A stretch of DNA of 40,366 nt from a virus. Where the stretch lies: IMG/VR virus record IMGVR_UViG_3300047547_000103, positions 1 through 40,366 of that record; one strand, given 5' to 3'. The number at the start of each line of letters is the position of its first letter. Position 1 is the stretch's first letter. A program made the position numbers and the translations under genes. Below, piece after piece: positions 1 to 40,366 of the stretch. A model generated the notes under the pieces. It did no database searches, was not told the origin of the DNA, and worked only from the letters and a program-made list of their open reading frames with translations.

Positions 1-442
1 GCGTTGCGGCCTGTCCGGTCAGCGTGTAGGCCCCGGCATTGGCTGCGACTGCCCTGGCGTTGGCAAGGGTGGCCGGTTGGCCGTTGATCGTGTAGCTGCC
101 CGCATCGGCGCTCAGTGCGCGGGTGGCTGCGAGTGTGGCGGCCTGCCCTGTGATGCTGAACGCACCAGCGTCAGCCACCAAGACCTTGGCCGTTGCCGCG
201 TAGTCAAGCTGAGCAGCCTGGCCGGTTATGGCATAGCTGCCCGCGCTTGCGTCTAGGTTGCGCCCTGCGGCTGTGGTTGCCGCCTGGCCTGTGAGTGTGT
301 AAGCGCCTGCCGCTGCGTTGAGGCTGCGGAACGCTGCGAGCGTGGCCGCTTGGCCCGACAGTGTGTAGCTGCCGGGTTGCGCGTCGAGCGTGTAGGCAAG
401 TGGCCCGCCGCCACCGCCTGTTAGCGCAAGCAGCAGGGACAT
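1..442 (-). CDS. Tandem-repeat virion-type protein, N-terminal part (continues at window end)
   Basis: The ATG at 442 opens a reading frame that runs off the left window edge. After a short Gly-rich start it consists of about 22-residue repeats around the core G-[SA]-Y-T-[LI]-[TS]-G-Q-A-A-T-L. One unit is 25 residues long. The frame is completed by 39826-40366 at the other end: the last repeat here stops at GQAAT and the first residues there are LATTRAL, which restores the 22-residue period. Joined with the two shared end bases counted once, the gene is 981 nt (326 aa). It lies between the putative decoration protein at 450-1940 and the small gene before the scaffold, so it is probably a structural or decoration protein. 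This is inferred from position; I recognise no enzymatic domain. Confidence 0.75.
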   Translation of the reverse strand, partial: MSLLLALTGGGGGPLAYTLDAQPGSYTLSGQAATLAAFRSLNAAAGAYTLTGQAATTAAGRNLDASAGSYAITGQAAQLDYAATAKVLVADAGAFSITGQAATLAATRALSADAGSYTINGQPATLANARAVAANAGAYTLTGQAAT

Positions 443-449
443 TTAGCGC

Positions 450-1940
450 TTATTCCCAGCCGTACACAAAGGCCACAACGTGCGCTACTGTGCCCGTGGT
501 GCCTGCCGTGCCTATGTGCTTGGTCACCAGTGCCACAAACTCGCCCGGGTTGACGTAGATCGGCGCATCGCCAAAGTCCACGTAAGAGCCGCCCGGCTGT
601 GAAACCAGCGTACTCACCGCCTGAGCCGCTGTTACCACTTGGGTGAAAGCAGGCAGAGCCACCCGGCGCGGGGCTTTGGTGGTGGCCGCTTCAGCCGTTG
701 CCAGCGATACCGCTGTGTGACCAAAGGCAAGCGAGTATTGGCACACGTAAGGGCCACCGGCCACCACGGTTTGCACGTAGCTCATGAGGCTCACGCCGCG
801 AATGACCAAACGCCGACCCTGTATGTTGACCGTTCCCGCTGGCACTTGGTACGAGCAGATGATGCCGTCGGTGTTGACCGCAAGCGATACGGTTTCCCAG
901 AACTGCCCGCCCAAGCCCGAGCCAAGCGCCGCTGTGGTGTTGGTGGGCACCGCTGCGGTGGGGTTGGCGCTGTTGGCGTAGCTGGCCAAACTGCCCATGG
1001 TGCCGCCGCTCAAGCCTTGGTAGCTGCCCAACATGCGATTGCCGCCTGTGGATGCGGTGGTGCTGATATTGCCGCCACCTTGGCGCACGTTGTACGCTCC
1101 CACGAACGTTTGCAACACGCCACCAGCAGCGCCACCTGTGATTCGGTGTTTGAAGAACGCCTGAGAAGCCGCGGCCATGCACATGCGGGACTGTGCTGCG
1201 GGCAGTGGAACCTGCCCCAACATGACCGCGCCCGTGCCGTCGTTGACCCAGAACACCGCCTCTACGCTGGACTGGTAGCAAATGAACTGATAACGCTTGT
1301 TGTTGGTGTAGGCCCAAGTACCAGTGCCGCCTGTGGCCGGGAATACGCCTGTGCTGGTTTCCGTGCCGTTGAACGAAACAATGCCCTGCAAGCCTGCCGA
1401 GTTCAGCCGGAAAAACACGCCGTCAGTCGGTGCGGTGGTGTTGGTGCCAGCAAGCCCTATGCCCCATTCAACAAAGGTGTTGGTGGTGGGTTGCGCGCTG
1501 AATGCAAGCTCGGCATCCAGCGAAAGCGTGGTCGTGCCGGTCACTGGGAAGTAAGCGTAGGTGGAAAGCTGCACGCCCGTGGTGATGGTCGTGATGCTGC
1601 CGCTGTTGGTGGTGAACTGGCCCGCCGTCCACGTTGCCGCCATGGTTGCTGCGGAATAGTTGTGTTTGCCGGTATTTTGGGCCGTGTAGTTGAACACCTC
1701 CTCATCCAAGACCAAATCTTGGCTCACGCGGGTTCGGTAGTCGTTGTCCACCTCTTGCGGGCGAAGCACCGTTACGCCGGTTCGGTAGCCAGCGTCCACC
1801 TCGCCCATGATGCGCGACGCGCCCACGTTGGCCCCGTTGGTGTAGGCGTCCGTCTCGGTGATGACCTTGAGTTGATTGGATGCGTTGACCTCTGCACCGT
1901 TGCCAGTGCCAGAGCCGCGGAGGAGTGTGTCTAGTGCCAT
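450..1940 (-). CDS. Putative capsid decoration / head structural protein
   Basis: This encodes 496 aa, rich in Gly, Thr, Ala, Val and Ser and with few charged residues, which suits an all-beta virion protein. The N-terminus MALDTLLRGSGTGNGAEVNA is followed by a jelly-roll-like beta-rich middle (about residues 90-260) and a C-terminal domain ending HVVAFVYGWE. It lies immediately upstream of the repeat protein (start at 442) and downstream of two other small beta-rich proteins, all between portal and scaffold. A virion role follows from this position. I do not recognise a named family with certainty. The start is the ATG at 1940, 12 nt after the preceding stop at 1952, with an AAGGAAAC-like ribosome site. 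Confidence 0.7.
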   Translation of the reverse strand: MALDTLLRGSGTGNGAEVNASNQLKVITETDAYTNGANVGASRIMGEVDAGYRTGVTVLRPQEVDNDYRTRVSQDLVLDEEVFNYTAQNTGKHNYSAATMAATWTAGQFTTNSGSITTITTGVQLSTYAYFPVTGTTTLSLDAELAFSAQPTTNTFVEWGIGLAGTNTTAPTDGVFFRLNSAGLQGIVSFNGTETSTGVFPATGGTGTWAYTNNKRYQFICYQSSVEAVFWVNDGTGAVMLGQVPLPAAQSRMCMAAASQAFFKHRITGGAAGGVLQTFVGAYNVRQGGGNISTTASTGGNRMLGSYQGLSGGTMGSLASYANSANPTAAVPTNTTAALGSGLGGQFWETVSLAVNTDGIICSYQVPAGTVNIQGRRLVIRGVSLMSYVQTVVAGGPYVCQYSLAFGHTAVSLATAEAATTKAPRRVALPAFTQVVTAAQAVSTLVSQPGGSYVDFGDAPIYVNPGEFVALVTKHIGTAGTTGTVAHVVAFVYGWE

Positions 1941-1951
1941 GGTGTTTCCTT

Positions 1952-2245
1952 TTAATCAGCCCAGACCCAGCGGATCTGGAAAGAGCCTTGCATCTTGTCG
2001 AGGCATCGCCCGTAAATGGTGAAGCCTGTGCCGCCCGTCGGCGTGCCGCAGGTCAGGCCAATCAGCGCCGCAGCGTATCGGTGGTCGTTGGCCGTGTGGG
2101 TGCCGCTGGTATCGTCGCCCATGATGTACGCCTCGGCTTTGGACGTGGCCGAAATCGTGCCCTGCCCTGTGACCGCAACGCTGGCTTCGCTGGTGCCCGG
2201 GAAGCTCCCAAAGTCCAGCGTAGCCGTGCCTTGTCCGGTTGCCAT
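1952..2245 (-). CDS. Small beta-rich phage structural protein
   Basis: This encodes 97 aa: MATGQGTATLDFGSFPGTSE, then a motif GDDTSGTHTANDHRYAA, ending FQIRWVWAD. The composition (Gly, Thr, Ser, Ala) and the absence of Cys pairs or catalytic motifs fit a small all-beta virion protein. It starts just after the stop of the 144-aa gene (2249) and is followed closely by the 496-aa structural gene, so it is translated in the head-gene operon. Proteins of this kind are common in phages of Proteobacteria near fibre or decoration genes. The specific function is not known. Confidence 0.7.
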   Translation of the reverse strand: MATGQGTATLDFGSFPGTSEASVAVTGQGTISATSKAEAYIMGDDTSGTHTANDHRYAAALIGLTCGTPTGGTGFTIYGRCLDKMQGSFQIRWVWAD

Positions 2246-2248
2246 GCG

Positions 2249-2683
2249 TTATGCCAGCGTCAAAATTGCGCCGGGGGTGGCGTTGCTGAACTTGACGGTA
2301 AACGTCTCAGTGTCAGCCAGCGTTACCGCGCTGCCATAGTCCCACCAAGCGATTGCAGCGTCAGCCGGCGATGTGGCCGTGTCGTTGTACAGCACCGCAT
2401 ATCGGAATGGGCCAATGCCGCCCGCTGTGGCCGTGAACACCACTTGCGTGCCGCTTACCGTCGTGGTGCCTGTCACTTCGGCAATGGTGATCGTGGTGGC
2501 CGTACCGCCTGCCGTGTAGCCGTTGGCCGCTGCTGGCGCTGGGTGGTCTGTCACGTTCCATGTGGTCTGGGTGGCCACGGGTGCCGTGTTGGTCAGCGCT
2601 ACTTTGAAAGTGTGCGCATCCCAGTCGTGAACGCCGCGTATCAGCTGCTCGCTGAAGTCCTGAAATTTGTTGTATGTTGCCAT
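2249..2683 (-). CDS. Beta-rich structural protein, possible head decoration
   Basis: This encodes 144 aa, starting MATYNKFQDFSEQLIRGVHD, then a Thr/Ala/Val-rich beta domain (FKVALTNTAP, TITIAEVTGTTTVSGTQVVF, AWWDYGS). The pattern of a short helical start followed by an Ig- or jelly-roll-like body is frequent in phage decoration proteins. It begins 4 nt below the portal stop and is followed after 4 nt by the 97-aa gene, a tightly packed virion cluster. The assignment rests on composition and neighbourhood; no catalytic motif is visible. Confidence 0.68.
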   Translation of the reverse strand: MATYNKFQDFSEQLIRGVHDWDAHTFKVALTNTAPVATQTTWNVTDHPAPAAANGYTAGGTATTITIAEVTGTTTVSGTQVVFTATAGGIGPFRYAVLYNDTATSPADAAIAWWDYGSAVTLADTETFTVKFSNATPGAILTLA

Positions 2684-2686
2684 CTT

Positions 2687-4873
2687 TTAAGCTCCGTTTG
2701 CGCTTTGAACGCCGATTGCCCTGCCATTCGCGTCGCGCACAATCATCTTGGGCGCGCCCATTTGCTGAATCACCGCTTGCAAGCCGGTCAAGACTTGCAG
2801 CATGTCGTCTTTGTGCTGAATCACGTCAGACGGTGGCGCGCCGCGTACCTTCATTTCCTCGATGTAAATCTTGGTCTGGGCATCGAATTCGGCTTTCCAT
2901 TTCTCGAACTCAAGCCGCTGCTGTTCAAGCTGCGCCTCGTACCGGGCCTTCATGGCCTCACGCTCGGCATCGCGCTGGTCGTTGGCCGCTTGCAACTCTA
3001 GGTTGGCCTGTGTCTCTTGCAGCTTGGCCTGCATCTGGGCCTGCGTCTTTTGCAAGTCCACCTGAAGCTGCGCTTGTGACTTCTGCTGATCGGCCTGCAA
3101 CTTCATTTGCTCGATCTGAAGCTCAATCGGCGGTTGTTGCGGCTGCGGGGGCAGGGTTGACGGGTCTTGAAAGTACGCCTGCACGTCTTTAAACCCGGCG
3201 TTCTCAGCCAGTTTTGCAGCGGTGTTGTAAACGTGCTTCGGTGTTGCCAGCCCCATCGGCATGCCCTGCATCTGAAGCTGCAAGATGTTGCCCAACTGCT
3301 GCGCCTGGCTCACTTTGTCGCCGGTGCCCAAGCCGACGTGGATGCTCATGTCGTACTGGTCGCGCCATTCGTTCGGGTCGTACTCCACGAATTCGTCGCG
3401 CAAGCGGAACGCCAGCTTTTCCATGCCGCCATCGGTCAGGGTCTTCAAAATCCCTTGGAATATGGGCTTGACCAGGATCTCGGCAAAGATGCGGGCGATC
3501 AGCTCAATGCGCTGCTGTGCCGCCGACTGGTCGATCTGCCGCCCGGTGGCCGTGTTGTTCAGGCTGTCAGGGTTCAGGCCCATGGACGTGCGAGACACGC
3601 CCGTGCGGTTTTCGCGCATGCCCTGCACGTATTCCAGCATGGGCATGGAAGCACCCGCGGCAAAGGGCACCACGTCGGGCTGCACGCCGTTGATATCGCG
3701 TGTGCGAATCAAACCACCTGGGCGCGAGTCGAGCAGATCGTCGATGTTGGCCATGGGTGACCAATTCGAATCCGTCAGCACTTTGGTGCGCGGATTGTTG
3801 GTCAAATACAGATTGTTGAGCGTCTGACGCAGCAACTCAGTGTGCAGCTTTTGCAAGTCGCTCACCACCTCGGCCAAGCTCATGCCGGCCCATTGGTGGG
3901 TGTTCAGCACCGGTGAGGCCGTGGCAATCGGCACATGGCTGACTTCCTCAACCTTCAGAATCTTGTCCTGCAAACGGTAGATGCACAGGCGTTCGGCAAT
4001 GCCATCGCCATCACGGTCCACCAACACGTATTCAATGCGCAAGTAGCCGTCTTCCTGGCTCTTGTCGATGTCGTCGCCTTCGTCCTCGTAGGCCTCAAGT
4101 TCTGTCTGACGCTGCATCAAATTGCGGTCAGATGCCTCCAAGTCTTCGGGGTCCACCTTGAAGCCCATCAGCTTGAGGTCTGACGCGGTGACTTCCATCA
4201 CCCGGCACACGTAGGGGCAGTCCTGCAACAAGGGAGAAGTCCACTCAGCTTCGATCAACAGGTCGTTGGGGTCGAATGCTTCCACCGTGACCACGTTGCG
4301 CTTTTCAATTCGCTTGAGTCGGCCTGAGTGCAAGCCCATCACCATGCCAGACGGGTCGATCACTTGCTCGGTGCGCACTTCTTGCAGCTCTGCGCCTTCC
4401 TCTTGCATGATCATCGCAAGCATTTCGTCCGTGGCCCCTTGAAACGGGATGGACGTCACGCTTTCCTTCGTCTCTTTGCGCCACATCACCGCCGCGTTGC
4501 CGGTCATGAGCGCGTCTTTCAGTGCTGTGTAGAGCACCAAAAAGCCGTTGTTTTGCTTGTAAAAGACGTGGTTGCAGGCGTCGGTGGCTTGCTCTGCGCC
4601 TGCCACGTCGTTGGCCCGAGAAGGCTCAAAGCTCACCGCCTTATCGGTCGACGTGAAAATCTTGAGCAAGGACGGCAACACCCATTCCACGGTGTCGGAC
4701 ACGTCAGAGGCCACAATCTGCGACCAGTCCTCTTGCTCGTTGCCGTAGGGTTGCTTGTAGTACTCACGCCGCGAAGCCTCACGCGTGGTAGACAGCTCGC
4801 CCCAGACATACTTGCCTGCTGCGTCTTCTTTGTCTTGCAGCAGCTTCAGCAGGTCTTCATCGTCCAGCTTCAT
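2687..4873 (-). CDS. Portal protein (P22-like)
   Basis: This encodes 728 aa, the size of P22-type portals. The N-terminal body (residues 1-540) has portal-like features: WSQIVASDVSDTVEWVLPSL, a conserved segment GNAAVMWRKE, and SRTSMGLNPDSLNNTATGRQ, followed by the long-helix region. Residues about 570-690 form a long Gln/Glu/Lys-rich coiled coil, which suits a C-terminal barrel or crown extension. The portal forms the dodecameric DNA gate of the head and docks the terminase. It overlaps the 47-aa gene upstream (stop at 4870) and lies one gene after TerL, the usual order. Identity is strong by family pattern and context. Confidence 0.9.
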   Translation of the reverse strand: MKLDDEDLLKLLQDKEDAAGKYVWGELSTTREASRREYYKQPYGNEQEDWSQIVASDVSDTVEWVLPSLLKIFTSTDKAVSFEPSRANDVAGAEQATDACNHVFYKQNNGFLVLYTALKDALMTGNAAVMWRKETKESVTSIPFQGATDEMLAMIMQEEGAELQEVRTEQVIDPSGMVMGLHSGRLKRIEKRNVVTVEAFDPNDLLIEAEWTSPLLQDCPYVCRVMEVTASDLKLMGFKVDPEDLEASDRNLMQRQTELEAYEDEGDDIDKSQEDGYLRIEYVLVDRDGDGIAERLCIYRLQDKILKVEEVSHVPIATASPVLNTHQWAGMSLAEVVSDLQKLHTELLRQTLNNLYLTNNPRTKVLTDSNWSPMANIDDLLDSRPGGLIRTRDINGVQPDVVPFAAGASMPMLEYVQGMRENRTGVSRTSMGLNPDSLNNTATGRQIDQSAAQQRIELIARIFAEILVKPIFQGILKTLTDGGMEKLAFRLRDEFVEYDPNEWRDQYDMSIHVGLGTGDKVSQAQQLGNILQLQMQGMPMGLATPKHVYNTAAKLAENAGFKDVQAYFQDPSTLPPQPQQPPIELQIEQMKLQADQQKSQAQLQVDLQKTQAQMQAKLQETQANLELQAANDQRDAEREAMKARYEAQLEQQRLEFEKWKAEFDAQTKIYIEEMKVRGAPPSDVIQHKDDMLQVLTGLQAVIQQMGAPKMIVRDANGRAIGVQSANGA

Positions 4874-5013
4874 TCGGCAATCTTCCGCTTGGTCACTTTG
4901 GGCGCTTCGTCGCTTTTTAGCAACGGGTGCAGCAAATCGGCCAGCTTGTCAGCAGCGTCACGCCGCCCCATTCCGACTAGGCGGATCAGTTCGATGAGTT
5001 CTTGATGGGTCAT
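4870..5013 (-). CDS. Small helical protein before portal (47 aa)
   Basis: The ATG at 5013 has a good ribosome site (CAGGAGTG, about 8 nt upstream) and opens 47 codons: MTHQELIELIRLVGMGRRDA, a helix-rich charged protein ending VTKRKIAE. Its stop overlaps the portal start by 4 nt, so the two are translationally coupled. The same frame stays open upstream to 5325. I reject that extension because it has no ribosome site, looks non-protein-like, and contains the 21-bp motif at 5033-5053. The function is unknown; small proteins at this site are common in podovirus head operons. Confidence 0.65.
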   Translation of the reverse strand: MTHQELIELIRLVGMGRRDAADKLADLLHPLLKSDEAPKVTKRKIAE

Positions 5014-5437
5014 GGTGGGCACTCCTGCGCATAGTGTCCACATTGGTAAAGCGGGCCAGACATAGGGCAACCCGAGACTCCCGACCTGTGTGGTTTGGAG
5101 TCTTTGCCCATCCCGAAGGACCAGCACTCGCTTGACGGTCACATTCAATTGTCGAGCACCCGTATCGTGGGTCAATCGCTGAAAGTCGGTCTGTTTGCTC
5201 GTTTTGGTGGTCGCTGTGCAACGCCACGCCGCCGGGTTGCCAGTTAGCGGCATCACTTCTCTTGTTGGCCACCGTGACATGGTGCGCTGCTTCGTCAACG
5301 GGCGAACAGTACCGCTGAAAAGCAAAACCCTCTGAGTTCTGCTTTCCGTGCTGGCAACCCGTTCCCCTTTCGGGGATAAAAGCAGAACCGAGAGGGTTCT
5401 AAACGTATCTTAGCGCTGCCAGCACTTGACAGAACCA
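5014..5437 (-). ncRNA. Structured, apparently non-coding segment between terL and portal genes
   Basis: No convincing gene is visible in about 420 nt. Read on the transcribed minus strand, the segment contains several inverted repeats. GTGCTGGCA (about 5413-5425) pairs with TGCCAGCAC (about 5346-5356). A run of about 20 nt at 5376-5399 (AGAACCCTCTCGGTTCTGC) pairs imperfectly with 5323-5344. A tetraloop stem CCCCGAAAGGGG lies between them. AGACTCC pairs with GGAGTCT at about 5075-5102. The first two pairs are interleaved, which would give a pseudoknot or two alternative folds. The segment is bounded on both sides by copies of the 21-bp motif. It could be a structured RNA, a decayed insertion or a transcript-processing region; the assignment is tentative. 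Confidence 0.4.
5033..5053 (-). promoter_or_regulatory. 21-bp late motif, copy d
   Basis: CGCTTTACCAATGTGGACA plus CT, 19 nt before the ATG at 5013 of the 47-aa gene that is coupled to portal. This copy leaves room for the ribosome site CAGGAGTG. Confidence 0.68.
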
Positions 5438-5458
5438 ATTGTCTAAATTGGTAAAGCG
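5438..5458 (-). promoter_or_regulatory. 21-bp late motif, copy b
   Basis: CGCTTTACCAATTTAGACA plus AT, beginning 1 nt after the terL stop codon. No start codon follows; the structured segment 5014-5437 does. Confidence 0.68.
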
Positions 5459-5459
5459 G

Positions 5460-6716
5460 TCAAGCCACAAAGCCTTTTGATCTGTACCTGATCGGAGCAG
5501 CCGAACCATTGGTGTTGGTCAGGCTGTCCGCAACGATGCACACATACCTGAAGCAGTCAGCCGAGTGCGAAAACTCATCATGCAGTGGCGAGCCAGGCTC
5601 CCCCGTCTTGTTGCTTATGTTCCGGCGGTAGCGTCGCAATGATTCCATCAATCGAGCCGTGCGCGTTTTGTCGAAGTACACCCTTGGGAACACCAGCCGC
5701 GTAGCCCTGATGCCTTCCTCAACCGACATTGGCGGGATTTTCTCAACCGTGAAGCCGAGCGCCTCCATGATCTCAGCAGATGACTTGCCGGTTTTGTAAT
5801 CCTTGGCGAAACCGTCATGAGGCAAATACATCACGCCGATGTTGTAGGGCTTGCGCCTGATCTCTGCTGCATAGTCTGCAAGCGTGCGCTGGTTGTCTTC
5901 AATGTGGTCAACCACGCGCAACTCAGAGCCAGAGCGCTGAACAAAGGCGATGGCCATGCTGTCAGCAAAGCCCAAATCCCACACCGCATGCGTCTTAAGC
6001 AGCGGGTCGGCCGGCACCTCACGGATGCGCCCTTCGCTCTCGGCCTTGCTCACTTCGTCAAAGTAAATCGCACCCTCGACCGCGGGCTTGCACTTGCCTT
6101 CCCAAATCCAGTTGTACACCTCTGGCTTGAGCGTTGATTGAGCGTGCCGCCGTTCAGCATCCAGCGTTGACGGAAACCAAGGGTTATCGCTCCAGTTCAT
6201 TTCAACCACCACCGCATCTGGGGGGGTGTTGATCACAAACCGGTCGTGCGTTGGGTCGCTTTCAAGCTCGGGGTTGTAGGTGATCCAGATTTCGGACCCC
6301 TCTTTACGGATGGTGGGAATGAGCACGGACCATGAACGGTCGCTGATCGTCTGGGCTTCCTCACACCACACCACGTCCACACCTTCGAATGACTTGATAC
6401 TGTCCACCGTCATATCGCTCAGGCCAGCGAAAAAGAACTCTGTGCCGTTCTTGCCCCTGATCGTGGTTTGCAGCACTTCGTAGAAGCTCTCAAGCCCCAA
6501 CCGTGCGATCTGGTCTTTGAGCAACTGGTGCACCGATTGCTGAATCGACTTCTGAATCTCACGAGCGCACAGAAACCGGGTGGGCTTGGCCGTTCCGATG
6601 ATCAACATGGCGATGGCAATGCCCCAGCTTTTGCCGGAACCCCTGCCGCCTTTGATGATCTTGTACCGCTTAGGCTCGAACAGAACGTCGAGCTTTTGCG
6701 CCAGTTCAATTTCCAA
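5460..6716 (-). CDS. terL: Terminase large subunit
   Basis: This encodes 418 aa with the two-domain layout of PBSX/Terminase_3-type packaging motors. Walker A is GGRGSGKS at residues 23-30 and Walker B is VDVVWCEEAQ near residue 115. The C-terminal RNase H-like nuclease shows acidic residues in AVWDLGFADSMAIAF and near the end in HDEFSHSADCFRY. It pumps DNA into the prohead through the portal and cuts the concatemer. It overlaps the small subunit by 11 nt. The TGA stop at 5460-5462 runs directly into a copy of the 21-bp motif. The type of packaging (pac or cos) cannot be read from the sequence alone. Confidence 0.95.
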   Translation of the reverse strand: MEIELAQKLDVLFEPKRYKIIKGGRGSGKSWGIAIAMLIIGTAKPTRFLCAREIQKSIQQSVHQLLKDQIARLGLESFYEVLQTTIRGKNGTEFFFAGLSDMTVDSIKSFEGVDVVWCEEAQTISDRSWSVLIPTIRKEGSEIWITYNPELESDPTHDRFVINTPPDAVVVEMNWSDNPWFPSTLDAERRHAQSTLKPEVYNWIWEGKCKPAVEGAIYFDEVSKAESEGRIREVPADPLLKTHAVWDLGFADSMAIAFVQRSGSELRVVDHIEDNQRTLADYAAEIRRKPYNIGVMYLPHDGFAKDYKTGKSSAEIMEALGFTVEKIPPMSVEEGIRATRLVFPRVYFDKTRTARLMESLRRYRRNISNKTGEPGSPLHDEFSHSADCFRYVCIVADSLTNTNGSAAPIRYRSKGFVA

Positions 6717-7002
6717 TTGGGGCCTTGAAGCTGATTGTGAAGTTGTGTTGGAGCGGGTTTTGTGGGTCGCCAGTGACTTGGATTGGCATCACCTTGCCTA
6801 CCAACCCCAAGAACGCCGCTTTGGTCTTTGGGTCTGTTGCACAGTCCATCAGGTAGTCAACGCCGCCAACATTGTCCAGAGCCTCGGCAATCATGTCTCT
6901 GATCGCCTGGTTGTTCTTGTTGAGCACGCCTTTTGGCCTGCCTTGGTTCGGTCTTTTCTCGCCTTTCTTATAGGCGGTCTTGGGTATTGGTGCTGTTGTC
7001 AT
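6706..7002 (-). CDS. terS: Terminase small subunit-like protein
   Basis: From the ATG at 7002 this is 98 aa: MTTAPIPKTAYKKGEKRPNQ, then GRPKGVLNK, a helical middle and VGKVMPIQVTG. The basic Gly/Arg/Lys start followed by an NK-rich turn and helices is typical of small terminase subunits placed directly before TerL. An earlier in-frame ATG at 7047 lies inside the 21-bp motif at 7037-7057 and would add 15 atypical residues, so I prefer 7002. The protein should recognise phage DNA and load TerL. Family membership is inferred from the pattern and from the 11-nt overlap with terL. Confidence 0.8.
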   Translation of the reverse strand: MTTAPIPKTAYKKGEKRPNQGRPKGVLNKNNQAIRDMIAEALDNVGGVDYLMDCATDPKTKAAFLGLVGKVMPIQVTGDPQNPLQHNFTISFKAPIGN

Positions 7003-7030
7003 GCTATCGAGTCCAGTAAGGGTGTTCGAT

Positions 7031-7336
7031 TCACTTATTGTCAACATTGGTAAAGCGGGGGTGAAAGATCGAACTCACGCCTATCAGATGCTCAGAGATG
7101 CCGCTTCTCCATTGGCCGGGTGACTGGTAGGTCGATCGCCCTTCGGTGTCTGACCTGCGTTCCAAGAACCCAATGAACACCAGGTTGTGCAAAGCGCTAC
7201 GAACTTGGCCTTCGTTGAGTCCTGTAACCTTCATCACTTCTCGGCGGTATTGGTTGCCGTTCTGTACTGCTTCCAGCACCCGGCGCATGTTCGATGGGCG
7301 TTGCAGGGGGAATGGGCTTCCTTTTTTGAGGGTCAT
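7031..7336 (-). CDS. Small winged-helix DNA-binding protein, candidate late regulator
   Basis: This encodes 101 aa. Residues 15-65 form a winged helix-turn-helix: MRRVLEAVQNGNQYRREVMK, then TGLNEGQVRSALHNLVFIGFLE followed by a wing (RRSDTEGRSTYQS). It is the last gene before the terminase genes, the position of late regulators (Q-like) in lambdoid phages. Its 3' end contains the 21-bp motif at 7037-7057 that recurs in front of late genes. It is therefore the best candidate for a factor acting on that motif. No direct evidence links them, and it could equally be an unrelated accessory regulator. Confidence 0.7.
   Translation of the reverse strand: MTLKKGSPFPLQRPSNMRRVLEAVQNGNQYRREVMKVTGLNEGQVRSALHNLVFIGFLERRSDTEGRSTYQSPGQWRSGISEHLIGVSSIFHPRFTNVDNK
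7037..7057 (-). promoter_or_regulatory. 21-bp late motif, copy c
   Basis: CGCTTTACCAATGTTGACA plus AT, within the 3' end of the winged-helix gene and 34 nt before the ATG of terS at 7002. This is the position expected for the start of the late transcript. Confidence 0.68.
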
Positions 7337-7554
7337 TTGCCGTCATCCTCCTGGGCGGTCAGCTCGCATTCAATCTTGGTCAGGTACACAGCCAGGTCCA
7401 AGGCCTCTTCCTTGGCATGCCTCACCCATTCAATGAGCCGAAGGCGGTTGTTCTCTACCGTTACGCCGTATTTCTGAATGCCGAGTTGTTGCCTGCGCGC
7501 AATTTCTCGGCATACCAGTGCCTCAATGCCGGTTACTTCAATTTCCACGTTCAA
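7333..7554 (-). CDS. MazG-superfamily-like small protein
   Basis: This encodes 73 aa: MNVEIEVTGIEALVCREIAR, then RRQQLGIQKYGVTVENNRL, then LIEWVRHAKEEALDLAVYL. The QxKYG motif followed by a helix with HAKEEALDLAVYL matches the small all-alpha MazG-like (dATP/dGTP pyrophosphohydrolase-related) proteins in phages. The EExxD acidic helix would bind Mg and the nucleotide. It overlaps ninG upstream (17 nt) and the winged-helix gene downstream (4 nt). It may clean up non-canonical or host nucleotides. The role is inferred from the motif; the protein is shorter than full MazG. Confidence 0.65.
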   Translation of the reverse strand: MNVEIEVTGIEALVCREIARRQQLGIQKYGVTVENNRLRLIEWVRHAKEEALDLAVYLTKIECELTAQEDDGK

Positions 7555-8095
7555 GCTCCTTGAGTTTCAATCGGTAGGTGTTGCGGATTTCGGTCAGTTC
7601 TTCACGGGTCCATTTATGCGGGGTGTTGTTGGCCTCTAAAGCCTCAACCCTTGGCAGGCCAATACGCGCAATGAGTCCAATTCGATAGTCAACTGCACGT
7701 CCTGCCCCATATCGGTTGCAGTGTTTGCGTTGGGCGTGTACGTTGTCTTCGTTGAATCGCAGGTGGCTGGCTGAACCGGTGGATCGGTAGTGCCCTGCGT
7801 CGTAGGCTCCCCCAACTTCGCCAGTTCCCAAAGGCATGCCGCAGCAGATGCAGGGCTGAAAATGGTCACGGGCACGGATGTAGGCATTGAATTCAACTTG
7901 AGCCTCTTTGATGAGTTGGGGAATGGTCTTGATGGCTTCTTTGCGTGCCTTGAACTGGGTGCGCTCGGCTGCTTTGTCGGCTTTGACCTTTCTGGCCGCG
8001 CAGACTGGGGAGCAAACTGCCTGCATCGGTCGAACAGGGGAAAACAGCTTGGCGCATTGCTTGCAGGGTCGGGCTTTTGGCTCAAAGGGTTTCAT
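7538..8095 (-). CDS. ninG: NinG/Rap-type recombination endonuclease
   Basis: This encodes 185 aa with the NinG layout. A Cys-rich N-terminal zinc site (CKQCAKLF, CSPVCAARK) is followed by a basic coiled stretch, then CICCGMPL and an HNH-like segment with DAGHYRSTGSASHLRFNEDN and KHCNRYGAG. In lambda, NinG (Rap) is a structure-specific nuclease that cuts branched DNA and assists Red recombination. Here it would pair with the Sak-type annealing protein at 14355-15002. It overlaps ninB by 14 nt. The family match is strong. Confidence 0.9.
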   Translation of the reverse strand: MKPFEPKARPCKQCAKLFSPVRPMQAVCSPVCAARKVKADKAAERTQFKARKEAIKTIPQLIKEAQVEFNAYIRARDHFQPCICCGMPLGTGEVGGAYDAGHYRSTGSASHLRFNEDNVHAQRKHCNRYGAGRAVDYRIGLIARIGLPRVEALEANNTPHKWTREELTEIRNTYRLKLKELERGN

Positions 8096-8513
8096 GTGGC
8101 TTCAGGTCGTAAAAGGTCACACCCAGTTGCGTGGCAGCAAATGCCTCCACCTGGTCGCTGAACTCGCAAAACTCGGCGGTAGACAGCCCGGTGGAGCTTT
8201 TGCCGACAACCTCACCGTTGGGAAGTTGCTCCACGCCAATGAACTGGCGCTTGAATTGCTCGTGCCATGCTCCAGGACCGAACATCTCGCCATTGACCAC
8301 GGCTTGCTGGCTGATTTGCTTGAGCACCCCGTTGCCCCAATAGCGGCGGTTTTGGGCTGGGGTGCGCTTGCGTCGGGAGACTGTGAGCACCCACCGGCCA
8401 GAGGCTTGGAACACGGTGGAAAGGAAGGGAAACAGCTGGTTTTTGATGGCAACCCAAGCTTGCTGCTTGTTCCACAGTTCGATGGTCAGGCTTTCGCTCA
8501 ACGTGACCTCCAA
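8082..8513 (-). CDS. ninB: NinB recombination mediator
   Basis: This encodes 143 aa. The NinB pattern is clear in the central RRKRTPAQNRRYWGNGVLKQ followed by HEQFKRQFIG and GKSSTGLSTAEFCEFSDQVE. NinB (Orf) binds ssDNA and SSB and helps load the phage recombinase, replacing host RecFOR. It precedes ninG as in lambdoid nin regions and overlaps it by 14 nt; the Cys-rich gene upstream overlaps it by about 16 nt. This supports a recombination cassette within the replication transcript. Confidence 0.9.
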   Translation of the reverse strand: MEVTLSESLTIELWNKQQAWVAIKNQLFPFLSTVFQASGRWVLTVSRRKRTPAQNRRYWGNGVLKQISQQAVVNGEMFGPGAWHEQFKRQFIGVEQLPNGEVVGKSSTGLSTAEFCEFSDQVEAFAATQLGVTFYDLKPHETL

Positions 8514-8692
8514 AACAATTCGCGTGCCCGAACAGAATCAGCGCTGGCCTGTTCCCATTGGTTGCAAAAGCACCCGGCCATGGGTACGCGGTCTTTGTTC
8601 ATGTTGCAGAACCCGTAACCCTGCTTTGCCAGTTGGCGGTTGCGCTGGGCCAGGTCTTTGAGGTTGAAGTGGGTGCAGTCGCGGCAATTCAA
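8498..8692 (-). CDS. Small Cys-rich putative zinc protein
   Basis: From the TTG at 8692 (TTGA overlap with the preceding stop, with GGGGGA upstream) this gives 64 aa: MNCRDCTHFNLKDLAQRNRQ, then LAKQGYGFC, then MAGCFCNQWEQA. The CxxC near the start and two later Cys positions form a zinc-ribbon-like pattern known from small phage proteins in replication regions. A GTG at 8713 would add 7 residues. It overlaps ninB by about 16 nt. The function is unknown; zinc binding is inferred from the Cys spacing. Confidence 0.65.
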   Translation of the reverse strand: MNCRDCTHFNLKDLAQRNRQLAKQGYGFCNMNKDRVPMAGCFCNQWEQASADSVRARELFWRSR

Positions 8693-8814
8693 ACCAAGTC
8701 CCCCAGCAGCCACAGTGCGCGGGTGATCTGGCCTTCAGTCACGTCCAGGCCGTTGCGCACAGCGTCAAGGATTTGATGTGCCCATCGTTTGTCATCGTCT
8801 TGGGTGTTACGCAT
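8689..8814 (-). CDS. Small protein after helicase loader (41 aa)
   Basis: The ATG at 8814 overlaps the 3' end of the helicase-loader gene (stop at 8807) and opens 41 codons: MRNTQDDDKRWAHQILDAVR, then NGLDVTEGQITRALWLLGDLV. The predicted fold is two helices. The coupling by overlap on both sides (its stop overlaps the Cys-rich gene) supports it as a real gene despite its size. I do not recognise the family. Confidence 0.6.
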   Translation of the reverse strand: MRNTQDDDKRWAHQILDAVRNGLDVTEGQITRALWLLGDLV

Positions 8815-9643
8815 CCTGCATCTCCCGACGTGCTTGCGGGCGATAGCTCCCCCATGTGAACGGCACCCACTTTGCACACTCGGTCATGCGGTCATACACC
8901 CTGTCACCCACGAACTGCTTGAAGCCCTCTTTGTTTTGGTTGGTCAGCAGGATCGTTGGCCTCATTTCCCGGTAACGGCGGTCCAACACGTCAAACAGGT
9001 GGTTTTGCTCAGAGTCGGTTCCGTACTGCACACCCACTTCGTCAATCACCAGCAGCGGCAGGCCGGCCAACTTGTCCAGCAATTCGGTTTCTGCCTCCTC
9101 CGAATCCTTGCGCCAAGTTGCGCGTATGGTCTGGATCAACTCCATGCAAGTCATGTAACGGCCAACATGGGCTGGCATCAAAGCCTGAAGAATGGCGATC
9201 GCCAGATGGCTTTTGCCGGTGCCCGGCAAGCCAGAAAACACCAACCAATTACCTTTTTTGTAAACCTCCGACCAGTTGACAACAAAGTCTCGGGCAACAT
9301 TGAGCGCTTTGGTTTGCTCCGGCGTTTCTGCTTTGAAGTTGGCAAGGGTGCGGCCAATGAATCGCACTGGGATTGCAGCGGTCATAAGTTGCTGCTCCCT
9401 ACGCTTTTCGTCTGCAAGCCGGGCAACCTCTGCTTTCTTGCGCATGTCTTCGTCCGCAGCCTGCTTTACGCAGGATGGGCATTGCGTCCAAACGTCTCGC
9501 GTCCTCAGCCTGGTGCCCTTGGCCATGTAGGGTCCATGAACATCGCAGTTGCGCTGCGCATGCCCAATGTCAGATGCACCAAAGCGCATGTGTACCAGAT
9601 CAATCTTTGCAAACTGTCCATCAAGCGAAAGAGCCGTCATCAT
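8807..9643 (-). CDS. DnaC-like helicase loader (AAA+ ATPase)
   Basis: This encodes 278 aa. An N-terminal zinc site (C33, H36, C55, C58) precedes an AAA+ domain with Walker A GLPGTGKS at 138-145, Walker B LLVIDE at 197-202, sensor-1-like TILLTNQNKEGF and a C-terminal basic RVYDRMTE segment. This is the DnaC/IstB-type arrangement. It would load the host DnaB helicase at the phage origin together with the O-like protein encoded just upstream (9621-10364), which it overlaps by 23 nt. The start shown has two adjacent Met codons; either may be used. Confidence 0.9.
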   Translation of the reverse strand: MMTALSLDGQFAKIDLVHMRFGASDIGHAQRNCDVHGPYMAKGTRLRTRDVWTQCPSCVKQAADEDMRKKAEVARLADEKRREQQLMTAAIPVRFIGRTLANFKAETPEQTKALNVARDFVVNWSEVYKKGNWLVFSGLPGTGKSHLAIAILQALMPAHVGRYMTCMELIQTIRATWRKDSEEAETELLDKLAGLPLLVIDEVGVQYGTDSEQNHLFDVLDRRYREMRPTILLTNQNKEGFKQFVGDRVYDRMTECAKWVPFTWGSYRPQARREMQDA

Positions 9644-10364
9644 TTATTCCTTCGGTGTAATTGAGGTTTGTAAAACCGGAGTGCTTTCTATTGCCATTCG
9701 TTTGTTTTGCAGGAATTGAAATTGAATTAATCCAATCCGCCTTAAATCCCTGCCATCCACGCATACAGCAAACAGTCAATGCGTCACCAAGGTTGATTCC
9801 GGCCTTTTCTGCTTCCAATCGAATGCCATCCAAAGCGGTTTGTGTCAAATTGGATTTCTTTGCTTTCCTCAAAGCCAAAAAGTCACTCCAAACCTGCTCA
9901 GTCACACCTTCAGGACGCGCAAGCGTCTTATGATGGTTCTTTGATGGTTCTATGATGGTTCTATGATGGTTATTTGCGGGTGCAACCTGTTGCACCCTTT
10001 TGTGCTGTGGATTGCACCCTTTTGTGCTGTCACTTGCACCCTTTATGTCGTCACTTGCACCCTTTTTAAACGGTGCAATTTCTGCACCCTTTACCCATTC
10101 AGGTGAAATCTTGTATTCAGAAGCCATGCTTCTGCCGCCATTTCCATTTCCAACCAATATCAACCAACCATCATCTTGCATACGACGTAATTGATATTGA
10201 ATTGTTCTTTCTGATTGGCGTGTTTTCTCTGCCAATGCTGCAATTCCAGGGTAAATGCGCGAGCCATCATCACTTGCATGATCCGCCAATGCCAATGCCA
10301 AAAGCATTTCCCCTCCGCCATTTGGATAGCGTTCAAATACCATGGACATAATTCGGACGCTCAT
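9621..10364 (-). CDS. O-like replication initiator with iterons in its gene
   Basis: This encodes 247 aa. The N-terminal winged helix-turn-helix (residues 1-75: EMLLALALADHASDDGSRIYP, SERTIQYQLRRMQDDGWLILV) is the form found in lambda O- and phage RepO-type initiators. A repetitive linker follows at residues 95-145 (KGASDD, KGASDS, KGCNPQ; NHHRTIIEP, NHHKTLA), which is the translation of the DNA iterons. The C-terminal domain (about 155-225) resembles the helicase-loader-interacting part and ends in a low-complexity tail. The order O-like then DnaC-like matches lambda O-P. It binds its own gene to open the origin; this is inferred from the lambda model. Confidence 0.82.
   Translation of the reverse strand: MSVRIMSMVFERYPNGGGEMLLALALADHASDDGSRIYPGIAALAEKTRQSERTIQYQLRRMQDDGWLILVGNGNGGRSMASEYKISPEWVKGAEIAPFKKGASDDIKGASDSTKGCNPQHKRVQQVAPANNHHRTIIEPSKNHHKTLARPEGVTEQVWSDFLALRKAKKSNLTQTALDGIRLEAEKAGINLGDALTVCCMRGWQGFKADWINSISIPAKQTNGNRKHSGFTNLNYTEGINDDGSFA
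9929..10092 (-). other. Candidate origin of replication (iteron cluster)
   Basis: Inside the O-like gene, four tandem copies of TGATGGTTCTA (plus strand, 9929-9972) are followed by five copies of TGCACCCTTT. These start at about 9991, 10013, 10035, 10056 and 10083. The spacing of the first four is 21-22 bp, two helical turns. Two further half-sites (GGGTGCAA at about 9978, CGGTGCAA at about 10070) are inverted. A repeat array with a helical period within an initiator gene is the layout of lambda ori. Which array binds the initiator is not known. Confidence 0.65.
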
Positions 10365-11041
10365 TACGCAACCTCGCCCGCATCAATGGTCAGCGCATAC
10401 GCTTCCATCCAAACATCTGCGTGATAAGCCTTGACCGTGCCGTAGTTGGCATCAAACACATCAATCGAAGGCGCTCCCATTTCGGTGGCTGTTGAGCGCA
10501 AGCGCCTCCAGTCAAAGCGCTGGCCGTGGTACAGCATCTCCATGCGCTTGACGGTGGCGTAGTCCTTGGCTCGGTCCAGTTGAATCTCCAGCTTGTTGGC
10601 GCGCTTCACAGCCTGGCTGGCGGTGTTCATGGCCGTGGCTTCACGGCGCTGGCTGATCTGGGCCTTGGTTTGCTCTGCCAAAAGGCGGGCTTCGTACTGC
10701 TCTGCCCAAGCTCTGGCTGCTTGTGCTGGGTTGGAGAAGTTAGGGATGGCGGGCGCTTGCTTGGCCTCCAGCTCTTGCCATCGGTCAACAATGCGGGCCG
10801 TGAACTCAGGGGACAGGCGAGCCACCAAAACAAGGCTGTCGCGCTTGGTCAACACGTACTGCATGTACTGCTGGCCGTTTTGCTCGTTCGTGTAGGGGGT
10901 CTCCTGAATTTCAGGACACACCCCTTCCGACTTCAAGCTGCGGCAAACCTGCATCACGTTGTCATGACGCTTGTTTGTCAGATCCGCGATTTCTCGGCTG
11001 CTCATGGTCTGGGTGTTGTCAAGAACTTGAATTTGGTTCAT
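10364..11041 (-). CDS. rha: Rha-family regulatory protein
   Basis: This encodes 225 aa. The N-terminal Rha domain (residues 1-90) shows MSSREIADLTNKRHDNVMQV and TKRDSLVLVARLSPEFTARI, the hallmark of phage pRha/anti-repressor-like N domains. A helical linker follows, then a C-terminal DNA-binding-like domain (KRMEMLYHGQRFDWRRLRS, GTVKAYHADVWMEAY) of the KilA/antirepressor-associated kind. Rha proteins modulate lytic growth in an IHF-dependent way and resemble antirepressors. It lies in the cro operon, just upstream of the O-like gene, with the ribosome site GAGGTAATT before ATG. Confidence 0.85.
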   Translation of the reverse strand: MNQIQVLDNTQTMSSREIADLTNKRHDNVMQVCRSLKSEGVCPEIQETPYTNEQNGQQYMQYVLTKRDSLVLVARLSPEFTARIVDRWQELEAKQAPAIPNFSNPAQAARAWAEQYEARLLAEQTKAQISQRREATAMNTASQAVKRANKLEIQLDRAKDYATVKRMEMLYHGQRFDWRRLRSTATEMGAPSIDVFDANYGTVKAYHADVWMEAYALTIDAGEVA

Positions 11042-11048
11042 AATTACC

Positions 11049-11072
11049 TCGTTAACTCGTTAACTCGTTACT
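11049..11072. repeat. Three tandem GTTAACTC repeats before rha
   Basis: The sequence CTCGTTAACTCGTTAACTCGTTAC contains three adjacent 9-bp units, the last slightly degenerate, ending 8 nt before the rha start. It lies in the untranslated leader of rha on the minus strand. It may bind a regulator or form part of a leader structure. No function can be assigned from the sequence. Confidence 0.6.
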
Positions 11073-11079
11073 TTGAAAC

Positions 11080-11120
11080 CCGCCGAGGCCTGCCAGCCGT
11101 TGACGCGGGTTTTGTTTTTG
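11080..11120. terminator. Hairpin between RHH-like gene and rha, possible terminator
   Basis: AACCCGC at about 11080 pairs with GCGGGTT at about 11104. On the plus strand it is followed by TTGTTTTT; on the minus strand by only three T residues and then CAAAG. The stronger terminator shape is therefore on the plus strand, against the direction of the cro operon. It could also act as a weak tR1-like terminator on the minus strand, to be overcome during lytic growth. Confidence 0.4.
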
Positions 11121-11147
11121 CCTGCCGTTGTGGCCGCAGGCAACGCC

Positions 11148-11366
11148 TTATTCCTTGGCCCCTCCGCAGGGCTCCGTCATGTAGGGATTGCCGCGCAGCA
11201 TGCGAGCGAGCAACATGGCTTCATGGGAAACTTTCCTCACCTCCGACTCAAGCACGCTGACCACATAAGCGTGGCGATCCATGCCGCGAGCCAGTGCAAT
11301 GGCGTCAAGTGCGTGAGCCAGATCGTTGGTGACAAGGCCGCGCAGTTCGGTTTTGTCGGCTGCCAT
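11148..11366 (-). CDS. Small ribbon-helix-helix-like protein
   Basis: This encodes 72 aa. MAADKTELRGLVTNDLAHALDA, then ALARGMDRHAYVVSVLESEVRK resembles a ribbon-helix-helix: a short strand (LRGLV) followed by two helices. It starts 1 nt below the cro stop, so it is coupled to cro, and it precedes rha. It may be a second regulator of early or replication genes, in the position where lambdoid phages have cII. It does not look like CII. The function is inferred. Confidence 0.65.
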   Translation of the reverse strand: MAADKTELRGLVTNDLAHALDAIALARGMDRHAYVVSVLESEVRKVSHEAMLLARMLRGNPYMTEPCGGAKE

Positions 11367-11561
11367 TCAGGCCACCTGTTTGCGTTTGGCACGCTTGTGC
11401 ATGGAAACCAGCTGCCTACCAACGGAGTACCGTGGCTCCTTGGTCACGCCGTTTTCAAGCTCGCTGATGCTCACTTGGCTACAGCCAACCTTGTTCGCAA
11501 TCTGCACCTGGGTAAAACCCAAGGCAGTTTTGATGTCGGTGATGATCGTTTTCCAGTCCAT
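11367..11561 (-). CDS. Cro-like repressor
   Basis: This encodes 64 aa: an XRE-type helix-turn-helix FTQVQIANKVGCSQVSISEL at residues 16-35 and a basic tail ending KRAKRKQVA. It is divergent from the CI-type gene, the lambda cI/cro layout. The minus-strand promoter at 11568-11596 places the -10 box only 6 nt before the ATG, so the mRNA should begin at or next to the start codon (leaderless). The perfect operator palindrome 11571-11588 lies over this promoter. The protein should favour the lytic state by binding the same operators as CI. Confidence 0.85.
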   Translation of the reverse strand: MDWKTIITDIKTALGFTQVQIANKVGCSQVSISELENGVTKEPRYSVGRQLVSMHKRAKRKQVA

Positions 11562-11567
11562 GCCGTA

Positions 11568-11596
11568 AATATAACGGTTGTCCGTTATTTTGGCAA
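11568..11596 (-). promoter_or_regulatory. Early promoter for cro operon (pR-like)
   Basis: TTGCCA (11591-11596) and TATATT (11568-11573) are separated by exactly 17 bp on the minus strand. The spacer and -10 are covered by the operator palindrome at 11571-11588, so repressor binding would block RNA polymerase. The ATG of cro lies 6 nt below the -10 box. Confidence 0.82.
11571..11588. promoter_or_regulatory. Repressor operator OR1, perfect palindrome
   Basis: ATAACGGTTGTCCGTTAT is an 18-bp palindrome with 7-bp perfect arms (ATAACGG/CCGTTAT). Related sites lie at 11608-11625, 13135-13152 and 13159-13176. It overlaps the cro promoter. It is the best match to the consensus and so is probably the strongest CI/Cro site. 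Confidence 0.85.
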
Positions 11597-11607
11597 GCGG
11601 TTTTTTA

Positions 11608-11625
11608 ATAACGTTTTCTCGTAAT
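11608..11625. promoter_or_regulatory. Operator OR2 and cI promoter region
   Basis: ATAACGTTTTCTCGTAAT keeps the outer half-sites of the operator (ATAACG, CGTAAT) with the same 18-bp length but lacks the inner G/C pair. The cI -10 candidate TAATGT (11622-11627, plus) overlaps its right end and lies 6 nt before the cI ATG at 11634. The -35 region is poor, as expected for a repressor-activated maintenance promoter. Confidence 0.6.
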
Positions 11626-11633
11626 GTCTGGAC

Positions 11634-12314
11634 ATGGCAACCGAATACGGATCAAGACTGAAAAAGGCGAGAAACCACGCTGGCATGACGCAAATGCAAG
11701 CGTCTGCCAAGACTGGGATACCGCAGTCCACCATCTCAACCGCTGAGCGAGAAGGGCATGGTTCAGGGGATACACCGGTGTATGCAAAAACCTATGGAGT
11801 GGATGCCCATTGGCTTGCAACGGGTGAAGGCGAGATGCTTCCGTCTCACGATTTGATACGAGAGGCTGCTAACATTTCCCCCGGACCAGACATAAAAGGC
11901 AGGGGGAGTTATCCGGTGCTAACAGACATACAGGCTGGAAACTGGAAGGAGCTGTGCGGCACCTTCGGTTACGGCGAATCAGAGGTGTGGAAAACATCGC
12001 CACACAACCTTGGCCCATGCGGCTATTTCTTGCGGGTCGAGGGCGCATCAATGACCAACCCAGGCGCTGACATCAGCTTTCCTGAAGGCATGTTGCTCCA
12101 CGTCAACCCGGACGAAGAAGCGTTGCCAGGGCGTTTTGTGGTGGTGCGTCGGGAAACCGAAAAGGCCGCAACTTTCAAGAAGCTCACCATTGTGGACGGC
12201 GAACCGTACCTAGAGGCCATCAACCCAAACTGGCCAAACCGCTATTTGAAACTGAAACCCGGTGATGTGATTTGCGGGGTGGTGGTTGACGCATCTTATG
12301 GGCGCTTGATATAA
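11634..12314 (+). CDS. CI-type repressor with LexA-like self-cleavage domain
   Basis: This encodes 226 aa. The helix-turn-helix is MTQMQASAKTGIPQSTISTA at residues 18-37. The C-terminal S24 peptidase domain has cleavage site Ala101-Gly102 (TDIQAGNW), Ser139 in VEGASM and Lys182 in ATFKKL. The Ser-Lys spacing of 43 is the same as in lambda CI. RecA-stimulated cleavage should induce the prophage. It is read divergently from cro with shared operators. There is no useful ribosome site, and the presumed -10 is 6 nt upstream of ATG, so the cI mRNA is probably leaderless. Confidence 0.93.
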   Translation: MATEYGSRLKKARNHAGMTQMQASAKTGIPQSTISTAEREGHGSGDTPVYAKTYGVDAHWLATGEGEMLPSHDLIREAANISPGPDIKGRGSYPVLTDIQAGNWKELCGTFGYGESEVWKTSPHNLGPCGYFLRVEGASMTNPGADISFPEGMLLHVNPDEEALPGRFVVVRRETEKAATFKKLTIVDGEPYLEAINPNWPNRYLKLKPGDVICGVVVDASYGRLI

Positions 12315-12332
12315 CCAACCAAGGGAGGAAAA

Positions 12333-12656
12333 ATGAAAAAATCTGCTCTAGTTTTGTCACTGCTCATGTGCGCAACATCAGCATCGGCAGACCTTTCGGA
12401 CAAGCTGGGGAAACTTGTCGGGTACAGCATTGTCCATAACGGAATCATTACCGGATACCAAGACCCACGGAAGAAGCAAAACGACGCTTTCGAAGGTTGT
12501 GAGTATGGACGAAAGATTTTTATAGACAGCACTTACCAGGTCACGTGTCTGACTCACTCTTATTCCTACTCATACAGGCCAAACGTAGTGATCTTGGTCA
12601 GGGGTGAGGTTATGAAAATGGTAGTTGGCGACGAAATTTATGACATAGCCAAATAA
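12333..12656 (+). CDS. Small secreted protein, candidate lysogenic-conversion gene
   Basis: This encodes 107 aa. A clear Sec signal peptide occupies residues 1-19 (basic MKK, a hydrophobic core and the cleavage motif ASA before Asp20). The mature part of about 88 residues has two Cys (C56, C72) that could form a disulfide in the periplasm. A strong ribosome site (GGGAGG) precedes the ATG, and the gene starts 19 nt after cI. It should therefore be transcribed with cI in the lysogen. Such genes often alter the host envelope or block superinfection. The function here is inferred from position only. The codon use is more AT-rich than in its neighbours. Confidence 0.75.
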   Translation: MKKSALVLSLLMCATSASADLSDKLGKLVGYSIVHNGIITGYQDPRKKQNDAFEGCEYGRKIFIDSTYQVTCLTHSYSYSYRPNVVILVRGEVMKMVVGDEIYDIAK

Positions 12657-12739
12657 CCCTAAATACCGGAATATTGGGAGCTTTGGGTGATGGACACGCG
12701 TCTGCGTCAACAGAGGCACCCACCACCCAAGCCATCCCC

Positions 12740-12760
12740 GGAGTGTTGCAAGCACTCCGT
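12740..12760. repeat. Perfect hairpin downstream of the secreted-protein gene
   Basis: CGGAGTG-TTGCAAG-CACTCCG has a perfect 7-bp stem. No T-run follows on either strand, so it is not a classical terminator. It may stabilise the 3' end of the cI transcript. The 12657-12890 interval otherwise shows no gene. Confidence 0.5.
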
Positions 12761-12893
12761 TAGTGGGCCAATGTCAAATGGCGATCCTTGTTGACGCAAG
12801 GGCAAACGCCAATTCAGCCAGTAACCCACGAAGCGCGGCCACCTAGATCAAGTGGTCGAGCAGCGCTGCTGCGACTGCCTATTGGAGAAATCC

Positions 12894-12986
12894 ATGAAAG
12901 CGCTCACAGTAAAGGTGAACATCAAGATCGACGCAGCGCAGTGCCTAGCAGTACTGACCATGTTGATTTTGGCGTTGTTACCTTAA
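12894..12986 (+). CDS. Tiny hydrophobic peptide (30 aa)
   Basis: The ATG at 12894 is preceded by TTGGAGAAATCC, a good ribosome site. The 30-residue product is MKALTVKVNIKIDAAQCLAV then LTMLILALLP, a basic beta-like start and a hydrophobic C-terminal helix. It ends 6 nt before an intrinsic terminator, which suits the last gene of the cI transcript. It could be a small membrane peptide. Support comes from the ribosome site and the terminator; no homologue is recognised. Confidence 0.5.
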   Translation: MKALTVKVNIKIDAAQCLAVLTMLILALLP

Positions 12987-12992
12987 GGGATG

Positions 12993-13025
12993 GCTCGGTG
13001 TTTCGGCACCGGGCCTTTTCTTTTT
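12993..13025 (+). terminator. Intrinsic terminator of the cI transcript
   Basis: GCTCGGTG pairs with CACCGGGC (one G-U) around TTTCGG, followed by TTTTCTTTTT. It is positioned to end the repressor/secreted-protein transcript before the pL-like promoter. Confidence 0.85.
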
Positions 13026-13074
13026 AAAGCAGTCGCACGAGCATCATACAAGGCCATGCGTTTTTTGCATAGAT

Positions 13075-13098
13075 ACCCGCTTCGGCGGGTTTTTTTTC
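13075..13098 (+). terminator. Second intrinsic terminator before pL-like promoter
   Basis: ACCCGC-TTCG-GCGGGT followed by a run of eight T. It stands in tandem with the terminator at 12993 and insulates the early promoter at 13149 from readthrough. Confidence 0.85.
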
Positions 13099-13134
13099 GT
13101 CTACGGGAAAACCCCTAAAAAAATTTGTCGAAAA

Positions 13135-13152
13135 ATAACGGACAACCGTTGA
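13135..13152. promoter_or_regulatory. Operator OL1
   Basis: ATAACGGACAACCGTTGA matches the operator consensus ATAACGG-N4-CCGTTAT at 16 of 18 positions if the spacer is ignored. It covers the -35 box of the plus-strand early promoter. Confidence 0.78.
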
Positions 13153-13177
13153 CAAGAGTAAACGGACTTCCGATAAT
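13149..13177 (+). promoter_or_regulatory. Early promoter (pL-like)
   Basis: TTGACA (13149-13154) and GATAAT (13172-13177) are spaced by exactly 17 bp, a near-consensus sigma-70 promoter. Operators at 13135-13152 and 13159-13176 overlap the -35 and the spacer/-10, so CI should silence it in the lysogen. It drives the plus-strand operon from about 13184. Confidence 0.88.
13159..13176. promoter_or_regulatory. Operator OL2
   Basis: TAAACGGACTTCCGATAA is a degenerate copy of the operator, centred 24 bp from OL1. It covers the spacer and -10 of the pL-like promoter. Confidence 0.65.
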
Positions 13178-13183
13178 ACATCC

Positions 13184-13535
13184 AACGACACGCAACACCG
13201 AGTCGCCAGCCAGCAAACAAGGCGAACGCGCAGGCAGTAGCGCGAAACAAAAGGCTGTCGTCGCTCTACCACGCGGGCCATTCGGCTTGGAGTCACTGGG
13301 AAAGGCCACGCAAACCCCACCGCCTGGGGGTTATCAAGAGTACGGGCGTGAGGCAAACAGGTAGGCCAAGAACAAAAACGACCCGCTGGCATTCGCAAGA
13401 GTGCCAACAAGCAGATGACTTGTGCGCGTGCTTGACGCACCCAACCCTGTACCGATCCGGACGGTAGAAGCTGGGCACTCAACAGCTACATCAGGTCATC
13501 TCCTTGTTTACTCCCCTGGTGGCTTTGCCACTTTC
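13184..13535 (+). other. Long untranslated leader of the early operon
   Basis: From the expected start site near 13184 to the terminator at 13536 there are about 350 nt without a convincing gene. No frame has a ribosome site with a protein-like product. The stretch ends in a strong intrinsic terminator before the first gene. It may be a regulatory leader, the site of an antitermination signal, or a small RNA of about 385 nt. Confidence 0.5.
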
Positions 13536-13570
13536 GCCCCGGTTCAGCAATGCGCCGGGGCTTTTCTTTT
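13536..13570 (+). terminator. Intrinsic terminator inside early leader
   Basis: GCCCCGG (13536-13542) pairs with CCGGGGC (13555-13561), followed by TTTTCTTTT. It lies between the pL-like promoter and its first gene, only 11 nt before the ATG at 13581, so early expression must involve readthrough or antitermination. Confidence 0.85.
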
Positions 13571-13580
13571 GGAGATCGTC

Positions 13581-13799
13581 ATGCGAATGGTTCACACAGA
13601 TTTTTTGGGCATCGACTTGTTTGTGCGGTTTGAAGACGACTGCGCCGAAGCCATCTATTCCTTCATGGGCCGCGACAAATCCGGCAAAGACAAGTTTCGC
13701 CAGCTCAAAGGCGTGTTCACCGAACAGGCCGAGGAACTGATCTACACCCAGGCCCGCAAGCAACTGGCCGAACTTTTGGAAGACGAGGCAGCGATATGA
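13581..13799 (+). CDS. Conserved early protein of unknown function (72 aa)
   Basis: The ATG at 13581 has the ribosome site TTGGAGATC. The product is MRMVHTDFLGIDLFVRFEDD followed by a helical C-terminus (FTEQAEELIYTQARKQLAEL). It is the first gene of the early operon and overlaps the next by ATGA. Its beta then alpha composition resembles a small phage protein with no known role. Confidence 0.7.
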   Translation: MRMVHTDFLGIDLFVRFEDDCAEAIYSFMGRDKSGKDKFRQLKGVFTEQAEELIYTQARKQLAELLEDEAAI

Positions 13800-13978
13800 A
13801 CCACACCACAAAACGCTTTTCCAGAACGCTTGACGAGGCCTTCGGACTCGACGCACGCAGCGCCTACCCCATTGAACGCCACCGGGTTTCGGTGTGGGAG
13901 CGCTTGGCAGATGTGTCCCTCGCAGTCGTGATTGGTTTTTCACTCGCCATTGGCGCAGTTCAATATTTTGTGGGGTGA
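13796..13978 (+). CDS. Small protein with C-terminal membrane segment (60 aa)
   Basis: This encodes MNHTTKRFSRTLDEAFGLDA, then an ERHRVSVWERL segment and a C-terminal hydrophobic helix (residues about 39-58, LAVVIGFSLAIGAVQYFV). Similar short proteins with the KRFSRTLDEAFG start occur in phages of Burkholderiales. That is recalled from general knowledge, not searched. It is coupled to the gene before it by a 4-nt overlap. It is a membrane-anchored protein of unknown role. Confidence 0.68.
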   Translation: MNHTTKRFSRTLDEAFGLDARSAYPIERHRVSVWERLADVSLAVVIGFSLAIGAVQYFVG

Positions 13979-13981
13979 ATC

Positions 13982-14224
13982 ATGGAAATCGAAACCACCG
14001 TTGCAGGCGGGTTGCCCTGCATTGCCAGGGTCACCAGTTTTTCGGAGTACCGGTGCAACAGCCGGGGCCACATCGACACCTGGTTACCCGACGACCCCGA
14101 CGATCTGGAGTTTGAACTCCTGACAACCAAAGGCAAGCCCGCGGAGTGGATTGAAACCCGCGCCTCTTATGCAGACTGGAAGCGCATTGAAAAAGAACTT
14201 CTTGAAGCCATCAACGATGTTTAG
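13982..14224 (+). CDS. Conserved early protein of unknown function (80 aa)
   Basis: MEIETTVAGGLPCIARVTSF begins an 80-aa product that continues RGHIDTWLPDDPDDLEFELL and ends in a charged helix. It starts 3 nt after the previous stop. The strand-rich start and acidic middle match a small phage family often annotated as hypothetical. No motif for a known activity is visible. Confidence 0.68.
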   Translation: MEIETTVAGGLPCIARVTSFSEYRCNSRGHIDTWLPDDPDDLEFELLTTKGKPAEWIETRASYADWKRIEKELLEAINDV

Positions 14225-14232
14225 GAGTGCAA

Positions 14233-14346
14233 ATGACCACCCTTTCCTACTTTCGGGCCTTGTACCGAATTTACCGACACAACCAGCCCGCACACCGGGC
14301 TTTTTTTAACGCCGCTTGCCAAGCGGTACAGAAACCACCCTTTTGA
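14233..14346 (+). CDS. Small basic protein (37 aa)
   Basis: The ATG at 14233 follows a strong ribosome site TTAGGAGTGC. The product is MTTLSYFRALYRIYRHNQPA then HRAFFNAACQAVQKPPF: aromatic, basic and helical. A terminator-like hairpin lies inside the gene. The ribosome site and the exact fit between 14224 and 14355 support it. Confidence 0.55.
   Translation: MTTLSYFRALYRIYRHNQPAHRAFFNAACQAVQKPPF
14285..14307 (+). terminator. Intrinsic terminator-like hairpin within the 37-aa gene
   Basis: GCCCG (14286-14290) pairs with CGGGC (14296-14300) around CACAC, followed by seven T. It lies upstream of the Sak-type gene and would reduce its expression unless transcription is antiterminated. Confidence 0.6.
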
Positions 14347-14354
14347 GGTCCACC

Positions 14355-15002
14355 ATGTCAGAACTGCTCAAAATCAACGTCAACGATCACACCGAACGCA
14401 AAAACGGCCTCACCTACCTGAGCTGGGCGTGGGCCTGGGCCGAGGTCTTGAAGATCGACCCTCTAGCCACTTGGCAGGCCATTGAATACGGCCCTGAAGG
14501 TGCCACGGTCCCTTTCATGCAGCTGCCCGATGGTTCTTGCATGGTGCGTGTGTCTGTGTCCATCAAAGGGCACAGCAAAGCATCGTTGCTGCCAGTGATG
14601 AACCACCGCAACCAAGCCATCAAGAATCCAGATGCGTTTGCCGTCAACACCGCCATCATGCGGTGCTTGGCCAAAGCCATATCCATGCACGGTTTGGGCC
14701 TCTACATCTACGCGGGTGAGGACTTGCCCGAAGACGAAGGCCAGCCCGCCCCGGTCAAGCCGTCCACCATCAGCCCGGTGCCAGCAGTCAACTTGCCAGC
14801 CGCCGACTACGAGCGCGTTCAGGACTTGGTGACAGACATTGTGATGGCGATTGAGGAAGGCCGCGAACTCGAAGCCTGCGAGATCTTTTACCAAGCCATC
14901 ACCGACAACGACGAACGCCTGGCCGCTTGGGGAATGCTCAAGCCCCACACCAAGATTCGATCTTTCCTCAAAGCCAACCGGCCCACAACCCAGCCCGCCT
15001 GA
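14355..15002 (+). CDS. Sak-type (DUF1071) single-strand annealing recombinase
   Basis: The ATG at 14355 gives 215 aa. The DUF1071/Sak core is visible: NGLTYLSWAWAWAEVLK near the start, VRVSVSIKGHSKASLLPVMN, then NTAIMRCLAKAISMHGLGLY (residues about 95-115). RAD52-like annealing proteins of this family pair complementary ssDNA during phage recombination. SSB and NinB/NinG elsewhere in the genome would be its partners. The C-terminal part (125-215) is a variable helical tail. The stop is embedded in a terminator hairpin (14994-15017). Confidence 0.88.
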   Translation: MSELLKINVNDHTERKNGLTYLSWAWAWAEVLKIDPLATWQAIEYGPEGATVPFMQLPDGSCMVRVSVSIKGHSKASLLPVMNHRNQAIKNPDAFAVNTAIMRCLAKAISMHGLGLYIYAGEDLPEDEGQPAPVKPSTISPVPAVNLPAADYERVQDLVTDIVMAIEEGRELEACEIFYQAITDNDERLAAWGMLKPHTKIRSFLKANRPTTQPA

Positions 15003-15017
15003 CCAGCGGGTTTTTTT
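14994..15017 (+). terminator. Intrinsic terminator at the end of the Sak-type gene
   Basis: CCCGC (14994-14998) pairs with GCGGG (15006-15010), followed by seven T. It spans the stop codon of the annealing protein. The next gene starts 1 nt after the T-run. Confidence 0.7.
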
Positions 15018-15476
15018 ATGACCATGACCAACTACCAAAAAACCGCCCAATGGCTCCAAGCCTGCGGCAAAGAACCCGGCAACGATCAGCACATCAACAC
15101 CCAAGTGGGGTGTGCGATCGAGGAGTTTTGTGAATTCCTTTCGGTGCTGCGCAGCCCCAGCGAGGGTTACGCCAAATTGATAGAGCGCACCCGCATCGAC
15201 CTGGACTGGTTTGCCGGAAAGCTCAAGCGGGGTGAGCAGTCGGTTTACGTGCCCGTCCACCTGCGTGAATTCGCCCTAGATGCCCTGTGTGACGTAGAGG
15301 TCACGAACAACGGCGTGGCCTATTTGATGGGATTCGACAAAGACGCAGCCGATCAAGAAGTGTTGCGCAGTAACAACAGCAAGCTCAACGCCGATGGCAC
15401 CGCCGTGATTTTGCCCGGCGGCAAAGTGGGCAAGTCCGAACTGTACACCCCTCCCAACCTCACCCCCTTTATTTGA
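15018..15476 (+). CDS. MazG-like nucleotide pyrophosphohydrolase
   Basis: This encodes 152 aa. The MazG-like metal-binding helices are seen as QVGCAIEEFCEFLSVL (residues about 28-43) and LDALCDVEVTNNGVAYLMG (about 88-106). They are followed by the C-terminal tail with DGTAVILPGGKVGKS and YTPPNLTPFI that is typical of phage-encoded members. The enzyme would hydrolyse (d)NTPs to monophosphates. A second, smaller MazG-like gene lies at 7333-7554. It follows the Sak-type gene and precedes ssb in the DNA-metabolism part of the early operon. An alternative start is the Met at codon 3. Confidence 0.82.
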   Translation: MTMTNYQKTAQWLQACGKEPGNDQHINTQVGCAIEEFCEFLSVLRSPSEGYAKLIERTRIDLDWFAGKLKRGEQSVYVPVHLREFALDALCDVEVTNNGVAYLMGFDKDAADQEVLRSNNSKLNADGTAVILPGGKVGKSELYTPPNLTPFI

Positions 15477-15485
15477 AAGCACCCC

Positions 15486-15917
15486 ATGAACCACATCGCA
15501 GTCGCAGGCCGCATTGGCAAAGACCCCGAGCAGCGCACCCTCAACGACGGCACCGCCGTGCTGTCCTTCTCAGTCGCTGACGATCAGGGCAAAGACAAGC
15601 CCGCCATCTGGTGGCGTGCATCCCTGTTTGGTAAACGTGCCGAATCCCTGGCTCCGTACCTCACCAAGGGTTCGCAAGTCACCATTGTTGGCAACGTGAC
15701 CGAGCGTGAATACGTGGACAAGGACGGCCAGCAACGCAAGAGCATGGAAGTGCGTGTGTTTGACATTGCCCTGCAAGGTGGAAAGCTCAACGAAGCATTC
15801 GGACAGCAACAGCGCGTTGGCGCTATTCGTGGCACAGGAGCTCCATCGCAAGCACCCCGTCGCCCGGCCCCAGCTTCCAGCGGGTTCGATGACATGGACT
15901 CTGATATGCCGTTTTGA
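15486..15917 (+). CDS. ssb: Single-stranded DNA-binding protein
   Basis: This encodes 143 aa. The OB-fold is complete: MNHIAVAGRIGKDPEQRTLN, then SFSVADDQGKDKPAIWWRAS, then QVTIVGNVTEREYVDKDGQQ. A Pro/Ala-rich linker follows, then the conserved acidic tip ending DMDSDMPF, which docks SSB partners. It coats ssDNA during phage replication and supports annealing by the Sak-type protein. The ribosome site is weak. The stop is followed after 3 nt by the next gene. Confidence 0.95.
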   Translation: MNHIAVAGRIGKDPEQRTLNDGTAVLSFSVADDQGKDKPAIWWRASLFGKRAESLAPYLTKGSQVTIVGNVTEREYVDKDGQQRKSMEVRVFDIALQGGKLNEAFGQQQRVGAIRGTGAPSQAPRRPAPASSGFDDMDSDMPF

Positions 15918-15920
15918 GCC

Positions 15921-16316
15921 ATGAGTTTCAACAACCGCAACGCACAAACCTCCCGTTTCAGGCTGGAACTGGAGGAATGGCTGGTAGACCAAACCCAGCC
16001 CATCACCAAAAAACGCATGGCCGAGTATTTTGGGGTTGGCCCCGAAGTGATCGGTCTGGCGATTGATCGCTTGATGGAGCTTGGCAAAGTGGTCAGCACC
16101 ATCCCCAACAGCCCCAAAACCGCCTACATCCTGACCTCTAACTTTGTCAACTTTGCCAGCAAGTCAGGCAAAACCCCCGCCAACACGGTCAACAAAATGG
16201 GCGGGGTGTACGACGGCAAAGAACTCCGCCCGTTTGACGGACGACCCAACTGCAACCAACACATGCACCACCCCAGTTTGATGGGGAGCAGGCGCGTTTA
16301 CCCAATCAAGCCATGA
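15921..16316 (+). CDS. Winged-helix domain protein
   Basis: This encodes 131 aa. Residues 12-60 form a winged helix (LELEEWLVDQTQPITKKRMA, EYFGVGPEVIGLAIDRLMEL, then the wing TIPNSPKTAYIL). The remaining 70 residues are polar, with a C-terminal HHPSLMGSRRVYP. It overlaps the next gene by 4 nt. It may be a DNA-binding regulator of the early operon; the target is unknown. Confidence 0.7.
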   Translation: MSFNNRNAQTSRFRLELEEWLVDQTQPITKKRMAEYFGVGPEVIGLAIDRLMELGKVVSTIPNSPKTAYILTSNFVNFASKSGKTPANTVNKMGGVYDGKELRPFDGRPNCNQHMHHPSLMGSRRVYPIKP

Positions 16317-16624
16317 CCAAGACCAAATTTGCCAACAACGTCAACCCCTTCACCGGCCTGAAAGTAGGGGCGGTGGATGTGTCAAAACTGCGCATCAGCA
16401 ACGACCCGATTCTCAGAGCCCGAGCTGTTCCCCTCAGCAAGTACGACGCAGTGTTTTCAGCGCTCAAACCCGGCCAGTGCATTGTGTGCGAAGACGGCAG
16501 CGCCCCCAAGATCAAGACCGCTTTGGACAAATGGCTGGAGCACCGGGGTTCCAAGTTCGTGACCAAAGCCATGGCCCGTTATACCGACGGCAAAGGCCGC
16601 GTTTGGCTGCTGGAGGATCAATGA
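16313..16624 (+). CDS. Conserved hypothetical early protein (103 aa)
   Basis: MTKTKFANNVNPFTGLKVGA begins an alpha/beta protein with GQCIVCEDGSAPKIKTALDK and a C-terminal FVTKAMARYTDGKGRVWLLE. The C-terminal half, with basic residues in helices and a final strand, resembles a small DNA-binding domain, but I cannot name a family. It overlaps both neighbours by 4 nt (ATGA), which supports co-translation. Confidence 0.68.
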   Translation: MTKTKFANNVNPFTGLKVGAVDVSKLRISNDPILRARAVPLSKYDAVFSALKPGQCIVCEDGSAPKIKTALDKWLEHRGSKFVTKAMARYTDGKGRVWLLEDQ

Positions 16625-17115
16625 GAAAGCGCAGCAAGTACCGGCCCAAACCGGTCTACATCAACGCCATAGAGCGCGCACTTGAATCAGTGTCACCGCT
16701 GGCCGCAGACCACGCGGGTTACTTGAGCGAGCTCAAGATCAAAAACCACTTGGCCATGCAGGCCCTCACCAGGGGCGAAGCGGAAAAGCGCGACATGGAC
16801 CTTTTGATCGCCATGGCCAACATCATGGAAGCGTTCAGGCTCATGGAAATCTGCACACCCTTGGCAGACGAAATCGCACAAGGCCGTCGTGCATTGATCG
16901 ACATTGCCGTCAGAGCGGTAAGCAAGCTCAAGTTTCTGGCCACCGGGCCTGAGATTGTGGCGCTCAACACCCTGATGGAACTGCATGACGAGCTGATCCC
17001 ACACATCACTGTGGTGCAGATGGAGCGCGGCATTGCACTGGCCAAACAAATCATTCAAAAAGGGCATGCCACTGTGCTGCCCGATGTTGAACAAGTCATG
17101 GAGGGAATGAAGTGA
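16621..17115 (+). CDS. Helical early protein of unknown function (164 aa)
   Basis: The ATG at 16621 overlaps the previous stop. The product starts MRKRSKYRPKPVYINAIERA, is almost entirely helical (LLIAMANIMEAFRLMEICTP, RRALIDIAVRAVSKL) and ends VLPDVEQVMEGMK. An upstream in-frame extension to 16477 is rejected because it overlaps the previous gene by 140 nt. Phages of Burkholderiales often carry a similar gene in this position, as I recall. No function is known. Confidence 0.7.
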   Translation: MRKRSKYRPKPVYINAIERALESVSPLAADHAGYLSELKIKNHLAMQALTRGEAEKRDMDLLIAMANIMEAFRLMEICTPLADEIAQGRRALIDIAVRAVSKLKFLATGPEIVALNTLMELHDELIPHITVVQMERGIALAKQIIQKGHATVLPDVEQVMEGMK

Positions 17116-17345
17116 ACTGCGACGACTACTGCTGCAACCACGGATGCAATCAGGGCCGCACCTGCCCGGCCCGCATCCGCAAAGTCAAAGCCGGTGGACC
17201 GCCTCCTGAAGACATGGAAATCCCGATTCAGTTTTGGGAAGGTGAACCAATAGATCAGCCCATGTGGCCTGAAATTGCCGCAGCCGTTGGGCTGGTGGTT
17301 ACTGCTTTTGCAATCATTGCTGTTACAGCGTGGGGGTGGTTATGA
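17112..17345 (+). CDS. Cys-rich protein with membrane segment (77 aa)
   Basis: The N-terminus is Cys-rich (MNCDDYCCNHGCNQGRTCPA, six Cys in the first 18 residues), which may bind a metal. The C-terminus is a hydrophobic helix (about 52-75, IAAAVGLVVTAFAIIAVTA). This topology suggests a small inner-membrane protein with a Cys cluster on one side. It is coupled by overlap to its neighbours. The role is unknown. Confidence 0.68.
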   Translation: MNCDDYCCNHGCNQGRTCPARIRKVKAGGPPPEDMEIPIQFWEGEPIDQPMWPEIAAAVGLVVTAFAIIAVTAWGWL

Positions 17346-17563
17346 GCAACACAAACAACGGCGGGCCGGCATTTCCAGCCTTTGAACACCATGCAGGTTA
17401 TGGGCAAATGATGGCAGTCGGAGGCATGACCCTGCGCGACTATTTTGCCATCCGCGCATTCCAGACGCGCCTCGCAAAGTACAACGACTGGACGCTCACA
17501 GAGCTAACAGAGCAGTCCTACGCTGATGCCGACGCCATGCTGAAAGCAAGGGAGGCCAAATGA
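17342..17563 (+). CDS. Conserved small phage protein (73 aa)
   Basis: The ATG at 17342 overlaps the previous stop. The product starts MSNTNNGGPAFPAFEHHAGY and contains GMTLRDYFAIRAFQ and SYADADAMLKAREA. The sequence GGPAFP...GMTLRDYFA is a recurring phage small-protein pattern, familiar from many temperate phages and of unknown function. Two upstream in-frame Met/Val codons would overlap the previous gene more. Confidence 0.75.
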   Translation: MSNTNNGGPAFPAFEHHAGYGQMMAVGGMTLRDYFAIRAFQTRLAKYNDWTLTELTEQSYADADAMLKAREAK

Positions 17564-17712
17564 ACGCCTTTACTCAAAAGCCCGACGTTTCCAAATTCGT
17601 GCAAGCGGCCAAGCAGTCAAAAAAGGCCAGCCAGTCAGGAACCAAAACCGCCGAGCGCCATAGTGTTTTGCGCACCAGCAGCTTGCCGATTTTCAAGAAG
17701 GAAAAGAAATGA
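17560..17712 (+). CDS. Small basic protein (50 aa)
   Basis: The ATG at 17560 overlaps the previous stop and opens 50 codons: MNAFTQKPDVSKFVQAAKQS, then KKASQSGTKTAERHSVL, ending FKKEKK. It is strongly basic and rich in Lys and Ser. It overlaps the next gene (ATGA at 17709). Overlap on both sides supports translation. The function is unknown; the charge would allow nucleic-acid binding. Confidence 0.6.
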   Translation: MNAFTQKPDVSKFVQAAKQSKKASQSGTKTAERHSVLRTSSLPIFKKEKK

Positions 17713-17966
17713 CACGCGATGAAATCATCAAGTTGGCGAAAGAGGTTGATCCATTTGGTGATGCTGGGCCACTTTATGCAATGGCGGAGAAATCTCCCAT
17801 AACACTTAAACGATTCGCTATGCGAATAGCAGCAGCAGAACGCGAAGCCTGCGCGTGGGAATGCATAAAAGTTGAGAAAGCAATGAGCCTCGCTGGATAT
17901 GAGGATTACAGCCCTGCCACCGCACGCCTTTGCATTGAAGCAATCCGAGCAAGGAGCAACACATGA
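17709..17966 (+). CDS. Hypothetical early protein (85 aa)
   Basis: MTRDEIIKLAKEVDPFGDAG starts a helical protein with a central LKRFAMRIAAAEREACAWEC and a C-terminal ATARLCIEAIRARSN. The AAAEREACAxxC...AIRAR pattern is widespread in small phage proteins of this region. It overlaps its neighbours at both ends. No function is known. Confidence 0.7.
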   Translation: MTRDEIIKLAKEVDPFGDAGPLYAMAEKSPITLKRFAMRIAAAEREACAWECIKVEKAMSLAGYEDYSPATARLCIEAIRARSNT

Positions 17967-18151
17967 GCGCAGTCACACAAGCCGGTCAAGACGACCTGAT
18001 CGCCCAACTTGAAAACTACAAGACTGTTTACAGAACTATGTGGTTGGCTGTCCAAAAACTCCACGCCGCCAAAGGCCGCTATCACACCCAGATTGCGATG
18101 TGCGAACTGTTTGAGTTGTGCGGATTGCCCGCAGAAAGGCCGAAGAAATGA
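17963..18151 (+). CDS. Hypothetical early protein (62 aa)
   Basis: This is a 62-residue helical protein, MSAVTQAGQDDLIAQLENYK, with a second helix (HTQIAMCELFELCGLP) and a basic end. It starts and ends in 4-nt overlaps with its neighbours. It is probably a small accessory protein. I recognise no motif. Confidence 0.62.
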   Translation: MSAVTQAGQDDLIAQLENYKTVYRTMWLAVQKLHAAKGRYHTQIAMCELFELCGLPAERPKK

Positions 18152-18942
18152 CCAAACATTTTGAATTTGTACCCGGCGACGAAAAAGTTATTACACCGGG
18201 TCGAACTGCGAAGCGCATCCGAGCACTTGTGGCATTACCCATATTTGGCGTCAAGTCTGGGGACCTTGGGGGCTACGTTGAGAAGCTGGAAAACTTGACC
18301 GACAACGCTTGGGTGTCCGACAACGCTCAGGTATCCGGCAACGCTCGGGTGTACGGCAACGCTTTGGTATTCGACAACGCTTTGGTATCCGGCAACGCTT
18401 GGGTGTCCGACAACGCTCAGGTATCCGGCAACGCTCAGGTATCCGGCAACGCTTGGGTATCCGGCAACGCTTGGGTGTCCGACAACGCTCAGGTATCCGG
18501 CAACGCTCGGGTGTACGGCAACGCTCGGGTGTCCGACAACGCTCGGGTGTCCGACAACGCTCGGGTGTACGGCAACGCTTTGGTATTCGACAACGCTTTG
18601 GTATTCGACAACGCTTTGGTATTCGGAAACGCTTTGGTATTCGGAAACGCTCAGGTATCCGGCAACGCTCGGGTATCCGGCAACGCTTGGGTATCCGGCA
18701 ACGCTCGGGTGTCAAAAACACAAGATTACCTAACCATCGGCCCATCGAAATCGTCAGGCAGATTCACGACTGCACACATTGATAAAAAACTTGGCGTCCG
18801 GGTGAACTGTGGATGCTTTAGTGGGACGGTTTTGGAGTTCTCGCGGGCAATCGAAAAGACCCATGCCAAAAACAAAGAGCACCTAGAGCAGTACCGACTT
18901 TTTTGTCAGTTGATTGCATTTAACTTTGGGGTGGAAGCATGA
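18148..18942 (+). CDS. Hexapeptide-repeat left-handed beta-helix-like protein
   Basis: This encodes 264 aa. An N-terminal region (1-50, with GVKSGDLGGYVEKLENL) is followed by 23 consecutive six-residue repeats [GD]-N-A-x-V-[SYF] (residues about 52-189). A C-terminal domain then follows, with YLTIGPSKSSGRFTTAHID, VRVNCGCFSG and TVLEFSRAIEKTH. The repeat period suits a left-handed beta-helix stack. Phage proteins of this kind occur in early operons, but no function is established that I know of. The nearly identical 18-nt DNA units should change in number easily. It overlaps both neighbours by 4 nt. Confidence 0.85.
   Translation: MTKHFEFVPGDEKVITPGRTAKRIRALVALPIFGVKSGDLGGYVEKLENLTDNAWVSDNAQVSGNARVYGNALVFDNALVSGNAWVSDNAQVSGNAQVSGNAWVSGNAWVSDNAQVSGNARVYGNARVSDNARVSDNARVYGNALVFDNALVFDNALVFGNALVFGNAQVSGNARVSGNAWVSGNARVSKTQDYLTIGPSKSSGRFTTAHIDKKLGVRVNCGCFSGTVLEFSRAIEKTHAKNKEHLEQYRLFCQLIAFNFGVEA
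18301..18714 (+). repeat. Tandem array of 23 units of 18 bp (coding)
   Basis: The units GRCAACGCTYDGGTRTYC follow one another without gaps over 414 bp and encode the hexapeptide repeats. Neighbouring units are identical or differ at a few fixed positions, which indicates recent duplication by slippage or recombination. Confidence 0.92.
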
Positions 18943-19286
18943 CCGACCGTGAATTGCTTGAACTGGCTGCTAAGGCTGCAAATATAAAACTGTGCTGGGG
19001 ATCGAAGACGGGTGGTATTGAGTGCCCGGCTTTGCTGGGTGTAATCCCGTGGACTTGGTGGAACCCCCTCACCGACGACGGCGATGCGCTGCGGCTGGCG
19101 GTGAAGCTGGCAATAGACATTGAGTTTTTTGTTGAAAGTGGAACCACAAGCGCAGTGCAAGTAGAGCATTGTGACTGCCGATGCAATATCGGACGCGATG
19201 AAGTAACACCTAAAGGCGACCCCTGCGCAGCAGCACGCCGAGCCATCGTCCGCGCTTCTGCTGAAATTGGGAAGGGAATGAAATGA
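18939..19286 (+). CDS. Conserved hypothetical phage protein (115 aa)
   Basis: MTDRELLELAAKAANIKLCW, then GVIPWTWWNPLTDDGDALRL and a C-terminal AAARRAIVRASAEIGK form a pattern typical of small phage proteins that take part in no known reaction. A CDCRCN cluster near residue 80 could bind a metal. It overlaps the hexapeptide gene and the next one by ATGA. Confidence 0.72.
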   Translation: MTDRELLELAAKAANIKLCWGSKTGGIECPALLGVIPWTWWNPLTDDGDALRLAVKLAIDIEFFVESGTTSAVQVEHCDCRCNIGRDEVTPKGDPCAAARRAIVRASAEIGKGMK

Positions 19287-19450
19287 CCGACGAACTCAGA
19301 ATCCAAGCCCTGCAAGCGGCACTTGACCAAGCAAACATGCAGATCATCGAACAGCGTGAGGCCATGCAGTTGGCGTTGCAGGCGTTGGAGGCCTGCCGCT
19401 GGCACAAAGCCATTGAAGCACTGCGCGAAGTGCTGGGAGGAACAGAATGA
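19283..19450 (+). CDS. Short coiled-coil protein (55 aa)
   Basis: The ATG at 19283 overlaps the previous stop. The 55 codons encode MTDELRIQALQAALDQANMQ and LQALEACRWHKAIEALREVL, a heptad-like helix. The stop at 19448 overlaps the next ATG at 19447. Both couplings support a real gene. Related phage proteins share the LALEALEA...AIEALRE pattern. Confidence 0.65.
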   Translation: MTDELRIQALQAALDQANMQIIEQREAMQLALQALEACRWHKAIEALREVLGGTE

Positions 19451-19722
19451 AATGCAACCGCTGCGGGAAAGAAAACCCCGCCGAGATTCACACATGCACG
19501 CCGCCGCTGGCTATTGCGCTGGCTGATTGGATAGATCAATCTGACCCAATGAACGGCCATATAAAAGCCGCCGCCGAACTCCGCAGGCTTCATGCTGAGA
19601 ACGAGGCGCTGCGTGATGCGCTGGAAAAGCTGGCAAGACTTGGCAACGGCGACCAATACGGCAACAGCATCGGAAACGAGATAGCTCGAGCCGCTCTAGC
19701 ACGGGCAGGAGAAGTGAAATGA
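19447..19722 (+). CDS. Zinc-finger-like and helical protein (91 aa)
   Basis: It begins MKCNRCGKENPAEIHTCTPP, with CxxC and a later Cys that could bind zinc. A helical coiled part with HAENEALRDALEKLARL follows and the end is AARAALARAG-like. It is coupled to both neighbours by overlap. No specific function is visible. Confidence 0.68.
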   Translation: MKCNRCGKENPAEIHTCTPPLAIALADWIDQSDPMNGHIKAAAELRRLHAENEALRDALEKLARLGNGDQYGNSIGNEIARAALARAGEVK

Positions 19723-20000
19723 CACCAAAAGAACTACACGAAACCTGCCATGAGGCGGCAATGCAGTGCCCTCAGTTTCAAGGCTACGACGACGATCAAA
19801 ACTTCCTTCTACCTGACGGACGAAGTGTGGAGTTTGGTGATATTCCAAAGAAAGGCTACGCCGCAGTAATCCAATTTTGGAAAGAAGAAAAGCACTTATT
19901 TGAATTTGGATATTTCGAGTGCCTACCTCCTGACGTTCAGCAGATGTTTGATGAGATTGACGCAGTGATAGCGAAAGCGATTAAGGACTACTTCAAATGA
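19719..20000 (+). CDS. Hypothetical acidic protein (93 aa)
   Basis: MTPKELHETCHEAAMQCPQF starts an acidic protein rich in aromatic residues (FWKEEKHLFEFGYFECLPPD) with a final helix DEIDAVIAKAIKDYFK. Its codon use is more AT-rich than that of nearby genes. It overlaps its neighbours by 4 nt. I do not recognise a family. Confidence 0.65.
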   Translation: MTPKELHETCHEAAMQCPQFQGYDDDQNFLLPDGRSVEFGDIPKKGYAAVIQFWKEEKHLFEFGYFECLPPDVQQMFDEIDAVIAKAIKDYFK

Positions 20001-20428
20001 ACCAGATCGACAACATCATGGCGCTGGCTGATACGTATGCGCTAATCCCGTCAACCACAGAAACCTACGAACGCTGCCGCCAAGCCCTCCGCGCCGCCAT
20101 CGAGCAAGCGCTTGCAGTGCAGCCCGAGCAGGAGCCGGTCAAATGCCTGACTTGCAACGGTCACGGTGTCGTCGGAGGGTACGCACACGATGGCAGCTTT
20201 GACGGCATGGACTGTCCAGACTGCAATGCACCCCAGCCCCAGCCCGATCACTTTGCCGACGCTGGCAAATCGATGGAGCGCGAGTGGGTGGGGCTGACGG
20301 ACGAGGAGATTGACGGTCTTGATTACCTTGTTGAGACTACGGGCTATTGCTCGGACAACCTTGGTGTGGAAGGGACAAAAGACTTTGCTCGCGCCATCGA
20401 AGCCAAGCTGCGCGAAAAGAACACATGA
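19997..20428 (+). CDS. DnaJ-type Cys motif-containing hypothetical protein (143 aa)
   Basis: A helical start (YERCRQALRAAIEQALAVQP) precedes a zinc-ribbon-like CLTCNGHGVVGG and MDCPDCN (four Cys at residues about 50-76, like a DnaJ-type half-site). A C-terminal LTDEEIDGLDYLVETTGYCS and FARAIEAKLREKN follow. The TDEEI...FARAIEAKLREKN end is common in phage early proteins. The function is unknown. Confidence 0.7.
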   Translation: MNQIDNIMALADTYALIPSTTETYERCRQALRAAIEQALAVQPEQEPVKCLTCNGHGVVGGYAHDGSFDGMDCPDCNAPQPQPDHFADAGKSMEREWVGLTDEEIDGLDYLVETTGYCSDNLGVEGTKDFARAIEAKLREKNT

Positions 20429-20454
20429 AGTTATGAAGATCAAGAGGTATTTGA

Positions 20455-20652
20455 ATGAACAACGTCAATGAACTACGTACCCAACTGGCCGATGTGTTTG
20501 CACAGCTTCGGGCCGGTGAAATCAAGCCCGACGAAGCCGCAGAGCTTGCAAACCTTGCCGGAAAAATGATCGGCTCGGCCAAGGTGCAGGTGGAGTATTA
20601 CGCCCTACGCAAAGAAGTGCCGGATATTGCTTTTCTGAAGGACGACGCATGA
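20455..20652 (+). CDS. Small conserved helical phage protein (65 aa)
   Basis: MNNVNELRTQLADVFAQLRA, then GEIKPDEAAELANLAGKMIG, then KVQVEYYALRKEVPDI. The pattern QLR.GEI....AAELANLAGK.I.....Q..Y recurs in small phage proteins of early operons. A ribosome site AGAGGTATT precedes the ATG. The stop overlaps the next gene (ATGA). Confidence 0.75.
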   Translation: MNNVNELRTQLADVFAQLRAGEIKPDEAAELANLAGKMIGSAKVQVEYYALRKEVPDIAFLKDDA

Positions 20653-20990
20653 AGCAAATCAAAGTCGGCGCACTCACTTACGCCCAACTCATCAAGTTCA
20701 TGCTGGAAGGTGAACATACTTGTCAGGAACTGGCCGAGCTAACGGGTTTGCATTACGTCACTGTCCTGCAATACACCCGCGAACTCTACGCCGCCGGAGC
20801 CGCACACATCTGCGAATGGCAACAAGACTCCCGTGGTCGAGACTGCGTGAAGGTTTACAAGATCGGCCCAGGCAAAGACGCCAAACGCGAAGCCATGAGT
20901 GGGGCTGAACGGCAAGCCCGCAGACGGTCAAAGACTGCGCATCTATCAATGCTGCACGCACTGGCCACACCTTTAGGAGCAACTGCATGA
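20649..20990 (+). CDS. Winged-helix DNA-binding protein
   Basis: This encodes 113 aa. Residues 5-50 contain a helix-turn-helix (AQLIKFMLEGEHTCQELAEL, TGLHYVTVLQYTRELYAAGA) followed by a wing with WQQDSRGRDCVKVY. The C-terminus is basic and contains GAERQARRRSK. Proteins of this type sit near excisionase genes in Burkholderiales phages. It may regulate transcription. It overlaps the next gene by 4 nt. Confidence 0.72.
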   Translation: MKQIKVGALTYAQLIKFMLEGEHTCQELAELTGLHYVTVLQYTRELYAAGAAHICEWQQDSRGRDCVKVYKIGPGKDAKREAMSGAERQARRRSKTAHLSMLHALATPLGATA

Positions 20991-21208
20991 CCGACCTCGC
21001 CCTGCAAAAACTCGACCGCCTCACCGAAGCCGTGGCCATGCTCGCTCGCACCCAGGGCGCACGCCTCACCCGGCAAGAGGTGCAAGACCGGTTGCGCATC
21101 AGCAGCCCCACCCTACGCCAGCGCATCCGCGATGGTCAATTCCCCGCGCCCAACTCAGACGGCAAATGGCTGCTGGCCGACATCATCCACTGGGAGGCCC
21201 GCCACTAA
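20987..21208 (+). CDS. Excisionase-like helix-turn-helix protein
   Basis: This encodes 73 aa: a helical start (LALQKLDRLTEAVAMLARTQ) followed by an AlpA/MerR-like winged helix (LTRQEVQDRLRISSPTLRQR, then GQFPAPNSDGKWLLADI). It is the last gene of the early operon and ends with a 4-nt overlap against the convergent integrase gene (21205). This is the classic xis position, so a role in excision is likely. Alternatively it is a transcription regulator. Confidence 0.72.
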   Translation: MTDLALQKLDRLTEAVAMLARTQGARLTRQEVQDRLRISSPTLRQRIRDGQFPAPNSDGKWLLADIIHWEARH

Positions 21209-22200
21209 CCCAACCTCGCGGCCAACTGGCTGGCCGTGGGGTTGTAATAAACGAGCGCCATGCTCACGTTCTTCCAGCCAAAAATCTTGCACAGCGACAG
21301 CGCATCCACCTTTTTGGCCATCATCGTCGCCGACGTGTGCCGGGTGTCGTGGAACGTGAACCCACTCAAACCCGCACGTTGGCGCGCTCTGCGGTACAGC
21401 GCATCCAAGGTTTGCGACTGCACCCCCAGCACCAACACCGGGTCCCACCCCCGACAGCGTTCAATCAACTTGAGCGCCACCGTCGAAAGCGGCACATTGC
21501 GAGCCGAACCATTCTTCGTTCTGGGCAAACGGCAATAGGTGCCCTTCACATTCGCCCAGGTCAGGCCGCACAACTCCCCCGCCCGCATCCCCGTGGCCAA
21601 CGCCAGCAGCATCGCCACCGCCACCGCATCGCTCATGGATCGCACCGGCCCGCCCGCATAGCGCAGCGACCTCAGTATGCCGCGCACCTCATACCCCAGA
21701 AGCACCCGCTCCCGGTGATCCGGCGCTTGCGGTTTGCGCACATCTTCCAGCGGGTTCACCGAAATCCACCCCCATTCACGCCTCGCAACCTCCAGCACAG
21801 AGCCCACCAAGTTCATCTCACGCAGCACAGTCCCCGCCGAAACCACCTTCATCCTGGAATCACGCCAAGCCGCCAAGTCCGCCACGGTCACATCCGCCAG
21901 TCTTTTTTGGGCCGGGAACTCCTTGTGCTCCACGTTTTCCTTGAACGCCGTGAACCTCAGCAACTCCCAGCGCTTGCCTTGGTGCTGCGGCGACACCACC
22001 CGCCCGTACTCGTCCAGCGCATCGGCCAAGGTTTTCTGCTTCCCAATGGGGAGTTCGGCCGCCCGAAGCAACTCCGCTTCTCGCATGCCCGCCCATTGCT
22101 GGGCCTCTTTCTTTGTTTTGAACGTGGCTGAGTCGCGCTGGCCTTTTACAGACAGTTGGACCCTGTAACCACCGTCAGCGCGGGGTGTAATGCTGGCCAT
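21205..22200 (-). CDS. int: Tyrosine-family site-specific integrase
   Basis: The ATG at 22200 gives 331 aa. An AP2-like arm-binding region (MASITPRADGGYRVQLSVKG) and a SAM-like core-binding domain precede the catalytic domain. The catalytic domain has Arg206 (ATGMRAGEL), Lys229 (RTKNG), His284 and Arg287 (HDTRHT), Trp309 (GWKN) and Tyr318 (VYYN), so the active site is complete. A GTG 45 nt upstream would add 15 residues but lies among the presumed arm-binding sites. The gene faces away from attP (22332-22354) and converges on the excisionase-like gene. Confidence 0.95.
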   Translation of the reverse strand: MASITPRADGGYRVQLSVKGQRDSATFKTKKEAQQWAGMREAELLRAAELPIGKQKTLADALDEYGRVVSPQHQGKRWELLRFTAFKENVEHKEFPAQKRLADVTVADLAAWRDSRMKVVSAGTVLREMNLVGSVLEVARREWGWISVNPLEDVRKPQAPDHRERVLLGYEVRGILRSLRYAGGPVRSMSDAVAVAMLLALATGMRAGELCGLTWANVKGTYCRLPRTKNGSARNVPLSTVALKLIERCRGWDPVLVLGVQSQTLDALYRRARQRAGLSGFTFHDTRHTSATMMAKKVDALSLCKIFGWKNVSMALVYYNPTASQLAARLG

Positions 22201-22410
22201 TTGGGGAAATGCGTGGGGAGTTTGTGGGGAATTTTCCCTTCGCACTCTACCCCAAATGGGGAAAAAACGCGAAACCCACTTGTGTTTTCCCTCTGGTTTT
22301 CACTCTATACGTGAAAATTCGGGAAAGATGCTGGTGCCTCGGACCGGAATCGAAAACACCAATAAATCAACAACTTATATAAACTTTGGGGAGTCTGAAA
22401 TTCCCCACGC
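22200..22410. other. attP region with integrase arm-type repeats
   Basis: At least six copies of a GGGGA-centred element flank the core. Direct copies start near 22201, 22214, 22225, 22257 and 22387; inverted copies are near 22249 and 22402. Clustering on both sides of the tRNA-like core is typical of integrase arm sites. The assignment is by pattern. Confidence 0.6.
22332..22354 (-). other. attP core: 3' end of a tRNA gene
   Basis: Read on the minus strand, the segment starts TTCGATTCCGG (T-loop and 3' half of the T-stem) and ends CCGAGGCACCA, that is, a seven-nt acceptor strand, discriminator A and CCA. The upstream part of a tRNA (5' T-stem, anticodon arm) is missing. Temperate phages commonly carry such a copy so that integration restores the host tRNA. 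The amino acid identity cannot be read from this fragment; a Leu tRNA is possible. Confidence 0.8.
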
Positions 22411-22414
22411 ATCC

Positions 22415-22435
22415 GGGCATGTTTCGCCCATGCCC
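22415..22435. repeat. Perfect hairpin after the endolysin gene
   Basis: GGGCATG (22415-22421) pairs with CATGCCC (22429-22435). It lies just below the endolysin stop and may end or protect the late transcript. There is no T-run on the minus strand, so it is not a standard terminator. Confidence 0.45.
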
Positions 22436-22453
22436 CATTGTCTCACGTCAGCA

Positions 22454-22900
22454 TCAGCCCATCAAAGCCGCCTCAGCAGCCCGCCGTTTCACCAAGCCCG
22501 GCAGCACACGCCCGCCACCTCGGGTCCACTTCATCAGTTCTTCTTTCACGCCTTCCCAGTCCTCGGCATCCACCCGCCTGCGCAACGTGCTGGCGCGGTA
22601 GCGGGCCAAACCCAGGTTGAAAGCAAAGTCGGTCATGGCCGCCAGCCTTTGTGGGTGCGCCGCCAAAATGGGTGAAGCCTTCAGCACGCCCGGCATGTAG
22701 TCCCGCTTGATGGTCAGAATCAACCACTCCTCGGCGGTCTCGCGGGTGATCGGCGGGTCCGTCATCTTCACCTGCGTACCGTCGGGCTTGTTGACTATTC
22801 CAAACCCAATCGTGGGGTAGCCAGCCGGGCACAAATAAGGCTTGAGCCTCAACCCCTCAAACACCCGGCACAGGTCAGCGGTCAGCGCTGCGGCGTCCAT
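22454..22900 (-). CDS. Endolysin, GH24 lysozyme
   Basis: The ATG at 22900 (ribosome site AAGG 5 nt upstream) gives 148 aa. The T4-lysozyme-type catalytic segment is CRVFEGLRLKPYLCPAGYPT, with Glu15, Cys24 and Thr30. The E-x8-[D/C]-x5-T spacing is exact, with Cys at the middle position as in many lambdoid endolysins. No signal peptide or SAR segment is visible with this start, so release should depend on the holin. Met at 22912 is an alternative. The C-terminal FNLGLARYRASTLRR and GLVKRRAAE motifs complete the family signature. Confidence 0.93.
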   Translation of the reverse strand: MDAAALTADLCRVFEGLRLKPYLCPAGYPTIGFGIVNKPDGTQVKMTDPPITRETAEEWLILTIKRDYMPGVLKASPILAAHPQRLAAMTDFAFNLGLARYRASTLRRRVDAEDWEGVKEELMKWTRGGGRVLPGLVKRRAAEAALMG

Positions 22901-23363
22901 TGCTGCCTTCATACACCCGGCCCACAAACCAAAACACCAACACCATCGACAGCACCGCGTTGTCATCCGGTCCCCAGTTCGCCACCAGCACATCGCGCCA
23001 GTTGGCCCCCTCGCTGAAGGCGAACGACATGCTCGCAATCTTTACGGCGCTCCACAAAGCCACCACCCAGTAAGTCACCAGCGGCCTCACCAGGGCAGAC
23101 ACCGCCGCCACAAACCAGCCACCGGCCACCGCCATTTGGGCTTGACCTTCCAGCGCTTTGCCTATCGCCTCAATGGTGGATTGCTCCACCTGCGCATCCA
23201 CCGTGTGCATGGCCTGCTGCGCCTTGGTGGTGGCAATCGTCACCTCCCGGTCCATCATGGCCTGCTCGTGCTTGCGTTCGTCCTTGCGGTCAAAGTATTT
23301 GATCACCTCGGGGGCCAGCCTGAACAAGCCACCAAACAACCCACCCAACAACGATTCAACCAT
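22875..23363 (-). CDS. Holin, GTA 3-TM type
   Basis: The ATG at 23363 gives 162 aa: a start MVESLLGGLFGGLFRLAPEV, an amphipathic helical part (DRKDERKHEQAMMDREVTIA), then hydrophobic segments at about residues 80-115 (AVAGGWFVAAVSALVRPLVT, YWVVALWS) and 135-155 (VLSMVLVFWFVGRVY). This matches GTA_holin_3TM proteins. It overlaps the endolysin by 26 nt, the normal lysis order. An upstream extension of the frame to 23489 overlaps the previous gene and is rejected. Confidence 0.85.
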   Translation of the reverse strand: MVESLLGGLFGGLFRLAPEVIKYFDRKDERKHEQAMMDREVTIATTKAQQAMHTVDAQVEQSTIEAIGKALEGQAQMAVAGGWFVAAVSALVRPLVTYWVVALWSAVKIASMSFAFSEGANWRDVLVANWGPDDNAVLSMVLVFWFVGRVYEGSNGRRSADR

Positions 23364-23403
23364 CACAACCTCCACCAAAGGTACGGCCAAAGCAAATAGA
23401 TCA

Positions 23404-23913
23404 TCATGGCAGCTGGCCCATTTCAACCCGCCCGTAAAGAGTCTCCTGCGTCCACAACGCATGGCAACGGTGCGAACCCACAATCTCAATCCACGCGATC
23501 TTGTCCCGGTTATCCAGGAAGGCTTTTGGAATGTTCATGGTCCACGGCCCCCAGGTGGTGGATCCTGTCGGGATGTTCCCGCCGTCAATCTCGCCCGGCT
23601 TGATCTGGTAAATCAGCACCCGCGGAGCCAGTGGGATATTGGGCACAGCCATCACCGAAGTCGAAACCAACTCGCAGGCCCGGTCTTTGGTCATGGTGCC
23701 GCCCAGGATGTAGCGGTCACCCTGCCGAATCACCGGGTTAATGTCCCACTTGGTGATCACGGGCATGAACCGCGTCTCGATCTGGTACAAACACCACAGA
23801 GTGATCAGCGCCCCCAGCGCCAGCGCACCACGCTCCAAAAACCACACCACCAACTTGCCGCGCTTTGTTTCAATCAACCAGAGGGCGAAATACTCCAGTG
23901 CAGCGCGGTTCAC
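23404..23913 (-). CDS. Membrane-anchored protein in lysis cluster
   Basis: I choose the GTG at 23913, which overlaps the previous stop (GTGA) and has GGGAG 9 nt upstream; this gives 169 aa. A membrane helix at about residues 23-42 (VWFLERGALALGALITLWCL) is followed by a soluble beta-rich domain of about 125 residues (INPVIRQGDRYILGGTMTKD, VLIYQIKPGEIDGG, ending YGRVEMGQLP). The N-in, C-out topology fits a lysis or envelope role. It is not a recognisable spanin. An ATG at 23937 is the alternative start. Confidence 0.68.
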   Translation of the reverse strand: MNRAALEYFALWLIETKRGKLVVWFLERGALALGALITLWCLYQIETRFMPVITKWDINPVIRQGDRYILGGTMTKDRACELVSTSVMAVPNIPLAPRVLIYQIKPGEIDGGNIPTGSTTWGPWTMNIPKAFLDNRDKIAWIEIVGSHRCHALWTQETLYGRVEMGQLP

Positions 23914-24296
23914 TTGGTCAGCTCCCGTTTGATCCATTCCAAAGCCCCCATGCCCACCAGCATGAACAAAATCCCCAGCCCACCCTTCACCGTCCAGCCG
24001 ATCAAGTCCTGCCGCAGCTTCTTCATGCTCTCAGCGCTCTCAATCAAGCCTTGGTGGTGTTCTTTGTGCTTGTGCAGCGGCCCGGGCGGGAAAGCCCCGT
24101 CAATGTGGTCTGCGAACAGCTTGTGTATCTGCCCGAACTTCACGTCCATGTGCTGCATGAGTTTGGAAGTCGTGTCCGCTGCCGATTCCTCGATCATCAA
24201 TGAAACCCGGTCCATTGAAACGGATCGTCGGTCCGGCCCTGAAAAGCTGTTGAACCGGCTTTCTTCAAACTCGTGGGTGTGGCGCAAATCTTCCAT
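23910..24296 (-). CDS. Small protein with C-terminal membrane helix, lysis cluster
   Basis: This encodes 128 aa. A polar start (MEDLRHTHEFEESRFNSFSG) and a helical middle (ADTTSKLMQHMDVKFGQIHK) precede a membrane segment at about residues 103-122 (WTVKGGLGILFMLVGMGALE). A copy of the 21-bp motif (24304-24324) ends 7 nt before its ATG. It is the first gene of the lysis block. It could be a holin-like or anti-holin-like protein; this is inferred from topology and position. Confidence 0.7.
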   Translation of the reverse strand: MEDLRHTHEFEESRFNSFSGPDRRSVSMDRVSLMIEESAADTTSKLMQHMDVKFGQIHKLFADHIDGAFPPGPLHKHKEHHQGLIESAESMKKLRQDLIGWTVKGGLGILFMLVGMGALEWIKRELTK

Positions 24297-24303
24297 GCGC
24301 TCT

Positions 24304-24324
24304 ATTGTCTAAAGTGGTAAAGTG
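24304..24324 (-). promoter_or_regulatory. 21-bp late motif, copy f (most divergent)
   Basis: CACTTTACCACTTTAGACA plus AT, 7 nt before the ATG of the first lysis-cluster gene (24296). It differs from the consensus at two or three positions but keeps the position relative to the start codon. Confidence 0.62.
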
Positions 24325-24362
24325 GCCGCCACAAATCAACCACACACCCTATAATTTGATGC

Positions 24363-24455
24363 ATGGAATACTCTGATTTCCTGATCTGGAAAGTGGTTGT
24401 GATTGGTATTGCAGCCTTCTTTTATGGCATTTGGCTGGGCATCACTGGGCGATAA
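24363..24455 (+). CDS. Tiny plus-strand membrane protein (30 aa)
   Basis: The ATG at 24363 opens 30 codons on the strand opposite to all neighbours: MEYSDFLIWKVVVIGIAAFF, then YGIWLGITGR. One hydrophobic helix spans residues 7-25, with a charged start. TATAAT at 24350-24355 lies just upstream but without a clear -35. It fills the gap between 24297 and 24441 and overlaps the end of the ejection-protein gene by 14 nt. Similar EYSDFLxWK small proteins occur in other phages, as far as I recall. It is probably real. Confidence 0.6.
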   Translation: MEYSDFLIWKVVVIGIAAFFYGIWLGITGR

Positions 24456-26124
24456 GCGCCGGGAGTGCCTTTTGGGTTGCATCGTAGCCAAAATCAAGCA
24501 AGCCACGCGGCATTGCCATATTTGGGTTGGCAACAGCTCGCGCCAAAGCCGGTGAACCCAGTGCCTTGTTAAGCCCCATCCCAAGCGGGATAACCGGAGC
24601 AGCCAGCATCGGATTGGAAAACATGCCAAGGCCCAACGCGCTGCCAATCGCACTGTTCTGAATCAAAGCCCTTGCAGAGCCGCCCGTTTGGGGTACGCGG
24701 TCAACAATGAACTTTGAGCCGATCTTTGACAAATCAGCCAATGGCGAATTGGCCACATTGTTCTTGTAGCTGCCAAACACCGCACCCGGTAACAGCGAAG
24801 CAGGCACATCGCCAGCTTCACGACCCGCAACGCCCGCCTCACCCTTGGCAAGCAAAGGCTCAACCGTCTTGAAAGCCTTGTATTTTTTCTGGTTCACCGC
24901 CAACGCTGCTGCGTCTTCAGGCGAAACCGAACGATTGAACGCGCCCAGAATATCCGAACGCAACCGGCTCAAATCCTCTTTCAAAAAGCCCTGTGCGCTT
25001 TCTGCCGTTTTGCGAATGGTAGATTGGTAGCGGTTTGCCACATCGCCGGGAATGACAATAGACCCGTCAGGCGCTTGTGCAATCTGCCCCTCAAAGTCAT
25101 CTACCATCGACATCACGCGGTTGCGCTCTCCCTTTGGCAGCATGGCCGCACTCTTGCGCATCTTGTCCAAAGACGCCATCAACTGGTTGTCAACCGCCAA
25201 GTTGTTGTTCGACCAAATGCGGTCAAACTCGCTGCCCATTTTCTTCTTGGCAGCGTCCATAACTTCCGGTGTCAGCTTGTCATCTGCGGCATCAAATACT
25301 TCACCCACCGCACGGTTGAACCATTTTTGCTTGGCCTCGTTCTGGGCTGCTCCAATCCCGCCGGTCAGTGGCGCATCGTTCAACACCGAACGGATGGCCT
25401 TGGTAAATTTGCCGCTGGAAATGTCTGCAACGCCGAGCGGTGCGCCCATATCGAGAGCTTTCTTAACCAATGGCGAAGCCTCTTGAGATGGCGCAAACTG
25501 CGCACCAATGCCGCGCCCCAGCACCCCCAGACCCTTTGCAACACCCGGCAACGCCGCACTAACCCCAGCACTCATGAGCGCGTCTTCAGGGTTGATCAAA
25601 GCGCCGGAAGCGCCGCCAGTGATCGCGCCGCCAGCCATCCGGGTTGCCATGTTCGCACCCGGCGCACTCATGCCGCCAGAAGCCACAGCGGCGGCCAGCT
25701 TGGGCGCAAACGTCAACCCTTTGGCAAGCGCCCCGCCCACTCCGGCAGTGCCAGCTACCTCCGCGCCCAGCTTGCCGCCTTGGTAAGCCAGTGACTCGGC
25801 ATCAACCCCAAAGCCTCGCAAAGCTTCATCCATGAGCTTACGACGGTCAACACCGATCAGCGGTACCCCGCCTATCTCTACGGGTTTACCCTGATTCAAT
25901 GCGCGAGCCGCTGCATCAATCGGTGAAAGCAGGGTCGCACCGATGGAGCCCGCCCCACGGAGCAAGCCGCCCGCAATGTTCTGCGCAGTGCTGCTTTCTT
26001 TGGGCTTCTGAGCCGGTGTAGAGCCGCCAGTTATCACAGCGCCTAACTGTTCAGCCGTCGCGCCTGCTGGCCCCTCAATCTCGTAGGTTTTGCCGTCAGG
26101 CCCTTGAACTGTGTAAATTGGCAT
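24442..26124 (-). CDS. Putative DNA ejection / internal virion protein
   Basis: This encodes 560 aa. The start MPIYTVQGPDGKTYEIEGPA is the short N-terminal domain found on many large podovirus internal proteins. A Gly/Ala-rich segment (residues about 100-185, with hydrophobic glycine motifs GGALAKGLTF and GGAITGGASG) could insert into membranes. It is followed by helices (about 260-430) and another Gly/Ala-rich end. This composition fits ejection proteins that form a channel through the cell envelope. It lies after the other tail/ejection genes. No lytic transglycosylase motif is seen. Confidence 0.7.
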   Translation of the reverse strand: MPIYTVQGPDGKTYEIEGPAGATAEQLGAVITGGSTPAQKPKESSTAQNIAGGLLRGAGSIGATLLSPIDAAARALNQGKPVEIGGVPLIGVDRRKLMDEALRGFGVDAESLAYQGGKLGAEVAGTAGVGGALAKGLTFAPKLAAAVASGGMSAPGANMATRMAGGAITGGASGALINPEDALMSAGVSAALPGVAKGLGVLGRGIGAQFAPSQEASPLVKKALDMGAPLGVADISSGKFTKAIRSVLNDAPLTGGIGAAQNEAKQKWFNRAVGEVFDAADDKLTPEVMDAAKKKMGSEFDRIWSNNNLAVDNQLMASLDKMRKSAAMLPKGERNRVMSMVDDFEGQIAQAPDGSIVIPGDVANRYQSTIRKTAESAQGFLKEDLSRLRSDILGAFNRSVSPEDAAALAVNQKKYKAFKTVEPLLAKGEAGVAGREAGDVPASLLPGAVFGSYKNNVANSPLADLSKIGSKFIVDRVPQTGGSARALIQNSAIGSALGLGMFSNPMLAAPVIPLGMGLNKALGSPALARAVANPNMAMPRGLLDFGYDATQKALPALIAQ

Positions 26125-26128
26125 GTGC

Positions 26129-27376
26129 TTACTTTACGGAAATGATTTTGAAACCGCCAGCCGTGCTTTTGTTTTCGCCACCTTCAATTTGGCTAAAGTC
26201 AAACGGGCGAGCGTTGTAGTTAGACCTTACAGAATCAACCTTCAGCTTTTGCAACTGTGCAGCGCGGTTGTTCAGCGCCTGAATTTCAGAAATTCGCTGC
26301 CTTACCAAAGCCGTATCGTTGACATTTTGGAAAAGCTCATTCCATGCCCGTTGCGCGTCACCCTCTGTTTGCACGCCGCTGTTCAGTCGCAGCGATTCAT
26401 TCCGCATGCGCTCCAAATCAGACATAAATGATGCAAAATTCCGGCTTTCCTGCGTGCTCATTCCGGCTACGTTCATTCCCTTGTTTATCAAGTTGCCGGT
26501 TAACCCGAATTTAAGCTCGCCTTTTTCAATTTGCTGAAGCTTTTGATTCAAAGTTTTGTTAATGCTGGCCGACGCCCCCAGCGCATCTATGGCTTCGCCT
26601 TGCATTTTCAGTGCAGCCGCTGGAAGTGGTTTTGAGCTGTACCCGCCATCTCCATAATCCGCTTGCTGTTTCTGCCTTTCAAGATTCAAGCGTTCCGCAC
26701 CTTGGCTTACTCCAGCCCACCCACGCGCCGCAGCGTCTCGTTCGGCAGGCGACATACCCACACCCAGCGAAACGCCCGCAGAGGGTTTGACGAACGTCTG
26801 TCGGTCGCCTTGGTTCACCAGTTGGGGGGCAACGTAGCCGGACACGCCTTCGCCCGCCCTGCCGCCCCACTTGTTGAAGCCTTGAATAATCTTTTGACCG
26901 TTCGGGCCTTCAATCTCAGCCGTGCGTGCAACTTCATCGCGGCCCAGGTTCTGAGCCTCAAACAAGGCTTTGACGCGCTCGTAGGGCACACCCTGCGCCA
27001 GCAGCGCATTGGCATCCAGCTTGGGCGCTTGCCCTATCAAAGCCGCTTTGGCCTGTGTGGGGCCACCTGCATCCTGCCCAATCGCCCTCGAGCCAGAAAC
27101 CGGCATCAAAGAGCCGCGCACCACGTTTTCAATGCGCAGTGCTTCTGCCTGCTTTGCTGCGAGTTGCGCTTGTTCCGCCTCGCGCTCTTGCTTGCGCCGG
27201 GTCATTTCCTCGTCAATCATGGCCTGCCGTTTGGCCGCTGACATGGTGCCTTGATAGCCTTCCAGCCCACGCCCCAGCGCCTGGCCAAAGTTGCCACCGC
27301 CGAGCAAACCCGCCGCGAGTTGCAGCGTGGCCTGTGTGCGCGGGTCTTCCCAAGAATCGCCCAAGAGTCCAGCCAT
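26129..27376 (-). CDS. Putative internal/ejection protein
   Basis: The ATG at 27376 follows the previous stop by 1 nt (TGATATG) and gives 415 aa. The start MAGLLGDSWEDPRTQATLQL and the segment LLGGGNFGQALGRGLEGYQG are typical of podovirus internal proteins. A charged coiled coil (about 60-85, EMTRRKQEREAEQAQLAAKQ) and a long helical part (265-400) follow. It is flanked by other ejection candidates, all packed with gaps of under 10 nt. The function is inferred from context. An upstream frame extension to 27454 overlaps the previous gene and lacks a ribosome site. Confidence 0.68.
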   Translation of the reverse strand: MAGLLGDSWEDPRTQATLQLAAGLLGGGNFGQALGRGLEGYQGTMSAAKRQAMIDEEMTRRKQEREAEQAQLAAKQAEALRIENVVRGSLMPVSGSRAIGQDAGGPTQAKAALIGQAPKLDANALLAQGVPYERVKALFEAQNLGRDEVARTAEIEGPNGQKIIQGFNKWGGRAGEGVSGYVAPQLVNQGDRQTFVKPSAGVSLGVGMSPAERDAAARGWAGVSQGAERLNLERQKQQADYGDGGYSSKPLPAAALKMQGEAIDALGASASINKTLNQKLQQIEKGELKFGLTGNLINKGMNVAGMSTQESRNFASFMSDLERMRNESLRLNSGVQTEGDAQRAWNELFQNVNDTALVRQRISEIQALNNRAAQLQKLKVDSVRSNYNARPFDFSQIEGGENKSTAGGFKIISVK

Positions 27377-27377
27377 A

Positions 27378-28034
27378 TCAGTCCCCCATGCCAGAATTGC
27401 CGCTGCCGTAACCGGGGTAGCTGTAATAGCCACTGCCGGTGGTGTAGCCGTCATAGTTGCCGCCGCCTGCGTATGGCCCCCAGGCCAGCCAGCTTGCAGC
27501 GTTTTGTGTGCCGTTTGAGTTGTACGGGTTCACCGTCCCAGGGCTTCCTCCGCTGGAAATCCCCAGATTGGCGGGGGGTTGTGCTGCCGCCTTGGGTTTC
27601 TCGGTCAGCTTGGGAGCCGACTTGGTGTAGTCCGGGAGTTTGGCATCGGTCAGGCCTTTGTACCCAAACCCACCTGCCGCGGGCTGGGTCACGCCACCGC
27701 CGGTAAACGGGTTCGCCGCCACACCGCTGCCCAAAAGCCCAAGGCCCATGCTGCGCAGTTGGTTCATGCCTTGGCCATATTCCGGCGACATGAGGTACTG
27801 CCGCTGCATTTCCATGCCTTGGCGTTGTAGGTCGTTCAACCCACCTTGCCCGGCTTGCTCTTGGGCCAGTTGGTACATCGCCCCCAGCAGGCCGGATTCA
27901 CCGTCCGGCCCGTAAACGTAACGCTCAAGGCGGGGGTCGAGCTTTTGTTCGCTCGTGGCGGCTTTGTCGCCACTGCCCGAACCCAAAAGGCCACCGGCCA
28001 AACTCAATCCAATGCTCAAAGGGTCAAAAGCCAT
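27378..28034 (-). CDS. Putative tail/ejection protein (218 aa)
   Basis: MAFDPLSIGLSLAGGLLGSG begins with a hydrophobic Gly-rich helix, followed by a Gln-rich helical part (MYQLAQEQAGQGGLNDLQRQ, GMEMQRQYLM) and a Gly/Tyr/Asn-rich low-complexity C-terminus (about 165-218: GSGYYSYPGYGSGNSG). The hydrophobic start and disordered end are features of small podovirus ejection or tail-tube proteins. It sits between the DUF4214-like protein and the 415-aa protein. Confidence 0.65.
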   Translation of the reverse strand: MAFDPLSIGLSLAGGLLGSGSGDKAATSEQKLDPRLERYVYGPDGESGLLGAMYQLAQEQAGQGGLNDLQRQGMEMQRQYLMSPEYGQGMNQLRSMGLGLLGSGVAANPFTGGGVTQPAAGGFGYKGLTDAKLPDYTKSAPKLTEKPKAAAQPPANLGISSGGSPGTVNPYNSNGTQNAASWLAWGPYAGGGNYDGYTTGSGYYSYPGYGSGNSGMGD

Positions 28035-28042
28035 GACTCACC

Positions 28043-29086
28043 TCACTTAAAAATGTTGTACAGCTGCGAAGCCCCAACGGCCCCGCCCAAGAATCCCGCC
28101 GCACCGCTGCCGCCTTGTGTGGACGTGGTGGATCCGGTTCCGGTGTAGGGCTGTGCGCCCTGGTTGAAGTTGTTGTAGGCCTGCCAAGGAGCCTGCTGAG
28201 CCGTTAAACCCAGGTTGTAGGTGCCCTGCCCTTGGTTCAAAAAGCCGGTGTTGCCCTGCTGAAACAAATTGGCCCCCACTTGCATTTGGTTCAGGTCGGT
28301 GTTGCGGTTGCCCAGTTGCAAATTGCCCATGCCCAGGTTGTAACCCTGGTCCATGCCGTACTTCTGCAACTGCCGCCCCATGGCGTTGTTGTAATCGCCG
28401 TAGTACATCCCAGTCAGAGCGTTGGCCGCTTGCTTGTTGGCATCGTTCAGCGCATTGGCCTCCACCACGCCCTGCCGAGATCCACCAAAACCGCCCACCT
28501 GCTGCGCACCGCTGGCAATTTGCGGCATGATGTTGCGGGTCAGGTTGCTGGTGATATCGCCCGTGATGGCCTTTGACATATCGGCCAGGTACGGGTTCTT
28601 TTGGTCGTACTTGAACGGGTCGCTGAACTTGGTGGACGATGGGTTGAAGCCGGTGGATTCAGGCAGCGCCGGTGTACTGGTAACGGTCGGTGCTTTGCCC
28701 CGGCCAAAAGCCGCGAAGGGGTCGGTGTTGGCGTTGAGCTTGTCGCCAAAGTCGCCCATGGCCCCAAACCGTTCAGACAATGGAGCCGACTTGCTGCCCG
28801 CTTGGTCCCAGTAATTCCACTTCTCAGAATCACCGAACTTTGGAGCCAGCACGTCGTTGTACTGCGCCATTTGCTCGGCCATGCGCTTGGTGTCCCATGC
28901 GTCGGTCGCAGCTGAAATGCCGGTGGTGTCGCCCTGCACTTCGTCCACCGCCGATTGGTAGAAGGCCTTTTTCAAGTCTTCATCTGACATGCCGCCACCG
29001 GCCAACCCTTGCCAGTAAGCCAAGCCGCCCGCATCGGGTGCCCGCCCGAGCGTGTTTTGATACAGAGAATTGAAATCAAGCGCCAT
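28043..29086 (-). CDS. Structural protein with DUF4214-like N-terminus
   Basis: This encodes 347 aa. The N-terminal MALDFNSLYQNTLGRAPDAG, then GLAYWQGLAGGGMSDEDL, matches the DUF4214-like motif (YQ..LGRAPD..GL.YW) seen at the start of several phage tail/ejection proteins. The middle and C-terminus (170-330) are Asn/Gln/Gly-rich, with GGFGGSRQGVVEANALNDAN and many NxxMGxxNL elements, a composition typical of helical virion proteins. It is in line with the 508-aa stabilisation protein and the other ejection genes. Confidence 0.7.
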   Translation of the reverse strand: MALDFNSLYQNTLGRAPDAGGLAYWQGLAGGGMSDEDLKKAFYQSAVDEVQGDTTGISAATDAWDTKRMAEQMAQYNDVLAPKFGDSEKWNYWDQAGSKSAPLSERFGAMGDFGDKLNANTDPFAAFGRGKAPTVTSTPALPESTGFNPSSTKFSDPFKYDQKNPYLADMSKAITGDITSNLTRNIMPQIASGAQQVGGFGGSRQGVVEANALNDANKQAANALTGMYYGDYNNAMGRQLQKYGMDQGYNLGMGNLQLGNRNTDLNQMQVGANLFQQGNTGFLNQGQGTYNLGLTAQQAPWQAYNNFNQGAQPYTGTGSTTSTQGGSGAAGFLGGAVGASQLYNIFK

Positions 29087-29089
29087 GTT

Positions 29090-29335
29090 TTACCCCAAAA
29101 ATCGCCAGGCTCCCGCCCGATAACCGTAGTACCCTGCCCCGCTACCGGGGTTCCAGCTGGTGCCATCGGCCAGCACAACCATCCCGTCACGCGGTTTGGC
29201 AGGAATCGAATAACTCATTTCCAGCAAGTAAAAGGCTTTGGCCTCGTTCATCGCTTGTGAAATGCGTTGCAGTTCGTTGACCAAAAACCCTGAAATGCCA
29301 TCGGCTGAACTGGGGGGCAGTGCGGGCGCGTACAT
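29090..29335 (-). CDS. Small tail-associated protein (81 aa)
   Basis: The ATG at 29335 overlaps the previous stop (TGATG). The product begins MYAPALPPSSADGISGFLVN, then LQRISQAMNEAKAFYLLEMS, and ends in a Gly/Tyr/Trp-rich beta part (DGTSWNPGSGAGYYGYRAGA, WRFLG). This helix followed by a beta tail recurs in podovirus tail clusters. The C-terminus resembles the end of fibre-attached domains. The function is unknown. Confidence 0.66.
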   Translation of the reverse strand: MYAPALPPSSADGISGFLVNELQRISQAMNEAKAFYLLEMSYSIPAKPRDGMVVLADGTSWNPGSGAGYYGYRAGAWRFLG

Positions 29336-30861
29336 CAATACACCCCTGCCGGCACAACGTCCAAATCCAGCGAGCGCAGCCGAATTAGGCCAGTGGACGT
29401 GATGCGCATAGCCAAGTAACGCCCGGTCACAAACACGTCAGATTTGTGGCTTTGCCCCACCGTGAAGGTGGCCGGAGTGCCCCAGGTAGGCTCTTGGTCG
29501 GGTGTCATGGATGCGCCAATCTCTATGGTTACTGTGTCGCCGTTGGAGCCGTCAATCCGTGGATAAACGCCCCGAACGTGCTTCACTGACAGATTGTCGT
29601 CAAAGGTAAAGCCGCGCCGCTCGAGCACCCCAGAAACGGTTGCGCCATCGTCGGTCGAGCCTACATCGAAGGCCAGAATCTTGGCGCTGGAACACAACAA
29701 CAACCGGGCCTCGTTGGGCGCGTATTCGTTTTCCGTCCATGTTGAGATGTCGCTGGCCCAGGTTTCCGCGTCAGCCGCCCAGGTGTCAGACGTTGAAGTG
29801 GTCAGCAAGCCCGTGGCCCCGTAGGTCACATTGGGCAGGTCGCGCATCCCCCATGCTTTCGTGTCCCAGTTCCAAACTGCCGCCTTGGTGCAGTAGGTCG
29901 AGCCCGCTGCCGGGTAGCAAATCAACACCTCGGAGCGTTGCGGGTTGGTGGTCACAAACGCCCGCTTGTAGTTCGTAGAGTCGATGTTGCTGAAAATCGC
30001 CCGCCTCACCGGACCATCGGCAATCGACGCTACCCCGTTCCCGGTATTGAGCACCACATCGCCCGAAGTCAGCACCACATGGCCCAAAGGCGTAACCGCA
30101 CCACAACCTTTGGCCAGCATGCCGGAATCACCCGGTAGCCGGTTGAATTGGAAAATGTACGGCTGGCCAATGAAGCGCATGGCGAACATTGAGCGATCTT
30201 TGTAGATCACCAGCGCATCACCCAATGGCAGAGCGTCAACGATCAAATCAGGCGTTTCTGCAATGTCCTGCTCGCCCGCGTCTTTGGTCACGTCGGTTTC
30301 GTCCCACGAGGTGGGGAGCGAGCCAGGCACCGCCGAATGGCTCCACTTCACCATGTGCGGGTAGCGGGTCGAGGTCTTGGTAATGTCCAGCGCCACCAAG
30401 TAATTTTTGAACGCATGGATAGACGCGCACCGCTCGTTCGTGTCCCAACCGGTCAGCGCCGCCAGGTCGGTGCCGGTGTCGCCGTTCCAGTAGTAGGGCA
30501 CGTTCACGCCATTGGTCATCACCAGCAAGCCGCCCAGCTTGGCCGCGCTCCAACGGTCATCCGTGGTGCCTGTTGGGGCTGAGGTGGGGGTTATCTCGGT
30601 GCGGGTCGTGCCATCGTCGGCAAACACCGCATTGGTGCCCGCGTGCACCCAGTACCGCTTCGCCGGTGCCTGATACGCCGTGATGAATTGCGGGGTGGTG
30701 GTGGGTGTTGCGAACAAAGCCGCCATGCCGCGAAACCGCTGCGCATAGCCGTTCACGAAGCGCATGTTCTGCACATGCGACCAAAGGCCATCCGGCAATT
30801 CTTCGGGGCTCAGGTCGTAGTTAACCCCCTTGCCCACGTCCCGAATCTTCATGATGCTCAT
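29335..30861 (-). CDS. P22 gp10-like packaged-DNA stabilisation / tail protein
   Basis: This encodes 508 aa with a repeated beta pattern. The start MSIMKIRDVGKGVNYDLSPE, then LPDGLWSHVQNMRFVNGYAQ RFRG, is typical of the family annotated as phage stabilisation/tail-hub proteins. Several kelch- or WD-like elements follow (RYWVHAGTNAVFADDGTT, DLIVDALPLGDALVIYKDRS, ending RLRSLDLDVVPAG). In P22, gp10 closes the portal vertex and forms the tail hub with gp26 and gp4. It overlaps the 82-aa gene by ATGA. Confidence 0.78.
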   Translation of the reverse strand: MSIMKIRDVGKGVNYDLSPEELPDGLWSHVQNMRFVNGYAQRFRGMAALFATPTTTPQFITAYQAPAKRYWVHAGTNAVFADDGTTRTEITPTSAPTGTTDDRWSAAKLGGLLVMTNGVNVPYYWNGDTGTDLAALTGWDTNERCASIHAFKNYLVALDITKTSTRYPHMVKWSHSAVPGSLPTSWDETDVTKDAGEQDIAETPDLIVDALPLGDALVIYKDRSMFAMRFIGQPYIFQFNRLPGDSGMLAKGCGAVTPLGHVVLTSGDVVLNTGNGVASIADGPVRRAIFSNIDSTNYKRAFVTTNPQRSEVLICYPAAGSTYCTKAAVWNWDTKAWGMRDLPNVTYGATGLLTTSTSDTWAADAETWASDISTWTENEYAPNEARLLLCSSAKILAFDVGSTDDGATVSGVLERRGFTFDDNLSVKHVRGVYPRIDGSNGDTVTIEIGASMTPDQEPTWGTPATFTVGQSHKSDVFVTGRYLAMRITSTGLIRLRSLDLDVVPAGVY

Positions 30862-31106
30862 TGGTAATCCTTCGGGAGTTGCCGGTTTTTCAGTTCGTCA
30901 ACATAAGCGTGCAAGCAGTGCCCGCGGCCAAACGGCAAAAAGATGAAGTCAATCACCGGCCGAAAGAACCGCCCCAGAATCCGGCCCTTCACCTCGCTGC
31001 GGTAAGCCCGAGCGCTCAGGGTTTCGTCGGGTGCGCCACCCGTCAGCGTGTTGCCCAACTGGTCAACCGCGATCAGGTTGTTGAGGATGTACCGGCCCAG
31101 GTTCAT
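30858..31106 (-). CDS. Small conserved podovirus protein (82 aa)
   Basis: MNLGRYILNNLIAVDQLGNT, then LTGGAPDETLSARAYRSEVK, then GRFFRPVIDFIF. The segment DQLxNTLxGGxPDETxSARAYR is a recurring phage pattern in tail-gene regions, and its function is unknown to me. A hydrophobic stretch (about 52-62) and a final HAYVDELKNRQLP follow. It is coupled by ATGA overlap to both neighbours. Confidence 0.72.
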   Translation of the reverse strand: MNLGRYILNNLIAVDQLGNTLTGGAPDETLSARAYRSEVKGRILGRFFRPVIDFIFLPFGRGHCLHAYVDELKNRQLPKDYQ

Positions 31107-31390
31107 TCAATCACCCAAATCGCAGCTTGAGCCGCACCCGCCAAGGCCAGCGCCTCGGACAGCTCTGCAACGGTGGCCTGTATCGCCGTGTTGTTGTGCA
31201 GCACCCAAGTGACCGAAGGCGTGCCGGTGGCTTGCAGGGCAATGATGGCGCGCGCCATGCGGGTCTGTGATGTTTCGTCACCGTCAAACGTGTTGCCCGC
31301 TTGGGTGGTGACTGTGATGGCTTCCACCGCCGCAGCGCGGGCCGCTTTGGCCGCTTCTCGTGGCTCGATGTATCCAATGGGGTAGATCAT
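31103..31390 (-). CDS. DUF4376-like tail-associated protein
   Basis: The ATG at 31390 overlaps the fibre stop (ATGA) and gives 95 aa. MIYPIGYIEPREAAKAARAA, then GNTFDGDETSQTRMARAIIA, and a C-terminal TWVLHNNTAIQATVAELSEA LALAGA match the DUF4376 pattern of phage tail-fibre-associated proteins. It directly follows the fibre gene, as do many fibre-assembly proteins. A longer frame to 31441 would run inside the fibre gene and is rejected. Confidence 0.8.
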   Translation of the reverse strand: MIYPIGYIEPREAAKAARAAAVEAITVTTQAGNTFDGDETSQTRMARAIIALQATGTPSVTWVLHNNTAIQATVAELSEALALAGAAQAAIWVIE

Positions 31391-33273
31391 GCAATCGGTC
31401 CTGACAAAGTGAGGTTGGTAGAGCCGGTGGAGCGCAACCACTTGCTAGAGGTGAGCGCGGTGATCATGGTGGGAAGCGTCCACGTGTACCAAGTGCCGCC
31501 GTAGCTCACCGCCGCATTGGTCAGCGTGTCAGACATGATCAAAGTCGGCACCGCCGCTACTTGGAACGATGACGTCACCGTCGTGCCTGTGACGCTCAAT
31601 TTGCCAAAGGCCGAAGCCCCCACCGCGTAGACATTCGATCCGGCAAAGTCCGTCAAGAAGTTGACCGTGGTGGCCGGGCCTCCGCTGGTGCCAAAGGTCA
31701 GTGCTGTGCCTGAGATGGTCACGGCATACGGCCCCGCAGCCTTGTGACCAAACAACATCGTCGTGGTGTTGTACTTGATCAGAGGTTTGGCGGTTTTGTA
31801 AATGAATCGGGACTTGTCAAACGCAACCGGCAAGTCGGTCGCCCGTGTGGTGACGGTTCCGAGAGTAGCGGTTGTCCCTGATACCGAGATGCCGTACCAA
31901 TCGCCAGAAGTGGGTGTCGCACCGTTGGAGCAAACCGCGATGTAAGAAGCGCCCTCCGAGAAGTCGGTGAGCACGTTCAAGCCGCCGTTGGCCTCGATGT
32001 TGGTTCCGGCCGAGGTGGCGTTGAGCGTGATCGTGGTTCCCGATACCGAGCCGATGCAGACGGTGAGGGCGCGGGTGTTTGCGCCGCCACCCGCAGCCAA
32101 GACCGCCAGCAGGAATTGGGTGTTCGACGAACGGTTGATGAATATCCAACCCAGCCCGGTGCCAGCAGCCGCAGCACTTACCGCGGTGCCCGCTGTGACC
32201 GTTGTGCCCGAGACAGAAAGGGCAATCAAGCCCGTGGCCTGGTTGGTGTTGGCAACGTACAAGCCATTGTTGAGCTTGATCGAGTTGGCTATGTCCTGCC
32301 CCAATGCCACCGCAGTGCCAAGCGAAATCGTCGTGCCTGAGACTGAGCCAGCCTGCACGCTTGAAGTTGATCCGCCAGTGTTGCAAGCCACCACAAACGA
32401 AGTCGTGCTGTCAGACCACACGCCAAACCCTGTGGCGTTTTGGTACGCCATCATGGTGGCTGGTGCCCCAAAGGTGTTGGTACTGGTGTCGCACGCCACC
32501 GCGTAGACCGTACTGGCGTTGCGGTACACCACCACAACAAGGTTGGTATCCAGTTGCGCTGTACCCAACACCGCACCAAAGGTTGCCGCCACGGTAGCGG
32601 TTGCCAACGTCGGCGGTGTCATGGTGATGCCGCTGCCCCACACGCCATGCGCCGTGGTGGTGTTCAATGGCTGCATCACCCGCAACGTGCCCGCCACTGC
32701 GCCGGTGGTGAAGCTCCACCCGTCCGATGTGGTCAGGCTGGCAGGCACCGCCGTGGCGTTGGATGGAAACAACAGCCCGAACGAGTCCAGATTAGTGAAG
32801 TCAGGCAGGGTGTAGGACGCGCTGGAAATGAACGAGTAATGCGAATTGGCATCCGTCAACGTCCCGCCTGCCGTCGGCGCGATTTTGATGCGGGAATCGT
32901 CCGACCAACTGGCCACAGAGCCGTTGGTTTTTAGGAACTTGCCAGCATTGCCCGATTGCCCCGGAAGCTGCCCCAACAACCCCGACGAAGCCATGATGGC
33001 CAATTGCACCATCGCAGTTGAAGCTGCTTTGGTGGTGTTGTCAGAAGCCGCCTGAGTGGTCACGTTCAGGCCAGACACCGCACCGGTGGCCGCGCCGGTC
33101 AAAACATTCAAGTCGGCATGTGTTCCAGTGACAGCCCCCGTCACGTTCGGGAAAGTGGCTTTTACCGCCGACTTCAACAACCGCAAATGGTCGTCTCCCT
33201 CGCTTTTGAGGTCAGATGCACCCGGCTTGGTAGCGTCCAGCTGGTTGATATAGGTTGCGCTTTCAACGGCCAT
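31387..33273 (-). CDS. Tail fibre protein
   Basis: This encodes 628 aa. The conserved N-terminal attachment domain reads MAVESATYINQLDATKPGAS DLKSEGDDHLRLLK, the standard start of many podovirus fibre proteins. A large beta domain follows, with repeated VSGTT motifs (VSGTTISLGTAVALG, VSGTTVTAGTAVS, VSGTTATLGT). It ends LRSTGSTNLTLSGPIA. The repeats suggest a beta-propeller or a stack of sheets. The fibre should help bind the host surface alongside the tailspike. It is followed by the DUF4376-like gene. Confidence 0.85.
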   Translation of the reverse strand: MAVESATYINQLDATKPGASDLKSEGDDHLRLLKSAVKATFPNVTGAVTGTHADLNVLTGAATGAVSGLNVTTQAASDNTTKAASTAMVQLAIMASSGLLGQLPGQSGNAGKFLKTNGSVASWSDDSRIKIAPTAGGTLTDANSHYSFISSASYTLPDFTNLDSFGLLFPSNATAVPASLTTSDGWSFTTGAVAGTLRVMQPLNTTTAHGVWGSGITMTPPTLATATVAATFGAVLGTAQLDTNLVVVVYRNASTVYAVACDTSTNTFGAPATMMAYQNATGFGVWSDSTTSFVVACNTGGSTSSVQAGSVSGTTISLGTAVALGQDIANSIKLNNGLYVANTNQATGLIALSVSGTTVTAGTAVSAAAAGTGLGWIFINRSSNTQFLLAVLAAGGGANTRALTVCIGSVSGTTITLNATSAGTNIEANGGLNVLTDFSEGASYIAVCSNGATPTSGDWYGISVSGTTATLGTVTTRATDLPVAFDKSRFIYKTAKPLIKYNTTTMLFGHKAAGPYAVTISGTALTFGTSGGPATTVNFLTDFAGSNVYAVGASAFGKLSVTGTTVTSSFQVAAVPTLIMSDTLTNAAVSYGGTWYTWTLPTMITALTSSKWLRSTGSTNLTLSGPIA

Positions 33274-33897
33274 TTATCGCCTCACTTTCATTTGTAGCGA
33301 GCCCGTCGAAGGCAAGCCCCGACGCTCTGCAAACTTCTTCACGTTGTCCAAAGCACCCGACACCAGCCCGGCCAGAGCCGCCGCTTGTTGGTCATCGCGC
33401 GCCCATTTGGCCGCTTCCAGGCACGAGGCGTAGAGGTACAAATCAGCCGCGTTTTCGGTCAGCCAATTTGAGGTGTTCGACACGCTCAACGGCACAATGG
33501 CAGGCAGGTAGTACAAAGTCGCCTGAGTCCCTGTGCCCGCGCCAAAAATGCGCACCTGGCCGTTTTCCAGCGCGTAGCGGGTCGGCTGCGTGTTGGTCGA
33601 TGTGACCATGGCCGGGTCGCTCGCATAGTCCAGATTCCACGTCCAGCCGCCCTGCGTCATCACCAGGCGCGACACCGTGCCAAAGTCGCTGGGCAGGGCC
33701 GCGTATTCGCCGGTCGTGGTCAGCGTGGTGGAAACTTGCAGCTCTTTGATCTGCATTTCCCGCACCAAATACGATTCGGCCAGCGAAATGAACGTGGGTA
33801 TTTCATCGGTCAAATCGTCCCGGTGCATGTAAGACGCAATCCGCGCCTTCAGCGAGTCGAATTGATTTTCTGAGGTATCAACTACAACAATGGTCAT
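33274..33897 (-). CDS. Head-tail adaptor (SU10-like)
   Basis: This encodes 207 aa: MTIVVVDTSENQFDSLKARI, then YMHRDDLTDEIPTFISLAES YLVREM, then a beta part with LPSDFGTVSRLVMTQGG and RIFGAGTGTQATLYYLPA. A helix follows with ENAADLYLYASCLEAAKWAR. The ending helix and the early VREMxxKELQ fit the adaptor family that sits on the portal in SU10-type phages, matching the SU10/DUF5309-type capsid protein. It connects portal and tail. Confidence 0.85.
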   Translation of the reverse strand: MTIVVVDTSENQFDSLKARIASYMHRDDLTDEIPTFISLAESYLVREMQIKELQVSTTLTTTGEYAALPSDFGTVSRLVMTQGGWTWNLDYASDPAMVTSTNTQPTRYALENGQVRIFGAGTGTQATLYYLPAIVPLSVSNTSNWLTENAADLYLYASCLEAAKWARDDQQAAALAGLVSGALDNVKKFAERRGLPSTGSLQMKVRR

Positions 33898-33957
33898 GGG
33901 TGGTTAGCTTGTTGAGGCTATTGGGCCGGTGGCGGTGTGGGGGGTCATAACGTTCGG

Positions 33958-36060
33958 TCAGTTCGCCACGTCGCCAACAGTCTGGTTGATCTCGATCCAG
34001 TTTGCGCCGTCATAGACGAAGGTGACAGAACGGCTTTTCCCGTTGGCAGGGTTGGTCCAACCGGACATCTTGAAAACCGAGTCCCAAGTGATCGTCCCCA
34101 TCACCCCCCCAGACCCGTTGCGGACGCGAATGGTGATCTCTTGACCAACGGTGCCACCAGTCGGGGCGTTGTAGGTCAGCGCAGGATTCGACTGAATGTT
34201 GATCGAAAAAATGTCATAAGTCGCTGCATCAAAATTTTCAGTGACCGCATAGTTTTTCTGAAGAAGGCGACGAAAAGGCAACCGCGTGGACATGGCCTGC
34301 CACGTTCCAGGCGAACCCGATGCCGTGCAAATCCAACCCAAAACGCCTTGTGCATTTGGCTGCGAGTTGTAGACCACGTTCCCTTGCGCCCACGTTCCCG
34401 TGGTAGGCGCGGCAGTCCTTCGACCGAAAGGTGCAATAAAGTCATTATTTGAACTGAACAAATACTTGTTGTTCAGGTCCTCGCACGTTCCATTGTCGAA
34501 CGTATAGCCCAATGCAAAGATCACATAGTTTGTGCGCCCGGTTGGCGAACTAAATTCGTTGTTGCGAAGGTAGATATGCGCCCCGCTCGCGCCACTGACG
34601 AACTCAATAGATCGGCCAGTCGTGCCGTCGGCTCGGCCACAATCAACGAAACTGTTGCCCTCAATGGTCAGTCGTGTGGCCGCGCGAATCCAAAGCCCTC
34701 GCGTTCCAGAAGTGTTATCTTGCCCGCACCGATAGAACGTGTTGCCGACGATGCTGCAATCAAAGTTGCCGGTGACGTAGCCAAACTCCGCTGGGAGAGC
34801 CGATTCTTCAAAAGTGTTTTCTTGCAAGGTTAGGCCGCGAGCGCCATCAATCAAGAATGGTGTGCTTGACCCTTTGACCACATTACGCAGAAATAGGACA
34901 CCATAGGGAATCGTGCTATCCGACAGGCTGACGTTTTCACCATTGAAAGTAAGGCCTTTGGGTTTTTTGATGAAATTGCCTTCAATCAGGAAATTTTCAT
35001 GCGGGGTCGTAAGGAACGATTGATCTTGCAGCAAGAGTGCAATGGCAGCTTCATTTCCGCCGGAAAACCTGTTGTTCCTGATGGTGACGTTTCGGATCAC
35101 GGCAAAGGCGTTTGCGTCTGGCTCACAGTCAATCGAACCGGGCATCCCTGCTTTCGTGGTGTTCGTGAACAGGCACCCTTCGATGGTTACGGTATCAGCG
35201 TCGATGATGCTGACGCCGTTTCGGTTGTCTGCGTTGACGCCATCAAACAGGCAATTGCGGATTGTGACGCCTATGTTATGGCGCTCCTGCCCGCCGACAT
35301 TTCCGCTGCCCAAATACAAGCCATCGCCCCGGAAGCCCACAAAGTCGCAGGATTCAATCAGCATGTTTGTCACACCGTTGAAACTTACCAGGTGCTTTTG
35401 CTCGCTGAATCCAACTGTCGCCACGTTGCCGAGGAAACGCACATTGCGGATCGTGATGTTGTCAATAAACGCGGTCGCGCTGCCACTGTCAGCCCCTAGG
35501 GCACAGCGGGTATCATCGGTCAAAGGCTTGATGACCGTAGCGCTTCCGTCGCCCACAAGACGGCTGTTGCTCGGGATGTTCAGAGAGTTGAGCAGATAGG
35601 TTCCAGCCGGCGCATACACCAGCTTCCCGGTGGCAAATGCGTTTGAAAATGCCGCCGTATCATCCGTAACCCCATCCCCAACCGCCCCAAAGTCCTTAAC
35701 GCTCACACTCTCCCGCAGCTTCGCCTGCACCGTGGTAGCCACAGCACCTGCACCTGCTGGGGTGTATGACACATAAGGCCCAATATCCGCCCCCGTTGCC
35801 GGGTCATCGAGCACAATGTCGGTCAGCGTCACCGGGTTGAAGTCTGGCGTGTTCACGGTCAGTGAATAGCGTCCGTCAGCCGCGTAGAACTCGAAATAGC
35901 CCCGTGAATCAATCGGCACCGGGTTGGCAATGGGTACGGTGCCCGCAGCGTCTGAAAACAGGCTGGCGGGGGTTGCTGTGCCGTAAATGAGCACCGAAAC
36001 GCTGCCCGTTGTCACCTTGCGGCCAGACGAACTGATGATGAAGTCGAAGTACTTTTTCAT
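33958..36060 (-). CDS. Tailspike with right-handed beta-helix (pectate-lyase-like)
   Basis: This encodes 700 aa. Residues 1-115 form the virion-attachment part (MKKYFDFIISSSGRKVTTGS, then ATPASLFSDAAGTVPIANPV). From residue 115, VSVKDFGAVGDGVTDDTAAF marks the Pectate_lyase_3-type parallel beta-helix, with coils rich in Asn/Ile (FIDNITIRNVRFLGN, VTIRNCLFDG). Residues 610-700 form a C-terminal beta domain. Such spikes bind and often degrade surface polysaccharide. No catalytic residue can be named with certainty. The helix part is more AT-rich than the N-terminal part. It overlaps the 105-aa gene by 4 nt. Confidence 0.87.
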   Translation of the reverse strand: MKKYFDFIISSSGRKVTTGSVSVLIYGTATPASLFSDAAGTVPIANPVPIDSRGYFEFYAADGRYSLTVNTPDFNPVTLTDIVLDDPATGADIGPYVSYTPAGAGAVATTVQAKLRESVSVKDFGAVGDGVTDDTAAFSNAFATGKLVYAPAGTYLLNSLNIPSNSRLVGDGSATVIKPLTDDTRCALGADSGSATAFIDNITIRNVRFLGNVATVGFSEQKHLVSFNGVTNMLIESCDFVGFRGDGLYLGSGNVGGQERHNIGVTIRNCLFDGVNADNRNGVSIIDADTVTIEGCLFTNTTKAGMPGSIDCEPDANAFAVIRNVTIRNNRFSGGNEAAIALLLQDQSFLTTPHENFLIEGNFIKKPKGLTFNGENVSLSDSTIPYGVLFLRNVVKGSSTPFLIDGARGLTLQENTFEESALPAEFGYVTGNFDCSIVGNTFYRCGQDNTSGTRGLWIRAATRLTIEGNSFVDCGRADGTTGRSIEFVSGASGAHIYLRNNEFSSPTGRTNYVIFALGYTFDNGTCEDLNNKYLFSSNNDFIAPFGRRTAAPTTGTWAQGNVVYNSQPNAQGVLGWICTASGSPGTWQAMSTRLPFRRLLQKNYAVTENFDAATYDIFSINIQSNPALTYNAPTGGTVGQEITIRVRNGSGGVMGTITWDSVFKMSGWTNPANGKSRSVTFVYDGANWIEINQTVGDVAN

Positions 36061-36374
36061 TTTTTCAGGTACGCATCAAACGTCGCAAAAGCCGGGTTGG
36101 CCTGGATGTACTCTTTGAGCTTTTTCTTGCGCTCGTTCTGGTCTGTGATCGCCAGAAGCTCGGCATAGATGTGCATGGGAATCGTGGCCACATGGCGCAT
36201 CTCGCCCCACTTTTCGCCCGCCGTGTGGTTGCGTTTGGCCTTGGCAAACTCCAAGATGCCCGAAACGTCTTGCGAGGTGTGCTTGATCACCTCATCGCCC
36301 TGAAAAATCAGGCGGGTGTTGACACCGTAAGCGTCGGTGCCTTCGTCCAATGTGAATGATTCGACTGGGGTCAT
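36057..36374 (-). CDS. Small conserved head-region protein (105 aa)
   Basis: MTPVESFTLDEGTDAYGVNT, then RLIFQGDEVIKHTSQDVSGI, then ERKKKLKEYIQANPAFATFD AYLKK. The motif KHTSQDVSGILEFAKA-like and the helical end recur after capsid genes in phages of this group. A copy of the 21-bp motif (36381-36401) stands 6 nt before the ATG. The leader is too short for an ordinary ribosome site unless transcription begins upstream. The function is unknown. Confidence 0.72.
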   Translation of the reverse strand: MTPVESFTLDEGTDAYGVNTRLIFQGDEVIKHTSQDVSGILEFAKAKRNHTAGEKWGEMRHVATIPMHIYAELLAITDQNERKKKLKEYIQANPAFATFDAYLKK

Positions 36375-36380
36375 ACCCTA

Positions 36381-36401
36381 AGTGTCCACATTGGTAAAGC
36401 G
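36381..36401 (-). promoter_or_regulatory. 21-bp late motif, copy e
   Basis: CGCTTTACCAATGTGGACA plus CT, directly after the capsid terminator and 6 nt before the ATG at 36374. Transcription of the tailspike-adaptor-fibre block would have to start here or read through the terminator. Confidence 0.7.
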
Positions 36402-36405
36402 CAAT

Positions 36406-36429
36406 AAAAAAGGGGAGCCGAAGCTCCCC
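36406..36429 (-). terminator. Intrinsic terminator after the capsid gene
   Basis: On the minus strand, GGGGAGC-TTCG-GCTCCCC is followed by TTTTTT. It ends transcription 22 nt after the capsid stop. It lies directly before a copy of the 21-bp motif (36381-36401), so downstream genes would need a new start or antitermination. Confidence 0.88.
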
Positions 36430-36450
36430 AAGTCCCTCGGAGAAAGGGGG

Positions 36451-37353
36451 TTAGCCGCCAGTCAGGTCGGCGATTTTCGCTAGGGCCTTTGGAGCACGCA
36501 CAGCCAAAGAGCAATCGGCTGTCACCAGCACGCGCTCGCTGTCGCCGGTCACGCCCAATTGCTCGGTTCGGAAGCCGTCCAAATACGCCATCTCTACATA
36601 TTCGGAGTTAATGAGGTGAACGTCAGTAGAACCGGCCATCAGGTAGTGAGGCACGATCTCCAACTCGCCGAAGTCGGACATGTACACGTCAGCACCGCCC
36701 ACAATGCGGCCCTGCTCTTTTTTGCCCACTTGGTAGCGGTTGACCGCAATACCGGCAAAGCCAGAGAAAACGCCTTTGTGGTTGGGGCTCATGATGACCA
36801 TGCGGGGCACTTCGCCGCTGTTGATGTACGCGGACTGAACCACGGTTTTCAGCAGGGCTTCGGTGAACGCACGGCCCGTGCCAGCGGTCGGGGCCGTGGT
36901 AGGCGCGCCAGAGGTCCAGGCAGCAGTAGAGCCACCAGCACCGTGGGAGGTGTTGGCACCGTTCTGCACGCCCAGGCCACCGAACTTGCCAGCCACCGAA
37001 GTGGTAGGCGCAACGGCAGCGTTGGTGGACACCACAGCGGCCTCGATGTCGCGCTTGATCTCCAGCATGGCTTTGGCCTTGATGTAGGCCATTTCAGAGC
37101 CACGGCCGGCCTTCTTCACGATGTTGGCACGGCGAGAAACACCGGGCTTTTTCGAGAAGATTTGCATGTAGTTGCCCACGCGCTCGGTCGCGGTTTGCGC
37201 GTCCAAAGTCACATCGTCGCCGTCGATCAGCGCGTTGTCTTTGTTGGCGGTTGCCAAGGCGTCGCGCTGCCACTCGTGGAAAGTGTTGGTCGCAGTCACG
37301 CGGCCAATCGCCGACAGCACCGGGGTTTCGGTGGGCGACGTGTTGTAGATTTT
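36451..37353 (-). CDS. Major capsid protein, exon 2 (DUF5309/SU10-type)
   Basis: Exon 2 encodes residues 23-322 of the spliced capsid protein. It opens with KIYNTSPTETPVLSAIGRV, then TATNTFHEWQRDALATANKD. This, with NYMQIFSKKPGVSR, KAGRGSEMAYIKAKAMLEIK and a C-terminal QLGVTGDSERVLVTADCSLA, matches DUF5309 (SU10-type HK97-fold) major capsid proteins. Those begin MAVPTN...REDLTD...IYN.SPTETP. The first in-frame start codon (GTG at 37320) falls inside this conserved block, so it is not the true start. Splicing to 38353-38418 gives 322 aa, the family length. Confidence 0.93.
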   Translation of the reverse strand, partial: KIYNTSPTETPVLSAIGRVTATNTFHEWQRDALATANKDNALIDGDDVTLDAQTATERVGNYMQIFSKKPGVSRRANIVKKAGRGSEMAYIKAKAMLEIKRDIEAAVVSTNAAVAPTTSVAGKFGGLGVQNGANTSHGAGGSTAAWTSGAPTTAPTAGTGRAFTEALLKTVVQSAYINSGEVPRMVIMSPNHKGVFSGFAGIAVNRYQVGKKEQGRIVGGADVYMSDFGELEIVPHYLMAGSTDVHLINSEYVEMAYLDGFRTEQLGVTGDSERVLVTADCSLAVRAPKALAKIADLTGG

Positions 37354-38352
37354 CAGTCGTGTTATCGGTAGGCTCTTTATCCTACCTTCTGTAAGTTTCC
37401 CTACAGCTCAGACTATATCATCGCTTTCGCGTCGGGCGCTCTTGGAGGTTTCGACCGGTCTGGCCTACTCCCTCTAGTCGTTGAACCTTCACCACATTCC
37501 TGTGGCGCTTGGCTGCTGATTGCCCAATCCTCTGTCTTTTCAAACCTTCGCGCTTACCGTTGCCAGTTACGCTGTGGTGTCAGAGGCTCTAAGGGGTTTC
37601 CAGCAATTCACCCAATTTTCATTCTATGCCTGGAATGGTGGCATTTAGGGCAAAGGACTTCACTGTTTTCAACATCAAAGCGTTCATCTGTATATTTCGC
37701 AAATGAACGGAGATGGTGAACATGCAGCATAACTTTAGTGCCGCAGCACTCGCAAACAGAACCACCGACTGCGCCACATTCTTGGCACTTGTGGCCAGCG
37801 CGTTGGAGCGCGGCCCTTTTCCAGTCTCTGTATTCAACGGTTGATCTGGCCAGAAAATTCTTGGCTGTCAATCCGCCTTTCCAGTTTGGGTTCTTTTCAC
37901 CACGGGCATCCCTGTTTTTGTGTGCAGCACTCAAATTGAGTCGATGTGTTTCTGAAAACACACGCCCAGGCTTGAGACGATGGTTCACATGCTCTTTCAG
38001 CACAATACCATGCTCTTTCAACCGCTTGAACACCACCGTCTCACCAACGCCAAATTGCTTTGCAATATCAGCCATTGACATGGCCTGGTAAAGCTCGTGC
38101 AGTTGTTCTTTTGGCGGATCAAACGTCTTGAGAGGCCGTGCAGGTCTGCGCGGTATCCCATGTTTGATTAGCGCCAATCGAACTGGCTCGGCTGTGATGT
38201 TAAACATTTGTGCTATCTGGCTGCATGAATTCGTCTGATACAGGTTCTCTAAATCTTCCCGTGACTTTGCAAAAGTTTTCCAGTCCATTGCCCGCCCTTT
38301 CCAAACTTAGACGGGACTATTGTCGCACATCTATATGATGTGCGCTACGTCA
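37354..38352 (-). ncRNA. Group I self-splicing intron in the major capsid gene
   Basis: This is a 999-nt intron with the four core elements in order on the minus strand. P is GAATTGCTGGAAACCCCTTA (37609 down to about 37585). Q is CAATCAGCAGCC (about 37522-37511). R is GGTTCAACGACTAGAGGG (37487-37470). S is GATGATATAGTCTGAGC (37422-37406), so that GACUA of R pairs with UAGUC of S (P7). A P2-like hairpin CGCACATC/GATGTGCG lies at 38324-38344, and P9-like stems GGTAGG/CCTACC lie near the 3' end. The exon ends in U and the intron ends in G (37354). It is related to IA-type phage introns. P1 could not be resolved. Confidence 0.93.
37608..38288 (-). CDS. HNH homing endonuclease encoded in the intron
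   Basis: This encodes 226 aa. Two N-terminal helix-turn-helix segments (residues 8-45 SREDLENLYQTNSCSQIAQM; 60-95 KEQLHELYQAMSMADIAKQF) are followed by a NUMOD3-like motif (FSETHRLNLSAAHKNRDARG, EKNPNWKGG). The HNH nuclease carries CQECG, CECCG, HVHHLRSF and LCPKCHHSRHR. The order of DNA-recognition modules before the nuclease is that of phage intron enzymes. Its stop codon TGA is the start of the P element, so coding and ribozyme sequences abut exactly. It should cut intronless capsid alleles and spread the intron. Confidence 0.93.
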   Translation of the reverse strand: MDWKTFAKSREDLENLYQTNSCSQIAQMFNITAEPVRLALIKHGIPRRPARPLKTFDPPKEQLHELYQAMSMADIAKQFGVGETVVFKRLKEHGIVLKEHVNHRLKPGRVFSETHRLNLSAAHKNRDARGEKNPNWKGGLTAKNFLARSTVEYRDWKRAALQRAGHKCQECGAVGGSVCECCGTKVMLHVHHLRSFAKYTDERFDVENSEVLCPKCHHSRHRMKIG

Positions 38353-38418
38353 ATCCGTGAGGTCCTCGCGGTCACCCTTGAGGGAAGCTTTTTGGTAAAG
38401 GTTGGTTGGAACTGCCAT
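38353..38418 (-). CDS. Major capsid protein, exon 1
   Basis: The ATG at 38418 has a good ribosome site (CTGGAG about 10 nt upstream). The 22 codons read MAVPTNLYQKASLKGDREDL TD and are followed in frame by TGA, the first three bases of the intron. The last exon base is U (GAT), as required for a group I 5' splice site. Joined to exon 2, the reading frame continues TD-KIYN, exactly at the place where the family has REDLTD-x-IYN. Confidence 0.93.
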
Positions 38419-38436
38419 GTTAAATGCTCCAGTGAA

Positions 38437-39405
38437 TTACATGAGGTAGGAAGCAAGGTCGTTCAGCTTGGCGCGGCCACCTTGGAAGCGCTTTTCCAGC
38501 TGCACGTTCTTGCGTGTTTGTGGGGTCGGGTTTGCTTTGCTGGGCAGCTTGGGCGCTTGCTCCACCTTCTGCTTGACCGCGGGTTTCTGCGCTTGCAGTT
38601 CACGGTAAGCGGCAGCGTCTCGCATCAGCCGCACGAGGCGGTGGTCGAATACGTTGCCCAATTCCTCTTTCGAGAAACCGTAGGTTTTGGAAACATCGCC
38701 GTACACCTTCGCCAGCTTGTCACGGTCTATGCCATCCTTTTGCAGTTCGCTCCAGGCTTGCTGAAAGGCTTGCGCCTTCCACTGCTGGGCGGCCTGCTCT
38801 TGACGCTGCGCGATAGCTTTTCGCTCAGTGTCAATTTGCTGATCCATCTGGTTCAGCACGGCATAAATGGATTGCTGACGCTGGTTTTCTGCCACCCATG
38901 CAGCGGGGTCGGTCTGGGCCAGTTGGGCCATTTCCGCCTCGTTGCGCAGGCCTGCCAGTTGCACAATCGCGGCCCGTGTGGACTCGGCTTTTTGCACATA
39001 CTGACCGGCAAATTCGTCGTACTTGGTGCGCAGTTGCTCAACCGCTTGATGCTCGCGCTGCGAAAGCTCCTGCGTCTTGCGGGTGTAGTCCGCCTGGCGT
39101 TGGTAGCCCTTCACTAGCTCGGTTTCATCAACCTCAAGCTCCTGCTCGGTGCCGTCGTCACCCTTTACAGTGACTTTTAGTTTCCGTTCGGGTGCAGGCG
39201 TGTCATCGGCTTCTTCCTCCTCGGATTCGTCATCCTCAGATTCTTCCTGTCCGTCGGTTTCCTCGGAATCCGTGTCGCCCTCGGCGGTGGTTTCGTCGGT
39301 ATCGGCTTCGTCCTGGTCGTTGGATTCCTCGTCGGGAGTGTCCACCAGAAACGCGGCCAAATCGCTCAGGGAGTCGGGTGCATTTTCAGCGTGTCCTACG
39401 TCCAT
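38437..39405 (-). CDS. Scaffolding protein
   Basis: This encodes 322 aa. Residues 20-75 are extremely acidic (EESNDQDEADTDETTAEGDT, EESEDDESEEEEADD). Residues about 85-110 hold a small beta unit (KLKVTVKGDDGTEQELEVDE) followed by long helices (115-280) rich in Gln and Glu. The C-terminus is basic (LEKRFQGGRAKLNDLASYLM). This acidic-helical-basic layout is typical of podovirus scaffolds, which bind the capsid protein with their basic end. The gene directly precedes the capsid gene. Confidence 0.87.
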   Translation of the reverse strand: MDVGHAENAPDSLSDLAAFLVDTPDEESNDQDEADTDETTAEGDTDSEETDGQEESEDDESEEEEADDTPAPERKLKVTVKGDDGTEQELEVDETELVKGYQRQADYTRKTQELSQREHQAVEQLRTKYDEFAGQYVQKAESTRAAIVQLAGLRNEAEMAQLAQTDPAAWVAENQRQQSIYAVLNQMDQQIDTERKAIAQRQEQAAQQWKAQAFQQAWSELQKDGIDRDKLAKVYGDVSKTYGFSKEELGNVFDHRLVRLMRDAAAYRELQAQKPAVKQKVEQAPKLPSKANPTPQTRKNVQLEKRFQGGRAKLNDLASYLM

Positions 39406-39500
39406 TTGCTTGCTTTCAAAGATTTTGCCTTGCTCTCAAGTCACCAGAGCTTGGCAGGCGCATCTCCGTGGATGCCATAAGAGCGGGTGATCGCCCGGAT

Positions 39501-39797
39501 TCAAGCAACTTTCCTCAAGAACCGCCGCGCCAGTGTTTCATTGCGCTCGCGGTCCACGTCAATCCGGTGCTGGGCCAGCTTGCCGGTTTCGATCATCCCG
39601 TTCAACAGGCTTTCGAACTTGTCGGTCAGCTTGGCCAGTTGAAGCAACAGCAACTGCCCCTCACGATCACGTACCGGGCAATCCTTCCATTGAGTCAGCA
39701 CCGCGCTTTTCAGTTGGCTCATGGCCTCTTGGTACGCTGGATTGCTCAACACAAGCGCCGCTTCGGTGGCTCTTTGAACGGTCTGCTGTTCTGTCAT
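39501..39797 (-). CDS. Small helical head-region protein (98 aa)
   Basis: The ATG at 39797 opens MTEQQTVQRATEAALVLSNP, a helical protein (AYQEAMSQLKSAVLTQWKDC, LLLQLAKLTDKFESLLNGMI) ending RERNETLARRFLRKVA. A TTG at 39812 would start inside the 21-bp motif. That motif (39804-39824) ends 6 nt before the chosen ATG. Comparable helical proteins of about 100 aa precede the scaffold in other podoviruses. The role is unknown. Confidence 0.7.
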   Translation of the reverse strand: MTEQQTVQRATEAALVLSNPAYQEAMSQLKSAVLTQWKDCPVRDREGQLLLLQLAKLTDKFESLLNGMIETGKLAQHRIDVDRERNETLARRFLRKVA

Positions 39798-39803
39798 GCA
39801 ACC

Positions 39804-39824
39804 ATTGTCCAAATTGGTAAAGCG
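39804..39824 (-). promoter_or_regulatory. 21-bp late motif, copy a
   Basis: Minus-strand sequence CGCTTTACCAATTTGGACA followed by AT. It lies between the stop of the tandem-repeat protein gene (39826) and the ATG at 39797, 6 nt upstream of that ATG. The consensus of six copies is CGCTTTACCAATKTRGACA-MT. Confidence 0.7.
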
Positions 39825-39825
39825 G

Positions 39826-40366
39826 TCACGCCATCAAGAGCATTTCAATGTCTTCTTCGTCCTGAAGCTCGCGCACCAGCAGGGCAATCCGCGCCACTTC
39901 CAGCCAGTCTTGCTTGGCCTCCAGCGTGGGCAATTCCACCGGCACACCGAAGTGCTCGGCCAGCCGGTCAAGCTCAATCAGGTCGAGGGTTTCGTGGTCA
40001 AACTGCGCATTGACCCGGCGCACGGCGCGTTTTTTGGCGTTGCGTGTGGGCTTCTGGGCTTTGGCAATCGCATCAATCGCGGCCTGCTCAGCGTCGGCCC
40101 ATGCGTCAGCGTCGGCCACCGTGTCGAAGATGTGAATCTTCTTGCCGCGCTTGATGTAGACCTTGCGGCCCACCATTTCAAAGCCGCCCAGCCGTGATGG
40201 GGTGACTTCACCGGAATAGGAAAGTGTGGCATCCTGCCCGCTGATAGCGTATGCGCCCGCATCGGCCACCAGCACACGCGCTGCGGTGGCGTAGGTCAGC
40301 GTTGCGGGCTGGCCTGTCAGTGCGTACGCCCCGGCATCCAGCGCCAGTGCTCGTGTGGTGGCAAGC
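39826..40366 (-). CDS. Tandem-repeat virion-type protein, C-terminal part
   Basis: This is the continuation of the gene that begins at 442. It carries two more repeats (GAYALTGQPATL, then a 25-residue unit to GAYAISGQDATL). A non-repeated C-terminal domain of about 125 residues follows: a basic stretch containing GRKVYIKRGKKIHIFDT, an Ala-rich segment, and a helical acidic end finishing in EDIEMLLMA. The stop codon at 39826-39828 directly abuts a copy of the 21-bp late motif. The repeats resemble beta-strand units seen in phage surface proteins, whereas the C-terminal part looks like a separate capsid-anchoring or chaperone-like domain. That reading is inference. Confidence 0.75.
   Translation of the reverse strand, partial: LATTRALALDAGAYALTGQPATLTYATAARVLVADAGAYAISGQDATLSYSGEVTPSRLGGFEMVGRKVYIKRGKKIHIFDTVADADAWADAEQAAIDAIAKAQKPTRNAKKRAVRRVNAQFDHETLDLIELDRLAEHFGVPVELPTLEAKQDWLEVARIALLVRELQDEEDIEMLLMA

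Follow-up and report, generated by a model that had tools for sequence, protein, structure and literature searches.

The window analysed here is the whole 40,366-nucleotide IMG/VR record IMGVR_UViG_3300047547_000103, a podovirus-like record of about 40 kb with portal, terminase, ejection-protein and tailspike genes. Its SU10-type major capsid gene is interrupted after codon 22 (Table 1). The first exon, read from the ATG at 38418, encodes MAVPTNLYQKASLKGDREDLTD and runs immediately into an in-frame TGA; from 37353 (K IYN TSPTETP) the frame is open again and ends at 36451 (all on the minus strand). Joining 38418–38353 to 37353–36451 yields a stop-free frame of 322 residues, with a T before the insert and an insert ending in ACTG. 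The original prediction had placed 22 missing N-terminal codons 999 nt upstream of exon 2, with a U closing the 5′ exon and a G closing the intron; re-reading recovered the codons and the in-frame junction, and both bases are present. The in-frame join does lie in the block that had been named, REDLTD/IYN, although the exact reading is REDLTD-K-IYN, with a lysine that had been omitted.

Table 1. Features of the interrupted capsid locus (window positions).
Feature	Position	Strand	Remarks
Head scaffolding protein gene	38437..39405	−	Directly upstream of the capsid gene; phrog_3927, 2.5e-37
Major capsid gene exon 1	38353..38418	−	22 codons, MAVPTNLYQKASLKGDREDLTD; ATG, GGAG upstream; aligned with intronless alleles
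Group I intron	37354..38352	−	999 nt; starts with TGA (in-frame stop), last base G
Proposed internal guide UAGUCC	38314..38319	−	P1 with GGAU/UG (exon end and intron start); U–G wobble at the splice site
HNH homing endonuclease ORF	37608..38288	−	226 aa; two helical (HTH-like) units predicted at the N-terminus, HNH at the C-terminus
Group I core	37389..37680	−	RF00028; most conserved part 37619–37389
Major capsid gene exon 2	36451..37353	−	300 codons and stop

The Rfam search proposed with the original prediction was carried out. Infernal aligned the insert with the whole Rfam group I intron model RF00028 (positions 1–253 of 253; 76.9 bits, above the gathering threshold of 50; E = 5.6e-18), which is the sole Rfam match in the window. 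The spliced capsid protein scored 270 bits against SU10_MCP (PF17236), up from 239 bits for the ORF starting at the GTG at 37320; its residues 11–320 cover profile positions 5–292 of 292 (3e-80), and residues 1–321 match phrog_1328, a major head protein. We also compared the window with 80 IMG/VR contigs carrying related capsid genes. The five closest relatives (L002–L006, 89–92% identical) are alleles with an empty site and correspond to the joined exons: they read REDLTDKIYN (REDLTDKIYNTSPTETP at the junction) and align without gaps across REDLTD/KIYN. Intronless homologues (L002–L020) begin at residue 1 and continue uninterrupted over the junction. The last codons of exon 1, CTCACGGAT before AAA in the window, correspond to TTGACCGAC before AAG in the intronless alleles. 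RF00028 had no match in the 23 contigs with related capsids that were examined, including those of the nearest capsid relatives of the window. A scan of bacterial genomes returned only four capsid relatives, each uninterrupted within the match, the nearest being from Variovorax and Burkholderiaceae. We looked in the flanking exon for the footprint of co-conversion but rejected it, as the mismatch density was unconvincing compared with the whole gene (best p 0.013, in one of five chosen windows). The re-reading, the gain in profile score, the RF00028 match and the gapless intronless relatives thus confirm the interrupted gene at 36451–38418 to the base.

We read the intron as type IA from an extra insert after P7. 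At the 5′ splice site, GGAT/TG can pair with TAGTCC, and this pairing recurs among relatives with an intron at the same site. The guide AGTCC lies close to the 5′ end in 16 of the 17 introns at this site (chance 0.11 per intron), these 17 introns being related, so that the occurrences are not independent. Exon and guide have changed together in L128 (GGAGGAT and AGTCCTC) and in L140 (GACGGAT and AGTCCGTC); the AGTCC guide is absent from L084 and L085. P1 length was discarded as a statistic, since it falls within the chance range of mononucleotide shuffles, whereas the conserved AGTCC guide exceeds chance. Inspection by eye revealed no P10 pairing.

That the insert is a group I intron had been correctly predicted, but the HNH endonuclease ORF that it encloses had been overlooked. 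The endonuclease matches PF01844 with 25.5 bits (cut-off 21.4) and phrog_8446 at 5e-28, and six endonuclease sequences have in common invariant Cys pairs and conserved LHVHH, N208 and CPKCH motifs. Its AlphaFold model (mean pLDDT 73) has two units of three helices each in its N-terminal portion and an HNH-like part at the C-terminus. A fold search with this model was weak, the best match being the HNH endonuclease of phage GVE2 (E 0.02), and a PDB profile search gave no match. The stop codon of the endonuclease (TGA, 37610–37608) falls within ribozyme helix P3; the last codons and the core therefore limit each other.

Endonucleases 55–59% identical to that of the window were found in eight viral contigs (L082–L089), all within introns at the same capsid codon, between the scaffold gene and capsid exon 2. 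In these contigs REDL[TS]D is followed by an immediate stop, the exon ends in CGGAT and the intron, in contigs that include its 3′ end, in G. Same-site SU10 capsid introns in IMG/VR (L082–L089 and L118–L157) have the insertion codon, guide and core of the window intron; several share its endonuclease family, and many, with the same core, carry no endonuclease. The endonuclease-bearing relatives differ from the window in their capsid proteins: in the five that were compared, the capsid exons are only 37–41% identical to those of the window, compared with 55–58% for the endonucleases and 71–78% for the cores. Since the identity of endonuclease and core exceeds that of the capsid exons, the intron appears to have moved independently of its capsid gene. 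The two histories are incongruent, because divergent capsids share the intron and the nearest capsid relatives of the window have no RF00028 match. Together, these comparisons point to horizontal movement of the intron among distant phages.

From its sequence, the interruption that follows codon 22 of this SU10-type major capsid gene is almost certainly due to a mobile group I intron with an HNH homing endonuclease, for which we infer splicing, cleavage and homing. A ribosome on the capsid pre-mRNA would read 22 codons and halt at the first codon of the intron, leaving the ribozyme free to fold; an in-frame stop is usually placed right behind the 5′ splice site and shields the ribozyme from ribosomes (PMC3073962). 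The guide UAGUCC would pair with the exon end GGAU, guanosine attack would occur after the U of the exon end, and the freed exon would then attack behind the last base of the intron, G 37354. Once ligated, the mRNA, with the junction GACCTCACGGAT/AAAATCTAC, would encode the 322-residue capsid protein. In capsid alleles without the intron, the endonuclease would cleave at REDLTD/xIY, with the intron copy as the template for repair of the break. It is very unlikely that the intron is instead a decayed copy that has lost splicing or mobility: the endonuclease may be inactive, but the core matches RF00028 end to end, the intact 226-residue frame keeps the Cys/His and HNH residues common to five relatives, and failure to splice the capsid gene should be lethal to the phage. 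We give virtually no credence to a capsid protein starting at GTG 37320 behind an inserted, unrelated stretch whose endonuclease is free-standing, with no splicing: the long ORF from this codon exists and still matches SU10_MCP, but capsid relatives begin at a MAVPTN-like residue 1 and contain REDLTD, joining the exons raises the SU10_MCP score, the insert contains a full ribozyme core, the exons join in frame, a U closes the 5′ exon and a G the intron, and introns recur at the same site. The original prediction of a true start upstream of this GTG is likewise supported by the RF00028 match, the intronless alleles and the same-site relatives.

Phage capsid introns are already known, with one published for mycobacteriophage LittleE and one annotated in Bacillus phage SP-15. 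The probably mobile intron of the window adds one more, and it is the capsid-focused lineage described below that is of interest. For LittleE, a 2013 paper demonstrated splicing of the intron both by RT-PCR and by N-terminal sequencing, and its authors also cite a capsid intron in lactococcal Tuc2009 (PMC3706429). Like the window, LittleE has an intron in its major capsid gene with a U at the exon end, a G at the intron end and an endonuclease ORF inside; unlike the window, its capsid is of the HK97 type, the ORF is LAGLIDADG-like and on the opposite strand, and the intron, about 820 bp long, is of a type that the authors call unclear, most likely group I (PMC3706429). In SP-15 (KT624200, 23787–28922; L380), the annotation joins the capsid gene SP15_032 around the endonuclease SP15_033. 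The core is 72% identical to that of the window over about 136 nt and the two-piece capsid gene with an endonuclease inside is the same, but the capsid is of the gp23 type, the phage has 222 kb and the nuclease is of the Phage_endo_I type. The T4 td and SPO1 DNA polymerase introns (I-TevI and I-HmuI) resemble the window intron in their self-splicing core (splicing being predicted for the window), early in-frame stop and ORF overlapping the core, but their hosts are nucleotide-metabolism or replication genes, and their ORFs lie in P6 or P8 rather than between P1/P2 and P3 (PMC2988022, PMC3073962). Splicing in a capsid gene is also reported for the giant virus Faustovirus (PMC6247863). In the open-access literature we found no report of a phage group I intron lineage hosted mainly by capsid genes.

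A 25-base core pattern retrieved 42 IMG/VR contigs, three of them already among the contigs with endonuclease relatives, and the SU10 capsid gene is split in 35 of the 42. The insertion points lie at profile positions of about 22–26 (the site of the window), 33, 58, 114–119, 126–128, 247–250 (at least two nearby points) and 298, so that related group I introns occupy at least seven positions of the SU10 capsid gene. L124, L145 and L152 each have two introns within one gene. Introns were seen near residue 116 in L122, L125, L133 and L214, near residue 248 in L130 and L192, and near residue 298 in L231 and L239. In L118 and L127, further apparent breaks were not counted as insertion sites: the pieces overlap or almost touch, so that frameshifts are likely. 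A broader core pattern gave at least 103 dereplicated introns in IMG/VR, of which, among the matches listed, 20 adjoin SU10 and 31 adjoin P22-type capsid genes (51/103). In the P22-type genes, introns of the same core follow the N-terminal region, and in many of these genes the N-terminal exon can be read upstream. The interruption (L159–L248, at least 31 dereplicated introns) reads M[AS]NSLLTIDMIT...ALEILE/DDSFAVEGAKIG. A generic core with a different P7 (L260–L379) gave at least 91 dereplicated introns, with 81 testable downstream ORFs in 33 groups. Among the matches listed, 54 of the 81 are capsid genes, two are terminase genes, one is a DNA polymerase gene and one is psbA, the remainder being mostly endonucleases or unknown. 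The capsid groups are T7-like, SU10, T4 gp23 and phrog_3437, 247, 9953, 1357, 1005 and 334, with upstream capsid exons readable in several families. These counts (54/81 and 51/103, among the matches listed), together with LittleE and SP-15, contradict the part of the original prediction that held capsid introns to be far rarer than those in polymerase, terminase or nucleotide-metabolism genes.

We may wonder whether this capsid bias is an artefact of the collection, as IMG/VR contigs are chosen as viral and the retention of contigs with hallmark genes would over-sample capsid-borne introns. Many contigs are indeed short in both capsid-rich samples, each of at least 120 rows. Terminase, however, is also a hallmark gene and hosts two introns compared with 54 for capsid genes among the matches listed (p 4e-14 against equal odds). 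Moreover, a third core type (P7 GTGTAGAGACTA; L386–L434), taken from IMG/VR and handled in the same way, gave 40 ORFs, of which one was a major head protein among the matches listed (Fisher p 8e-13), these being the 25 commonest families, so that a rare capsid match could be missed. Its contigs are mostly larger, and the type of phage thus remains a confounder. The introns with the GTGTAGAGACTA P7 have ribonucleotide reductase, virion structural, tape measure and polymerase genes as hosts. Since the third core type, scanned alike, gives 1/40, collection bias alone is insufficient, and we consider it an unlikely explanation; the capsid preference would therefore depend on the type of intron or on the phages in which it occurs. 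We lean towards an intron lineage with a GTTCA-type P7 that is specialized on phage major capsid genes, with at least eight capsid families (some of the PHROG families counted being remotely related to one another), at least seven SU10 positions and sometimes two introns per gene. In uncultured phages it would live chiefly in capsid genes; this reading, which we consider somewhat the more probable, would be at odds with the textbook view from cultured phages.

Automatic annotation of the window gene loses the true capsid start and calls an extra ORF. If the capsid mRNA of many uncultured phages does pass through a ribozyme, capsid gene calls, capsid trees and metagenome marker searches would often be wrong. 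The efficiency of splicing would then limit virion yield, the capsid protein being the most abundant late protein, and capsid genes would be a route for mobile introns between distant phages.
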